A stretch of 48,363 nucleotides of DNA from an uncultured Clostridium sp. (GTDB taxonomy: Bacteria > Bacillota > Clostridia > Lachnospirales > Lachnospiraceae), in contig CAMNRM010000039.1 in NCBI GenBank assembly GCA_946553025.1, positions 1 to 48,363 of the forward strand, given 5' to 3'. The notes under the pieces are model-generated. The model did not search any database and was not told where the DNA came from. It saw only the letters and a program-made list of their open reading frames with translations. Shown here in pieces: positions 1 to 48,363 of this stretch (positions are counted from its first letter, which is position 1; each line of letters starts with the position of its first letter). Both the position numbers and the translations under genes were made by a program.

Positions 1-92
1 GCTTAAATCCTAGATTTTTTTTAATCTTAAGTTTTTGAAAGTGTCGAAAACCCGGTTTTAAAAACAAAAAACAAAAAAATGAAAACAAGTAC

Positions 93-120
93 TTGCAAAA
101 TCAAAAAAATATGTTATAAT
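93..120 (+). promoter_or_regulatory. Promoter of tRNA-Gly
   Basis: A TTGCAA -35 box (93-98) and a perfect TATAAT -10 box (115-120) are separated by 16 bp and lie 11 bp before the tRNA. The flanking DNA is A-rich, as expected for an UP-like element. Confidence 0.75.
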
Positions 121-131
121 GATTGTGTTGT

Positions 132-202
132 GCAGATGTAGTTCATCGGTAGAACACCAGCTTCCCAAGCTGGGGAGGCGGGTTCGATTCCCGTCATCTG
201 CT
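132..202 (+). tRNA. tRNA-Gly (anticodon CCC)
   Basis: The cloverleaf closes fully: acceptor GCAGATG pairs with CATCTGC, the anticodon stem CCAGC/GCTGG holds the loop TTCCCAA (anticodon CCC), and the T-arm loop is TTCGATT. The discriminator base is T, as expected for bacterial tRNA-Gly. No CCA is encoded. It is followed directly by an intrinsic terminator. Confidence 0.93.
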
Positions 203-206
203 TCTT

Positions 207-236
207 AAAAACCCTTGGAAAATCAAGGGTTTTTTC
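207..236. terminator. Bidirectional intrinsic terminator
   Basis: Stem AACCCTTG (210-217) pairs with CAAGGGTT (224-231), with a 6-nt loop and T-runs on the plus strand and A-runs upstream. It can end both the tRNA-Gly transcript and the converging glycosyltransferase gene, whose stop codon (223-225) lies inside the hairpin. Confidence 0.85.
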
Positions 237-1311
237 TTTGCTTTTTTTCCATAACTTCGATATTTTTTTGCAGCCGCTCATTTTCCGGTTCCAGTTCCAG
301 GGCTTTTTTCGCTTCTGCAAGTCCTTTTTCATACAGCCCCAGGCGGTCGAAGGCTATGGATCGCAGGTCATGGATCAGGCTTCCCCAGGCAAAAGATTCA
401 CTGATATAAGTTTTCGGCCGTTGGGCGATTTTCAGGGCGCATCCGGTAAAATAAAGTACGCCTTCCCATTCTTCTTCCTCATAAAGTGTCCAGGCCATTT
501 CCATATAGGCTTCCCGCAGATGGGGTGCTTCTGCGATGGCCTGAAGGTACCAGTTTTTGGCGTTTTCCCTTTCTTTTTTTTGCTTGCAGGCGCGGGCAAT
601 GTAGCGCATGGAAGCTGCACGTTCATCTTTCCAGGTTGATTCCGGCATAAGGAGATGGTGTTTTAAGGTGCGGATACAGTCGTCCCAGCGTCCTTTGTAG
701 AGATATTCACGACCAAGATAGTGCATGTTCCGATCATCGTGGGGGGCTTCTTTTACGGAAAGTTCCAGCAGAGGAAGGTATTGGCCGCGGGATTTGTGCG
801 GATCGGGGTGGTGGTTTAACTGCAGGCCGTCAACAGTGATTATTTTTCCGGGCAGTCCTTCGCCAACCCACTGCAAAACTTCATGGACAGGATGCACCCA
901 GCGAAAGTCGTGACGGGCATGGATTTTTTCAATCCAAAAGACAATGCCCTCCTGTCCCTGGGCGGTAAAGTTCCATGTATAGCGGTAGCTTGCCTGACTG
1001 CATCCTTCTTCCCAGGCGTCTTCCAGAAGCTTTCTCCAGCCCGGCTGAAAAACCTCGTCCAAATCGGTACAGACACAGATATCCGCATCCTCCGGCACCA
1101 GATCTAAGGAGCGGTTGCGGGCTGTGTCAAAGCGCCAGGGGGAAATCTCTTCCGTGACCACCTTTGCTCCGGCTTCACGCAAAAGCGAAACGGTCTGGTC
1201 ATCCGAACCTGTGTCCAATACAACGACCTCATCGGCCTCGGACATGGACTGCATCCACCGCTCGGCAAATTTTTCTTCATTTTTACTGATTCCGTAAACG
1301 ACAATCTTCAT
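223..1311 (-). CDS. Family 2 glycosyltransferase with C-terminal TPR-like repeats
   Basis: Predicted cytoplasmic 362-aa glycosyltransferase. Residues 1-90 show a GT2 (GT-A) start: ISKNEEKF, then VLDTGSDDQT (31-40), and a DxD-type motif in CTDLDEVF (81-88), expected to bind the nucleotide-sugar with a metal. From about residue 200 the chain becomes helical with TPR-like repeats (for example YLGREYLYKGRW and KALELEPENERL), the layout of SPBc2 SunS-like and related GT2-TPR enzymes. The start at 1311 is chosen because GGAGG lies 5 nt before this ATG; an upstream in-frame ATG at 1413 lacks a ribosome-binding site. Acceptor and sugar are unknown. It is divergent from the DUF1846 gene. Confidence 0.85.
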   Translation of the reverse strand: MKIVVYGISKNEEKFAERWMQSMSEADEVVVLDTGSDDQTVSLLREAGAKVVTEEISPWRFDTARNRSLDLVPEDADICVCTDLDEVFQPGWRKLLEDAWEEGCSQASYRYTWNFTAQGQEGIVFWIEKIHARHDFRWVHPVHEVLQWVGEGLPGKIITVDGLQLNHHPDPHKSRGQYLPLLELSVKEAPHDDRNMHYLGREYLYKGRWDDCIRTLKHHLLMPESTWKDERAASMRYIARACKQKKERENAKNWYLQAIAEAPHLREAYMEMAWTLYEEEEWEGVLYFTGCALKIAQRPKTYISESFAWGSLIHDLRSIAFDRLGLYEKGLAEAKKALELEPENERLQKNIEVMEKKQRKNP

Positions 1312-1401
1312 TGCTTCCTCCATTGCATACGCATACAGGTTTTCTTTTCTATAATATGAGAATTTTTTGTGTTGGTTCTTGGATATGCCGGAAAGCTGCT
1401 T

Positions 1402-1453
1402 GTTGCTGTTCACATATTCACAGCGTTATTCTTCACACGTTCACAGCAACGCT
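1402..1453. repeat. Intergenic hairpin element, double copy (GTTGCTGT...ACAGCAAC)
   Basis: GTTGCTGT (1402-1409) and ACAGCAAC (1443-1450) are perfect inverted arms. Inside lie further copies of the same theme: GCTGT...ACAGC around 1405-1424 and AGCGTT (1422-1427) opposite AACGCT (1448-1453). It sits between two divergent genes and belongs to the hairpin family also found at 3999, 6021, 9586, 12883, 16294, 21590 and 30204. Confidence 0.65.
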
Positions 1454-1477
1454 GCTTTCAAGAAAAAAACGATCTAC

Positions 1478-1506
1478 TTGACATTTCCGCAAGAATCATA
1501 GAAAAT
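1478..1506 (+). promoter_or_regulatory. Possible promoter of the DUF1846 gene
   Basis: A perfect TTGACA (1478-1483) is followed after 17 bp by GAAAAT (1501-1506), a poor -10 match. The -35 box is convincing and the -10 box is not. Confidence 0.35.
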
Positions 1507-1552
1507 AGAATCATTATGCAGGCACATTCTGCACCAAGGGGGAATGATTTAG

Positions 1553-3031
1553 ATGAACATTGGATTTGACAATAATAAATACCTCTCACTGCAATCCGAA
1601 AAAATTAAAGAGCGCATCAGCAATTTCGGCGATAAGCTTTATCTGGAGTTTGGCGGGAAGCTTTTTGATGATTATCATGCGTCCCGTGTGCTTCCCGGCT
1701 TTGCCCCGGACAGCAAGCTGCGTATGCTTTTACAGCTTGCCGATCAGGCGGAACTGGTGGTTGCGATTAATGCCGCCGATATCGAAAAGAATAAAGTGCG
1801 CCATGATCTGGGCATTACTTATGATTTGGATGTACTGCGGCTGATTCAGGAGTTTCGGGATAAAGGGCTTTACGTGGGAAGCGTGGTAATTACCCAGTAT
1901 TCGGGACAGGCCAGCGCGGATCAGTTCCGCATGAAGTTAGAGCATATGGGAATCAAGGTTTACCGCCACTATATGATTGACGGCTATCCCAGCAATGTCA
2001 GCCGGATTGTCAGCGACGAGGGCTACGGGAAAAATGAGTATATTAATACGACCCGCCCGTTAGTGATTATCACGGCTCCGGGTCCGGGAAGCGGGAAGAT
2101 GGCGACCTGTCTTTCGCAGCTCTACCATGAGAACAAGCGGGGAATTAAAGCCGGCTATGCAAAATTTGAAACCTTTCCGATATGGAACCTGCCGTTAAAG
2201 CACCCGGTCAATATGGCTTACGAGGCGGCCACGGCAGATTTAAATGATGTCAATATGATTGATCCCTTCCACCTGGAAGCCTACAACCAGACCACGGTAA
2301 ATTATAACCGCGATGTGGAGATTTTCCCGGTGCTCAATGCGATTTTTGACGGCATCTACGGGGAAAGTCCCTATAAATCTCCTACGGATATGGGGGTAAA
2401 TATGGCAGGTTTCTGCATTGTCGATGATGCAGCCTGCCGGGAAGCCTCGAACCAGGAAATTATCCGCCGCTACTATCAGGCATTAAACCGCCTGGCTACG
2501 GAGGAAGGCTCGCAGGAAGAGGTTTATAAAATTGAACTCTTAATGAAAAAGGACAAGATTACCCCTTCCATGCGCCAGGTTGTAGGGGCGTGCAATACCC
2601 TTGCTGCTGCCAGGAATGCGCCTGCCGCAGCGATGGAACTGCCGGACGGCCGGATTATCACCGGGAAAACAGGAAGCCTTCTCGGGGCTTCAGCGGCGGT
2701 TTTGCTGAACGCAATCAAAGAACTCGGGGAGATTCCTCACGATGTCCACTTAATTGCTCCCTCGGCTATTGAACCGATTCAGACCTTAAAAACCAATTAC
2801 CTGGGCAGCAAAAACCCGCGGCTCCACACCGATGAAGTGCTGATTGCCCTTTCGGTCAGTGCCGCTACCGATCCCATTGCCCAAAAAGCCATGGCGCAGC
2901 TTCCCAAGCTGGACGGCTGCCAGGTGCACACATCGGTGATGCTATCCTCGGTGGACATCAGTATCTTTAAGAAACTGGGCGTTCAGCTGACGTCCGAGCC
3001 GGTGTATGAGCACAAGAGGATTTACCGTTAA
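1553..3031 (+). CDS. DUF1846 domain-containing protein
   Basis: A 492-aa soluble protein that I recognise as the DUF1846 family, conserved in Firmicutes at about 490-500 aa, so this copy is full length. Around residue 173-192 there is a glycine-rich P-loop-like segment (APGPGSGKMATCLSQ), consistent with the nucleotide-binding fold seen in the family. The biochemical role is not established to my knowledge. The start ATG at 1553 is preceded by AAGGGGG about 10 nt upstream. No signal peptide or membrane segment is visible. It appears to be a single-gene unit followed by the secreted protein at 3076. Confidence 0.88.
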   Translation: MNIGFDNNKYLSLQSEKIKERISNFGDKLYLEFGGKLFDDYHASRVLPGFAPDSKLRMLLQLADQAELVVAINAADIEKNKVRHDLGITYDLDVLRLIQEFRDKGLYVGSVVITQYSGQASADQFRMKLEHMGIKVYRHYMIDGYPSNVSRIVSDEGYGKNEYINTTRPLVIITAPGPGSGKMATCLSQLYHENKRGIKAGYAKFETFPIWNLPLKHPVNMAYEAATADLNDVNMIDPFHLEAYNQTTVNYNRDVEIFPVLNAIFDGIYGESPYKSPTDMGVNMAGFCIVDDAACREASNQEIIRRYYQALNRLATEEGSQEEVYKIELLMKKDKITPSMRQVVGACNTLAAARNAPAAAMELPDGRIITGKTGSLLGASAAVLLNAIKELGEIPHDVHLIAPSAIEPIQTLKTNYLGSKNPRLHTDEVLIALSVSAATDPIAQKAMAQLPKLDGCQVHTSVMLSSVDISIFKKLGVQLTSEPVYEHKRIYR

Positions 3032-3075
3032 AGCACGGGAAAATAAATAAATAAAATAGAAAAGGAGAAGGGAAA

Positions 3076-3768
3076 ATGAGAAAACATTTATGGATGAGTG
3101 CTGTATGTACGGCTGCTTTAACCCTGGCTTTTGCCGTTCCTGCCTTTGCCGGGCAGTGGAATGCTTCAGAGTATGGCTGGTGGTACGATAACGGAGATGG
3201 AACCTATGCCTCCCCCGGATGGCACTGGATTGACGGGAATAATGACGGGACTGCCGAGTGTTATTATTTTAACGAATACGGCTACTGTGTACCCTGGGCA
3301 GCAACGCCTGACGGTTACTGGCTGGATGGAAACGGTGCCTGGGTGGTCAACGGAGTAGTGCAGACCCAGGCGGTGCAGACCTCTTCCCAGTCCCAGCAGA
3401 CCCAGGCCGTACAGAACCAGGCGGAAAGCGAGGAAGAAGCCATTCTTGGAACTTACCGGGGAACATTTACGGACAGCCATGGAAAGACCGCGGTGGATCT
3501 GTCGATTTTTGAGGAAGACGGAGATTTAAAGGCAGAATTTATCTTCTACAACATCGAAGGACAGACGAATGCCAAAGAAGGAAGTTATCTCTGCGATGTA
3601 ACCAAAAAAAGTGACGGAAGCTACGATATCATCTCTGATCGCTGGCTGAACCAGCCTTCCGGCTACTCCATGCGCAGCTGGAACGTAACCATAAATGGAA
3701 AACGTCTGGAGGGAAATGCAAAAGCCAGCAGTAAATATACGATCCGCTGTACAAAACGCAATAAGTAA
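3076..3768 (+). CDS. Secreted protein with cell-wall-binding-type Trp/Tyr repeats
   Basis: A 230-aa exported protein. Residues 1-25 form a signal peptide (MRKHLWMSAV..., ending near AFAG). Residues 26-95 are rich in W, Y, D and G with repeats such as YGWWYDNGDGTY, GWHWIDGN and GYWLDGNGAW, resembling choline/cell-wall-binding repeats of Clostridia. A Gln/Ser-rich linker (about 95-120) leads to a C-terminal beta-rich domain (about 125-230) beginning LGTYRGTFTDSHGKTAV, which I do not recognise. AAGGAGAAGGGAAA precedes the ATG. A strong terminator follows, so it ends its transcript. Likely wall-attached; substrate unknown. Confidence 0.75.
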   Translation: MRKHLWMSAVCTAALTLAFAVPAFAGQWNASEYGWWYDNGDGTYASPGWHWIDGNNDGTAECYYFNEYGYCVPWAATPDGYWLDGNGAWVVNGVVQTQAVQTSSQSQQTQAVQNQAESEEEAILGTYRGTFTDSHGKTAVDLSIFEEDGDLKAEFIFYNIEGQTNAKEGSYLCDVTKKSDGSYDIISDRWLNQPSGYSMRSWNVTINGKRLEGNAKASSKYTIRCTKRNK

Positions 3769-3794
3769 ACCTGAAAAATTTTCTTTGCAGACGG

Positions 3795-3832
3795 CAGTTC
3801 CCGGTTTTTACCTTCCCGGGAACTGTTTTTTT
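3795..3832 (+). terminator. Intrinsic terminator after the secreted protein
   Basis: CAGTTCCCGG (3795-3804) pairs perfectly with CCGGGAACTG (3816-3825), followed by seven Ts. Confidence 0.92.
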
Positions 3833-3998
3833 GTGTCACAGTAAAAATAAAGGGAAAATTTATGGAGAAAACGAGCAAAAAAGCATGGGGAAAATTGCTG
3901 AAAAATCAAAAAACCAAACATATTTTCGATTTTTTTCTTTTTCAGACTTGCAATCTCTCAGGTTTTATGCTTAAATAGGGTGGATGATGTATGTATGG

Positions 3999-4036
3999 GT
4001 TATGGTTCACACAGGTTTGCGCATGTGAACCGTAAC
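3999..4036. repeat. Intergenic hairpin element upstream of parE
   Basis: GTTATGGTTCACA (3999-4011) and TGTGAACCGTAAC (4024-4036) are 13-nt inverted arms with one mismatch (wobble in RNA) around a 12-nt loop. It ends 18 nt before the parE start codon, so it lies in the 5' leader. It is the best-formed member of the window's hairpin family. Confidence 0.75.
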
Positions 4037-4054
4037 ATGGATGGAGGATGAATT

Positions 4055-5974
4055 ATGGCAAAGGTACAGTATAATGCGGACAGTATAACTGTTTTGGAAG
4101 GTCTGGAGGCGGTAAGGAAGCGTCCGGGCATGTACATCGGAGGTGTGGGAACCAAGGGGCTGAACCATTTAATTTACGAGATTGTCGATAATTCTGTAGA
4201 TGAACACCTGGCCGGGTTCTGCACGGATATCTGGGTGGCGCTGGAAGCGGACGGGTCGTGTTCTGTCCGGGATAACGGGCGCGGGATTCCTGTAGAGATG
4301 CATAAGAAGGGGATGACGGCGGAGAGGGTTGTTTTATCTACCCTTCACGCAGGGGGAAAGTTTGATAATGAAGCCTATAAAACCAGCGGAGGACTTCACG
4401 GCGTAGGTTCTTCGGTGGTGAATGCACTGTCGAAGACTCTGGAAATTAAGATTTTTCGCGGCGGCTTGATTCACCGTGACGCCTATGAGAGGGGAATACC
4501 GGTGGTTGAACTGGTCGGCGGCCTTCTCCCCACGATAGGAAAGACGAAAGAAACGGGAACCGAGATTAATTTCCTTCCCGATGATGAGATTTTTGAAAAA
4601 ACCCGGTTTAAAGCGGACTGGCTGAAAAGCCGCCTTCACGAAACGGCTTACTTAAACCCCAATCTGACGATTCACTATGCCAATCGGAGAAAGGGAGAGG
4701 AAGAAGAGGTAACTTATCACGAGCCGGAGGGGATTGCCGCCTATGTCCGGGAACTGAATAACGGAAAAACCCCCGTCCATGACGTGGTTTATGTCCGGGG
4801 GAGTGCCGATAAGATTGAAGTGGAGATTGCCTTCCAGTTTGTAGATGCCTTTGAAGAAAATGTTCTGGGCTTCTGCAATAACATCTTTACCCAGGAAGGC
4901 GGCAATCACCTGGTGGGCTTTAAGACCAGGTTTACGGCGATGATTAACAGCTACGCCCGGGAACTGGGGCTTTTAAAAGAAAAAGACGCGAATTTTACCG
5001 GAGCGGATACCCGTAACGGGATGACGGCTGTGGTTGCCGTAAAGCATCCGGACCCCATTTTTGAAGGCCAGACCAAGACCAAGCTTGCCAGCGCCGATGC
5101 GGCAAAGACGGTAAACACCGTTACCGGGGAAGAGTTAAGCCGCTTTTTTGACCGGAACTTAGAAGTCCTTAAAGGGGTGATTGGCTGTGCGGAAAAATCG
5201 GCAAAGATCCGAAAAGCCGAGGAAAAGGCCAAAACCAATATGCTTACCAAGTCCAGATTTTCCTTTGACAGCAACGGAAAGCTGGCAAACTGCGAGAGCC
5301 GGGATGCCGAGAAATGTGAAATTTTTATCGTCGAGGGAGATTCCGCCGGAGGTTCGGCAAAGTCGGCAAGAAACCGTCAGTACCAGGCGATCCTTCCCAT
5401 CCGGGGAAAGATATTAAATGTGGAAAAAGCTTCGATGGATAAGGTTCTGGCCAATGCAGAGATAAAAACCATGATTAATTCCTTTGGCTGCGGCTTTTCC
5501 GAGGGCTATGGGAATGACTTTGATATCAGCAAGCTCCGCTATCATAAGATTATTCTGATGACGGATGCCGATGTGGACGGCAGCCATATCGATACCCTGC
5601 TTTTAACCTTCCTCTACCGCTTTATGCCGGAGTTAATCACGAACGGCCATGTCTATATTGCCATGCCGCCGCTGTTTAAGGTGATTCCCAAACGGGGAGA
5701 GGAACAGTATCTTTACGATGAAAAAGAACTCGAGCGCTACCGAAAGAACCACAAGGGGGATTTCACCTTACAGCGCTACAAGGGTCTTGGCGAGATGGAC
5801 GCCGGCCAGCTCTGGGAAACCACGCTTGATCCGGAGCGGCGGGTCTTAAAGCGGGTGGAGATTGAGGACGGACGTCTGGCCTCGGAGATTACGCAGATGT
5901 TAATGGGCAGCGAGGTAGGGCCGCGCCGCCAGTTCATCTATGATCATGCAGACGAGGCGGAGATTGACGCTTAG
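4055..5974 (+). CDS. parE: DNA topoisomerase IV (type II topoisomerase) subunit B
   Basis: ATPase subunit of a type II topoisomerase, pairing with the product of the next gene to decatenate or relax DNA. The 639-aa chain carries the GHKL ATPase motif EIVDNSVDEHLAG near residue 42, the GLHGVGSSVVNAL loop near 112, the transducer domain, and TOPRIM motifs IVEGDSAGGSAKSAR and DADVDGSHIDTL, with the QRYKGLGEMD segment near the end. The 639/745-aa pair and the absence of a GyrA box in the partner favour topoisomerase IV over gyrase. GGAGGATGA precedes ATG 4055. The last 14 codons are duplicated just beyond the stop codon (see the repeat at 5930). Some annotations would call it gyrB. Confidence 0.88.
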   Translation: MAKVQYNADSITVLEGLEAVRKRPGMYIGGVGTKGLNHLIYEIVDNSVDEHLAGFCTDIWVALEADGSCSVRDNGRGIPVEMHKKGMTAERVVLSTLHAGGKFDNEAYKTSGGLHGVGSSVVNALSKTLEIKIFRGGLIHRDAYERGIPVVELVGGLLPTIGKTKETGTEINFLPDDEIFEKTRFKADWLKSRLHETAYLNPNLTIHYANRRKGEEEEVTYHEPEGIAAYVRELNNGKTPVHDVVYVRGSADKIEVEIAFQFVDAFEENVLGFCNNIFTQEGGNHLVGFKTRFTAMINSYARELGLLKEKDANFTGADTRNGMTAVVAVKHPDPIFEGQTKTKLASADAAKTVNTVTGEELSRFFDRNLEVLKGVIGCAEKSAKIRKAEEKAKTNMLTKSRFSFDSNGKLANCESRDAEKCEIFIVEGDSAGGSAKSARNRQYQAILPIRGKILNVEKASMDKVLANAEIKTMINSFGCGFSEGYGNDFDISKLRYHKIILMTDADVDGSHIDTLLLTFLYRFMPELITNGHVYIAMPPLFKVIPKRGEEQYLYDEKELERYRKNHKGDFTLQRYKGLGEMDAGQLWETTLDPERRVLKRVEIEDGRLASEITQMLMGSEVGPRRQFIYDHADEAEIDA

Positions 5975-6013
5975 TTTTTCCGGGATTATGCAGACGAGGC
6001 GGAGATTGATGCC
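5930..6013 (+). repeat. 42-bp in-frame tandem duplication across the parE stop codon
   Basis: Unit 1 (5930-5971) encodes QFIYDHADEAEIDA, the parE C-terminus. Unit 2 (5972-6013) has 33 of 42 identical bases and would read stop-FFRDYADEAEIDA: the first codon CAG of unit 1 corresponds to TAG in unit 2, and that TAG is the actual stop codon. The frame stays open after it to TAA at 6050-6052. Confidence 0.85.
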
Positions 6014-6020
6014 GGAAATG

Positions 6021-6045
6021 GCTGTAAACAGATGAACAGCAACAC
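6021..6045. repeat. Intergenic hairpin element upstream of parC
   Basis: GCTGT (6021-6025) pairs with ACAGC (6036-6040), followed by AACAC. The sequence GCTGTAAACAGATGAACAGC closely follows the minus-strand copy at 1401-1424. It ends 17 nt before the parC start. Confidence 0.5.
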
Positions 6046-6062
6046 AAAATAAAGGAGAGAAT

Positions 6063-8300
6063 ATGTCGGAAAAAATCATTCAAACGGAATATTCGGAGGA
6101 AATGCAGCGCAGTTACATGAACTATTCCATGAGTGTTATTACTGCACGGGCCATCCCCGATGCCAGGGACGGGTTGAAGCCGGTTCAGCGCCGCGTCCTT
6201 TATGATATGAGTGAACTGCACATCCACCACGATAAGCCGCACAGGAAATCAGCGCGTATCGTGGGGGATACCATGGGTAAATACCATCCCCACGGCGACA
6301 GTTCTATCTACGAAACCCTGGTGGTGCTGTCCCAGGATTTTAAGAAGGGAATGCCTTTGGTGGACGGACACGGGAATTTTGGTTCGATCGAGGGCGACGG
6401 GGCAGCGGCGATGCGTTACACTGAAGCCAGGCTGCAGAAGTTTGCCGAAGAGGTTTACTTAAAAGATCTGGATAAAACGGTGGACTTCGTGCCCAACTAC
6501 GATGAAACCGAGAAAGAGCCGGAGGTTCTTCCGGTGCGCGTTCCCAACCTTTTAATTAACGGGGCCGAGGGAATTGCGGTGGGCATGAGCACCAGCATAC
6601 CGCCGCATAATTTAAGGGAAGTGGTGGACGGAGCCATTGCCTATATTAAAAATCCGGAGATTACTACCCAGGAATTAATGGAATACATCCCGGGGCCGGA
6701 CTTCCCCACCGGGGGCATTATTGCCAATAAAAGCAGTCTTTTGGAGATTTATGAAACCGGAACCGGCAAGATTAAACTTCGCGGTAAATTTGAAGTGGAA
6801 CTGGGAAAGCGGCGGGCAGATAAGGACAAGCTTTTGATTACCGAGATTCCCTATACGATGATTGGTGCCGGAATTAATAAATTTCTGATGGATGTGGCGG
6901 ATCTGGTGGAGAGCAGGAAGCTGCCGGACGTGGTGGATATCTCCAACCAGTCGAACAAAGAGGGAATCCGCATTGTCCTGGAACTGAAAAAGGATGCGGA
7001 TATCGAAAGAATTATGAACATCCTCTACAAAAAGACCAAGCTTGAGGATACATTTGGCGTAAATATGCTGGCGATTGCGGGCGGGCGGCCGGAGTGCTTA
7101 AGCTTAAAGGGGATTTTCCGCCATTTCCTGGATTTTCAGCATGAAAACACCACGAGAAAGTATCAGGTGCTTTTGCAGAAGGAACTGGAAAAGAAGGAGG
7201 TTCAGGAGGGATTAATCCGGGCCTGTGATGTGATTGATTTAATTATCGCCATCCTGCGCGGGGCAAAGAACTTAAAGGATGCCAAAGCCTGCCTGATGTA
7301 CGGCGATACCTCAAAGATTCAGTTTAAGCACCCCGGATTTTCCGAAGATGCCGCAAAGCTTAACTTTACCGAGCGCCAGGCCACAGCTATTTTGGAAATG
7401 CGCCTGTACAAGCTTATCGGACTGGAGATTCTTGCCCTGGAAAAGGAGCACCGGGAAACATTAAGAAAGATTAAAGAGTACGAAAAGATCTTAAAGAGCC
7501 GAAAGACCATGGACGATGTGATTATTGCCGATTTGGAAAAGATTAAAGAGGATTTTGGCCTGGATCGCCGCACCCGCTTAGAGGACAGCAAAGAAGCCGT
7601 CTATGAGGAGGAAGCCCCCGCGGTGCAGGAGATGGTGTTTGTGATGGATCGGTTCGGCTACTGCAAGCTTTTGGATAAGAGCATGTTTGAGCGAAATCAG
7701 GAGAGTATTTTTACCGATTATCCCCATGTTCTTCCCTGCCTGACCTCGGATAAGCTTTGCCTGTTTACCAATATCGGAAACCTTCATCAGATTAAGGTGG
7801 CGGACGTTCCCTGCGGAAAGATGAAGGACAAGGGAACCCCGATTGACAATATCAGCCGTTATGACGGGGGAAAAGAGCAGATGATTTATCTGGAAAGCTG
7901 GGAGAGGCTGAAAGACAAGACACTTATTTTTGCCACAAAGCAGGCACTTTTAAAGCAGGTTTTGGCCGAGGAGTTTGCCGCAAATAAACGGATGGTTGCC
8001 GCGACGAAGCTTCAGGAGGGCGATGAGGTTTGCGGTGTCTATCCGGTCGGCGAGGAAACCGACGTCGTTCTTCAGACCAGCAGCCATGTGTTTTTACGGT
8101 TTTTACTGGAAGAAATCCCGGTGGTTAAGAAAATTTCCAAAGGGGTGCGGGGGATAAAACTGGGAAAAGGCGAGGAATTAACCGCCCTTTACCTTCTTGG
8201 AGAAGATATAACGGTGAAAGTAAAAGAGAAGGAGGTTCATTTAAACCGCCTGAAGCTTTCTAAGCGTGACGGGAAGGGAAGCAGGGTTCGCGGGGTTTAA
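6063..8300 (+). CDS. parC: DNA topoisomerase IV (type II topoisomerase) subunit A
   Basis: DNA-cleaving subunit partnered with ParE. The 745-aa protein opens with the conserved breakage domain ([32 protein letters not shown]); the catalytic tyrosine is Y119 in [11 protein letters not shown] coiled-coil segment with [12 protein letters not shown] lies near residues 440-500 and a beta-pinwheel C-terminal domain covers about 500-745. A canonical GyrA box is absent, which favours ParC. AAAGGAGAG lies upstream of ATG 6063, 88 nt after the parE stop, so the two are probably co-transcribed. A weak hairpin at 8302-8324 may terminate the transcript. Confidence 0.88.
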
Positions 8301-8301
8301 G

Positions 8302-8335
8302 TTTGTCTTTGCCTGGCGGACAAATGTATTTTTCT
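8302..8335 (+). terminator. Weak candidate terminator after parC
   Basis: TTTGTC (8302-8307) pairs with GACAAA (8319-8324), and a GCC/GGC pairing inside can extend the stem. It is followed by TGTATTTTTC. The T-run is interrupted. Confidence 0.45.
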
Positions 8336-8396
8336 TGCGAATGGGTATTGCATTTTCCACGGTTTTGGTATAGGATATTCGAGAATAATGTGATAG

Positions 8397-8454
8397 CCAG
8401 GGTCAAAAAGTCAATAATTTGACGAAAGCCTGCTTTTAGGAGAATTGACCTTGG
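8397..8454 (+). promoter_or_regulatory. Structured three-way-junction leader upstream of asd
   Basis: CCAGGGTCAA (8397-8406) pairs with TTGACCTTGG (8445-8454) over 10 bp with one G-U pair. Inside are two hairpins: GTCAA-TAAT-TTGAC (8410-8423) and CCT...AGG (8429-8440). It ends 33 nt before the asd start. It is not the lysine riboswitch, which is much longer. The ligand or factor is unknown. Confidence 0.5.
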
Positions 8455-8487
8455 TACCCGCCACTAACATGAGAAGAGGAGCCGATT

Positions 8488-9573
8488 ATGGAGAGAAAAT
8501 TTAAGGTTGGCGTTTTGGGCGCTACAGGTATGGTAGGACAGAGATTTATTTCGTTATTGGAGAATCATCCCTGGTACGAGGTGACGACGGTTGCAGCAAG
8601 CCCCCGTTCGGCAGGAAAGACCTATGAGGAGGCCGTGGGCGGACGCTGGAAGATGAGCACGCCGATGCCGGAGGGTGTAAAGAACCTGGTGGTTATGAAT
8701 GTCAATGAAGTCGAGAAGGTTGCCTCCGGTGTGGATTTTGTATTCAGCGCCGTGGATATGAGCAAGGATGAGATTAAGGCGATTGAGGAAGCCTACGCAA
8801 AGACCGAAACGCCGGTAGTGTCCAACAACAGCGCACACCGCTGGACGCCGGATGTTCCCATGGTTGTGCCGGAGATTAACCCGGAGCATTTTCAGGTGAT
8901 TGCATTCCAGAGAAAGCGTCTGGGAACGAAGAAGGGTTTTGTGGCAGTAAAGCCGAACTGTTCCATCCAGAGCTATGCGCCGGTGCTTACCGCCTGGAAG
9001 GAGTTTGAACCCTATGAGGTGGTAGCGACCACATACCAGGCGATTTCCGGTGCGGGAAAGACCTTTAAGGACTGGCCGGAGATGGAAGGAAATATTATCC
9101 CTTATATCGGCGGCGAGGAAGAAAAGAGCGAGCAGGAACCGTTAAGAATCTGGGGCAGGATTGAGGACGGGGTTATCGTTAAGGCGCAGGAGCCAAAGAT
9201 TACCTGCCAGTGCGTCCGCGTTCCGGTATTAAACGGTCACACGGCTGCGGTTTTTGTAAAGTTCAGAAAACAGCCGACCAAAGAGCAGTTAATTGAAAAG
9301 CTGAATGCATTCTCCGGGCTTCCCCAGGAGTTAAAGCTTCCAAGCGCACCAAAGCAGTTTATCCGGTACATGGAGGAGGATAACCGTCCGCAGGTGGCTT
9401 TGGATGTGGATGTGGAAAACGGTATGGGGATTTCTGTGGGAAGATTAAGAGAAGATTCGATCTATGACTGGAAGTTCATTGGTTTATCGCACAACACCGT
9501 GCGGGGAGCCGCCGGAGGTGCCGTGCTGTGTGCAGAACTTCTGACTGCCCAGGGTTATATAGAACGCAAATAA
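8488..9573 (+). CDS. asd: Aspartate-semialdehyde dehydrogenase
   Basis: Reduces aspartyl-phosphate to aspartate semialdehyde with NADPH, the branch point to lysine/diaminopimelate, threonine and methionine. The 361-aa protein begins with a Rossmann nucleotide-binding motif (GVLGATGMVGQRF). The catalytic cysteine is C158 in KPNCSIQSY, and the substrate-binding region contains YQAISGAGKTF. Length and the sequence around the active site match the archaeal/fungal-like Asd branch used by many Clostridia. The ribosome-binding site is AGAGGAG upstream of ATG 8488. A structured leader (8397-8454) may regulate it. Confidence 0.93.
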   Translation: MERKFKVGVLGATGMVGQRFISLLENHPWYEVTTVAASPRSAGKTYEEAVGGRWKMSTPMPEGVKNLVVMNVNEVEKVASGVDFVFSAVDMSKDEIKAIEEAYAKTETPVVSNNSAHRWTPDVPMVVPEINPEHFQVIAFQRKRLGTKKGFVAVKPNCSIQSYAPVLTAWKEFEPYEVVATTYQAISGAGKTFKDWPEMEGNIIPYIGGEEEKSEQEPLRIWGRIEDGVIVKAQEPKITCQCVRVPVLNGHTAAVFVKFRKQPTKEQLIEKLNAFSGLPQELKLPSAPKQFIRYMEEDNRPQVALDVDVENGMGISVGRLREDSIYDWKFIGLSHNTVRGAAGGAVLCAELLTAQGYIERK

Positions 9574-9585
9574 TCGCGGATAAAG

Positions 9586-9613
9586 CGTTACGGTGCATGT
9601 GTGAACAGTAACG
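9586..9613. repeat. Intergenic hairpin element upstream of galM
   Basis: CGTTAC (9586-9591) and GTAACG (9608-9613) are perfect arms around GGTGCATGTGTGAACA. The right half TGTGAACAGTAACG matches the copies at 12894 and, with one change, 4024 and 21603. It lies 51 nt before the galM start. Confidence 0.65.
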
Positions 9614-9664
9614 ATGAAGCCGCATGGCAGAGCGACGTGAAGAATAGGACAGGGGGACTTGCAA

Positions 9665-10732
9665 ATGGCAATTAATGTAGAACGATTTGGAGAAACACTG
9701 AAGGGGCAGCAGGCCGATAAGTACACGCTGACGAATGAACATGGGGTGAGTGCTTCCTTTACCAACCTTGGAGGAACCTGGATTTCCATGCTGGTTCCGG
9801 ATAAAGACGGGAAGATGGCCGATGTGGTCTTAGGCTATGACAACCTGGAAAGCTACTTAAAAAACCCGGCGCATTTCGGTGCCATTATCGGAAGGAATGC
9901 AAACCGTATCGGCGGGGCAGGATTTACCTTAAACGGGGAGAACTATGCTCTGGCGGAAAATGACGGGAAAAACAACCTTCACAGCGGCCCGGACTTTTAT
10001 CACGGACGGATATGGGAGGTTGAACTGGACGAGAGCAGTCTGGGCAGCCGGATTTCGTTTTCTCTGTTCAGCCCCGACGGCGATCAGGGATTTCCGGGAA
10101 ATGCACAGATTACCGTAAGCTACACCCTGACGCAGGATGATGCGGTGATGATTGACTATCATATGATCTCGGATGCGGATACCGTGGCTAATTTTACCAA
10201 TCACAGCTACTTTAACCTGGCCGGGCATGATCAGGGGGATGTTTTGTCCCAGCAGGTGTGGATTGACGCGGATTATTTTACCCCGGCAGATGCCGGCTCT
10301 ATCCCGGTGGGAACGCTGATGCCCGTGAAGGGAACACCCATGGATTTCACCGTGAAAAAAGAAATCGGAAAGGAAATCGGCGCTGACTTTGAGGCACTGC
10401 TTCTGGGGAAGGGCTACGATCACAACTGGGTGCTCAACCATTATACACCGGGGGAAACCGCACTCTGTGCCAAAGCCTGGGACCCGGCGTCAGGGCGCTG
10501 TATGGAAGTTTACACGGATCTGCCCGGGATACAGTTTTACACCGGAAACTTTTTAAAGCGTGAAGTTGTAGGACCCGGAAAAGACGGTGCCGCTTACGAT
10601 ATGCGCAGTGCCTTCTGCTTTGAAACGCAGTATTATCCGGATGCGGTGAATAAACCGTCCTTCCCGTCCCCTGTTCTTCGGGCAGGAGAAGAGTATAAGA
10701 CGACGACGATTTATCGGTTTACCCAGGAGTAA
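9665..10732 (+). CDS. galM: Aldose 1-epimerase
   Basis: Interconverts alpha and beta anomers of aldohexoses (mutarotase), feeding galactose or glucose metabolism. The 355-aa chain has the family landmarks: FGAIIGRNANRIGG (about 75-90), the catalytic-histidine region NHSYFNLAGHDQGD (about 178-192), DHNWVLN (about 257) and the C-terminal catalytic glutamate in CFETQYYPDAVN. No signal peptide, so cytoplasmic. ATG 9665 is preferred because AGGGGG lies 8 nt upstream; a TTG two codons earlier is too close to that site. Its stop is 3 nt from the topB start, so the two are translationally close. Confidence 0.92.
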   Translation: MAINVERFGETLKGQQADKYTLTNEHGVSASFTNLGGTWISMLVPDKDGKMADVVLGYDNLESYLKNPAHFGAIIGRNANRIGGAGFTLNGENYALAENDGKNNLHSGPDFYHGRIWEVELDESSLGSRISFSLFSPDGDQGFPGNAQITVSYTLTQDDAVMIDYHMISDADTVANFTNHSYFNLAGHDQGDVLSQQVWIDADYFTPADAGSIPVGTLMPVKGTPMDFTVKKEIGKEIGADFEALLLGKGYDHNWVLNHYTPGETALCAKAWDPASGRCMEVYTDLPGIQFYTGNFLKREVVGPGKDGAAYDMRSAFCFETQYYPDAVNKPSFPSPVLRAGEEYKTTTIYRFTQE

Positions 10733-10735
10733 GGA

Positions 10736-12850
10736 ATGGCAAAATCATTATATATCGCAGAGAAGCCCAGTGTGGCCCAGCAGTTTGCCGACGCCTTAAA
10801 GGTGAAGGGCAGGCGGGGGGACGGTTATATCGAGTCGGATGACGCGGTAATTACCTGGTGCGTGGGTCATCTGGTGACCATGAGTTATCCGGACGCCTAT
10901 GACCCTGCATTAAAGCGCTGGAGTCTGGAAACCCTGCCTTTTCTTCCGCGGGAATATAAGTATCAGGTGATTGACAGCGTAAAAAAACAGTTCACCATCG
11001 TTTCCGGCCTGCTTAATCGAAAGGATGTAGAGAGAATCTATGTCTGTACGGACTCCGGGCGGGAGGGAGAATACATCTACCGCCTGGTTGCCCAGATGGC
11101 GGGAGTGAAGGGAAAAGAAGAAAAGCGCGTGTGGATTGACTCGCAGACCGAGGAAGAGATTCTGCGGGGAATTGCGCAGGCCAAGGATTTATCCGATTAT
11201 GACAATTTAAGTGCTTCCGCCTATCTCAGGGCCAAGGAAGATTATCTGATGGGCATTAATTTTTCCCGGGTGCTGACCTTAAAGTACGGCCCTGTACTTT
11301 CTGCTTACTTAAAAACAAAATCTACCGTGGTATCCGTGGGACGGGTGATGACCTGTGTCCTGGGGATGACCGTGCGCCGGGAAAGGGAGATCCGCGAGTT
11401 TGTCAAAACCCCGTTTTACCGGGTTATCGGAGAATTTGGCCTGGGAGAATTTTCTCTGGACGGGGAGTGGAAGGCCGTAGAAGGCTCACGCTATGCCGGT
11501 ACGCCGGCCCTGTATAAGGAAAACGGATTTAAAGAAAAAAAAGACGCCGAGGCACTGATTTCCATGCTGAATGAAGAGCCGCCGGTAACGGTTGTGCTTG
11601 CGGGGAAGGAAGTTAAAAAAGAAACGAAAAACCCTCCCCTTTTATATAATCTGGCAGAATTGCAGAATGACTGTTCCAAGATGTTTAAGATCAGCCCGGA
11701 CGCAACCCTTCAGGTCGTTCAGGAACTCTATGAAAAAAAGCTGGTAACTTACCCCAGAACAGATGCCCGTGTGCTTTCCAGCGCCGTGGCAAAGGAAATT
11801 GGGCGAAATATCGGTGGATTAAAGGGTTACGGGCCGATGGCTGTGTTTGCGGATGAAGCCTTAAAACTGGGATTGTGGAAGACGATTGGAAAAACCCGCT
11901 ATGTCAATGATAAGCAGATCACGGATCACTATGCCATCGTGCCGACCGGGCAGGGTCTGGGGGCACTGCGCTCGTTAAAGCCATTATCCGAAAAAATCTA
12001 TCAGGTGATCTGCCGCAGGTTTTTAAGTATTTTTTATCCGCCAGCCGTTTATCAGAAGTATTCCCTGGATTTTGAGCGGAAAAAAGAGCATTTTTTTGCC
12101 AGTTTTAAGTTATTGCTGGAACCGGGCTATCTGCGGGTAAGCGACCCGAATTTTGGGAAGAATAGTGAAGAAACTTTTTCGGAGAATGCAGATAAAGCGG
12201 AAAGCGCCAAACCGTCAGCGGAAAAAGCGGCGAAAACCGCAAAGGAGCAGCCGGAGGGGGGCGAGGGAGCCGATCCGGTCAATATGAAAAACGCACAGAA
12301 CCCGGCATTTTTAGCCCTGTTAAAAACCTTGAAAAAGGGAGATGTCCTGCCGGTTCACCAATTTACCATCAAAGAAGGCGAGACCTCGCCGCCCAAGCGC
12401 TACACTTCCGGTTCGATGATTCTTGCGATGGAGAATGCGGGGCAGTTAATCGAGGACGAGGAACTGCGGGCACAGATTAAGGGCAGCGGCATAGGCACCA
12501 GCGCTACCCGTGCGGAGATTTTAAAAAAGCTTTTTCATATCCAGTACCTTGCGCTGAATGCCAAAACCCAGGTGATCACCCCGACGTTTTTAGGCGAGAT
12601 GATCTATGAAGTGGTCTTTGCCTCCATCCGCCAGCTCTTAAACCCGGAACTTACGGCAAGCTGGGAAAAGGGACTGACCTATGTAGCGGAGGGCAGCATT
12701 ACCAGTGAAGAATACATGGAAAAATTAAACCGTTTTGTCGCAGGCAGGACGATGAATGTAAAGCAGTTAAGCAATGCCGGTTTGCTTCGGGGAAATTTTG
12801 ACCGCGCTGCTTTATTTTACCAGTCGTCGGCAAAAGGAAAAAAAGGATGA
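10736..12850 (+). CDS. topB: DNA topoisomerase III
   Basis: Type IA topoisomerase that passes single strands to unlink DNA. The 704-aa chain has an N-terminal TOPRIM domain (LYIAEKPSVAQQFADAL; CTDSGREGEYIYR near 102-115), the central gate, and the active-site tyrosine in TYPRTDAR near residue 337. A Lys/Ala/Glu-rich insertion at about residues 475-520 looks like a flexible linker before the C-terminal domain with GIGTSATRAEIL. No zinc-finger cysteine clusters are seen. The start is ATG 10736 with AGGAGTAAGG overlapping the galM stop, consistent with one transcript. Confidence 0.92.
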   Translation: MAKSLYIAEKPSVAQQFADALKVKGRRGDGYIESDDAVITWCVGHLVTMSYPDAYDPALKRWSLETLPFLPREYKYQVIDSVKKQFTIVSGLLNRKDVERIYVCTDSGREGEYIYRLVAQMAGVKGKEEKRVWIDSQTEEEILRGIAQAKDLSDYDNLSASAYLRAKEDYLMGINFSRVLTLKYGPVLSAYLKTKSTVVSVGRVMTCVLGMTVRREREIREFVKTPFYRVIGEFGLGEFSLDGEWKAVEGSRYAGTPALYKENGFKEKKDAEALISMLNEEPPVTVVLAGKEVKKETKNPPLLYNLAELQNDCSKMFKISPDATLQVVQELYEKKLVTYPRTDARVLSSAVAKEIGRNIGGLKGYGPMAVFADEALKLGLWKTIGKTRYVNDKQITDHYAIVPTGQGLGALRSLKPLSEKIYQVICRRFLSIFYPPAVYQKYSLDFERKKEHFFASFKLLLEPGYLRVSDPNFGKNSEETFSENADKAESAKPSAEKAAKTAKEQPEGGEGADPVNMKNAQNPAFLALLKTLKKGDVLPVHQFTIKEGETSPPKRYTSGSMILAMENAGQLIEDEELRAQIKGSGIGTSATRAEILKKLFHIQYLALNAKTQVITPTFLGEMIYEVVFASIRQLLNPELTASWEKGLTYVAEGSITSEEYMEKLNRFVAGRTMNVKQLSNAGLLRGNFDRAALFYQSSAKGKKG

Positions 12851-12882
12851 AATCTGCATAAAGTAGAAGAGAAGAGTTTTGA

Positions 12883-12906
12883 TTGCTGTGACGTGTGAAC
12901 AGTAAC
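12883..12906. repeat. Intergenic hairpin element upstream of the beta-helix protein gene
   Basis: TTGCTGT (12883-12889) pairs with ACAGTAA (12899-12905) with one G-U pair. It contains GTGTGAACAGTAACG, identical to the right half of the 9586 copy. It lies about 54 nt before the start at 12960. Confidence 0.65.
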
Positions 12907-12959
12907 GAGTTTTTGTATAGATCGTTTTGCGGTGAAACGCGCACGGAATGGAGGAAAAC

Positions 12960-13640
12960 ATGAAATTAGAAGCGATGAAAAACACGGAACTTTTTGATTT
13001 GGAGCAGACGATTGCGGCGCGTCTGTTTACCATGTACACCTATCCTTGGGAAGCCCTTCCCAATATCGGAAAATGCATAACTTCCATCGGCAAGCATCTG
13101 CCGGAGGAAGAGTACGCCAAACTGGGGAAGAATGTATGGATTCATAAGACGGCAAAGATGGCCCGCTCCGTATTAATGACCGGTCCGGCGATTATCTGTG
13201 CAGGCGCAGAGGTTCGCCACTCGGCATTCCTTCGGGGAAATACCATTATCGGAGAAAACGCCGTTGTGGGCAATTCCTGTGAATTAAAGAATGTTGTGTT
13301 ATTTAACGGTGTGCAGGTTCCGCACTATAACTATGTGGGCGACTCCATCTTAGGCTACAAGTCCCACATGGGCGCAGGCGCAGTCACCTCAAATGTAAAG
13401 TCCGATAAGACGCTGGTAAAGATTCACGCCGAAGACGGAGATATTGAAACCGGGTTAAAGAAGGTTGGCGCTATCTTGGGCGACGGCGTAGAAGTCGGCT
13501 GCGGATCGGTATTAAACCCCGGCACGGTAATCGGAAAAAACAGCAATATTTATCCCTTATCCAGCGTAAGAGGCTGTGTGGAACCAAACTCTATTTACAA
13601 AAAACAGGGTGAGGTTGTCGAGAAGGAAGACCGGGAGTAG
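12960..13640 (+). CDS. Left-handed beta-helix (hexapeptide-repeat) protein, nucleotidyl/acyltransferase-like
   Basis: A 226-aa protein with hexapeptide repeats of the left-handed beta-helix type through residues 55-210 (for example GNTIIGENAVVGNSC, GDSILGYKSHMGAGAVT, GDGVEVGCGSVLNPGTVIG). It resembles the C-terminal domain of GlmU and sugar-nucleotide pyrophosphorylases and is usually annotated as UDP-N-acetylglucosamine pyrophosphorylase-like, but it lacks the N-terminal nucleotidyltransferase Rossmann domain. The activity is therefore uncertain; an acyltransferase is equally possible. ATG 12960 is chosen over 12948 because GGAGG lies between them, 7 nt before 12960. Confidence 0.75.
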   Translation: MKLEAMKNTELFDLEQTIAARLFTMYTYPWEALPNIGKCITSIGKHLPEEEYAKLGKNVWIHKTAKMARSVLMTGPAIICAGAEVRHSAFLRGNTIIGENAVVGNSCELKNVVLFNGVQVPHYNYVGDSILGYKSHMGAGAVTSNVKSDKTLVKIHAEDGDIETGLKKVGAILGDGVEVGCGSVLNPGTVIGKNSNIYPLSSVRGCVEPNSIYKKQGEVVEKEDRE

Positions 13641-13796
13641 GGAACTCCGGGTTTAAAAAAGAAAACGATAATCTTAGAAAATGCCGCAAAAGAATAAGGC
13701 ATGGAAGGAAAAAGATAGAAGAAAAAGGATTGCAAAAACCATGGCAGCAGACCAGGTGATTTGACAATCCTTTTTATGTTGGTTTTACTGTTTGTT

Positions 13797-13886
13797 CTGT
13801 GTCGGTGTTTTTATTGTCGGTTAATTTATTATCTGTCTATTCATCGCCGGTTTATTTATTGTCTGTTTATTTATCGTCCGTTATTT
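13797..13886. repeat. 15-bp tandem repeat array (five units plus one degenerate)
   Basis: Five consecutive 15-bp units of the form TATYGTCNGTTTATT run from 13812 to 13886, with a degenerate sixth at 13797-13811. The last unit overlaps the upp stop codon on the opposite strand. In one plus-strand frame the array encodes five-residue repeats (RLIYY, LSIHR, RFIYC type), but no ribosome-binding site supports translation. Confidence 0.8.
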
Positions 13887-14510
13887 TGTCCCAAAGATTC
13901 GATCGCCTGCATCGCCAAGACCCGGGCAGATATAGGCGTTTTCGTTTAAGCAGCGATCCATGTGGCCGACATAAATCTGGATATCCGGATGTGCGGCTTT
14001 TAAGCGCTCAAGACCTTCGGGGGCAGCGATAATGGACATAAATTTAATCTTTTTCCCGCCGTGAGCCTTGATAAAGTCCACAGCAGCTACAGCCGAGCCG
14101 CCGGTAGCCAGCATGGGATCGGTTACGACAATCGTCCGCTCGTCGATGGGGTCCGGGAGTTTGCAGTAATACTCATGGGGTTCGTGGGTAACTTCATCCC
14201 GGTAAAGCCCGATGTGCCCGACCTTGGCCGAGGGAACCAGAGCCAGGATGCCGTTTACCATGCCAAGACCTGCACGCAGGATGGGAACAACCGCGAGTTT
14301 TCTTCCGGAAATCATCGGTGTCATACAGGTTTCAATCGGTGTTTCAACCTCTACATCCTCTACAGGGAGATCTCTGAGGGCTTCATATCCCATAAGCATG
14401 GCGATTTCTTCTACCAGTGCACGGAATTCATTCGTCCCTGTGCGCTTGTCCCGAAGCATGGAAATCTTGTGCTGAATTAACGGGTGCTGAAAAACGATAA
14501 TCTGATCCAT
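13881..14510 (-). CDS. upp: Uracil phosphoribosyltransferase
   Basis: Salvages uracil to UMP with PRPP. The 209-aa length equals the usual Upp length. Visible motifs are [15 protein letters not shown] (about 68-82) and the PRPP loop [16 protein letters not shown] (about 122-137), plus the C-terminal [13 protein letters not shown] that forms the uracil pocket. ATG 14510 is chosen because GGAGG sits 5 nt upstream; the in-frame ATG at 14522 has no ribosome-binding site. It has its own promoter (14609-14637) and a short hairpin directly before the ribosome-binding site. It converges on the beta-helix gene. Confidence 0.95.
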
Positions 14511-14524
14511 ATTTTCCTCCATTC

Positions 14525-14544
14525 TGTACGTATTTCACCGTACA
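14525..14544 (-). promoter_or_regulatory. Hairpin just upstream of the upp ribosome-binding site
   Basis: TGTACG (14525-14530) and CGTACA (14539-14544) are perfect 6-nt inverted arms with an 8-nt loop, ending a few bases before GGAGG of upp. It could modulate translation, but it is short and unaccompanied by a T-run. Confidence 0.4.
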
Positions 14545-14608
14545 AACAGGTATGGGCAATATCTGCCGAACCATTTATCCGGCAAAATCCGCCAAACCAT
14601 CTTCCTAT

Positions 14609-14637
14609 AGTTTATCTTTATTTTCATTCTTCGTCAA
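14609..14637 (-). promoter_or_regulatory. Promoter of upp
   Basis: Read on the minus strand: TTGACG (-35, 14632-14637), 17-bp spacer, TAAACT (-10, 14609-14614). This gives a leader of about 95 nt before the upp start. Confidence 0.65.
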
Positions 14638-14694
14638 GGTTTTTGGCGGGCAGATGTCCGGCGTTTATCACAGAAATTCATCCTGGATGCCGGT

Positions 14695-15522
14695 TTATTT
14701 TGTATCCGGGGTGAATTTGACGATAATATAGTCGCCAATCGCATGTTCCACCGGGATGGAAAAATAAATCTCACCCTGCCGCTCGTAGCTGAAGGAGGAA
14801 GGCCAGGTTTTCTCCGCATCGAAAGGAAAGTCTGCCTGGGTAAAGATCTCCGTGTAGTAATCAATATCCATCGTCTGCCGCGCCGCCAGAGCGTCCGCTA
14901 AAGAAGCGCTTCCCGTATCGGCAAACTGCACATCATCGCTGAGAACATAGCCGGCCATCGTGTAGGGATCGGCAAAATCGGAAAGCCCAAGATCCGCCTC
15001 CGCAGTCAGATCATAGGTATTGGTGTAAAATAAATTGACCGGGTGTGCAGATCCTTCCTGGGAAGCCGAACCGGTATAGACGGCGGTAATCCGTTTTCTG
15101 GTCAGTGAGGGAACCTGGCACTTGATCGTTATGGTGCATTTTCCGCCTTCGCTATCCCAGGCTTTTAACAGCGAAAGCGCATTATCCATCAGGTGCTGAT
15201 TGATCCGCGCCTGTTTTTCTTCATCGGTCATCTGGGAAATGACCGGGTATTCTATGCGGATTTTTCCGTCGCTTTCATAGGCAGCAATCTGATAAGAGAG
15301 GCTTTGCACGTCTTCCCCTTCCTGGGCCTGTGTCGGAGCCTGTGTGGTGGTTTCCGGAGGTGCCGTCGTTTCCGGGGCTTCGGTGGGGGCCTCGGAGGTG
15401 TGGATGGACGATAAATCAATCTTATCCGGGGTTTCCGAACCGGATACCAATACAGCCACGGCTGTACCAACAGCAAGAACACCGGCAATCACAGCGCCGA
15501 TAATAACATTTCGATTAATCAT
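14695..15522 (-). CDS. Membrane-anchored extracellular protein, RsiV/PdaC-like C-terminal domain
   Basis: A 275-aa protein with an N-terminal hydrophobic segment (about 6-26, IIGAVIAGVLAVGTAVAVLV) without a clear cleavage site, so probably a signal anchor. A Thr/Pro/Glu-rich linker follows (about 40-70, repeats of APTEAPETT type). The remaining domain (about 75-275) with PVISQMTDEEKQARINQHL and the FADPYTMAGYVLSDDV segment resembles DUF4163/DUF3298 domains found in anti-sigma factor RsiV and the deacetylase PdaC, which bind or sit at the cell wall. No catalytic deacetylase domain is present. AAGGGAGAA precedes ATG 15522. Function unknown. Confidence 0.65.
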   Translation of the reverse strand: MINRNVIIGAVIAGVLAVGTAVAVLVSGSETPDKIDLSSIHTSEAPTEAPETTAPPETTTQAPTQAQEGEDVQSLSYQIAAYESDGKIRIEYPVISQMTDEEKQARINQHLMDNALSLLKAWDSEGGKCTITIKCQVPSLTRKRITAVYTGSASQEGSAHPVNLFYTNTYDLTAEADLGLSDFADPYTMAGYVLSDDVQFADTGSASLADALAARQTMDIDYYTEIFTQADFPFDAEKTWPSSFSYERQGEIYFSIPVEHAIGDYIIVKFTPDTK

Positions 15523-15737
15523 AAGAATTCTCCCTTATTTTACTTATCTTGTTTTCGGAAAAACGGTTACTGTTTGTATGTTGATAATAATGAAAAACTA
15601 ACTGTATTATAACGGATATTCGTGGACATGTTTTGAAGAAAAACTTACAATATTCTAAATATTTCGCCAAAAACTGCCAAAGAAAACAGCGTAAAAGCCA
15701 AAAACAGCGAAAGCAAAAAAAAATAAAAAAGGAAGAA

Positions 15738-15753
15738 GGTAGTTGACACTAAC
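15738..15753. promoter_or_regulatory. Putative metalloregulator site 1, overlapping the feo -35 box
   Basis: GGTAG-TTGACA-CTAAC has the same 5-6-5 layout as the sites at 15788 and 16350. It covers the -35 hexamer, so a bound repressor would block RNA polymerase. Confidence 0.45.
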
Positions 15754-15771
15754 TCAAATTTGTGCTAGAAT
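15743..15771 (+). promoter_or_regulatory. Promoter of the feo operon
   Basis: Perfect TTGACA (15743-15748), 17-bp spacer and TAGAAT (15766-15771) with an extended -10 TGC directly before it. This is one of the strongest promoters in the window. It is flanked by two operator-like sites. Confidence 0.85.
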
Positions 15772-15787
15772 ACTCCCGTAAACAAAA

Positions 15788-15803
15788 GTTATTCAAAACT
15801 AAC
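15788..15803. promoter_or_regulatory. Putative metalloregulator site 2, downstream of the feo promoter
   Basis: GTTAT-TCAAAA-CTAAC, a 5-6-5 inverted-repeat-like site about 16 bp after the -10 box, near +10. Confidence 0.5.
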
Positions 15804-15845
15804 CATGGCGGCAGCATGGACAATGGGAAAAGGAGGATGATGAGT

Positions 15846-16055
15846 ATGCCTTTATCGATGGCGAAATCCGGTGAAGTAAACCAGATTAAAAGGATTGGCG
15901 GAAAAGAGGAAACCCGCCGTTTTTTAGAGAGCCTGGGCTTTGTCCCCGGAGGTGAGATTACCGTTATTTCAAAGATCAGCGGCAGCGTAATTGTCAATAT
16001 TAAAGAATCCAGGGTTGCCATCAGCCGCGAGATGGCAAGTAAAATTTTGGTTTGA
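15846..16055 (+). CDS. feoA: FeoA family protein (first copy)
   Basis: A 69-aa SH3-like FeoA protein, an accessory factor thought to act on the cytoplasmic side of FeoB in ferrous-iron uptake. The family pattern is clear: LSMAKSGEVNQIKRIGG, then RRFLESLGFVPGGEITVI and the terminal VAISREMASKILV. ATG 15846 is preferred, with AGGAGG ending 9 nt before it; ATGs at 15837 and 15840 abut that site. First gene of the feo operon, and one of two feoA copies in tandem. Confidence 0.85.
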   Translation: MPLSMAKSGEVNQIKRIGGKEETRRFLESLGFVPGGEITVISKISGSVIVNIKESRVAISREMASKILV

Positions 16056-16070
16056 AGGAGAAACTTTGTG

Positions 16071-16292
16071 ATGGAAACATTAAAAGATGTGGGCTGTAAA
16101 AGGACCGTAAAGGTCGTAAAGCTGCATGGAGAAGGCGCAGTGAAACGGCGGATTATGGATATGGGAATAACCAGAGGGACAGAAATCTATGTGCGCAGGG
16201 TAGCGCCGTTAGGCGATCCGGTGGAAGTTACCGTGCGCGGCTATGAACTCTCCCTGCGGAAAGAAGACGCACAGATGGTTGAGGTGGAGTAA
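16071..16292 (+). CDS. feoA: FeoA family protein (second copy)
   Basis: A 73-aa FeoA-type SH3-like domain that starts 15 nt after the first copy. Landmarks are KRTVKVVKLHGEGAVKRRIMDMGITRGTEIYV and PVEVTVRGYELSLRKEDA, which follow the family pattern of a conserved LMDMGI-like turn and a C-terminal RxxEA-like end. The two FeoA copies are clearly diverged from each other, so they may have separate roles with FeoB. GAAGGAG lies upstream; GTG 16068 (7 nt from it) is an alternative start. A hairpin element follows before feoB. Confidence 0.85.
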   Translation: METLKDVGCKRTVKVVKLHGEGAVKRRIMDMGITRGTEIYVRRVAPLGDPVEVTVRGYELSLRKEDAQMVEVE

Positions 16293-16293
16293 A

Positions 16294-16321
16294 CGCTGCT
16301 GTTTATAGATTCACAGCAGCG
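16294..16321. repeat. Hairpin element between feoA and feoB
   Basis: CGCTGCTGT (16294-16302) and ACAGCAGCG (16313-16321) are perfect 9-nt arms. The core GCTGTTTATAGATTCACAGC matches 17 of 20 bases of the copy at 1405-1424. A following CTCTTTTCTTTT tract could make it a weak terminator that reduces feoB relative to feoA. Confidence 0.6.
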
Positions 16322-16349
16322 AGTAAACCTCTTTTCTTTTGCTGTGTAG

Positions 16350-16365
16350 GTTAGAATATACTAAC
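16350..16365. promoter_or_regulatory. Putative metalloregulator site 3, upstream of feoB
   Basis: GTTAG-AATATA-CTAAC is a perfect 5-6-5 inverted repeat 76 bp before the feoB start. It contains TAGAAT, a possible -10 box of an internal promoter. Confidence 0.55.
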
Positions 16366-16441
16366 TGAAATAGGCAACAGAATAAAGAATAAAGAATAAA
16401 GAGAATGAAGAAAATGAAGAACAAGAACAGGAGGCTTTCCA

Positions 16442-18580
16442 ATGGCTGTAAAGATTGCGCTGGCGGGAAATCCCAACAGCGGAAAAACAACGCTTTTTAA
16501 TGCATTAACCGGTTCCAACCAGTTTGTGGGGAACTGGCCGGGAGTAACGGTAGAAAAGAAGGAAGGAAAATTAAAGGGTCATAAGGATGTAGTCATTATG
16601 GATCTTCCGGGAATTTACTCGCTTTCTCCCTATACCTTAGAAGAAGTGGTTGCCAGGAATTATCTGCTTTTCGAGCGCCCGGATGCTATTTTAAATATTG
16701 TGGACGGGACGAATCTGGAACGAAACTTATACTTAACCACGCAGATGGCGGAACTGGGAATTCCGGTGATTATTGCGGTAAATATGATGGATCTTGTACA
16801 GAAAAACGGCGATAAGATCAATATCCAGGCTCTTGCACGGGATCTTGGCTGTAAAGTGGTGGAGATTTCTGCCTTAAAGGGAACGGGAATTATGGAGGCG
16901 GCTTCTCTGGCGGTAAGTGCCGCGCAAAAGAAAGAAAAAGCCGTGCCGGTACATCAGTTTGGCAAAGCCGTAGAGAGCGGGCTGGAAGAAATCAGGGCAC
17001 GTCTGGATTCCTCCATACCCGAGGAGCAGAAGCGTTTCTTTGCCATCAAGCTTTTTGAGCGGGACGAAAAGATTATCGAGGGCATGGCATCCGTTCCGTC
17101 CATTGAGGAGATTATTGTCCGCATGGAAGAAAAGTTTGACGATGACAGCGAGAGCATCATTACGAATGAACGCTATACGTATATCGCAAAAATATTAAAG
17201 GACAGTTATGTAAAAGCAGGAAAAAACCAGCGCACGATTTCGGATAAAATTGACCGGATTGTCACCAACCGGATTCTTGCCCTCCCGATTTTTGCGGCAG
17301 TGATGTGGCTGGTCTACTATATTTCCGTGACGACGGTGGGAACGATCGTTACGGACTGGACGAATGACGTGCTCTTTGGCGAAATCATTCCTCCCGCGAT
17401 AGAAACTGTTTTAGTCAGCATTAACTGTGCCGAGTGGCTGCAGGGACTGATTCTGGACGGAATTGTAGCCGGTGTGGGTGCCGTGCTTGGTTTTGTTCCG
17501 CAGATGCTGGTGCTGTTTATCTTCCTTGCCTTTTTGGAAGCGTGCGGCTACATGGCAAGAATTGCCTTTATTATGGATCGAATCTTCCGCAAATTCGGTC
17601 TTTCCGGAAAATCCTTCATCCCGATGCTGATTGGCACAGGCTGCGGCGTACCGGGAGTTATGGCTTCCCGTACCATAGAAAATGACCGGGACAGAAAGAT
17701 GACCATTATAACGACTACCTTTATTCCCTGCGGAGCAAAGCTTCCGATTATTGCCTTGATTGCCGGTGCACTGTTTGGCGGTGCTTCCTGGGTGGCACCC
17801 AGTGCTTATTTTATAGGGATTGCCGCCATTATCTGTTCCGGGATTATCTTAAAAAAGACCAGGATGTTTGCCGGAGATCCTGCCCCCTTCGTTATGGAAC
17901 TCCCGGCTTACCATATGCCGACCATTGGCAATGTGCTCCGCAGTATGTGGGAGCGCGGCTGGTCATTTATGAAAAAAGCGGGAACCGTGATCTTATTGTC
18001 CACCATCTTTATATGGTTTACTTCCTCCTTTGGCTTTGTGGACGGTCATTTCGGCATGGTAGAAGATCTGAGCCAGGGACTTTTAGCAGGAATCGGAAGT
18101 GCGGCTGCCTGGCTGTTTGCTCCTCTGGGCTGGGGGGACTGGAAGATGGCCGTGGCAGCCATTACCGGATTGGTTGCCAAGGAAAACGTCGTGGGAACAC
18201 TGGGAATTCTGTTCGGCTTTGCCGAGGTTGCCGAAGACGGAACCGAAATCTGGGGCAATTTAGCCAGCAGCTACAGCGCCGCTGCCGCCTATTCCTTCTT
18301 AACCTTTAACCTTTTATGCGCCCCGTGCTTTGCGGCTATCGGTGCCATTAAGCGCGAGATGAACAACGCAAAATGGACCTGGTTTGCCATCGGCTACCAG
18401 ACGGCGCTTGCTTATGCCGTATCCTTCTGCATCTATCAGTTAGGCATATTTATTCAGGGAGAAGCCTTCGGCCTGGGGACGGTTTTTGCTCTGCTGGTGC
18501 TGCTTGGATTTTTGTACTTGCTTTTCCGCCCGGCTGACGGTAAACTGAACGTAAAAGCAAAAGGACTGGCAAAAGCATAG
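16442..18580 (+). CDS. feoB: Ferrous iron transport protein B
   Basis: Membrane ferrous-iron transporter with a cytosolic G domain. In 712 aa: G1 GNPNSGKTTLFN (about 8-19), switch/G3 DLPGIYSLSPYT (about 56-67) and G4 NMMD (about 119) define the GTPase; the spacer helical domain follows; multiple membrane helices begin near residue 280, with the two Gate regions including IGTGCGVPGVMASRTIEND and the C-terminal gate with NLLCAPCFAAIGAIKREM. Length is typical for Firmicute FeoB. AGGAGG lies 7 nt before the ATG. It forms the feo operon with two feoA genes and the small Cys-rich gene downstream. Confidence 0.97.
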   Translation: MAVKIALAGNPNSGKTTLFNALTGSNQFVGNWPGVTVEKKEGKLKGHKDVVIMDLPGIYSLSPYTLEEVVARNYLLFERPDAILNIVDGTNLERNLYLTTQMAELGIPVIIAVNMMDLVQKNGDKINIQALARDLGCKVVEISALKGTGIMEAASLAVSAAQKKEKAVPVHQFGKAVESGLEEIRARLDSSIPEEQKRFFAIKLFERDEKIIEGMASVPSIEEIIVRMEEKFDDDSESIITNERYTYIAKILKDSYVKAGKNQRTISDKIDRIVTNRILALPIFAAVMWLVYYISVTTVGTIVTDWTNDVLFGEIIPPAIETVLVSINCAEWLQGLILDGIVAGVGAVLGFVPQMLVLFIFLAFLEACGYMARIAFIMDRIFRKFGLSGKSFIPMLIGTGCGVPGVMASRTIENDRDRKMTIITTTFIPCGAKLPIIALIAGALFGGASWVAPSAYFIGIAAIICSGIILKKTRMFAGDPAPFVMELPAYHMPTIGNVLRSMWERGWSFMKKAGTVILLSTIFIWFTSSFGFVDGHFGMVEDLSQGLLAGIGSAAAWLFAPLGWGDWKMAVAAITGLVAKENVVGTLGILFGFAEVAEDGTEIWGNLASSYSAAAAYSFLTFNLLCAPCFAAIGAIKREMNNAKWTWFAIGYQTALAYAVSFCIYQLGIFIQGEAFGLGTVFALLVLLGFLYLLFRPADGKLNVKAKGLAKA

Positions 18581-18674
18581 GCCCAAAAGGATAGAAAAAA
18601 TCCTAAAAGACAAAAAATAACCCAAAACTCCAAACAATACATTGCACAACCTTGCAGAAAGAAGGAAAGCAGAT

Positions 18675-18839
18675 ATGACTTGGTTGATTCAAAATTTAGG
18701 AACGATTATTCCCGCCGTTTTAATTTTCGGCATTGCAGCTCTGGCGGCAAGAAGTGTGTGGAAGAATAAAAAAGCCGGGAAATGCTGCGGTTGCAGCGGC
18801 GGATGCAAATGCGGAAAATCCGACTGCGGTCAGAATTAA
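18675..18839 (+). CDS. FeoB-associated Cys-rich membrane protein
   Basis: A 54-aa protein: one membrane helix (about 9-28, IIPAVLIFGIAALAARSVW type) and a short C-terminal tail with clustered cysteines (CCGCSGGCKCGKSDCG). This matches the small FeoB-associated Cys-rich family encoded after feoB in many Firmicutes, suspected to bind iron or aid transport. ATG 18675 is preceded by GAAAGGAAAG; the longer reading frame from 18642 has no ribosome-binding site. A bidirectional terminator follows. Confidence 0.85.
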   Translation: MTWLIQNLGTIIPAVLIFGIAALAARSVWKNKKAGKCCGCSGGCKCGKSDCGQN

Positions 18840-18878
18840 ATCAATGAAGTAGAATCAGGAAAAAATCAGGCAAAAAGA

Positions 18879-18920
18879 AAAACCGCTAAATCCTAAAAAT
18901 CTTAAGATTTAAGCGGTTTT
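18879..18920. terminator. Bidirectional terminator between the feo operon and tRNA-Leu
   Basis: AAAACCGCTAAATC (18879-18892) pairs with GATTTAAGCGGTTTT (18906-18920) with a single bulge. A-runs on one side and T-runs on the other allow function in both directions. Confidence 0.85.
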
Positions 18921-18935
18921 GCCCCTGCCAAGGAG

Positions 18936-19018
18936 TGCCGGCCGCGGGACTTGAACCCGCACGATGTTGCCATCAATGGATTTTGAGTCCACCTCGTCTG
19001 CCATTCCGACAGGCCGGC
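18936..19018 (-). tRNA. tRNA-Leu (anticodon CAA)
   Basis: On the minus strand GCCGGCC pairs with GGCCGGC, with the T-arm GCGGG-TTCAAGT-CCCGC and a long variable arm (TGATGGCAACATCG), as in class II tRNAs. The anticodon loop CTCAAAA gives CAA. Discriminator A is at 18936. CCA is not encoded. Confidence 0.93.
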
Positions 19019-19048
19019 TTCTGGCACATTCATGCCAACAACACGAAT

Positions 19049-19077
19049 ATCATAGCACAGTTTTTCTTCCTTGACAA
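19049..19077 (-). promoter_or_regulatory. Promoter of tRNA-Leu
   Basis: Minus strand TTGTCA (19072-19077), 17-bp spacer, TATGAT (19049-19054). Confidence 0.7.
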
Positions 19078-19115
19078 GTATTTTTTTGGCTTTTTTGCTT
19101 TTTTTCAATACCCTG

Positions 19116-19293
19116 AATTTGCGGTTCACGGGGGTGCGTAGGCGGGGGCATGTTCCGTGAGGAATCCCCTCAAAAAACACCGGCGCTTAACGAGGTCTTT
19201 TCGAGTTTAGCGTCCGCTGTGTTCTTTTGCGGAGCGAGAGCGCGGTGACGACGGAATATGTCCCCGCCGCAGCAGCCCTGTGAACCGCAAATT
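19116..19293. repeat. 178-bp highly structured inverted-repeat element abutting the recombinase gene
   Basis: Outer arms AATTTGCGGTTCAC (19116-19129) and GTGAACCGCAAATT (19280-19293) are perfect. Pairing continues through GGGG/CCCT and TGC/GCA, then an 18-bp stem between 19141-19158 and 19251-19268 that is fully paired in plus-strand RNA (two G-U pairs). The top holds three hairpins: GAGG/CCTC (19159-19171), AACAC/GTGTT with inner pairing (19176-19223), and a short one near 19230-19243. The right end coincides with the recombinase stop codon TAA (19295-19293). It may be a mobile repeat, a structured RNA or both. Confidence 0.75.
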
Positions 19294-19925
19294 TACGCTT
19301 TCTTTTTTCTCTCCCCCTCCTCCTGCAGCGCACGAACCCTCTTATAAAAGCCCTGCCTGCTCAGCCCGCATTTTGTGGCGGCCTCGGTTACGGTGATTTC
19401 TTTCCGGTTGTACTGCTTTAAAATTTTATCGAAATTGGGAATTTCCCGCAGATCACGTCCGAAATGTGTTCCGTTTGCCTTGGCCAGGGCAATCCCTTCC
19501 TGCTGGCGCTGGCGGATATTTTCTCTTTCGGTCTGGGCCACATAGGAGAGGATCTGCAAAACCAAATCTGCAATAAACGTTCCTGTAAGATCTTTCCCCT
19601 TTGCACGGGTATCTAAGAGCGGCATATCCAAAACGACGATATTTGCCTGGATTTCCTTGGTTAAAAGTTTCCATTGTTCTAAAATTTCTTCATAGTTTCT
19701 TCCGAGCCGGTCGATGGATTTAATCACCAGCAGATCTCCGGGGCCGATTTTTTCGATTAATTCTTTCCATCCCGGACGCAGAAAATCTTTTCCGCTTTTC
19801 TTATCCATGTAGATATTTTCGGATTTAATCGAAAAAGATGACAGAGCACGGAGCTGCCGGGCTTCATTCTGCTCCTGGGTGGACACCCGCACATAGCCGT
19901 AAACCTGATGTTTTCTTTTTCTCAT
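19293..19925 (-). CDS. Serine recombinase, resolvase/invertase family (copy 1)
   Basis: A 210-aa small serine recombinase that breaks and rejoins DNA at paired sites. The catalytic serine lies in YGYVRVSTQEQNEARQ (about 7-22); other landmarks are [41 protein letters not shown] and ERENIRQRQQEGIALAK, followed by a C-terminal helix-turn-helix (ITVTEAATKCGLSRQGFYKRV). Length fits resolvases and invertases. ATG 19925 has AAGGAGGGG upstream; the longer frame to 20024 does not. No invertible segment with flanking sites was found. It is closely related to copy 2 at 35817. Its stop codon touches the structured repeat at 19116-19293. Confidence 0.9.
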   Translation of the reverse strand: MRKRKHQVYGYVRVSTQEQNEARQLRALSSFSIKSENIYMDKKSGKDFLRPGWKELIEKIGPGDLLVIKSIDRLGRNYEEILEQWKLLTKEIQANIVVLDMPLLDTRAKGKDLTGTFIADLVLQILSYVAQTERENIRQRQQEGIALAKANGTHFGRDLREIPNFDKILKQYNRKEITVTEAATKCGLSRQGFYKRVRALQEEGERKKKA

Positions 19926-20231
19926 GAAAAACCCCTCCTTTTGTTTTTTTACAATGTTTCTTCTCGCGTTCTTCAAAGCACCTTTTTTGAATTTTTCCTG
20001 TGCTTCACACCGTAAAAACTGCAAATACAGTCCCTAAAAGTTTCGAGAATTATTGTACTATAAAATCGTTTGCCGGGAGGGGGGATTTGGCGCAAACAGA
20101 AAAAAGTATTTTTGCTTCTGGTCTTGCATAGATTTTGCAAAGATGTTTTGGGGAAAACTTGAAAATCCTATTGATTTATCAAAAGATCTTTAGTATATTA
20201 AAACATAGATTAGCCGAAAGGAGAATCCGCG
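19926..20231. other. Divergent intergenic region between recombinase 1 and plsX
   Basis: No gene is visible. It contains the plsX promoter (20171-20199) and the recombinase leader. Near 20005-20035 there are weak matches to the hairpin family (CTTCACACCGTAA). No rpmF gene, which often precedes plsX, is present here. Confidence 0.6.
20171..20199 (+). promoter_or_regulatory. Promoter of plsX operon
   Basis: TTGATT (20171-20176), 17-bp spacer, TATATT (20194-20199), 32 bp before the plsX start. Confidence 0.7.
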
Positions 20232-21242
20232 ATGATTCGGGTAGCTGTAGATGCCATGGGCGGTGATTATGCACCGGAGGAGATAATTGCCGGAGCCGTG
20301 GATGCTGTAAAGGAAAATAAGGAAATTAAGGTGCTTTTGGTAGGTCAGGAGCAGGTAGTTAAGGAAAAGCTGTCCGGTTTTACCTATGATAAGGACCAAA
20401 TTACGGTGGTTCATGCCAGCGAAGTGATTGCCACCGAGGAACCTCCGGTGAACGCCATCCGCAAGAAAAAAGATTCATCCATCGTCGTGGGCATGAATCT
20501 GGTGAAAAATAAGGAGGCCGACGCCTTTGTGTCGGCGGGAAGTTCCGGAGCCATACTGGTTGGCGGACAGGTGATTGTCGGGAGGATCAAAGGGGTGGAG
20601 CGCCCGCCGCTTGCGCCGCTGATTCCGACGGAAACGGGAGTATCCCTGCTGATTGACTGCGGGGCCAATGTAGATGCAAGACCTTCCCACCTGGTGCAGT
20701 TTGCAAGGATGGGTTCGATTTATATGGAACATGTGATGAACATAAATCGTCCAAGGGTAGCCATTGTAAATATCGGTGCCGAGGAAGAGAAGGGCAATGC
20801 CCTGGTTAAGGAAACCTTCCCTCTGCTGAAAGCATGTAAGGATATCCATTTTATCGGGAGCATTGAGGCACGCGAGATCCCTCACGGGGCCGCGGATGTT
20901 ATTGTCTGTGAAGCTTTTGTGGGAAATGTTATCTTAAAGCTTTACGAGGGCGTGGGTGCTACCTTAATCAGCAAGGTAAAAACCGGGATGATGGCAGACC
21001 TTCGCAGCAAGATTGGCGCGTTGCTTGTAAAACCTGCGCTGAAAGACACTTTAAAATCCTTTGATGCCAGCCGTTACGGCGGTGCGCCGCTTCTGGGATT
21101 AAACGGGCTGGTGGTAAAAACCCACGGGAATTCAAAGGCGAATGAAGTGAAAAATTCCATTATTCAATGCCTGACCTTTCAAAAGCAGGGCATTAACGAA
21201 AAAATCAAGGAGAGCCTGGCCAAAGCCAGCCAAAAAGAGTAG
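20232..21242 (+). CDS. plsX: Phosphate acyltransferase PlsX
   Basis: Converts acyl-ACP to acyl-phosphate, the first step of phosphatidic acid synthesis with PlsY. The 336-aa length is typical. Landmarks are [15 protein letters not shown] at the start, [12 protein letters not shown] (about 101-112), the [16 protein letters not shown] segment (about 137) and [13 protein letters not shown] near 290. AAAGGAG precedes ATG 20232. It leads a run plsX-acpP-rnc-smc-ftsY with short gaps, an arrangement common in Firmicutes, and its product uses the acyl carrier protein encoded next. Confidence 0.95.
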
Positions 21243-21256
21243 GAGGATGGATGTCT

Positions 21257-21487
21257 ATGGAATTTGAAAAGTTACAGGGGATTATTGCTGAAGTATTAAA
21301 TCTGGAACCGGATGAGATCTCGCCAAATGCAACCTTTGTCGATGATTTAGGTGCAGATTCTCTGGATATTTTCCAGATTATTATGGGAATCGAGGAAGAG
21401 TTTGACATTGAGATTCCCAATGAAGCTGCAGAGAAGATCGTTACCGTAGGCGATGCTGCCGAAGCGATTAAAAATGCGATGAATTAA
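21257..21487 (+). CDS. acpP: Acyl carrier protein
   Basis: A 76-aa acidic acyl carrier protein that carries growing fatty acids on a phosphopantetheine arm. The attachment site is S35 in [12 protein letters not shown]. The rest ([22 protein letters not shown]) is typical of fatty-acid ACP helices II-IV. Two starts are possible: ATG 21257 gives the usual MEFEKLQ beginning and lies 10 nt after AGGAGG, while ATG 21251 lies only 4 nt after it. It follows plsX by a few bases. Confidence 0.95.
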
Positions 21488-21495
21488 CAGGGGGA

Positions 21496-21554
21496 TGGGG
21501 CAGTCGATAAGCTACGGCGTGCCCCGTTCCTTTTTCGTAGCCTGCGCCGGGGCA
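21496..21554 (+). promoter_or_regulatory. Alternative-structure region between acpP and rnc (terminator or pseudoknot)
   Basis: Segment order is a-b-a'-b'-a2: GGGGCA (21497-21502), GCTACG (21511-21516), TGCCCCG (21520-21526), CGTAGC (21536-21541), CGGGGCA (21548-21554). a pairs with a' and is followed by TTCCTTTTT, giving a terminator; b with b' crosses it (H-type pseudoknot); a' with a2 (7 bp perfect) is a third, competing option. Confidence 0.6.
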
Positions 21555-21589
21555 AAGTATTTTGTCTGTCGGAAAACAGGCAAAAAGGA

Positions 21590-21615
21590 GTTACTGTGAA
21601 CATGTGAACGGTAAC
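21590..21615. repeat. Intergenic hairpin element upstream of rnc
   Basis: GTTACTGT (21590-21597) pairs with ACGGTAAC (21608-21615) with one G-U pair and a 10-nt loop. It ends 17 nt before the rnc start and 5 nt before its AGGAGG. This is the clearest GTTACTGT...GTAAC version. Confidence 0.75.
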
Positions 21616-21632
21616 AAAAAAGGAGGATGGCT

Positions 21633-22349
21633 GTGAATCGGAAAATCAGCGAGCTTGAAGAAGTGATTGGCTACCATTTTAACCAGAAGCAGCTTTTAAA
21701 ACATGCCATGACGCACAGTTCCTACGCCAATGAAAAGCGCTGGGAAAAAACAAGGAACAATGAGCGTCTGGAGTTTTTAGGGGATGCGGTTTTAGAACTG
21801 GTGACCAGCGACTTTCTTTACCAGAAGCATTTAAAGATGCCGGAAGGAGAACTGACCAAGAAGCGTGCCGGGCTTGTGTGTGAGCCTTCGCTTGCCTACT
21901 GTGCAGAGGAAATCTGCCTGGGGGAATATCTTCTGCTGGGAAAAGGGGAGGAGGCTACCGGGGGAAGGTTTCGTCCTTCCGTGACCTCGGATGCGATGGA
22001 GGCGCTTATCGGGGCGATTTATCTGGATGGTGGTTTTGCTAATGCAAAAGAGTTTATACACCGGTTTATTTTAAATGATATTGAACATAAGCAGCTCTTT
22101 TATGATAGCAAGACTATCTTGCAGGAGATTGTGCAGAGCCGGTATGAGGAAGCCTTAACCTATGAACTTTTAAAGGAAGAGGGGCCGGATCACAATAAAT
22201 GTTTTGAGGTCCGTGCACTGGTCGGAACTGCAGAAATCGGAAGGGGTACGGGAAGAACGAAAAAGGGGGCGGAACAGGCGGCTGCCTATCATGGGATATT
22301 AAAACTAAGGAATGCCGCAGAACAGGACAAAACGGATGAGGAAGAATAG
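21633..22349 (+). CDS. rnc: Ribonuclease III
   Basis: Double-strand-specific endoribonuclease that processes rRNA and other structured RNAs. The 238-aa chain has the RNase III signature NERLEFLGDAVLEL (43-56) with catalytic acidic residues, a second catalytic segment SDAMEALIGAIYLDGG (about 114-129), and a C-terminal double-stranded RNA-binding domain (about 158-230) ending in KKGAEQAAAYHGILKL. GTG 21633 is chosen because it is 6 nt after AGGAGG, while ATG 21627 directly touches that site. It may be controlled by the structured leader and hairpin upstream. Its stop is 6 nt before smc. Confidence 0.95.
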   Translation: MNRKISELEEVIGYHFNQKQLLKHAMTHSSYANEKRWEKTRNNERLEFLGDAVLELVTSDFLYQKHLKMPEGELTKKRAGLVCEPSLAYCAEEICLGEYLLLGKGEEATGGRFRPSVTSDAMEALIGAIYLDGGFANAKEFIHRFILNDIEHKQLFYDSKTILQEIVQSRYEEALTYELLKEEGPDHNKCFEVRALVGTAEIGRGTGRTKKGAEQAAAYHGILKLRNAAEQDKTDEEE

Positions 22350-22355
22350 AGGTTT

Positions 22356-25300
22356 ATGTATTTAAAAAGTATAGAAATTCAGGGTTTTAAATCCTTTGCC
22401 AATAAGATTCTTTTTGAATTCCACAACGGGATCACCGGCATCGTAGGCCCGAACGGAAGCGGAAAGAGCAATGTTGCCGACGCCGTCCGCTGGGTTTTGG
22501 GCGAGCAGCGGGTAAAGCAGCTTCGCGGCGGCAGTATGCAGGATGTTATCTTTTCCGGCACGGAGTTAAGAAAGCCCCAGGGCTTTGCCTATGTGGCGAT
22601 TACGCTGGACAACGCCGATCATCAGCTTGCGATTGATTACGACCAGGTGACGGTTTCCAGACGCCTCTACCGCTCGGGGGAGAGCGAGTACCGGATTAAC
22701 GGAAGCACCTGCCGGCTGAAGGATGTGAATGAACTTTTTTACGATACCGGTATCGGAAAAGAAGGTTATTCCATCATCGGTCAGGGCCAGATTGACAAGA
22801 TCTTAAGCGGAAAGCCGGAAGAGCGCAGGGAACTATTTGACGAAGCTGCGGGAATCGTTAAGTTTAAGCGGCGCAAGAACCTGGCACAGAAAAAACTTGA
22901 GGATGAAAAGCAGAACCTTCTGCGGGTGACGGATATCTTATCCGAACTGGAAAAACAGGTCGGTCCCTTAGAGCGCCAGGCCCAGGCCGCCAGGGAATAT
23001 CTGCGGCTGAAAGAGGAATTAAAGATCTGCGACGCCAACGCTTTTTTGCTGGAAAGCGGTAAATTAAAAGAACAGCTTCAGGAACTGGAGGAAAAAGAGT
23101 CCATTGTTTCTGCGGATCTTAATGAGGCCAGAGAACGGGCAGAAACGATAAAGAAAGAATACGACCTTTTAGAGCAGGAGCTTCTTGCCCTGGAAGAGGC
23201 ACTGGCTGCGGGAAGAAATCTTTTAAACCAGGAAACGGTGGATAAGGGAAGCTTAGAGGGGCAGATTAATGTTCTGCACGAGCAGATCAACACCGAGAAG
23301 ATGAACGGCGAGCACTTAAAAAACCGTGTCGAAGCCATTGAAAAAGAACTGGACGAGCGGCAGGAAGAACTGGAAGCCTACGGAAAAGAAAAGGATGAAA
23401 TTTCTCAGAAAGCCGGGGAGGTTTTTGAAAAACAAAAGGAAGCCGAGATTGCCCTGATGGACGCCGATACGGCTCTTGGGGAGATGGAAGCCTGGCTGGA
23501 TCGTGCAAAGAATGCATTGATGGAAGCCTTAAACGCAAAGGCCGGGGTCAGCGCCAGACAGCAGCGCTATGAGGCCATGCTTGAACAGGTGAATGTGCGG
23601 CGAAGCGAGGTCAGCCAGAAGCTGTTAAAGATTAAAAGTGATGAGTCCGTTCAGGAAGAACAGAAAAAAGAAGAAGAAAACCGGGCAGAAAAACTAAAAG
23701 AAGAGCTTGACCGGATAAACAGCAGGAAAAATACACTGGAAAAAGAGCACCAGGCTCTGGAACAGGAGGTAAAAAGGCTTTCGCGGGCATTAGAGGAAAA
23801 GCATCAGGAATACCAGGCTGCTTACACCCGCTTGGATTCCCTGCAAAACCTTGCCGAGCGCTATGAAGGCTACGGGAACAGCATCCGCAGGGTGATGGAG
23901 GTAAAAAGCCGTCTTCCCGGCATCCACGGGGTGGTTGCCGATCTGATCACCACCGAAAAGCGCTATGAAACCGCGGTGGAAACGGCACTTGGCGGCAGTA
24001 TCCAAAACATTGTCACCGATTCCGAACAGACAGCAAAAGAACTGATTGCCTATCTGAAAAAGAATAAATACGGGCGTGCAACCTTCCTTCCCCTGACCAG
24101 CATCAGCAGCCGGGGAGGGTTTACCCAGGAGGATGCGTTAAAGGAGCCGGGAGTTATCGGTCTTGCCAGCCAGCTAATCCACACGAAAGACGAATACCGG
24201 GGTCTGGTGCAGTATCTTTTAGGGCGTGTGGTCGTCGCCGAGAACATCGACCATGCCATTGCCCTGGCGAGAAAATACCGCTACAGCCTGCGCATTGTTA
24301 CCTTAGAAGGAGAACTTTTAAGCGCCGGCGGTTCCATGACCGGAGGTGCATTTAAAAATACCAGCAACCTTCTGGGAAGAAAGCGGGAACTTGAAGAACT
24401 GAAAGCCTTCTGCGATAAAACCCAGAGGGCAGAAGAAAAGCTGCAGCAGGAGATGAGCGGGGCGAGAGAAAAATTTTCACAGACCGAAAAGGAGCTTGAA
24501 GCCCTGAAAGAAAGCAGCCAGGATCTGTTTTTAAAGCAGAACATGGTGGAGATGAGTATCCGGCAGATGGAAGGAAAGATTGCCGAGATTGCCGAATCCT
24601 CTGCGGATTTCGTGCGGGAGCACAGCCAGTTAGACGAACAGGTAAAGGAGATTAAGCGCAGCCAGGCCGCACTGGAGGAAGAGTGTGCAGAGCGGGAAGC
24701 CGAGGGAGCAGCCCTGCAAAGCCAGATCGAAGAGCAGCAGAAGCTTTTAGAAGAGCGCCGAAAGGACAGGGAACAGCAGGGCAGGGATTTATCCGCGATT
24801 CAGCTGGAAACGGCAGGTTATCAGCAGAACCTCTCCTTTATCCAGGAAAATATCCGCCGTGTTCATGAAGAGATGCGAAAGCGCCGGGAAGAACGGGAGG
24901 AATTAAGCAAGGGACAGGGCGGCTCGGTGCAGGCGATAGAAAAAAAGCAGGAAGAGATCCTGTGCCTGCGCCAGGAGATCGGCCGAATTGAGGAAAAAAT
25001 CAGCGGGCAGCAGGAAGAACTTGCAAAGGAAACCGCAAAAAAAGAAGAAACCGGGCAGAAGCAGAAGGCATTATTTGCCAGGCAGGAAGAAGTCGGCGAG
25101 AGGATCAGCGCCTTAGACAAAGAGGTTTTCCGGCTGCAAAATCAAAAAGAAAAGCTGGACGAACGGCTGGAAAATCAGGTAAACTATATGTGGAACGAGT
25201 ATGAACTCACTTACAGCACAGCCGAGCGCTTCCTCAATCCGGAGATGACTTCCGCAGCCGAGATTAAAAAGCAGATTGAGCGTCTGAAAGCCGAGATCCG

Positions 25301-25916
25301 CGGCCTTGGCCATGTGAATGTCAATGCCATCGAAGATTATAAGGAAGTGGCCGGGCGCTATGCCTTTTTAAAAACCCAGTACGACGATTTAACCCAGGCG
25401 GAGGCAGCGCTTCTGACCATTATCGAAGAACTGGATCAGGGGATGCGCAGGCAGTTTTCCGAGCAGTTTGCGCGGATCTGCGTGGAGTTTAACAAGGTTT
25501 TCCAGGAGCTGTTCGGCGGCGGTCGGGGAACACTGGAACTGATGGAGGAAGAGGATATTCTGGAGGCGGGGATTCAGATTATCTCCCAGCCCCCGGGGAA
25601 AAAGCTGCAGAATATGATGCAGCTTTCCGGCGGGGAAAAGGCATTGACCGCCATTGCCCTGCTCTTTGCCATCCAGAACTTAAAGCCGTCCCCGTTCTGT
25701 CTTTTGGATGAGATTGAGGCGGCGCTTGACGATTCCAATGTGGATCGGTTTGCCGGTTATCTGCACAAGCTGACGAAAAGCACGCAGTTCATCGTCATCA
25801 CCCACCGAAGGGGAACGATGGTGGCTTCCGACAGGCTGTACGGAATTACCATGCAGGAAAAGGGAGTTTCCACGCTGGTTTCCGTAAGCTTAATCGAGGC
25901 GGACTTAGATAAATAA
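22356..25916 (+). CDS. smc: Chromosome segregation protein SMC
   Basis: Core ATPase of the bacterial condensin (SMC-ScpAB), which folds and separates chromosomes. The 1186-aa chain has Walker A GPNGSGKSNVADAVRWVLG (about 32-50), long coiled coils (about 165-500 and 660-1010) rich in Glu, Lys and Gln, a hinge (about 510-640, GIHGVVADLITTEKRYE), and the C-terminal head with signature LSGGEKALTAIALLFA and Walker B FCLLDEIEAALDDSN. Full length for the family. ATG 22356 follows the rnc stop by 6 nt, so translation is probably coupled. Confidence 0.97.
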   Translation: MYLKSIEIQGFKSFANKILFEFHNGITGIVGPNGSGKSNVADAVRWVLGEQRVKQLRGGSMQDVIFSGTELRKPQGFAYVAITLDNADHQLAIDYDQVTVSRRLYRSGESEYRINGSTCRLKDVNELFYDTGIGKEGYSIIGQGQIDKILSGKPEERRELFDEAAGIVKFKRRKNLAQKKLEDEKQNLLRVTDILSELEKQVGPLERQAQAAREYLRLKEELKICDANAFLLESGKLKEQLQELEEKESIVSADLNEARERAETIKKEYDLLEQELLALEEALAAGRNLLNQETVDKGSLEGQINVLHEQINTEKMNGEHLKNRVEAIEKELDERQEELEAYGKEKDEISQKAGEVFEKQKEAEIALMDADTALGEMEAWLDRAKNALMEALNAKAGVSARQQRYEAMLEQVNVRRSEVSQKLLKIKSDESVQEEQKKEEENRAEKLKEELDRINSRKNTLEKEHQALEQEVKRLSRALEEKHQEYQAAYTRLDSLQNLAERYEGYGNSIRRVMEVKSRLPGIHGVVADLITTEKRYETAVETALGGSIQNIVTDSEQTAKELIAYLKKNKYGRATFLPLTSISSRGGFTQEDALKEPGVIGLASQLIHTKDEYRGLVQYLLGRVVVAENIDHAIALARKYRYSLRIVTLEGELLSAGGSMTGGAFKNTSNLLGRKRELEELKAFCDKTQRAEEKLQQEMSGAREKFSQTEKELEALKESSQDLFLKQNMVEMSIRQMEGKIAEIAESSADFVREHSQLDEQVKEIKRSQAALEEECAEREAEGAALQSQIEEQQKLLEERRKDREQQGRDLSAIQLETAGYQQNLSFIQENIRRVHEEMRKRREEREELSKGQGGSVQAIEKKQEEILCLRQEIGRIEEKISGQQEELAKETAKKEETGQKQKALFARQEEVGERISALDKEVFRLQNQKEKLDERLENQVNYMWNEYELTYSTAERFLNPEMTSAAEIKKQIERLKAEIRGLGHVNVNAIEDYKEVAGRYAFLKTQYDDLTQAEAALLTIIEELDQGMRRQFSEQFARICVEFNKVFQELFGGGRGTLELMEEEDILEAGIQIISQPPGKKLQNMMQLSGGEKALTAIALLFAIQNLKPSPFCLLDEIEAALDDSNVDRFAGYLHKLTKSTQFIVITHRRGTMVASDRLYGITMQEKGVSTLVSVSLIEADLDK

Positions 25917-26001
25917 AAAGAGGTTAAAGCGCAGAAACAGGGTTAAGCCATTAGGGTTTATCCGGAAAAAAGCTGCGCAAATCAGGATCATGGAGGAAGG
26001 A

Positions 26002-26937
26002 ATGGGCGAAGGAAAGAAAGGATTTTTTGGCAGGCTGGTCGAGGGACTTACAAAGACCAGGGACAATATTGTTTCGGGGATTGACTCGATTTTCAGCGGG
26101 TTTTCGGCGATCGACGATGATTTTTACGAGGAGATTGAAGAAACCCTGATTATGGGGGATCTGGGCATCCAGACCACCATGGCGATTGTCGAGGATCTCC
26201 GCAAAAAGGTGAAGGAGCAGCACATCAAGAACCCTTCCGAGTGCAAGGAGGTTTTAATCGAAAGCATTAAAAAGCAGATGGATCTGGGCGAGAATGCCTA
26301 CGAGTTTGAACACCGCCAGTCCGTGGTTTTAGTGATTGGCGTCAACGGGGTGGGAAAGACGACCTCTGTGGGAAAGCTGGCAGGTCAGCTAAAGGATCAG
26401 GGAAAGAAGGTTGTCTTAGCCGCGGCGGATACCTTCCGTGCCGCCGCGATCGAGCAGCTTACCGAGTGGGCGAACCGGGCAAAGGTGGAAATCATCGCCC
26501 AGCAGGAAGGCTCCGACCCCGCCGCTGTGGTGTACGACGCGGTGGCGGCGGCAAAGTCCAGGCAGGCAGATGTTCTGATCTGCGATACGGCGGGAAGGCT
26601 GCACAATAAAAAGAATCTTATGGAAGAGTTAAAGAAGATTAACCGGATTATTGACAAGGAATATCCCGATGCCTACCGGGAAACGCTGGTGGTGCTTGAC
26701 GGGACCACCGGGCAGAACGCCATGGCCCAGGCCAGGCAGTTTATGGAAGTGGCGCAGATTACCGGAATTATTCTCACCAAGCTTGACGGAACCGCCAAAG
26801 GCGGAATTGCCGTGGCGATTCAGGCTGAACTGGGAATTCCTGTAAAATATGTCGGAATTGGGGAAAAGATCGACGATCTGCAGAAATTTAACGCCGACGA
26901 TTTTGTTAATGCATTATTTCAGACCGAAGGAAAGTGA
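26002..26937 (+). CDS. ftsY: Signal recognition particle receptor FtsY
   Basis: GTPase that docks SRP-ribosome complexes at the membrane. In 311 aa: a short N-terminal region, the NG-domain helical bundle ([18 protein letters not shown]), G1 [16 protein letters not shown] (about 110-125), [24 protein letters not shown], and [13 protein letters not shown]. The acidic A-domain is short, as in Firmicutes. ATG 26002 has GGAGG 5 nt upstream; ATG 25990 overlaps that site. It follows smc, as in many Firmicutes. The 85-nt gap contains GCGCAG/CTGCGC arms (25929-25978) that could form a leader stem. Confidence 0.95.
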
Positions 26938-26947
26938 GGAAAGAACC

Positions 26948-28168
26948 ATGGAGGAAATGACTTTAGAACAATTTGAAGAGGCAGCGGAGGCAGTTAGCCG
27001 CGTAACTTCGGAAACCAAGCTGGTGTACAGCGAATATTATTCGTCACTGACAGGGAACAAGGTGTATTTTAAGCCGGAAAATATGCAGTATACCGGGGCT
27101 TACAAGGTAAGAGGGGCCTATTATAAGATCAGCACCATGTCCAAGGAAGAGGAGGAAAAGGGGTTAATTACGGCTTCCGCGGGAAACCATGCCCAGGGTG
27201 TGGCCTATGCGGCAAAGCTTGCCGGGGTAAAGGCAACCGTAGTGATGCCCACGACCACACCGCTGATTAAGGTAAACCGCACAAGAAATTACGGGGCAGA
27301 CGTGGTGCTCCGCGGGGATGTGTTCGATGAATCCTGCGCCTTTGCCGTGCAGATGGCCCAGGAACAGGGGCTGACCTTTGTCCATCCCTTTGACGATTTG
27401 GAGGTGGCGACCGGACAGGGGACGATTGCCATGGAGATTATCAAGGAGCTGCCTACGGTGGATTATATCCTGGTTCCGGTAGGCGGAGGCGGGCTGTTAG
27501 CCGGGATCTCCTGTCTGGCAAAGCTTTTAAATCCCAAGATTAAGGTGATTGGCGTGGAACCGGCAGGGGCAGCCTGTATGCAGGCTTCGCTGAAAGCCGG
27601 AGAGGTGGTTACCCTTCCCGAAGTCAGCACGATTGCCGACGGCACGGCGGTAAAGCGGCCGGGAGAAAAACTCTTCCCCTATATTCAGGAGAATGTGGAT
27701 GATATTATTACCGTTGAAGATTCCGAACTGATTGTCGCCTTTTTGGATATGGTGGAAAACCACAAGATGATCGTGGAAAACTCGGGACTTTTGACGGTGG
27801 CCGCCTTAAAGCATTTGGACGTAAAGAAAAAGAAAATTGTTTCCGTATTAAGCGGCGGAAATATGGACGTCATTACCATGGCTTCTGTTATCCAGCACGG
27901 ATTAATCCAGCGGGATCGAATCTTTACCGTATCCGTACTTCTGCCGGATAAGCCCGGCGAGCTGGCTGCCGTTTCCGCCCTTCTTGCCCGGGAGCAGGCC
28001 AATGTTATTAAGCTGGAGCACAACCAGTTCATCTCCATCAACCGAAATGCAGCCGTGGAACTGCGGATTACCGTGGAAGCTTTCGGAACCGAACATAAGA
28101 ACAGCATAGTTGCGGCACTAAGCGATGAAGGCTATCGCCCGAAGCTGGTGAAGTCGAAGGGGATGTAA
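26948..28168 (+). CDS. ilvA: Threonine ammonia-lyase (threonine dehydratase)
   Basis: PLP enzyme deaminating threonine to 2-oxobutanoate, for isoleucine synthesis or threonine breakdown. The 406-aa chain has the PLP lysine K53 in YTGAYKVRGAYYK, the SAGNHAQGVAYAA phosphate loop, and GGGGLLAGISCLAK. A C-terminal ACT-type regulatory domain (about 325-406, VSVLLPDKPGELAAVSALLA) is present once, as in the single-ACT group of about 400 aa. ATG 26948 lies after GAGGAAAG; ATG 26957 just after GGAGG is a less likely alternative. It starts 10 nt after ftsY and is followed by a CLC gene 5 nt away. Confidence 0.92.
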   Translation: MEEMTLEQFEEAAEAVSRVTSETKLVYSEYYSSLTGNKVYFKPENMQYTGAYKVRGAYYKISTMSKEEEEKGLITASAGNHAQGVAYAAKLAGVKATVVMPTTTPLIKVNRTRNYGADVVLRGDVFDESCAFAVQMAQEQGLTFVHPFDDLEVATGQGTIAMEIIKELPTVDYILVPVGGGGLLAGISCLAKLLNPKIKVIGVEPAGAACMQASLKAGEVVTLPEVSTIADGTAVKRPGEKLFPYIQENVDDIITVEDSELIVAFLDMVENHKMIVENSGLLTVAALKHLDVKKKKIVSVLSGGNMDVITMASVIQHGLIQRDRIFTVSVLLPDKPGELAAVSALLAREQANVIKLEHNQFISINRNAAVELRITVEAFGTEHKNSIVAALSDEGYRPKLVKSKGM

Positions 28169-28173
28169 AAAGC

Positions 28174-29439
28174 ATGAAGGTTTACAAGTGGAAAAAACCT
28201 TTTGGGAAGAATGTAGAGTACTTTATCAAATGGACGCTTATCGCCTCGCTGATTGGCGGCGTGGGCGGTGGGATTGGTGCCTGCTTTGCCAAGGCGGTGA
28301 TCTGGGCAACGGCTTTTCGCCAGGGGCATAGCTGGACGCTCTATCTTATGCCGGCTGCCGGTGTTTTGATTGTCTGGATGTATTACCGCTGCCATGAAGA
28401 AAATAACCGGGGAACCAATACGGTGCTTGAAGCCGTTTCCGCCAATCAGGAGGTATCTTTGGCAACCGGGCCGTTAATCTTTATCTCCACGGTGCTTACG
28501 CATTTCGTGGGCGGATCTTCCGGCCGGGAGGGCGCGGCCTTACAGCTTGGCGGAAGCCTGGGAAGCCTTTCGGGAAAACTTTTAAAGCTTGGAAAAAGGG
28601 ATCGGAAGGTTGCCGTAATGTGCGGGATGAGTGCCGTGTTCGGTGCCCTGTTTGGAACGCCTGTGGCGGCGGCGATGTTTGCCGTGGAGGTGGCAAGCGT
28701 CGGTGAAATCTACTATGCCGGTCTGCTTCCCAGTGTGTTTTCCGCGTTTTTAGGGGCAAATATTTCCCACGCCCTCGGCGTACCGGCAGAGGCTTTTGCG
28801 ATTTTAAATCTTCCGAAGTTTACGCCGGTGACTGCCGCCTATACGGTGTTTCTGGGGCTTTTATGCGCCCTGGTCAGCATTGGCTTTTGTATGCTTCTGC
28901 ACAGTGCGGGCAAACTATACCGAAAGTACATACCCAATCCCTATTACCGTATTCTTGCTGCCAGTGCCTTATTCATCCTCTTAACCTTTCTTCTGGGAAC
29001 CAGGGAATACCACGGCGGAAGTATGCAGCTGATTGAACATGCGATGGAGGGACATGCACGGTATGAAGATTTTCTGCTGAAAGCCCTGTTTACGGCAGTG
29101 GCTTTGGGGGCAGGTTTTCGGGGCGGTGAGATTGTGCCTACGCTCTGTGTGGGTTCAACCTTTGGCTGTATCGTCGGTCAGATTATGGGGATTTCCCCAT
29201 CCTTTTCAGCAGCGTGCGGGATGGCGGCACTATTTGCCGGGGTGACGAACTGCCCGATCAGCACGATGTTTATTGCCCTGGAACTGTTTGGCGGGGAGGG
29301 AATGCCCTTTTTTGCCATTGTAATCGCGGTAACTTTTGTGCTTTCGGGGTATTATGGGCTGTACAGCAGCCAGAAGTTTGCCTGCTCAAAGACGGAACTT
29401 GAGTTTGCCCACATCGATGCGGAGCAGCAGATAAGATGA
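28174..29439 (+). CDS. CLC-family chloride/fluoride channel or antiporter
   Basis: A 421-aa integral membrane protein of the CLC family with about ten hydrophobic segments. The gating-glutamate motif is GSSGREGAALQLGGSLG (about 109-125). The usual GSGIPE loop is replaced by NRGTNTVLEAV, and the usual GGIFAP by GFRGGEIVPTLCVGSTFG (about 311-328), which resembles the GGEVTP motif of the fluoride/proton antiporter branch (CLC-F). This suggests but does not prove fluoride export; no fluoride riboswitch lies upstream because it starts 5 nt after ilvA. Start ATG 28174, with translation probably coupled to ilvA. Confidence 0.85.
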   Translation: MKVYKWKKPFGKNVEYFIKWTLIASLIGGVGGGIGACFAKAVIWATAFRQGHSWTLYLMPAAGVLIVWMYYRCHEENNRGTNTVLEAVSANQEVSLATGPLIFISTVLTHFVGGSSGREGAALQLGGSLGSLSGKLLKLGKRDRKVAVMCGMSAVFGALFGTPVAAAMFAVEVASVGEIYYAGLLPSVFSAFLGANISHALGVPAEAFAILNLPKFTPVTAAYTVFLGLLCALVSIGFCMLLHSAGKLYRKYIPNPYYRILAASALFILLTFLLGTREYHGGSMQLIEHAMEGHARYEDFLLKALFTAVALGAGFRGGEIVPTLCVGSTFGCIVGQIMGISPSFSAACGMAALFAGVTNCPISTMFIALELFGGEGMPFFAIVIAVTFVLSGYYGLYSSQKFACSKTELEFAHIDAEQQIR

Positions 29440-29521
29440 TTGCGGGAGTACGAAGTGCGGAGCAATCCGTATCATAAGATTAGAATAAGGATAGAATTGT
29501 TGGATAAAGGAGAGTTATGCA

Positions 29522-30163
29522 ATGAAAAAATGGAAACTTTTTGTACTTTTAACCGGATTTACCCTGGCTTTATCGGCCTGTCAGGGCGGGACTTCGGGAA
29601 AGTCTTCGGATGCGGCACCGGCTGCGAGCCAGGAAACAAGCGTGCAGGGTGAGGCAGCCGAAAAAGAAACGGAGGATGCCGCAGGCGAAGATAATGAAGA
29701 TAAGGCACAGGAATCGGAGGCAGGAGAAGCAACATCGGCGGCAAATGCAGAGGAAATTGCCGTTTCCAATCCGATGCAGGAGGTTTCCGGACCGGAAGCC
29801 CTTGCCGAAATCGGTGTTTCCATGGAGGTGCCGGAAAGCGTGGAACTGGGGCAGTGCTTTATTATCAGCCAGGTCGTTGCCGAGGTGAATTTTACCTTGA
29901 ACGATGCTTCTTATACCTACCGCGGTTCGGCTACCGCAGAAGATTTTGCCGGGATTTTTGAGGAATTTGAAGAGGAGGTTGTCAGCATCGCCGCTACGGA
30001 CGAGATGGCTGTGGACGGGGAACTGACCATTAAGACGACAAAAAGCGGCGGAAAGCTGGCTGCCTGGTCAAAGAACGGGGCAAACTATACCCTGTATACT
30101 CCGGCGTCCGCAGGGGAAGAGGAACTGGTTTCCCTTTGTCGGGAACTGACTGCAAAAAATTAA
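29522..30163 (+). CDS. Lipoprotein of unknown function
   Basis: A 213-aa predicted lipoprotein: signal peptide MKKWKLFVLLTGFTLALSAC with lipobox LSAC, cysteine 20 being the lipid site. Residues 21-85 are an Ala/Glu/Ser-rich, acidic, low-complexity linker. The globular part (about 86-213) starts NPMQEVSGPEALAEIGVSM and contains YTYRGSATAEDFAGIFEEF; it resembles small beta-rich lipoproteins common in Clostridia, without an assigned function. AAAGGAGAG lies about 11 nt upstream. It stands between clc and the ParB-like/BMP gene. Confidence 0.75.
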   Translation: MKKWKLFVLLTGFTLALSACQGGTSGKSSDAAPAASQETSVQGEAAEKETEDAAGEDNEDKAQESEAGEATSAANAEEIAVSNPMQEVSGPEALAEIGVSMEVPESVELGQCFIISQVVAEVNFTLNDASYTYRGSATAEDFAGIFEEFEEEVVSIAATDEMAVDGELTIKTTKSGGKLAAWSKNGANYTLYTPASAGEEELVSLCRELTAKN

Positions 30164-30203
30164 GGCTGGCAAAACAAACCATCGTGCGCTTACAGGCGGC
30201 AGC

Positions 30204-30223
30204 CGTGACATGTGCATTGTAAC
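30204..30223. repeat. Degenerate hairpin-family element upstream of the ParB-like/BMP gene
   Basis: CGTGACATGTGCATTGTAAC aligns with TGTGACGTGTGAACAGTAAC at 12887-12906 (15 of 20 bases). It has lost good arm pairing. It ends 22 nt before the start at 30246. Confidence 0.45.
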
Positions 30224-30245
30224 AGGAAGCGAACAGGAGGAAATT

Positions 30246-32246
30246 ATGGCTCTGTATGATTATAACCGTGCAATGAAACAGGGAAGAAGGCAGTATCAGG
30301 CGGCACTGAGCAGAGGGGAACATCCCTATCTTCCTGTGCTGGATGATATACTGTCCTATACGGATATTGTGTCCGAGGTCAACTTAGGGGTGGTGGATAT
30401 TCCCTTATCCCAGATTGTGGGAACCAAAACCAAAGGAAGGACGAATGCATTTTCCAACGGATTCATGCCTTTGCTTTCGGAAAAGACGGAGTTTGCCGCA
30501 AAATGGTCAACGCTGTTTGACTACCAGGAAGGTGAAGGCATACACGACCCGATTATTGCCTATGAATTTATGAATCAGTACTATGTTATGGAGGGGAATA
30601 AGCGGGTCAGTGTCTTAAAGTATGTGAATGCCTTCAGCATCCAGGGAATTGTTACAAGACTGATTCCCAAACGAAGCGATAATAAAGAAAACAAGCTTTA
30701 CTATGAATTCCTTGACTTTTATCAGGTATCCTTTTTCAGCAATATATGGTTTAGCAAAGAGGGAAGCTACAAGCAGATGCTGGAAATTATGGGAAAGAAG
30801 CCCGATGAGGTGTGGAGTGACGATGACCGTTCTTATTTTAAAGCCATCCACGACCGTTTTGCCCGTGTATTTTCCGAGCGGGGCGGAAATCGTATCGGGC
30901 TGACGGCTTCGGATGCCTTCTTAGTCTATGCCAAGCTCTTCGGCTATGAAGCCGTAAAGGACAGAACCGAAACCCAGATCCAGAAAGACCTGGTTAAGAT
31001 GTGGGATGAACTGGTACTGCAGGGACAGGGCGGAAAGATTGCCTTAGTTGAACAGCCGGAGGAAGAAAAACCGGCAAAGGGACTGGTCGGCAGACTCCTT
31101 TCCGGCGGGGAATCCGCGCCGTTAAAGATAGCCTTTATTTACGAGAAAACGTCCGAAACCTCAAGCTGGACCTACAGCCATGAACTGGGGCGGCTCTATA
31201 TCGAACAGGCATTTCCCGGCGAAGTCATTACGACCTCTTTTGAGCAGGCCGACACGGAAAGCCAGGTGGCCGAGGCCATCGATGAGGCGATTGCCTCCGG
31301 CTGCCAGGTCATCTTTACCACGACGCCCAGGATGATTCAGCCCAGTGTCAAGGCGGCGGTTCAGTACTCGGAAGTTAAGATTTTAAACTGTAATGTCAAT
31401 ACCTCCTATTCTTCGGTAAGGACGTATTACGGGCGGCTGTATGAGGCAAAGTTCTTAATGGGTGCCATCGCCGCAGCCATGTCAACGACGGATCAGCTTG
31501 GCTACATTGCCGACTATCCAATCTATGGATCTTTGGCCAATGTCAATGCATTTTCCCTGGGGGCAAGGATGATTAATCCCCGGGCACAGGTCTTTCTGAA
31601 ATGGAAGGCGGTGAAGGATAAAAATGCGCTGGAAGAATTAAACGAGCAGGGCGTTTACTATATTTCCGCCGATGATATGATTACGCCAAAATCCCTTACC
31701 AGGGAATTCGGCCTGCTGCACAAGGAAGAGGACGGGACGCTGACCACATTGGCTTCCCCGCTGATGCACTGGGGCAAGTTTTATGAGAGGATTGTAAAGC
31801 TTATCCGCCAGGGGAGATGGCAGACCCTGAATACAAAGGGAAAAGAAGCGGTAAACTACTGGTGGGGAATGTCGGCGGATGTGCTGGATGTGATCTGCTC
31901 GAAAAACCTCCCCAGAGGAACGAACCGTCTGATTAACTTTTTAAAGAATTCCATCCGCTCCGGCAGCTTCCAGCCGTTTGACAGCGATATTTATTCGCGG
32001 GACGGCGTGCGCCGCTGCGCAGAAAACCAGAAACTGACGCCGGAAGAGATTGTAACCATGAACTGGCTGGTGGAAAATGTGGTCGGTTCTGTGCCGGATC
32101 TGGAAGAACTTACGGATGAGGCAAAGGATCTGGTTCGGCTTCAGGGGATTAAGCTGGATGAGGGAAAGGGTGAACCCATACCTGTTTGTGCTGTGGAACA
32201 TGCACAGCTTGGAGGAAACAATGAAGATTCTGGTACTGGCCGATGA
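30246..32246 (+). CDS. ParB-like domain fused to BMP (PnrA-like) ligand-binding domain
   Basis: A 666-aa protein without signal peptide or membrane segments. Residues about 20-130 resemble a ParB-type nuclease domain (VVDIPLSQIVGTKTKG ... YYVMEGNKRVSVLKYVN). Residues about 300-560 look like a BMP/PnrA-type periplasmic binding fold (LKIAFIYEKTSETSSWTYSH ... MGAIAAAMSTTDQLGYIADYP). BMP domains normally bind nucleosides outside the cell, but here the fusion would be cytoplasmic. ATG 30246 is preferred, with GGAGG 7 nt upstream. The 3' end overlaps the phosphoesterase gene by 26 nt, so the two are probably co-translated. Annotated elsewhere as a BMP-family substrate-binding protein; role unknown. 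Confidence 0.75.
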   Translation: MALYDYNRAMKQGRRQYQAALSRGEHPYLPVLDDILSYTDIVSEVNLGVVDIPLSQIVGTKTKGRTNAFSNGFMPLLSEKTEFAAKWSTLFDYQEGEGIHDPIIAYEFMNQYYVMEGNKRVSVLKYVNAFSIQGIVTRLIPKRSDNKENKLYYEFLDFYQVSFFSNIWFSKEGSYKQMLEIMGKKPDEVWSDDDRSYFKAIHDRFARVFSERGGNRIGLTASDAFLVYAKLFGYEAVKDRTETQIQKDLVKMWDELVLQGQGGKIALVEQPEEEKPAKGLVGRLLSGGESAPLKIAFIYEKTSETSSWTYSHELGRLYIEQAFPGEVITTSFEQADTESQVAEAIDEAIASGCQVIFTTTPRMIQPSVKAAVQYSEVKILNCNVNTSYSSVRTYYGRLYEAKFLMGAIAAAMSTTDQLGYIADYPIYGSLANVNAFSLGARMINPRAQVFLKWKAVKDKNALEELNEQGVYYISADDMITPKSLTREFGLLHKEEDGTLTTLASPLMHWGKFYERIVKLIRQGRWQTLNTKGKEAVNYWWGMSADVLDVICSKNLPRGTNRLINFLKNSIRSGSFQPFDSDIYSRDGVRRCAENQKLTPEEIVTMNWLVENVVGSVPDLEELTDEAKDLVRLQGIKLDEGKGEPIPVCAVEHAQLGGNNEDSGTGR

Positions 32247-32823
32247 GGAGTCAAAGCTCCTGTATGATCATTTTAAACCGGGGATGCTGGATGATATTGA
32301 ATTAATCCTGGCCTGCGGGGATCTCCACGCTTCCTATCTCTCCTTCCTGGTTACGATGTCCCGTGCCACCGTGCTCTACATCCATGGGAACCATGACCAC
32401 TATGAGAAGGACGCGATGAATGGGTGTATCTGCGTGGACGATGATATCTTTGTCTATAAGGGAATCAGGATACTCGGCCTTGGCGGATCGATGCGCTATC
32501 ATCCGGAAGCTGACCACCAGTTTTCCGAAAAGGAGATGGGAAGGAGAATCCGGCGTCTGTGGTGGAAGATTTTTCGTCACAGGGGCTTTGATATCCTGAT
32601 GACCCATGCTCCCGCCTATCATCTTAACGATATGGAAGATCTGCCGCACAGGGGCTTTGCCGCCTTTTTGCGGCTGATGGAAAAATATAAGCCCCGCTTC
32701 TTTATCCACGGCCACATCCATGCAACCTATGGAAGCTGCTTTAAGCGGCTGGATCACTATGAAGAAACTACAGTAATTAATGCCTATGAGAAATATATTA
32801 TTGAGTACCCGGACGAAAACTAA
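32221..32823 (+). CDS. Metallophosphoesterase (calcineurin-like)
   Basis: A 200-aa calcineurin-like phosphoesterase. Metal-binding motifs are in order: LADEES (first motif altered from the usual DxH), ACGDLHASYL (GDL), IHGNHDHYE (GNHD), MTHAPAYH and HGHIHATYG (GHxH). The initial D-x-H is replaced by DEE, so metal binding at site 1 may differ. The start at 32221 has GGAGGAAACA upstream, inside the 3' end of the ParB-like/BMP gene. Substrate unknown; the overlap suggests it acts with its upstream neighbour. Confidence 0.82.
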   Translation: MKILVLADEESKLLYDHFKPGMLDDIELILACGDLHASYLSFLVTMSRATVLYIHGNHDHYEKDAMNGCICVDDDIFVYKGIRILGLGGSMRYHPEADHQFSEKEMGRRIRRLWWKIFRHRGFDILMTHAPAYHLNDMEDLPHRGFAAFLRLMEKYKPRFFIHGHIHATYGSCFKRLDHYEETTVINAYEKYIIEYPDEN

Positions 32824-32933
32824 AGTGCGGATGCCTACCCTTTGCCGGATGGCGGGAAGGGATGGCAAAAAGGGATATCCGGACATGTTTTGGGAGAAAA
32901 AAGTGAAATAATAACTGTACGGAGGTAGAAAAA

Positions 32934-34919
32934 TTGGACTGGAAAAACACCATATTTGCCGACAGCGGGCGGTATTTTGTCAGCAATCCTCTGCCCGAAA
33001 AAGGAGAAACCATAACCCTGTGGCTGAGAATCTGCGAGTGGTCCCCGGTAAAGCAGATCATTCTCAGAACGAAGCTTAACGGCGTGGAAGTCCTTTTGCC
33101 GATGGCGTGGGATTACTCCCGGGAAGGTCTGGCCTATTTTAAAACCAGCGTTGCCCTGTGGGAGGATGTGTTCCATTATCATTTTTATCTGGTTACACAG
33201 GATGAGGTTTACTATTATACACAAAACGGTCTGACCAGGGCCATGCCGGACGAAACCTTTGACTTTAAGGTCCTGGTGGGCTATCAGCAGCCGGAGTGGG
33301 TAAAAAATGCGGTGTTTTACCAGATATTTCCCGACCGTTTTTGCAGGGGGAATGAAAAGAACAGGGTTAAAGACAAAGAGTATTCCTTTAACGGCTGCCC
33401 GGCAATCCAGGTTAAAAACTGGAACCAGATCCCCGGCGGCTACTGGGACAGCCACTGCATGGATTTTTATGGGGGAGATCTGGAGGGGATTATCCAGAAG
33501 ATTCCTTATTTAAAGAAGCTTGGAATTAATGCCTTATACCTTAATCCGATTTTCTATGCCGCTACGGTGCACCGCTATGACTGCTTGGATTACTTTCATG
33601 TCGATCCCCACCTTGGTGGCGATGAGGCCCTGGTGAAATTAAGCCGGGCGCTTCATATGAATGGAATGCGGCTGATCCTGGATGTATCCGTCAACCATAC
33701 GGGAACGGCGCATAAGTGGTTTAATAAAAACGGCGAATTCTTCCCGCTTTCCCAGGGGGCTTACCATAACCCGGGGGCGAAGGAGAGGGAGTATTATCTC
33801 TTTAAGGAGAAAAAAGAAAAGCAGATTGCGGCAGGGGAAGGCACAGATGCCGGAATAAAGGCCGATACAGGGATGGGCACAGATGCAGAGGAAGGCGGCA
33901 GGGAATATAAGGCGTGGAATAACGTGGAAACGCTGCCGACCTTAAATTATGCGTCGAAGGCATTGCGCGAGGTTATCTATGAAGGCGAGGACTCGGTCGT
34001 GCGGCACTGGCTTAAAGCCCCCTTTGCCATCGACGGCTGGCGTTTTGACGTGGCGGATGTTATGGCAAGAAACGACGCCGTTCAGCTCCACCACGAAATC
34101 TGGCCGGAAATCCGCAGAAAAATCAAAGATGCAAATAAGGACGCTTATATCCTGGCCGAGGACTGGTGCGACTGTGCGGAATTTTTAAAGGGCGACGAGT
34201 GGGATTCGGCGATGAATTACTTTGGCTGCGCCCGCCCCGTCCGCGAGTTTGCCGGGGAACAGGACTGGTTTTTGCAGAAATATGATTACTTTAAAGAAAT
34301 CCCCAGCCCGCAGGATGCCGAGCTTTTTGCCCGGAGGGTGGGGGCGCATCTTCATAAGCTTCCCACGGTTATCCAGCAGAATCAGTTTAACCTGCTGGAC
34401 AGCCATGACATTGCCCGGCTTCACAATAACCCGGCAGTATCGCATGGGGCGTGGAAGAATGCAGTCCTCTTACAGTTTGCCCTTCCCGGCTGCGTCAGCG
34501 TCTACTACGGGGATGAGGCAGGGATTGACGGGAGGATACAGGACGTCGAGGGCTGCCGCTATCCCATGCCCTGGGATAAGGAATTTCAGAAAGAAGGGGC
34601 CTACATCCTGCACCACCGCCTGATTCAGCTCCGAAAAAAGACCGAAGCATTTACCGAAGGGTCATTTAAGATGCTCTATGCGAAGGATAAGCAGTTTGTG
34701 TGCGCACGGTTTACCGATAAGGAACGCTATATCGTCGCCTGTTCGATGGAAAAAGAGGAGAGGACGATTGACTTTTCCGTCGAAGGACTGGGCTGGGCGT
34801 CGTGTGCAAAAGGAAGCGATTTAAACGGCGAAAAACTGTGCGTGCCGGTGAACGACGGATGGATCAGGCTTACGCTTCCGGCGGAATCGGGGTGTGTGCT
34901 GCGGGTGGAGTTGGAGTGA
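32934..34919 (+). CDS. Glycoside hydrolase family 13 alpha-glycosidase (neopullulanase/cyclomaltodextrinase-like)
   Basis: A 661-aa cytoplasmic GH13 enzyme cutting alpha-glucans. An N-terminal beta domain (about 1-115) resembles CBM34. The catalytic barrel shows FYQIFPDRFCRG (about 126), nucleophile Asp in DGWRFDVADV (about 366-375), acid/base Glu in ILAEDW (about 408) and the third Asp in LLDSHDIARLH (about 490). Residues about 295-325 are a Gly/Ala/Asp/Lys-rich low-complexity insertion not usual in the family. No signal peptide. The start is TTG 32934, with GGAGG 8 nt upstream and no better ATG. Confidence 0.9.
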   Translation: MDWKNTIFADSGRYFVSNPLPEKGETITLWLRICEWSPVKQIILRTKLNGVEVLLPMAWDYSREGLAYFKTSVALWEDVFHYHFYLVTQDEVYYYTQNGLTRAMPDETFDFKVLVGYQQPEWVKNAVFYQIFPDRFCRGNEKNRVKDKEYSFNGCPAIQVKNWNQIPGGYWDSHCMDFYGGDLEGIIQKIPYLKKLGINALYLNPIFYAATVHRYDCLDYFHVDPHLGGDEALVKLSRALHMNGMRLILDVSVNHTGTAHKWFNKNGEFFPLSQGAYHNPGAKEREYYLFKEKKEKQIAAGEGTDAGIKADTGMGTDAEEGGREYKAWNNVETLPTLNYASKALREVIYEGEDSVVRHWLKAPFAIDGWRFDVADVMARNDAVQLHHEIWPEIRRKIKDANKDAYILAEDWCDCAEFLKGDEWDSAMNYFGCARPVREFAGEQDWFLQKYDYFKEIPSPQDAELFARRVGAHLHKLPTVIQQNQFNLLDSHDIARLHNNPAVSHGAWKNAVLLQFALPGCVSVYYGDEAGIDGRIQDVEGCRYPMPWDKEFQKEGAYILHHRLIQLRKKTEAFTEGSFKMLYAKDKQFVCARFTDKERYIVACSMEKEERTIDFSVEGLGWASCAKGSDLNGEKLCVPVNDGWIRLTLPAESGCVLRVELE

Positions 34920-34947
34920 ATGATAAGAATGAAAGAAGGGATTTAGG

Positions 34948-35187
34948 GTGACAAAAATAAGGCAGGATGCCATAAAGTTGTTAGAACAGATTCCAGACGA
35001 TAAGATTATCTTTATCATACAAATTATGCAGGGGATGAAGGGTTTGTATGAAAATGATGACAAGAAGCGGCGGGAAGAGGCGTTTCAGCGTTTAGAAAGA
35101 ATCAGAAAAAAAGTTCCAGATCTTGACTATGACAGGGAATTGGCAGCATATCGAGAGGAGAAATATGGCAGTACGGGTACTTATTGA
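34948..35187 (+). CDS. Probable antitoxin of a PIN-domain toxin-antitoxin pair
   Basis: A 79-aa charged, helical protein starting at GTG 34948 with GAAAGAAGGG 7 nt upstream. It begins TKIRQDAIKLLEQIPDDKI and ends with a Lys/Arg/Glu-rich tail (RLERIRKKVPDLDYDRELAAY), the part that would wrap the toxin. It lacks an obvious AbrB or ribbon-helix-helix fold. The call rests on its position: its 3' end overlaps the PIN toxin gene by 23 nt, the usual coupled arrangement. Confidence 0.7.
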   Translation: MTKIRQDAIKLLEQIPDDKIIFIIQIMQGMKGLYENDDKKRREEAFQRLERIRKKVPDLDYDRELAAYREEKYGSTGTY

Positions 35188-35602
35188 TACAAATGTTTTG
35201 TTGGATTATCTTTTAGACCGGGAACCATATGGAGAAATGGCAAGATGGATAGTGAAGGCATGTCAGAGGCAGCAGATATTTGCCTGTGTTGCTTCACATT
35301 CCATCAGTAATATCTTTTTTATTCTCCGTAAAGATTTTACGATTGAGGAACGAAGAACGATATTGTTGGATATCTGTGAACTTTTTGATGTGGAAGGAAT
35401 TAATAAAGATAAACTGCAGAATGCACTTGTCAATGAGGACTTTCAAGACTTTGAAGATTGTCTTCAGATGGAGTGTGCAATAAGTTATCATGCAGATTAC
35501 ATTGTGACAAGAAATTTGCCGGATTTTAAAAGCAGCATAATTCCCTGTCTTGAACCAGAGCAGTTTTATCAAATGATGCATGATCGTGGAAAAACAAATT
35601 AA
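35165..35602 (+). CDS. PIN-domain toxin (VapC-like ribonuclease)
   Basis: A 145-aa PIN-domain protein, predicted Mg-dependent ribonuclease. Conserved acidic residues are visible in RVLIDTNVLLDYLLDREP (about 4-21), FEDCLQMECAISYHADYIVTRN (split: DFEDCLQ near 98; ADYIVTRN near 113) and FKSS. ATG 35165 has AGAGGAGA 4 nt upstream and lies inside the antitoxin gene. First gene pair of the accessory half of the window. A terminator follows at 35654. Confidence 0.85.
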   Translation: MAVRVLIDTNVLLDYLLDREPYGEMARWIVKACQRQQIFACVASHSISNIFFILRKDFTIEERRTILLDICELFDVEGINKDKLQNALVNEDFQDFEDCLQMECAISYHADYIVTRNLPDFKSSIIPCLEPEQFYQMMHDRGKTN

Positions 35603-35621
35603 ATTGGGTTACCTTTTATGA

Positions 35622-36425
<804 letters not shown>

Positions 36426-36487
36426 CTGGGATATAAAGAGATGGAGATGATCTGCTTATAATCGGATAAAGAATGAATAAAGCGAAA

Positions 36488-36524
36488 AGAATCCCCGGCT
36501 TATTGCAGTTGGGGGTTCTTTTTG
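36488..36524 (+). terminator. Terminator after recombinase 2
   Basis: AGAATCCCC (36488-36496) pairs with GGGGGTTCT (36511-36519) with one G-U pair, followed by Ts. Confidence 0.8.
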
Positions 36525-36553
36525 TTCTAGATGAATAGGATGCGCTTTTTCAT

Positions 36554-37660
36554 ATGGATTTTGCCAGTGAGGGAAATAAGAAAGATTTTCTGCGCTTTCT
36601 GCGATCCTTGCTTAAAGGTCAGGCTTATGTGGAATTTGCGTATATGACCGGAGTTTTGCCGATCGCAAAATATTCGAGCGGGTCGGAACTGAATATGTTC
36701 AAAGAGTACGATATGGCAACGAAGAAGAAGTTTTGCGGATATTTTGGCTTTTCGGATGCAGAGGTTGACCGGCTTTTTGCCGTGTACCAGAGGACAACCA
36801 GGGATGGAAAGATTACCCGGGAGGAACTGGCAGAGTGGTATGACGGATATTTTACGGCGGCTGGGAATCGATTATATAATCCGCGATCGGTTGTCTGTGC
36901 GCTGATCGATGATCAGATTGGCAGTTATTGGACAAGTTCGGGGCCATATGATGAGATTTTTTACTATATCCGGAACAATATAGAGGATGTCCGGGACGAT
37001 CTGGTATTAATGATTGCCGGAGAGTGTGTTGTGATAAAACTGCAGGGCTATGCGGCGGTATCGACAGAGTTGATAACCAAAAACCAGATTTATTCAGCAA
37101 TGGTTGTCTATGGTTTGCTGACCTATGAAAATGGGGCGGTTTCTATTCCTAACAGGGAATTGATAAAAAAGTTTAATGAATTGCTTCTTACAAAGGACAG
37201 CCTGGGATATGTCCATCATCTGGCAAAAGAATCAGAGAAGATGCTGAAGGCTACGCTGTGTGGGAATACAGATACGATGGCAGAAATTTTAAAATATGCC
37301 CATGATACAGAATCACCGATTTTTTCCTATAATAGTGAGATTGAGTTGTCCGCAGTGGTGAACTTGGTGTATCTGGCAGCAAGAGATCGCTACCGGGTTG
37401 AACGGGAAGATAAGGCAGGGGAAGGGTTTGTGGATTTTATTTTCTATCCGGAATACAGGAATGAAGATGTATTGATTTTGGAATTAAAGATTGACAGCAC
37501 TCAGGAGGAGGCAATAGAGCAGATAAAAGATAAGAGGTATGCGCTTCGGTTTAGAGGGAAGCTTGGGGAGAGGGAGAAGTATACAGGAAGGATACTGGCT
37601 GTTGGGATTAGTTATGATCGGAAGACGAAGGAGCATTTTTGTAGGGTGGAGGTGCTTTGA
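36554..37660 (+). pseudogene. 5'-truncated AAA-ATPase-like / PD-(D/E)XK nuclease protein
   Basis: A 368-aa open frame matching the C-terminal two thirds of the widespread AAA-ATPase-like plus PD-(D/E)XK nuclease family, usually about 550 aa. It retains AYMTGVLPIAKYSSGSELNM (about 29-48) and the nuclease-like tail GFVDFIFYPEYRNEDVLILELKI, split as GFVDFIFYP (about 295) and VLILELKID (about 310). The N-terminal region with the Walker A and B motifs is absent. The terminator of recombinase 2 lies directly upstream, and no ribosome-binding site is seen before ATG 36554. Probably an inactive remnant. Confidence 0.7.
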
Positions 37661-37877
37661 GGGGACTTTGCGTATTGGATGGAAATATATGGGGATATTG
37701 CGTTAAAAAAATATCAATAAAAAATGCTTAAGTTTTGAGGAATGTTGACGAAGTTGTAATCAAGGGATTTATAGTATATATATCTTATTATATAAAACCT
37801 AAGCATGGCATAGTGCAATATCAACCTGGCAGTTTAAAATGCAAAAGTCATCAAAAATATTGAGAAAGGTAAATGCA

Positions 37878-39449
37878 ATGAAGAAAAGAAGTCTGACAGC
37901 GTTAGTTTTGATTTTTGCTATGACAATGGCGAATCCCGGTTTAAATAATGCTGCGGAACGTTCTATCCCTGAAAAGGAAAAAACAGAAAATGCAGGTAAT
38001 AAAAGAGAAACACTGGCAACGCCCTCAGACTTAGAGTCTAAGGTCAACCGTGGTGATGCCTCTGAAAAAAAACAGAACATTGTTTCTTTAGTCATTCCTC
38101 AAAAGTTAGAAGTTGTTATAGATCCGTTTGAAATCGATGGGAAAACACAGGTTTATTCCGAAAAATACAGCATTAAAAATACCGGAGAAACAAAAGGAGT
38201 TTTACAGCTTTCCAAATTGGCCTGTACATCAGGAAAATCTGGAGAGGTAAAAGTGCGGAAAAATCAGGACGGGATTCATGACGGAGAAAAAAAGAAAATT
38301 TATCTGGAAATGGTATTGGAATATGAAAAATTAAAAGATAATGCAGCAGAGGATGAAGAAAATAATGATGAAGGGACCGAGGAAGAAGAAACTGGGCATT
38401 TAGAAAATGGTCGTTCAGAAAATAAGACAATCGAAGAAGAAAATTTGAAAACTGAAAGAGAAAGTGAACAGCATATTGTCCTTTCCCGGGAAGATACATC
38501 GTATGAGCAGGTTCTTGAGGCGGGAGAAGAGGTAGTTATCTATTTCTGTGGAGAAGTAAATGAAAATGCATCACAGTCATGGGAAAACGGAGATGTAGAG
38601 ATAACGGTAGTTTATGATTGGAAAGAACTAAAAGAAGAATCAGAAGAGGAAATCGAGGAAACATTGGAAATCCCGGAAACAACCGAAGAAACAGAGGATG
38701 AGGAGATAAACGAAAAAGAGCAAGAACCAGAGGAGAGTGGAAAAGAAGTAGGAGAAGAATCCATGGGAGAGGCTGGTGCTGAAAAGATTGATGTTGAAAA
38801 TACAGCGGAGGGTTCAAAAGAAAATTTGGACGAGATAAAAGAAGGTACTGAAGAAAGCGATGAGAGTTTAGAAGAGGCAGAAGAAAAGATTGAGGAAAGC
38901 AAGGAGAATTTAGAAAATATAGAAGAAAGTCCTGAAGAAACAGAAAAGGATTTAGAAAAAACAGAAGGAAATTCTGAGAAAAGTTCAGAAGAAGAAACAG
39001 AAGGAACTACTGAGGAAGAAAAAGGAGAAAATAAAGAAAACGAGAAAATCCCGGCAGACTCACAGTTTGGCGAAGAAAATTCCTCTGAAACAGAAGAAAA
39101 AACGGAGGAAAGTGATCATAAACAGCAGGAAATCAGTAGTTCAGAAGAAAAGGAAGATATAGGGAATACGGAAGATAACGAAGAGAAGAAAGATACAGAA
39201 GAGGTTGTATCGAATTCTCCGACGGTGAATACAGAAAATAAAGATAAAGAAGAAAGTGCTTCGCCTGGTGTGATAGAAGTTAAAGATGATACGGGAAATG
39301 ATGCAGGCAGTAAAACAGAAGATGAAGCAGAAAAAGAAAATGATTCGGCAGAGGAAAAAGGAACGAAAGATAAAGAAGAAAATCATTTGGCAGTGGAAAC
39401 GGAAAATAAAGAGGGGGATTCATCGATTAAGGCAGAACATGATGAATAG
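37878..39449 (+). CDS. Secreted surface protein with a long Glu-rich region (surface cluster gene 1)
   Basis: A 523-aa exported protein. Signal peptide MKKRSLTALVLIFAMTMANP (about 1-25). Residues about 68-245 form a beta-type domain: LVIPQKLEVVIDPFEIDGK, QVYSEKYSIKNTGETKG, and after an acidic insertion VLEAGEEVVIYFCGEVNENA and WENGDVEITVVYDWKEL. Its start is clearly similar to the N-terminus of gene 3 at 40156. Residues about 250-523 are an extremely acidic, low-complexity tail of Glu, Lys, Asn, Ser and Thr. No LPxTG signal or C-terminal helix is seen. AGAAAGG precedes ATG 37878. Possible stalk or spacer; function unknown. Confidence 0.75.
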   Translation: MKKRSLTALVLIFAMTMANPGLNNAAERSIPEKEKTENAGNKRETLATPSDLESKVNRGDASEKKQNIVSLVIPQKLEVVIDPFEIDGKTQVYSEKYSIKNTGETKGVLQLSKLACTSGKSGEVKVRKNQDGIHDGEKKKIYLEMVLEYEKLKDNAAEDEENNDEGTEEEETGHLENGRSENKTIEEENLKTERESEQHIVLSREDTSYEQVLEAGEEVVIYFCGEVNENASQSWENGDVEITVVYDWKELKEESEEEIEETLEIPETTEETEDEEINEKEQEPEESGKEVGEESMGEAGAEKIDVENTAEGSKENLDEIKEGTEESDESLEEAEEKIEESKENLENIEESPEETEKDLEKTEGNSEKSSEEETEGTTEEEKGENKENEKIPADSQFGEENSSETEEKTEESDHKQQEISSSEEKEDIGNTEDNEEKKDTEEVVSNSPTVNTENKDKEESASPGVIEVKDDTGNDAGSKTEDEAEKENDSAEEKGTKDKEENHLAVETENKEGDSSIKAEHDE

Positions 39450-39567
39450 GTGAAGGAGATTTATAGGACGGAGAATGGAGAGGATTCTGCGCTTAATGAA
39501 ACGGAATAGGATTCTCTGTGAAGATAGTCTGCCAGAAGATGGATGAGAGGAGAAATAGACAGGAAAA

Positions 39568-40080
39568 ATGGATAAGAAAAAGAAAACAGTAATTATTGCA
39601 GGTGTTATCGTAGCTCTTTTGCTTGTAATTATCGGAGTGCTGGTTTTTATGCTCGTTCAGAAAGACGCTGAAGAGCCGGAAGAGTCCGTTGGTTATGTTT
39701 TAGATGAAGGAAATTACCAGCAGATACAGGAAAGCATGGCAGAAGAGGTGTCGGAGGGATATTTTGAAACCTATATGAACACAACCTGGACCTTTGCGGA
39801 CGGAACATCGGAAACTAAAGATGCTGTGCTGGGAAATGCACCAAATAATACAAAACCGATCCGGTGCGAAGTGATTCTCAACGACACCGGTGAGGTTATA
39901 TATAAGACAGGTGTACTTCCGGTGGGGGCGGTTTTGGAACCCTTTAAGCTGGATAAAGATTTGGATGCCGGAACATACGAAGCCATTTGTCAAATTTATC
40001 TTTTAAAAGAGCAGGAAGATGGAACCTATGCAGATTTCAGCAGCGCAGGGTTTTATATAACGATTGAGGTAGAAAATTAA
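39568..40080 (+). CDS. Membrane-anchored extracellular protein (surface cluster gene 2)
   Basis: A 170-aa protein with a short positive start (MDKKKK) and one membrane helix (about 7-30, TVIIAGVIVALLLVIIGVLV), so anchored with the C-terminus outside. The extracellular part (about 50-170) contains MNTTWTFADGTSETKD, GNAPNNTKPIRCEVIL and GVLPVGAVLEPFKLDKDLDAG, a compact beta-sandwich-like domain that I have no function for. GGAGAAATAGACAGGA precedes the ATG. Its place between two secreted proteins suggests that it anchors or assembles them. Confidence 0.75.
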   Translation: MDKKKKTVIIAGVIVALLLVIIGVLVFMLVQKDAEEPEESVGYVLDEGNYQQIQESMAEEVSEGYFETYMNTTWTFADGTSETKDAVLGNAPNNTKPIRCEVILNDTGEVIYKTGVLPVGAVLEPFKLDKDLDAGTYEAICQIYLLKEQEDGTYADFSSAGFYITIEVEN

Positions 40081-40140
40081 AGGGGGATAATTACTGTACT
40101 ACATAGTAGCAGTGGTTATAAATAAAATGATTCTTATTAT

Positions 40141-40155
40141 AAGGAGGAAAATGGA
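40141..40155 (+). promoter_or_regulatory. Strong ribosome-binding site of surface cluster gene 3
   Basis: AAGGAGG (40141-40147), 8 nt before ATG 40156, follows an AT-rich leader with two TTATAA-like boxes and an imperfect hairpin (ACTGTACTAC...AGTAGCAGT, 40093-40113). This suggests high expression. Confidence 0.5.
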
Positions 40156-41403
40156 ATGAAAGGAAAGAAATTAGTATCAATTCTTACGGCAGGCGCACTT
40201 GCCGCAACGATGGCAATGCCAGCGATGGCAGATGGGGGGGAAGTCAATGTAGATGTAACTACCAAGACAGGAATCCTGAGAGTAGAAGTTCCTACTACTC
40301 TGGCGATTGCTGTAGACCAGTTTGAAACTTCCGATGTGGGTTCTCAGGTTTACTCTGGGGAATTTACAATTGCTAATAGGAGTGAGGTTAATGTTAAAGT
40401 TAATGTAACTTCTACGGCAACTGTAGAAAGCAGTGTAACACTTGCAGCAAAGAGAGCCGATGTTGCTGCGGCTGCAGGAACGAATGGAACAGCATGGTTG
40501 GCAGTAGCGGCAAAGAAAAGTGCAAATAATTATGAAGCAGCTAGCGGAAATGATAGTTTTGCAAATCTGAACGAGGCAAGTGCCAATGTTACCACCTTTG
40601 CAAAGAATGGTACAGCGATAACGGCAGCACAGACGTTTTATCTGAAGAAAGGTCAAGCAAACTCCGCAGCATATAAATTACTGAAGCCAGAAGCAGATGG
40701 AAAGAACAATGATGTTTCCTATGCACAGTTCTATAAGCTGACAGAGATTGGGACACAGCCAACAGATACTGCAACTCTTCAGGCAGCAGTAAATGCCAGT
40801 GATGTTTATGAGATAACGTCTGCAAATCAGACGGCTCCAGATGGGAAGTCAGTGACAAAAATTGAAAAGGGTGATACGGCTACATTTACAAGTGGAAGCA
40901 AGTATTACACAATAGCAGAAGCCCCAACCCCAATAGTTGATTTGAAGGCAGCTGATATCTATGCTTATGGAGAGTTGACAAAAGATGCTGATGATGCAGA
41001 TGCAGCTTTCCGCTATATCGGTGCATTGTCTTCTAACAAGGAAGTATGGGATTCAAAAGATATTTCCAAGATCAACATTGCTTACACTATTCAGGGGATT
41101 CCGCAGAGTACTTATGATGATGCTGTAGCTGAAACGGGTGCACTGGTATATGGCCTTTACAAAGGGAAAATTCCGGCAACATATTCTAAAATAAGTGGAG
41201 TAAACTGGGTTTCTCTGAACGCTAAAGATGGATTTGCAGCAGCACCGACATCTGTTTCTGTTGGAGGTACTGAGTTAGCTAGTGGAAAATATACTTTTGA
41301 AAAGAGCGGGTGGATTAAACTGGTAGATGATCCTGCTGCAGGTGATGAAATTTTAGTAGTTGTAAATGGAACTACTTATAAAGCAACTGTACCTACATCA
41401 TAA
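40156..41403 (+). CDS. Secreted, probably abundant surface protein (surface cluster gene 3)
   Basis: A 415-aa secreted protein. Signal peptide about 1-25 (MKGKKLVSILTAGALAATMA, cleavage near AMADG). The N-terminal domain (about 27-100) reads VDVTTKTGILRVEVPTTLAI, DQFETSDVGSQVYSGEFTIA, and aligns with the beta domain of gene 1. The remainder is Ala, Thr, Asn and Lys-rich with low cysteine content, typical of surface-exposed structural proteins. Codon and residue composition, together with the strong ribosome-binding site, suggest high production. No sortase signal or surface-layer-homology repeats. A hairpin follows at 41441. Possibly the main subunit of a fibre or layer. Confidence 0.75.
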   Translation: MKGKKLVSILTAGALAATMAMPAMADGGEVNVDVTTKTGILRVEVPTTLAIAVDQFETSDVGSQVYSGEFTIANRSEVNVKVNVTSTATVESSVTLAAKRADVAAAAGTNGTAWLAVAAKKSANNYEAASGNDSFANLNEASANVTTFAKNGTAITAAQTFYLKKGQANSAAYKLLKPEADGKNNDVSYAQFYKLTEIGTQPTDTATLQAAVNASDVYEITSANQTAPDGKSVTKIEKGDTATFTSGSKYYTIAEAPTPIVDLKAADIYAYGELTKDADDADAAFRYIGALSSNKEVWDSKDISKINIAYTIQGIPQSTYDDAVAETGALVYGLYKGKIPATYSKISGVNWVSLNAKDGFAAAPTSVSVGGTELASGKYTFEKSGWIKLVDDPAAGDEILVVVNGTTYKATVPTS

Positions 41404-41440
41404 TATAAATGATAAATATGTGCTAAGTTAAAGATTATTT

Positions 41441-41468
41441 TCGGGAGGACGTATTTTGTCCTCCCCGA
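41441..41468 (+). terminator. Candidate terminator after surface cluster gene 3
   Basis: TCGGGAGGAC (41441-41450) pairs with GTCCTCCCCGA (41458-41468) with a single bulge. The T-run after it is weak (TTATTG), so some read-through into the glycan island is likely. Confidence 0.6.
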
Positions 41469-41531
41469 TTATTGAAAAAACAATTTGATTTTAGTTTACA
41501 CATTGTGAGAAGCAGAATAAAGGGGAAATAA

Positions 41532-42533
41532 ATGTTTGTATATAATCAGAAATTTTATAAACATGTTGAAGAACACTCAAAAAAAGAGGCAGAGATTATT
41601 GTACCATATATACTTAAAAAATTTCATCCTAAAAGTGTTGTTGATTTTGGATGTGCGGAAGGAGTATGGCTTAGTGTTATTCAAAATATAGAAAAAGAAA
41701 CTTATATTTTGGGTTTAGATGGAGATTATGTCAACAAAAGTAAATTAAAAATACCTGTTTCTTGTTTTCAATCTGCTGATTTATCAAAACCAATTCGATT
41801 ACAAAAAAGATATGATCTGGCTATTTCATTAGAGGTGGCAGAGCATATTGAAGAAAAATACAGTGATATTTTTGTCGATAATTTGGTGAGGGCTTCAGAC
41901 TGTATTGTTTTTAGTGCGGCAATTCCTGGACAAGGTGGAACTCATCATGTAAATGAACAAAGACAAAGTTATTGGATAAAAAAATTTGAAAGCAGAGGAT
42001 ATATTGTAGATAATAGTATTAGGAATCATTTTTGGAATAAACAAGAAATTATATTTTATTATAAACAGAATATGCTTTGTTTTATTAATAAAAATATTAC
42101 ATTAGAGAACTCAAAAGAAAAAGAAATTTATGATGTTGTTCATCCAGATTTATTAATGAAACTTAGAAATATACTTAATGATAAAATCCCGCAGTTTTAT
42201 ACAATTATCAATCATCCGGAAGATTTTGAAAAAATAGATTGTACATGCAGAAAAGTTTTAAAAACACATAAAAAAATTGTAATTTATCCATTTGGCGTTA
42301 TGGGGAAAATTTGTAAGGAACTTTTGAATTGCGCATATGGAGTACAGGAACTTGCGATTGTAGATAATAAATTATGTTTTTTGGAGTCGAATATAATTTC
42401 TTTAGAGGATCTAAGTAAATTAGATGAAGAGTTTGTAATAATTGAATGTTGTAATAATCCTATATTTCATAATGAAGTCTGGCGTGAATTAGAGGAAAAA
42501 ATAAAGGATAAAGAAATCTATAGAATTTTCTAA
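41532..42533 (+). CDS. SAM-dependent methyltransferase with C-terminal Rossmann-like module
   Basis: A 333-aa protein. Residues about 20-200 are a class I methyltransferase: motif I VVDFGCAEGVWLSVI (about 36-50), then LGLDGDYV and LAISLEVAEHIEEKYSDIF (about 95-113). Residues about 245-333 form a second module: KIVIYPFGVMGKICKELL, LAIVDNKLC, shared with the proteins at 43694, 44681 and 47816. The module looks nucleotide-binding. AAAGGGGAAA precedes ATG 41532. First gene of an AT-rich island; the acceptor is probably a glycan precursor, inferred only from neighbours. Confidence 0.8.
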   Translation: MFVYNQKFYKHVEEHSKKEAEIIVPYILKKFHPKSVVDFGCAEGVWLSVIQNIEKETYILGLDGDYVNKSKLKIPVSCFQSADLSKPIRLQKRYDLAISLEVAEHIEEKYSDIFVDNLVRASDCIVFSAAIPGQGGTHHVNEQRQSYWIKKFESRGYIVDNSIRNHFWNKQEIIFYYKQNMLCFINKNITLENSKEKEIYDVVHPDLLMKLRNILNDKIPQFYTIINHPEDFEKIDCTCRKVLKTHKKIVIYPFGVMGKICKELLNCAYGVQELAIVDNKLCFLESNIISLEDLSKLDEEFVIIECCNNPIFHNEVWRELEEKIKDKEIYRIF

Positions 42534-42554
42534 ACTTTAATAAGGAGTTTTGAA

Positions 42555-43709
42555 ATGAAGGTTCGTACAGCCTGTTTAGATCATGAACAAATATGGGTAA
42601 TTGATGATATTATATGCGGATTATATGTCATTGAACTGAAAACATTGAAAGTTAAATGTATAATTGATTCATGGCAACTATTTAAATATGGGAAATTTGA
42701 ACCACAATCTATAATTGCTTGGAAAGATGAGTATATTCTGATTATTCCACGGGAAATTTATAGACATTGGGTTTTTTATAATAAAATTACGGGAGAAATT
42801 AGATATCAGAAGATTGTAGAAGATGAATATAAGGAAATACTTATTACAATTGATCAGGATAAAAAGCAGCTTTATTTTTGCCCTATGTGTATAAATGATC
42901 CAATTCTTATTGTTGATTTTGATACCTTAATATGTTCTCGTGTTATAAAGAATTGGAATGATAAAATTATACATACTAGTGATTCAATTGCATGGAAAGG
43001 AGCATATAATGGAAAATATGTTTTTTTCTCAATAAAAAATACAAAAACAATTGTGCGAATAAACTGTGAAACATATAACGTAGAACTAATGGAACTTGGT
43101 ATACCAGAGCAAATCATAGATGTTGATTATGCTTTTGAAGAGTTATGGATATTACCTGTAAGTGGAAATAAAATTTATCAGATTGATGAAAATGGTAAGA
43201 TTATTAATGTTGCAAAATTATTGATGGATGGTAGAAAGTGTTCGATTCCTAATTTTATCCGAATTATTGTTCAAGAAAAGTATTTATTCTTTTTTCCATA
43301 TTGTGAAAGAGGTATTTATGTATATGAAAAATCAAAGAAAAAGACACAAATAATTGCTGATGAAAATCTTATTTTAAAAAAGAAATCTGAAAAGCATAGT
43401 GTGAAATATTGGGAGTATTATATCAAAGATAATCAATTAAATATACTTCCTTTATTGGATAAGTTTATTGAAATTGATTTAGATACACTTCAGTATAAAA
43501 AGAAAGATTTGATTTATTTGCATTTATGGCCGGATAAGGAGCAAATTTGGAAAAGTATTTGGAATCATGTTTTTGAATCAAATCATATATTGATTGAAAA
43601 AGATAGTTATGCTTTAGATAGTTTTTTTGAGTATACACTATATAAGATGAGTAATCAGAATGTGTCCAAAATAAAATGTGTAGGTGAAAGAATATGGATG
43701 AAAATTTAA
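42555..43709 (+). CDS. Beta-propeller-like protein of unknown function
   Basis: A 384-aa protein with no recognised family. The chain is built of repeated short strands with W, Y, D and I: IWVIDDIICGLYVIEL, YILIIPREIYRHWVFYN, QLYFCPMCINDPILIVDFD, YVFFSIKNTKTIVRIN, ELWILPVSGNKIYQIDENG. Spacing of 40-50 residues between repeats suggests a propeller of about seven blades. No signal peptide. AAGGAG is upstream and it overlaps the next gene by 16 nt, so it is co-translated. A remnant of a second copy lies at 46277. It may bind a sugar substrate or partner within the island. Confidence 0.6.
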   Translation: MKVRTACLDHEQIWVIDDIICGLYVIELKTLKVKCIIDSWQLFKYGKFEPQSIIAWKDEYILIIPREIYRHWVFYNKITGEIRYQKIVEDEYKEILITIDQDKKQLYFCPMCINDPILIVDFDTLICSRVIKNWNDKIIHTSDSIAWKGAYNGKYVFFSIKNTKTIVRINCETYNVELMELGIPEQIIDVDYAFEELWILPVSGNKIYQIDENGKIINVAKLLMDGRKCSIPNFIRIIVQEKYLFFFPYCERGIYVYEKSKKKTQIIADENLILKKKSEKHSVKYWEYYIKDNQLNILPLLDKFIEIDLDTLQYKKKDLIYLHLWPDKEQIWKSIWNHVFESNHILIEKDSYALDSFFEYTLYKMSNQNVSKIKCVGERIWMKI

Positions 43710-44623
43710 TGGCGAAAAAAAGTGTGATTGATTATTTGATGAATAGAATAGAAAGATTAATTATAGAAGGATATAAAAAATTTTATATTTATCCATTTGG
43801 AAATATCGGAATGATAGTAAAAGATATTCTTGAGAAAAGATATGGAATATTAGATTGTGTAGGGATAGATAATTCTCTATGTATGTTTAATAAAAAAATT
43901 CTTTCATGTAAAGAATTAGAAGGGAAAGTATGGAATGATACAGAAACACTTATTCTTGCGTCTAATAATAGTTTAATTTATAGAAGTATTAGGACAGAAA
44001 TTAAGAAGTATGTACCATTAAATTGTATAAAAGATATGTTTCCTGTACCGCCTCTTATTAACCATAGTGATCATAGAATAGCTTCCCTGGCGGCAGCAGG
44101 ACGAGAAATATATAGAAGAAATGTTATGGGTTCAGTAGCCGAAGCAGGAGTTTATCAAGGGGAATTTGCAAAGTTTATCAATATTATATTTCCAGATAGA
44201 AAATTATATTTATTTGATTCTTTTGAGGGATTTGAAGCCAAATCAGTGCGAGAGGATTATGATAATAAGGTGCAGGTGAAAGAATGGATTAATACATTGA
44301 AAGATACATCGATTGAAATAGTAATGAAGAAAATGAATTTTCCTGAGAATATTATTATAAAAAAAGGATTTATACCTGATACAACAAAAGATGTAATAGA
44401 TAAATTTTGTTTTGTTAATCTTGATATGGATTTGTATTTGCCGACTTATGAAGGATTGAAATTTTTTTGGGAAAATTTAAGTAACGGAGGATATATTTTT
44501 GTGCATGATTTTTACATATGGGACGGTGTAGAAGCAGCAGTGCGGAAATTTTGTGAAGAAATGCATATTGGATATGGATGTTTAACAGATGCTTGTTCTA
44601 TTGTATTATCGAAGCCATTTTAG
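43694..44623 (+). CDS. TylF/MycF-type methyltransferase with N-terminal Rossmann-like module
   Basis: A 309-aa two-part protein. Residues about 15-110 repeat the island module (FYIYPFGNIGMIVKDIL, GIDNSLCMF). Residues about 130-309 are a TylF/MycF-type O-methyltransferase (VAEAGVYQGEFAKFIN, LYLFDSFEGFEA, LDMDLYLPTYEGLKFFW, GGYIFVHDF), a family that methylates sugar hydroxyls in antibiotics and polysaccharides. The start at 43694 overlaps the previous gene and has AGGTGAAAG upstream. The module is at the N-terminus here but the C-terminus in the 41532 protein, a sign of domain shuffling. Confidence 0.85.
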   Translation: MDENLMAKKSVIDYLMNRIERLIIEGYKKFYIYPFGNIGMIVKDILEKRYGILDCVGIDNSLCMFNKKILSCKELEGKVWNDTETLILASNNSLIYRSIRTEIKKYVPLNCIKDMFPVPPLINHSDHRIASLAAAGREIYRRNVMGSVAEAGVYQGEFAKFINIIFPDRKLYLFDSFEGFEAKSVREDYDNKVQVKEWINTLKDTSIEIVMKKMNFPENIIIKKGFIPDTTKDVIDKFCFVNLDMDLYLPTYEGLKFFWENLSNGGYIFVHDFYIWDGVEAAVRKFCEEMHIGYGCLTDACSIVLSKPF

Positions 44624-44680
44624 GATGATTTTTTGGCAATTAATAGGTGCTTTTTGTGAAAAAATAGTAGGGAGAACTTC

Positions 44681-45913
44681 ATGGAAAAAATTATTGTTTC
44701 ATTTACTTCTTATCCGGATAGGATTTTGACAATAAATAAGGTGATTGATAGTATTATAAAACAAACAATACAGCCAGATAAAATTATCCTATATTTATCT
44801 TCTTTGGAATTTAGAGATTTTAAAAATATGCCTGATTTGACAAGATATGAAGAGTATGGATTTGAAATTCATTGGTATGAAGAAAATTTAAAATCGCACA
44901 AAAAATGGTTTTATGCGTTTCAGGAATATCCAGAGGATTTAATTGTAACAATAGATGATGATATTGTGTATCAGGACACAATGCTAGAAACTTTGTTAAA
45001 ATATCATGAATGCTTTCCAGAATATATAATTGCAAGAAATGCTAGATTAATAACATGTAATGAAGAAGGATATTTTGCTTCATATGAAAAGTGGTGCTGT
45101 TGGTGTAATGAATACGTTGGTGTTCCACGTATGGATTTAATAGCAATTGGTAATGGGGGGATTTTATATCCAAAGGCTTTCAGATCTAATTCTAAATTAT
45201 ACTGTAAAGACAAATTCATGGAATTATGTCATTATGCAGATGATATATGGATGAAAATAATGGAGGTATATAGTGAAATACCAGTGGTGTTAGCTGAAAA
45301 ATTTTGGCCGGATACCATTTTGATGGAACTTCAAAAAAATTGTTTATTTGAAAATCATAACAAAGATGGCGGAAATGATAAACAATTAAAGGCAATGTTA
45401 AGAGAGTACCCATATACATATCAAAAAAAGAAATTAGTTGATTGTATCTTTTCTACTAATCGAATTTTTTATGGAGAATTAGATGCAATTGAGAATAAAG
45501 GAATGGAAAATATTCTTGAGGAATTAAAAAAGAAATTTGAAGACTATGGCGAAATTCTTGTGTATGGGGCAGGGGAGATGGGAAATAAGATTTTTTATTT
45601 GTTAGGTAAAACGTCTATAAATATAATTAAGGCTTTTGTTGTTAATAAATTAAAAAACAATTTAAGTATGATAGAAAATATATCTGTAGAAGATTATAGG
45701 AATTATATTAACAGTGATGAAAAAATAGTGATAGCTCTATTTAATGATGAAGAGGCGGTGAAAGTACGTTTAGAGTTAGTTAAAAAAGGGATTAATACGG
45801 ACAGAATTATTATGTTAAAAAGCCTTGAAAAAAGTGCAATAATGAAAAAAATTCAGATCCCATTTCAGAGTGGAAAATATTGGGAAAAGCGATATGTGCA
45901 AAAAAAATTGTAG
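44681..45913 (+). CDS. Glycosyltransferase (GT-A type) with Rossmann-like module and methyltransferase stub
   Basis: A 410-aa protein. Residues about 1-215 look like a GT-A glycosyltransferase: IVSFTSYPDRILTINKVI (about 4-21), IILYLSSLEF, a DDD metal motif in VTIDDDIVYQD (about 89-99), and YADDIWMK (about 185). Residues about 285-395 contain the module (EILVYGAGEMGNKIFYLLGK). The last residues (SGKYWEKRYVQ) look like the first lines of a methyltransferase whose remainder continues in another frame at 45880; the stop at 45911-45913 arises by frameshift. GGGAG precedes the ATG. Confidence 0.8.
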   Translation: MEKIIVSFTSYPDRILTINKVIDSIIKQTIQPDKIILYLSSLEFRDFKNMPDLTRYEEYGFEIHWYEENLKSHKKWFYAFQEYPEDLIVTIDDDIVYQDTMLETLLKYHECFPEYIIARNARLITCNEEGYFASYEKWCCWCNEYVGVPRMDLIAIGNGGILYPKAFRSNSKLYCKDKFMELCHYADDIWMKIMEVYSEIPVVLAEKFWPDTILMELQKNCLFENHNKDGGNDKQLKAMLREYPYTYQKKKLVDCIFSTNRIFYGELDAIENKGMENILEELKKKFEDYGEILVYGAGEMGNKIFYLLGKTSINIIKAFVVNKLKNNLSMIENISVEDYRNYINSDEKIVIALFNDEEAVKVRLELVKKGINTDRIIMLKSLEKSAIMKKIQIPFQSGKYWEKRYVQKKL

Positions 45914-46269
45914 ATGATGATACAAAAAAATTTTATTGTTGTGGTAACAGTTATTTTAATAATATTTATAAGGGTGATTTAGCAATATCATTGGATGTTA
46001 TTTATCATTTGATAGAAGATGAGATATATGGGCAGTATATGCGAAGATTATTTTCTTCCAGTAAAAAATATGTATGTATTTATTCAAGTAATTTTGAAAA
46101 ACAATTAACAGCGCATGTAAAGAACAGAAAATTTACTGACTGGATTGATAAAAATAAAAAAGAGCAATGGAAATTAATGAAAATTATTTATAATCGATAT
46201 CCATATCTAGAAAGTAATCCTGATAATACGTCATGGTCAGATTTTTATTTTTATCAAAAAGTTTTATAA
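45880..46269 (+). pseudogene. Remnant of a SAM-dependent methyltransferase (internal deletion and frameshift)
   Basis: In a different frame from the upstream gene, KKIVDDDTKKFYCC continues into DLAISLDVIYHLIEDEIYGQ, KKYVCIYSSNFEKQ, RKFTDWIDKNKKEQWKLM and a final NTSWSDFYFYQKVL. This is the C-terminal half of a methyltransferase family seen in polysaccharide clusters, normally beginning with a SxxYWExRY line. That N-terminal line is at the end of the 44681 gene; the segment with the SAM-binding glycine motif is missing. It has no convincing start (TTG at 45880). Probably non-functional. Confidence 0.7.
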
Positions 46270-46276
46270 TAATTTA

Positions 46277-46545
46277 ATGACACTTAAAAGAAAAGCTTAT
46301 AAAGCATGTTTGGATAATGAATGGTTATGGGTGATTGATGGTATTGTTGTGTTGTATATTCTCTATTAATTAGAAAACTTTTAAGTTGGAATGTATGCTC
46401 CTATTTTCACTTTTGATTTGAGTACTCTATCCTATTTCTAAATAATGGAAAATTAGAGTAGGAAATTATCAAGAGATTTTTTTGAATATGTTTGGACAGG
46501 CCGATAAAACAGGCAATACATTTTTGCCCTAAAAAAGTGTAAAGA
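46277..46545 (+). pseudogene. Decayed copy of the beta-propeller-like gene
   Basis: ATG 46277 opens a 30-codon frame (YKACLDNEWLWVIDGIVV) matching the start of the 42555 protein (RTACLDHEQIWVIDDIIC). After a stop at 46367-46369 the similarity continues in other frames: KTFKLECM versus KTLKVKCI, and YQEIF...DKTGNTFLP versus YQKIV...DKKQLYFCP. The gene is broken by several frameshifts and stops. It fills most of the 340-nt gap between 46270 and 46609. Confidence 0.65.
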
Positions 46546-46609
46546 TTTTTTGAAAATTGTGGTTACTATTTATAAGTGAAAATAAACTTTATCAATAAGG
46601 AGCATAGAG

Positions 46610-47806
46610 ATGAATGAGCAACTTGTTAAATCAATGGGAAGTTATAATCTTAAATATTTACACAAAGCAAAAGCTGATGCAATTGAAATGATTTATAAAA
46701 GAGGTATACCATGTAAAAGTGATTTGTGTGTTGAAATGTATGAGAAAGCTACAGTATTACCTTGTACTTTAACTGAAAATGAAGATAAATGGATAGAGTG
46801 TATGGCTGGCGTTGTAGATCGAGATGGTGCAGTTGTACCAATGTCATGCACATGGCCATTTACATGTTTAAATCATCCGATACTTGAAAGAGAATGTTCT
46901 AAAGAAAATATAGTATATATAGGTAGTTATAGATTACACTGGGGACATTTTCTAATAGATTTGGTATCACGTTTATGGTATATATTTGAATGTGATAAAG
47001 ACAAGATAGATGCCTATATCATTTCAGGAGAATTTTATGGAAATAGCGAAGTACAGATAGCAAATGTAAGAGAATTTTTGGAATTGTTAGGGATATTAGA
47101 TAAGACAAGAATGATAACTGTTCCAACAATATTCAATTCTGTGATTATTCCAGAGAGGGCATATATTTCTGGAAAAGCACTAAACGATTCATGTGAAAAA
47201 CATGTATTTTCTGATAGATATCTTTCAATTTTTAATTACATAACAAATAAGGTGATTAAAAGTTATAAAAAAAATAGAGAAAAGGTTTTTCCTAAAAAAA
47301 TATTTATGACTAGGAGATCAAATCTTGATTATGGAATTGAGATGTTGAACAGTTTTTTTGAAAACAATGGTTATTTTATATTTGATCCAGCAGAAATAAC
47401 TCTTGCAGAACTTATTGTTTTATTGAATCAAAGTGAAGAAATAGCTTATATTAGTGGTACATTACAACACAATATGCTTTTTGCACCTAACGGGAAGCAT
47501 GTTTTAGCAATTGAAAGCAGAACGTATATTTCGCCAATTCAAATAGATATTGATATTATGAAAGATATTAATGTTACATATATTGATGCAAACTATAGTA
47601 TAATAAAAGATTTTCGAAATCATTCAAGATTATATGGATATACTAGTTACTTTAAACAGTATGTTGTGGACAAGAAAAAGAAGAAGCCGAATATTCTTTT
47701 TTTAATCCCTGAATATTTGCGAAAAAATATAAAAAAACATCTTCATTCTTATTATTTACCTGATATTTCAAGGCTTAAATATATAGAAAGTGAATATTCG
47801 GGATAG
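46610..47806 (+). CDS. Glycosyltransferase family 61 protein
   Basis: A 398-aa protein that resembles GT61 enzymes (PF04577, which includes plant xylosyltransferases and animal EOGT). Visible landmarks are IGSYRLHWGHFLIDLVSRLW (about 104-123), KKIFMTRRSNLDYGIE (about 231-246), LAELIVLLNQSEEIAYISG and GTLQHNMLFAPNGKHVLAIE (about 284-304), the pattern of histidine-arginine-glycine motifs in the family. No signal peptide or membrane helix. AAGGAG lies upstream of ATG 46610. It probably transfers a sugar onto a glycan or protein in this island. Confidence 0.8.
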   Translation: MNEQLVKSMGSYNLKYLHKAKADAIEMIYKRGIPCKSDLCVEMYEKATVLPCTLTENEDKWIECMAGVVDRDGAVVPMSCTWPFTCLNHPILERECSKENIVYIGSYRLHWGHFLIDLVSRLWYIFECDKDKIDAYIISGEFYGNSEVQIANVREFLELLGILDKTRMITVPTIFNSVIIPERAYISGKALNDSCEKHVFSDRYLSIFNYITNKVIKSYKKNREKVFPKKIFMTRRSNLDYGIEMLNSFFENNGYFIFDPAEITLAELIVLLNQSEEIAYISGTLQHNMLFAPNGKHVLAIESRTYISPIQIDIDIMKDINVTYIDANYSIIKDFRNHSRLYGYTSYFKQYVVDKKKKKPNILFLIPEYLRKNIKKHLHSYYLPDISRLKYIESEYSG

Positions 47807-47815
47807 GAAGTTGCT

Positions 47816-48295
47816 GTGTGTCAGGAAAGTGCATCTGAACTCATACATATTTTGAATATGAATATAAATATTAGCTACAATGAATTTTTTGATAGAAAAT
47901 CTATAAGTGCAGAAAACTTGATTTTTATGAAGGCATTGAAAATTCCATATGGAAAATGGAAGGAAAATACTTACAATGATTTATATCAAACTTTTTTTAA
48001 TTTGATTAAATATGCAATTGAACAAAAGGATGTAAAAAAAATTATGATGTATCCCTATGGGAAAAATGGATTGCTTTGTAAAATAATTTTAAAGGAAGTG
48101 TTTGAAATAGAGCCGATTATATTTGATAATAATATTTGTAAATATAATACATCTGTATTTCCACTAAAAGATTTAAAGCAAATGAAGGAAAAAGGAAGTA
48201 TTATGATTTTAACAAGTGCAAAAGAGGAATGTGTTAAAGAAATAGAGTATTATTGTAAGCCAGAAATAATATTTGGACCATATACGATTTATTGA
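47816..48295 (+). CDS. Small protein carrying the island's Rossmann-like module
   Basis: A 159-aa protein from GTG 47816, 9 nt after the GT61 stop, with AGGAAG upstream. Residues about 75-159 (KKIMMYPYGKNGLLCKIILK, IIFDNNICKYNT) are a stand-alone copy of the module fused to the neighbouring methyltransferases and glycosyltransferase. Residues 1-70 are unrecognised and helical. It could be a free-standing partner or a leftover of a larger fusion. The island continues past the window end; 48296-48363 shows no start. Confidence 0.65.
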   Translation: MCQESASELIHILNMNINISYNEFFDRKSISAENLIFMKALKIPYGKWKENTYNDLYQTFFNLIKYAIEQKDVKKIMMYPYGKNGLLCKIILKEVFEIEPIIFDNNICKYNTSVFPLKDLKQMKEKGSIMILTSAKEECVKEIEYYCKPEIIFGPYTIY

Positions 48296-48363
48296 TAAGA
48301 TATAAAAACCTTGTGAGTTAAAAGTTTTCAACAAAAAGAATAGCCCTTTTGTATGGATTTATG

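Follow-up and report, generated by a model that had tools for sequence, protein, structure and literature searches.

A folded intergenic repeat of Lachnospiraceae and its probable carriage by MITE ends in one host genome

A 178-bp palindrome lies between a tRNA-Leu gene and a serine recombinase gene in the window, the whole 48,363-nt stretch of uncultured Clostridium sp. DNA analysed here. Its left end is about 100 bp from the tRNA gene, and its other end touches the recombinase gene. What kind of element is this, how did it arrive, and does either neighbour have a part in it? A sequence-only reading had proposed a structured, high-copy and undescribed repeat, moved by the adjoining recombinase or, like REP sequences, by a dedicated transposase. 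The features discussed below are collected in Table 1.

Table 1 Features of the palindromic element and its neighbours (window coordinates)
Feature	Position	Strand	Remark
Whole palindromic element, 178 bp: structured-repeat core inside MITE frame	19116..19293	+	Arms pair 2 bases past the frame
P1, 5' arm of long stem	19116..19158	+	Partner 19251-19293
P1, 3' arm of long stem	19251..19293	+	Partner 19116-19158
MITE frame, 174 bp, same length as 7 other class A copies	19118..19291	+	Flanks ACCCTGAA vs TTTACGCT, 1/8 match
Left terminal inverted repeat, altered	19118..19129	+	TTTGCGGTTCAC instead of GTTACTGTTCAC; sequence comparison
Right terminal inverted repeat, changed like the left one	19280..19291	-	Sequence comparison
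Structured core, full match to covariance model R1, 153.1 bits	19133..19276	+	Window copy is among the 25 model-building copies
P2, 5' strand GGAATC	19161..19166	+	Pairs with 19244-19249; positions from sequence
P2, 3' strand GGTGAC	19244..19249	+	Pairs with 19161-19166; positions from sequence
P3/P4 irregular hairpin, 5' strand, most conserved part	19175..19194	+	With 19202-19225; mapped from alignment
P3/P4 irregular hairpin, 3' strand	19202..19225	+	Mapped from alignment
P5 hairpin GC-GAGA-GC, GNRA-type loop	19234..19241	+	Positions from sequence
Serine recombinase, Resolvase PF00239, 210 aa; resident, outside element	19293..19925	-	Stop codon shares one base with element
tRNA-Leu (CAA), unrelated neighbour	18935..19018	-	

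The structured palindrome is real, and it folds far beyond shuffled sequence. Its arms are about as long as first read (some 43 bases), with bases 1-43 matching the reverse complement of bases 136-178 at 84%. Folded as RNA, the plus strand reaches -109.5 kcal/mol (z -10.65) and the minus strand -83.6 kcal/mol (z -6.79), while the element folded as single-stranded DNA has a z of -9.54; in all three cases, none of 200 shuffles equalled the native sequence. The plus strand is the better-folding one, as had been suggested, but because the fold is strong as both RNA and DNA, folding energy cannot separate the two. The proposed G-U bias towards the plus strand stood for the long stem P1, whose non-canonical pairs are GT/TG rather than AC/CA by 16 to 6 in host copies and by 58 to 19 in relatives; it did not extend to the P3/P4 hairpin of relatives, where the counts are 16 and 14. 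The top of the element is structured, but the small AGG..CCT hairpin drawn there by energy folding is probably not part of the true fold. Covariation instead favours a probable helix, GGAAUC/GGUGAC, that would close a three-way junction.

We searched the host genome with the 178 bases and obtained 55 matching pieces, a number that includes split matches and second-strand matches of single copies. A covariance model of the core (R1), built from 25 host copies, gave 33 matches, so the repeat is not single-copy and its predicted high copy number was borne out. Host copies fall into two classes. Class A comprises 174-bp pieces that are 94-98% alike to the window copy and carry inverted ends GTTACTGTTCAC. 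Class B copies are about 140 nt long, 75-89% alike to the window copy, and have only the core in common with it, without GTTACTGTTCAC ends. Truncated pieces are also present. In two copies of class A (L013, L015) and two of class B (L041, L044), an extra domain of about 70 bp sits at the tip of the P3/P4 hairpin; its occurrence at the same tip in MITE-borne and plain copies indicates that both classes share one core. This domain holds a second hairpin of GCGAGG..CGAG type.

From the alignments, we predict that the core is a three-way junction composed of a long, variable P1-P2 stem, a conserved irregular P3/P4 hairpin and a short P5 GNRA hairpin. In the host alignment, 98.5% of cells are paired and two-sided changes occur in 23 of 43 pairs; four of five covariation measures exceeded all 500 shuffles, and the fifth (further pair types) did not (299/500). 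Across genera, an alignment of relatives (74 rows, one a second-strand match) is 93.2% paired, with two-sided changes in 41 of the 43 modelled pairs and in 880 cells compared with 234 in shuffles, and all five measures lay above all 500 shuffles. These counts lean towards structure, since the relatives' alignment is model-fitted and rows within a genome are related; with paralogues as rows, the covariation counts are not independent events. P2 lies outside the model and was scored separately, giving a mean best score of 12.09, whereas 200 partner permutations averaged 8.47 (sd 0.21) and reached 8.97 at most. The host lineage has two central G-A mismatches in P2, and many relatives have Watson-Crick pairs at those places. 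Covariation beyond column composition was thus found in the host, cross-genus and P2 tests alike. P1 varies at every pair across relatives, which DNA fold-back repair could explain without selection on RNA, and the case for a selected fold therefore rests on P2 to P5. A fold kept across genera in this way implies that something reads it.

Of 172 rows, 167 allowed the P5 loop to be placed; it is GNRA in 160 of these and has another sequence in 7. Two of the five rows without the P5 pattern (L065 and L082) have, by eye, a GNRA loop on an altered stem. GNRA loops take seven of the eight possible sequences, and every loop bounded by G..A has a purine in its third position. DNA, too, can form sheared G-A pairs and loops closed by G-A.

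Shared terminal inverted repeats were found genome-wide, with 121 TIR-like sites per strand at no more than two mismatches compared with 19 and 16 in controls, and GTTACTGTTCAC-type ends also bound shorter pieces of 28, 30, 51, 54 and 115 bp. We examined the flanks of 18 elements, namely the ten class A copies in which both ends are present and eight small elements in which both were recognised. In 12 of the 18, the two flanking 8-mers agree at seven or all eight positions, as they do in none of 306 cross-pairings. Target-site duplications of 8 bp therefore accompany sister copies, in which they stand in for empty sites. They do not do so for the window copy, where we found no target duplication (1/8); the other five elements without a clear 8-bp duplication are C48 and C33 (1 each), C14 (4) and two of the small elements (6 each). 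By eye, the arms of C14 and C48 seem to extend outward too. The ends AATTTGCGGTTCAC, which the sequence-only reading expected to be conserved, were seen in the window copy only, and the nine other MITE-borne copies examined have GTTACTGTTCAC or near variants. The window as a whole holds nine GTTACTGTTCAC-like sites with up to two mismatches, compared with 1.72 expected and a maximum of 5 in 100 shuffles. The clearest is a 38-bp palindrome at 3999-4036 (flanking 8-mers 7/8 by eye), and further sites lie at 1402, 9601, 12895 and 21590-21615.

We then turned to the neighbours. The palindrome does begin at the recombinase stop codon, correct to one base: the minus-strand TAA occupies 19295-19293, and its last base is the first of the palindrome. 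This overlap is what speaks for a repeat mobilised by the adjoining serine recombinase, a reading that we hold to be extremely unlikely. Orthologues of the recombinase (67-71%) occur in four relatives (G490, G488, G111 and G485), in two of which (G111 and G485) they lie near plsX, as here, with the repeat absent. None of nine loci searched at relatives' recombinase orthologues or tRNA-Leu carried the repeat, and the simplest view is that the repeat came later, next to a gene already resident. The host has no second close copy of the recombinase gene, the next three matches being about 70% alike over 220-260 bases. Apart from these stretches, the gene has no other notable matches in the genome, and copies of the repeat elsewhere lack it, as had been expected of some copies. 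No further copy of the repeat was seen next to a close relative of this recombinase, and no protein is widely common to the neighbours of copies in relatives. A second Resolvase-like ORF, named from similarity, lies at 35661-36425 (+) of the window and shares about 70% DNA similarity with the first recombinase over 222 bases. The tRNA appears to be there by chance, and we rejected a link to tRNA genes: a tRNA adjoins only one of 34 own-genome loci examined, that of the window copy. Between element and tRNA, at 19040-19090 (-), is a promoter-like TTGTCA/TATGAT pair for tRNA-Leu, seen by eye.

How widely is the core distributed? It was found in 85 of 250 genomes of the same family including the host (84 of 249 without it), nearly every genome representing another genus, and no match was detected in the other 165. 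Wider draws gave 18 of 246 genomes order-wide and 7 of 391 class-wide, and the matches listed all fell in the host's own family. Strict filters and the few candidates scored per genome make the counts from these large searches lower bounds. Deeper scoring yielded copy numbers of 33 in the host, 77 in G060, at least 150 in G016, 36 in G180, 13 in G207 and 11 in G309. A pattern scan of named genomes yielded 24 stretches, of which, by their titles, 19 were from Lachnospiraceae, 1 from Acetatifactor, 2 from an unspecified bacterium, 1 from Clostridia and 1 from a Sphingobacterium MAG; 23 of the 24 had a model match. The Sphingobacterium MAG stretch (L135) has the core pattern and lacks a full model match. 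Carriage by phages or plasmids was dropped, as phage and plasmid collections gave no match to the window element and viral contigs gave none to two exact core patterns.

Copies are intergenic, with only 2 of 105 inside an ORF of at least 100 aa by a simple ORF caller. Among 99 copies with a neighbour on that side, the 3' end is turned towards a stop codon in 58 (37 within 50 bp) and towards a start in 41 (12 within 50 bp); gaps on the 5' side are wider, with medians of 154 and 164 bp. A very stable stem near stop codons in many copies is what a simple transcription terminator or mRNA-stability hairpin, spread by chance duplications, would look like. We think this quite improbable: the conserved three-way junction with its loops and mismatches exceeds what a terminator needs, and 32 G016 copies have no long T-run after the stem, just a loosely kept CCTTT-like stretch.

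Another alternative is a multi-copy structured RNA with a host function, in which each copy would be transcribed and folded, would bind a protein or regulate transcripts from its surroundings, and the MITE merely copied one of them. The GNRA pattern with its purines at the third place, the covariation of P2-P4 and the placement of 3' ends near the stops of convergent genes all speak for such an RNA, as does an orthologous copy kept at the same site in two species of one genus (L073/L083), with 137 of 141 columns identical. We had considered that this copy was better conserved than its surroundings. At that locus, 100-bp bins over the copy are 98 and 99% identical, but those at 801-1200, 300-700 bp from the copy, are also 97-99%, with 86-97% elsewhere, so no special constraint is demonstrated and the idea was dropped. 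Upstream of 167 copies, sigma-A promoters were not enriched over antisense, downstream or shuffled sequence, which weakens the reading as an independent RNA gene. There is also no constant gene neighbour: setting aside ORFs over the repeat itself, no neighbour protein was shared by more than 2 of 35 loci. The copy number, which runs from none detected to at least 150, argues against a host function as well. On balance, we regard a host-function RNA as possible though on the unlikely side.

Close copies (less than 600 bp apart) are mostly divergent. All 26 such pairs in three genomes are divergent, 5'-to-5' (4 in the host, G000; 19 in G491; at least 3 in G016), and among fetched G016 loci the close pairs were divergent in 5 of 5. 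Strict divergence holds for these three genomes and is broken elsewhere, where nine close pairs comprise 5 divergent (L082, L068, L075, G221, G288), 4 same-direction and no convergent ones. The same-direction tandem copies (L062, L144, L146, G115:C131) are 14-583 bp apart and differ from the divergent pairs of the host genus. By eye, a G491 pair forms one unit, in which a left and a right arm flank a spacer with short tandem repeats and the right arm is followed by a tail that ends in AACAAAGCATTAAATTTT. Right-end sites number 34 in G491 compared with 0 in the control. In the ten G491 loci that we read, the unit is complete, deleted or hybrid, or only its bare ends are present. In paired units of this genome (L183-L202, L230-L253), the tail has a tandem repeat of about 35 bp, and two loci (L233, L241) resemble hybrids of a left arm with a right one, such as a recombinational deletion inside the core might leave. 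No autonomous parent was found among the ten loci, in which no ORF inside a unit exceeds 123 aa; the 123-aa ORF is in L243, which carries an unrelated-looking insert.

Inverted doublets recall REP sequences, among which head-to-head doublets predominate according to the available text of PMC3733652. The element could be related to REP doublets, though larger, and an HUH tyrosine transposase (RAYT) would move it in the form of folded single-stranded DNA. Likeness to the REP/REPIN system with its RAYT lies in intergenic palindromes, high copy number and, for the 26 close pairs of three genomes, inverted doublets, as far as the consulted portions of the sources describe them (PMC3733652, PMC3116915, PMC2817692), together with the single-strand fold. 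The element is 140-178 bp long compared with 20-40 bp for a REP, and its copies have no conserved GTAG tag, with CGTC-like 3' bases in some copies only (by eye). We searched 15 genomes for the Y1 transposase domain PF01797 and did not find it in five carriers of the repeat, namely the host (G000), G491, G060, G057 and G180, although a gene could have been missed in these draft genomes. It is present in the carriers G016, G194, G207 and G309, as well as in five of six genomes that gave no repeat match. A resident RAYT/IS200 enzyme was accordingly rejected for the five carriers without PF01797, and the earlier analogy to a REP with a dedicated tyrosine transposase is not supported. The same-direction pairs in other genomes and the 8-bp duplications at MITE-borne copies also count against the REPIN-like reading, which we judge improbable.

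Taken together, these data make it probable that the element is a non-autonomous mobile repeat of two layers, a family-wide folded core that in class A has been captured within MITE ends. Copy number, the conserved fold, the MITE ends, the 8-bp duplications of sister copies and the lack of any widely shared neighbour gene all speak for it. The inner layer would be the core of about 140 nt, whose plus strand would fold into the three-way junction. The outer layer, present in ten host copies including the window's, would provide GTTACTGTTCAC ends on which a transposase acting in trans could move the 174-bp piece. The same enzyme would also move the 244-bp pieces with the extra domain and the pieces of 28 to 115 bp, duplicating 8 bp of target each time. 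Ordinary transposition in trans is the best-supported route for class A, and we infer that such a transposase exists. The window copy presumably came by this route and then lost its duplication. Its symmetric end changes may have arisen in a fold-back, with one arm serving as template for the other, and this would have erased the duplication.

Several observations weigh against the two-layer reading. No transposase-bearing copy with GTTACTGTTCAC ends was recognised among the TIR sites that were opened, a part of those in a draft host assembly, and 14 further TIR sites showed no end pair round a transposase as judged by paired ends and ORF lengths. In addition, the window copy lacks both a duplication and standard ends, five of the other elements examined have no clear duplication, and one covariation measure of the host alignment did not exceed shuffles. 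The core itself would owe its conservation to a spreading enzyme or a host factor that recognises the folded single strand. Its working form seems more likely to be RNA than DNA, given the GNRA loops and their third-position purines, although the missing promoter enrichment speaks against RNA; single-stranded DNA is a possible form, and perfect P1 pairing could arise from DNA fold-back repair with no need for selection on RNA.

Does the element belong to a known system? Of 4227 Rfam families, none reached its gathering cut-off in the window, none did so at the repeat when 20 loci were searched, and the window element gave no match even at E up to 5. With no description among the matches listed in the open-access literature either, the element appears to be undescribed, as first supposed. 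Like Rfam's structured RNAs, it has covarying helices and a GNRA-type loop, but it matched no family. Ribozymes, IscB/TnpB guide RNAs and riboswitches were dismissed as well, with the Rfam search as the only test. MITEs with 8-bp duplications are similar in being short, present in many copies, with inverted ends, duplications at sister copies and no ORF seen, and differ in that the element here has a complex and conserved folded core, which occurs without MITE ends as well. The bcr1 repeat of the Bacillus cereus group (147-167 bp) is, in the available text of PMC2267715, similar in size, dispersed and predicted to share a common fold, with mobile traits indicated by a reference title. It is set apart by that description, having another host group, whereas the repeat studied here covaries across many genera, includes a three-way junction and can take up an extra domain as a module. 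In kind, the element is thus akin to structured intergenic repeats such as bcr1 and to MITEs; it is distinct by its cross-genus three-way junction, its modular domain and its frequent back-to-back pairing.

A bolder proposal, which we consider rather unlikely, is that the core represents a structured RNA of a new class, seen to date in one bacterial family only (Lachnospiraceae by named records) and itself the selfish or working unit. It would spread in a manner that depends on its fold, as a SINE-like template or as the folded substrate of an unknown enzyme, to between about 10 and at least 150 copies in the six more deeply scored genomes, with close copies mostly back-to-back and capture by a MITE secondary. 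A covarying structured nucleic acid in about one-third of the sampled genomes of this family would represent a new RNA family or else a fold read by a hidden mobility enzyme. Moreover, a MITE is seen here carrying and amplifying a structured element. Plain, MITE-borne and extra-domain copies, together with divergent pairs, form a natural series in which to follow how folded repeats may spread without a resident Y1 transposase.
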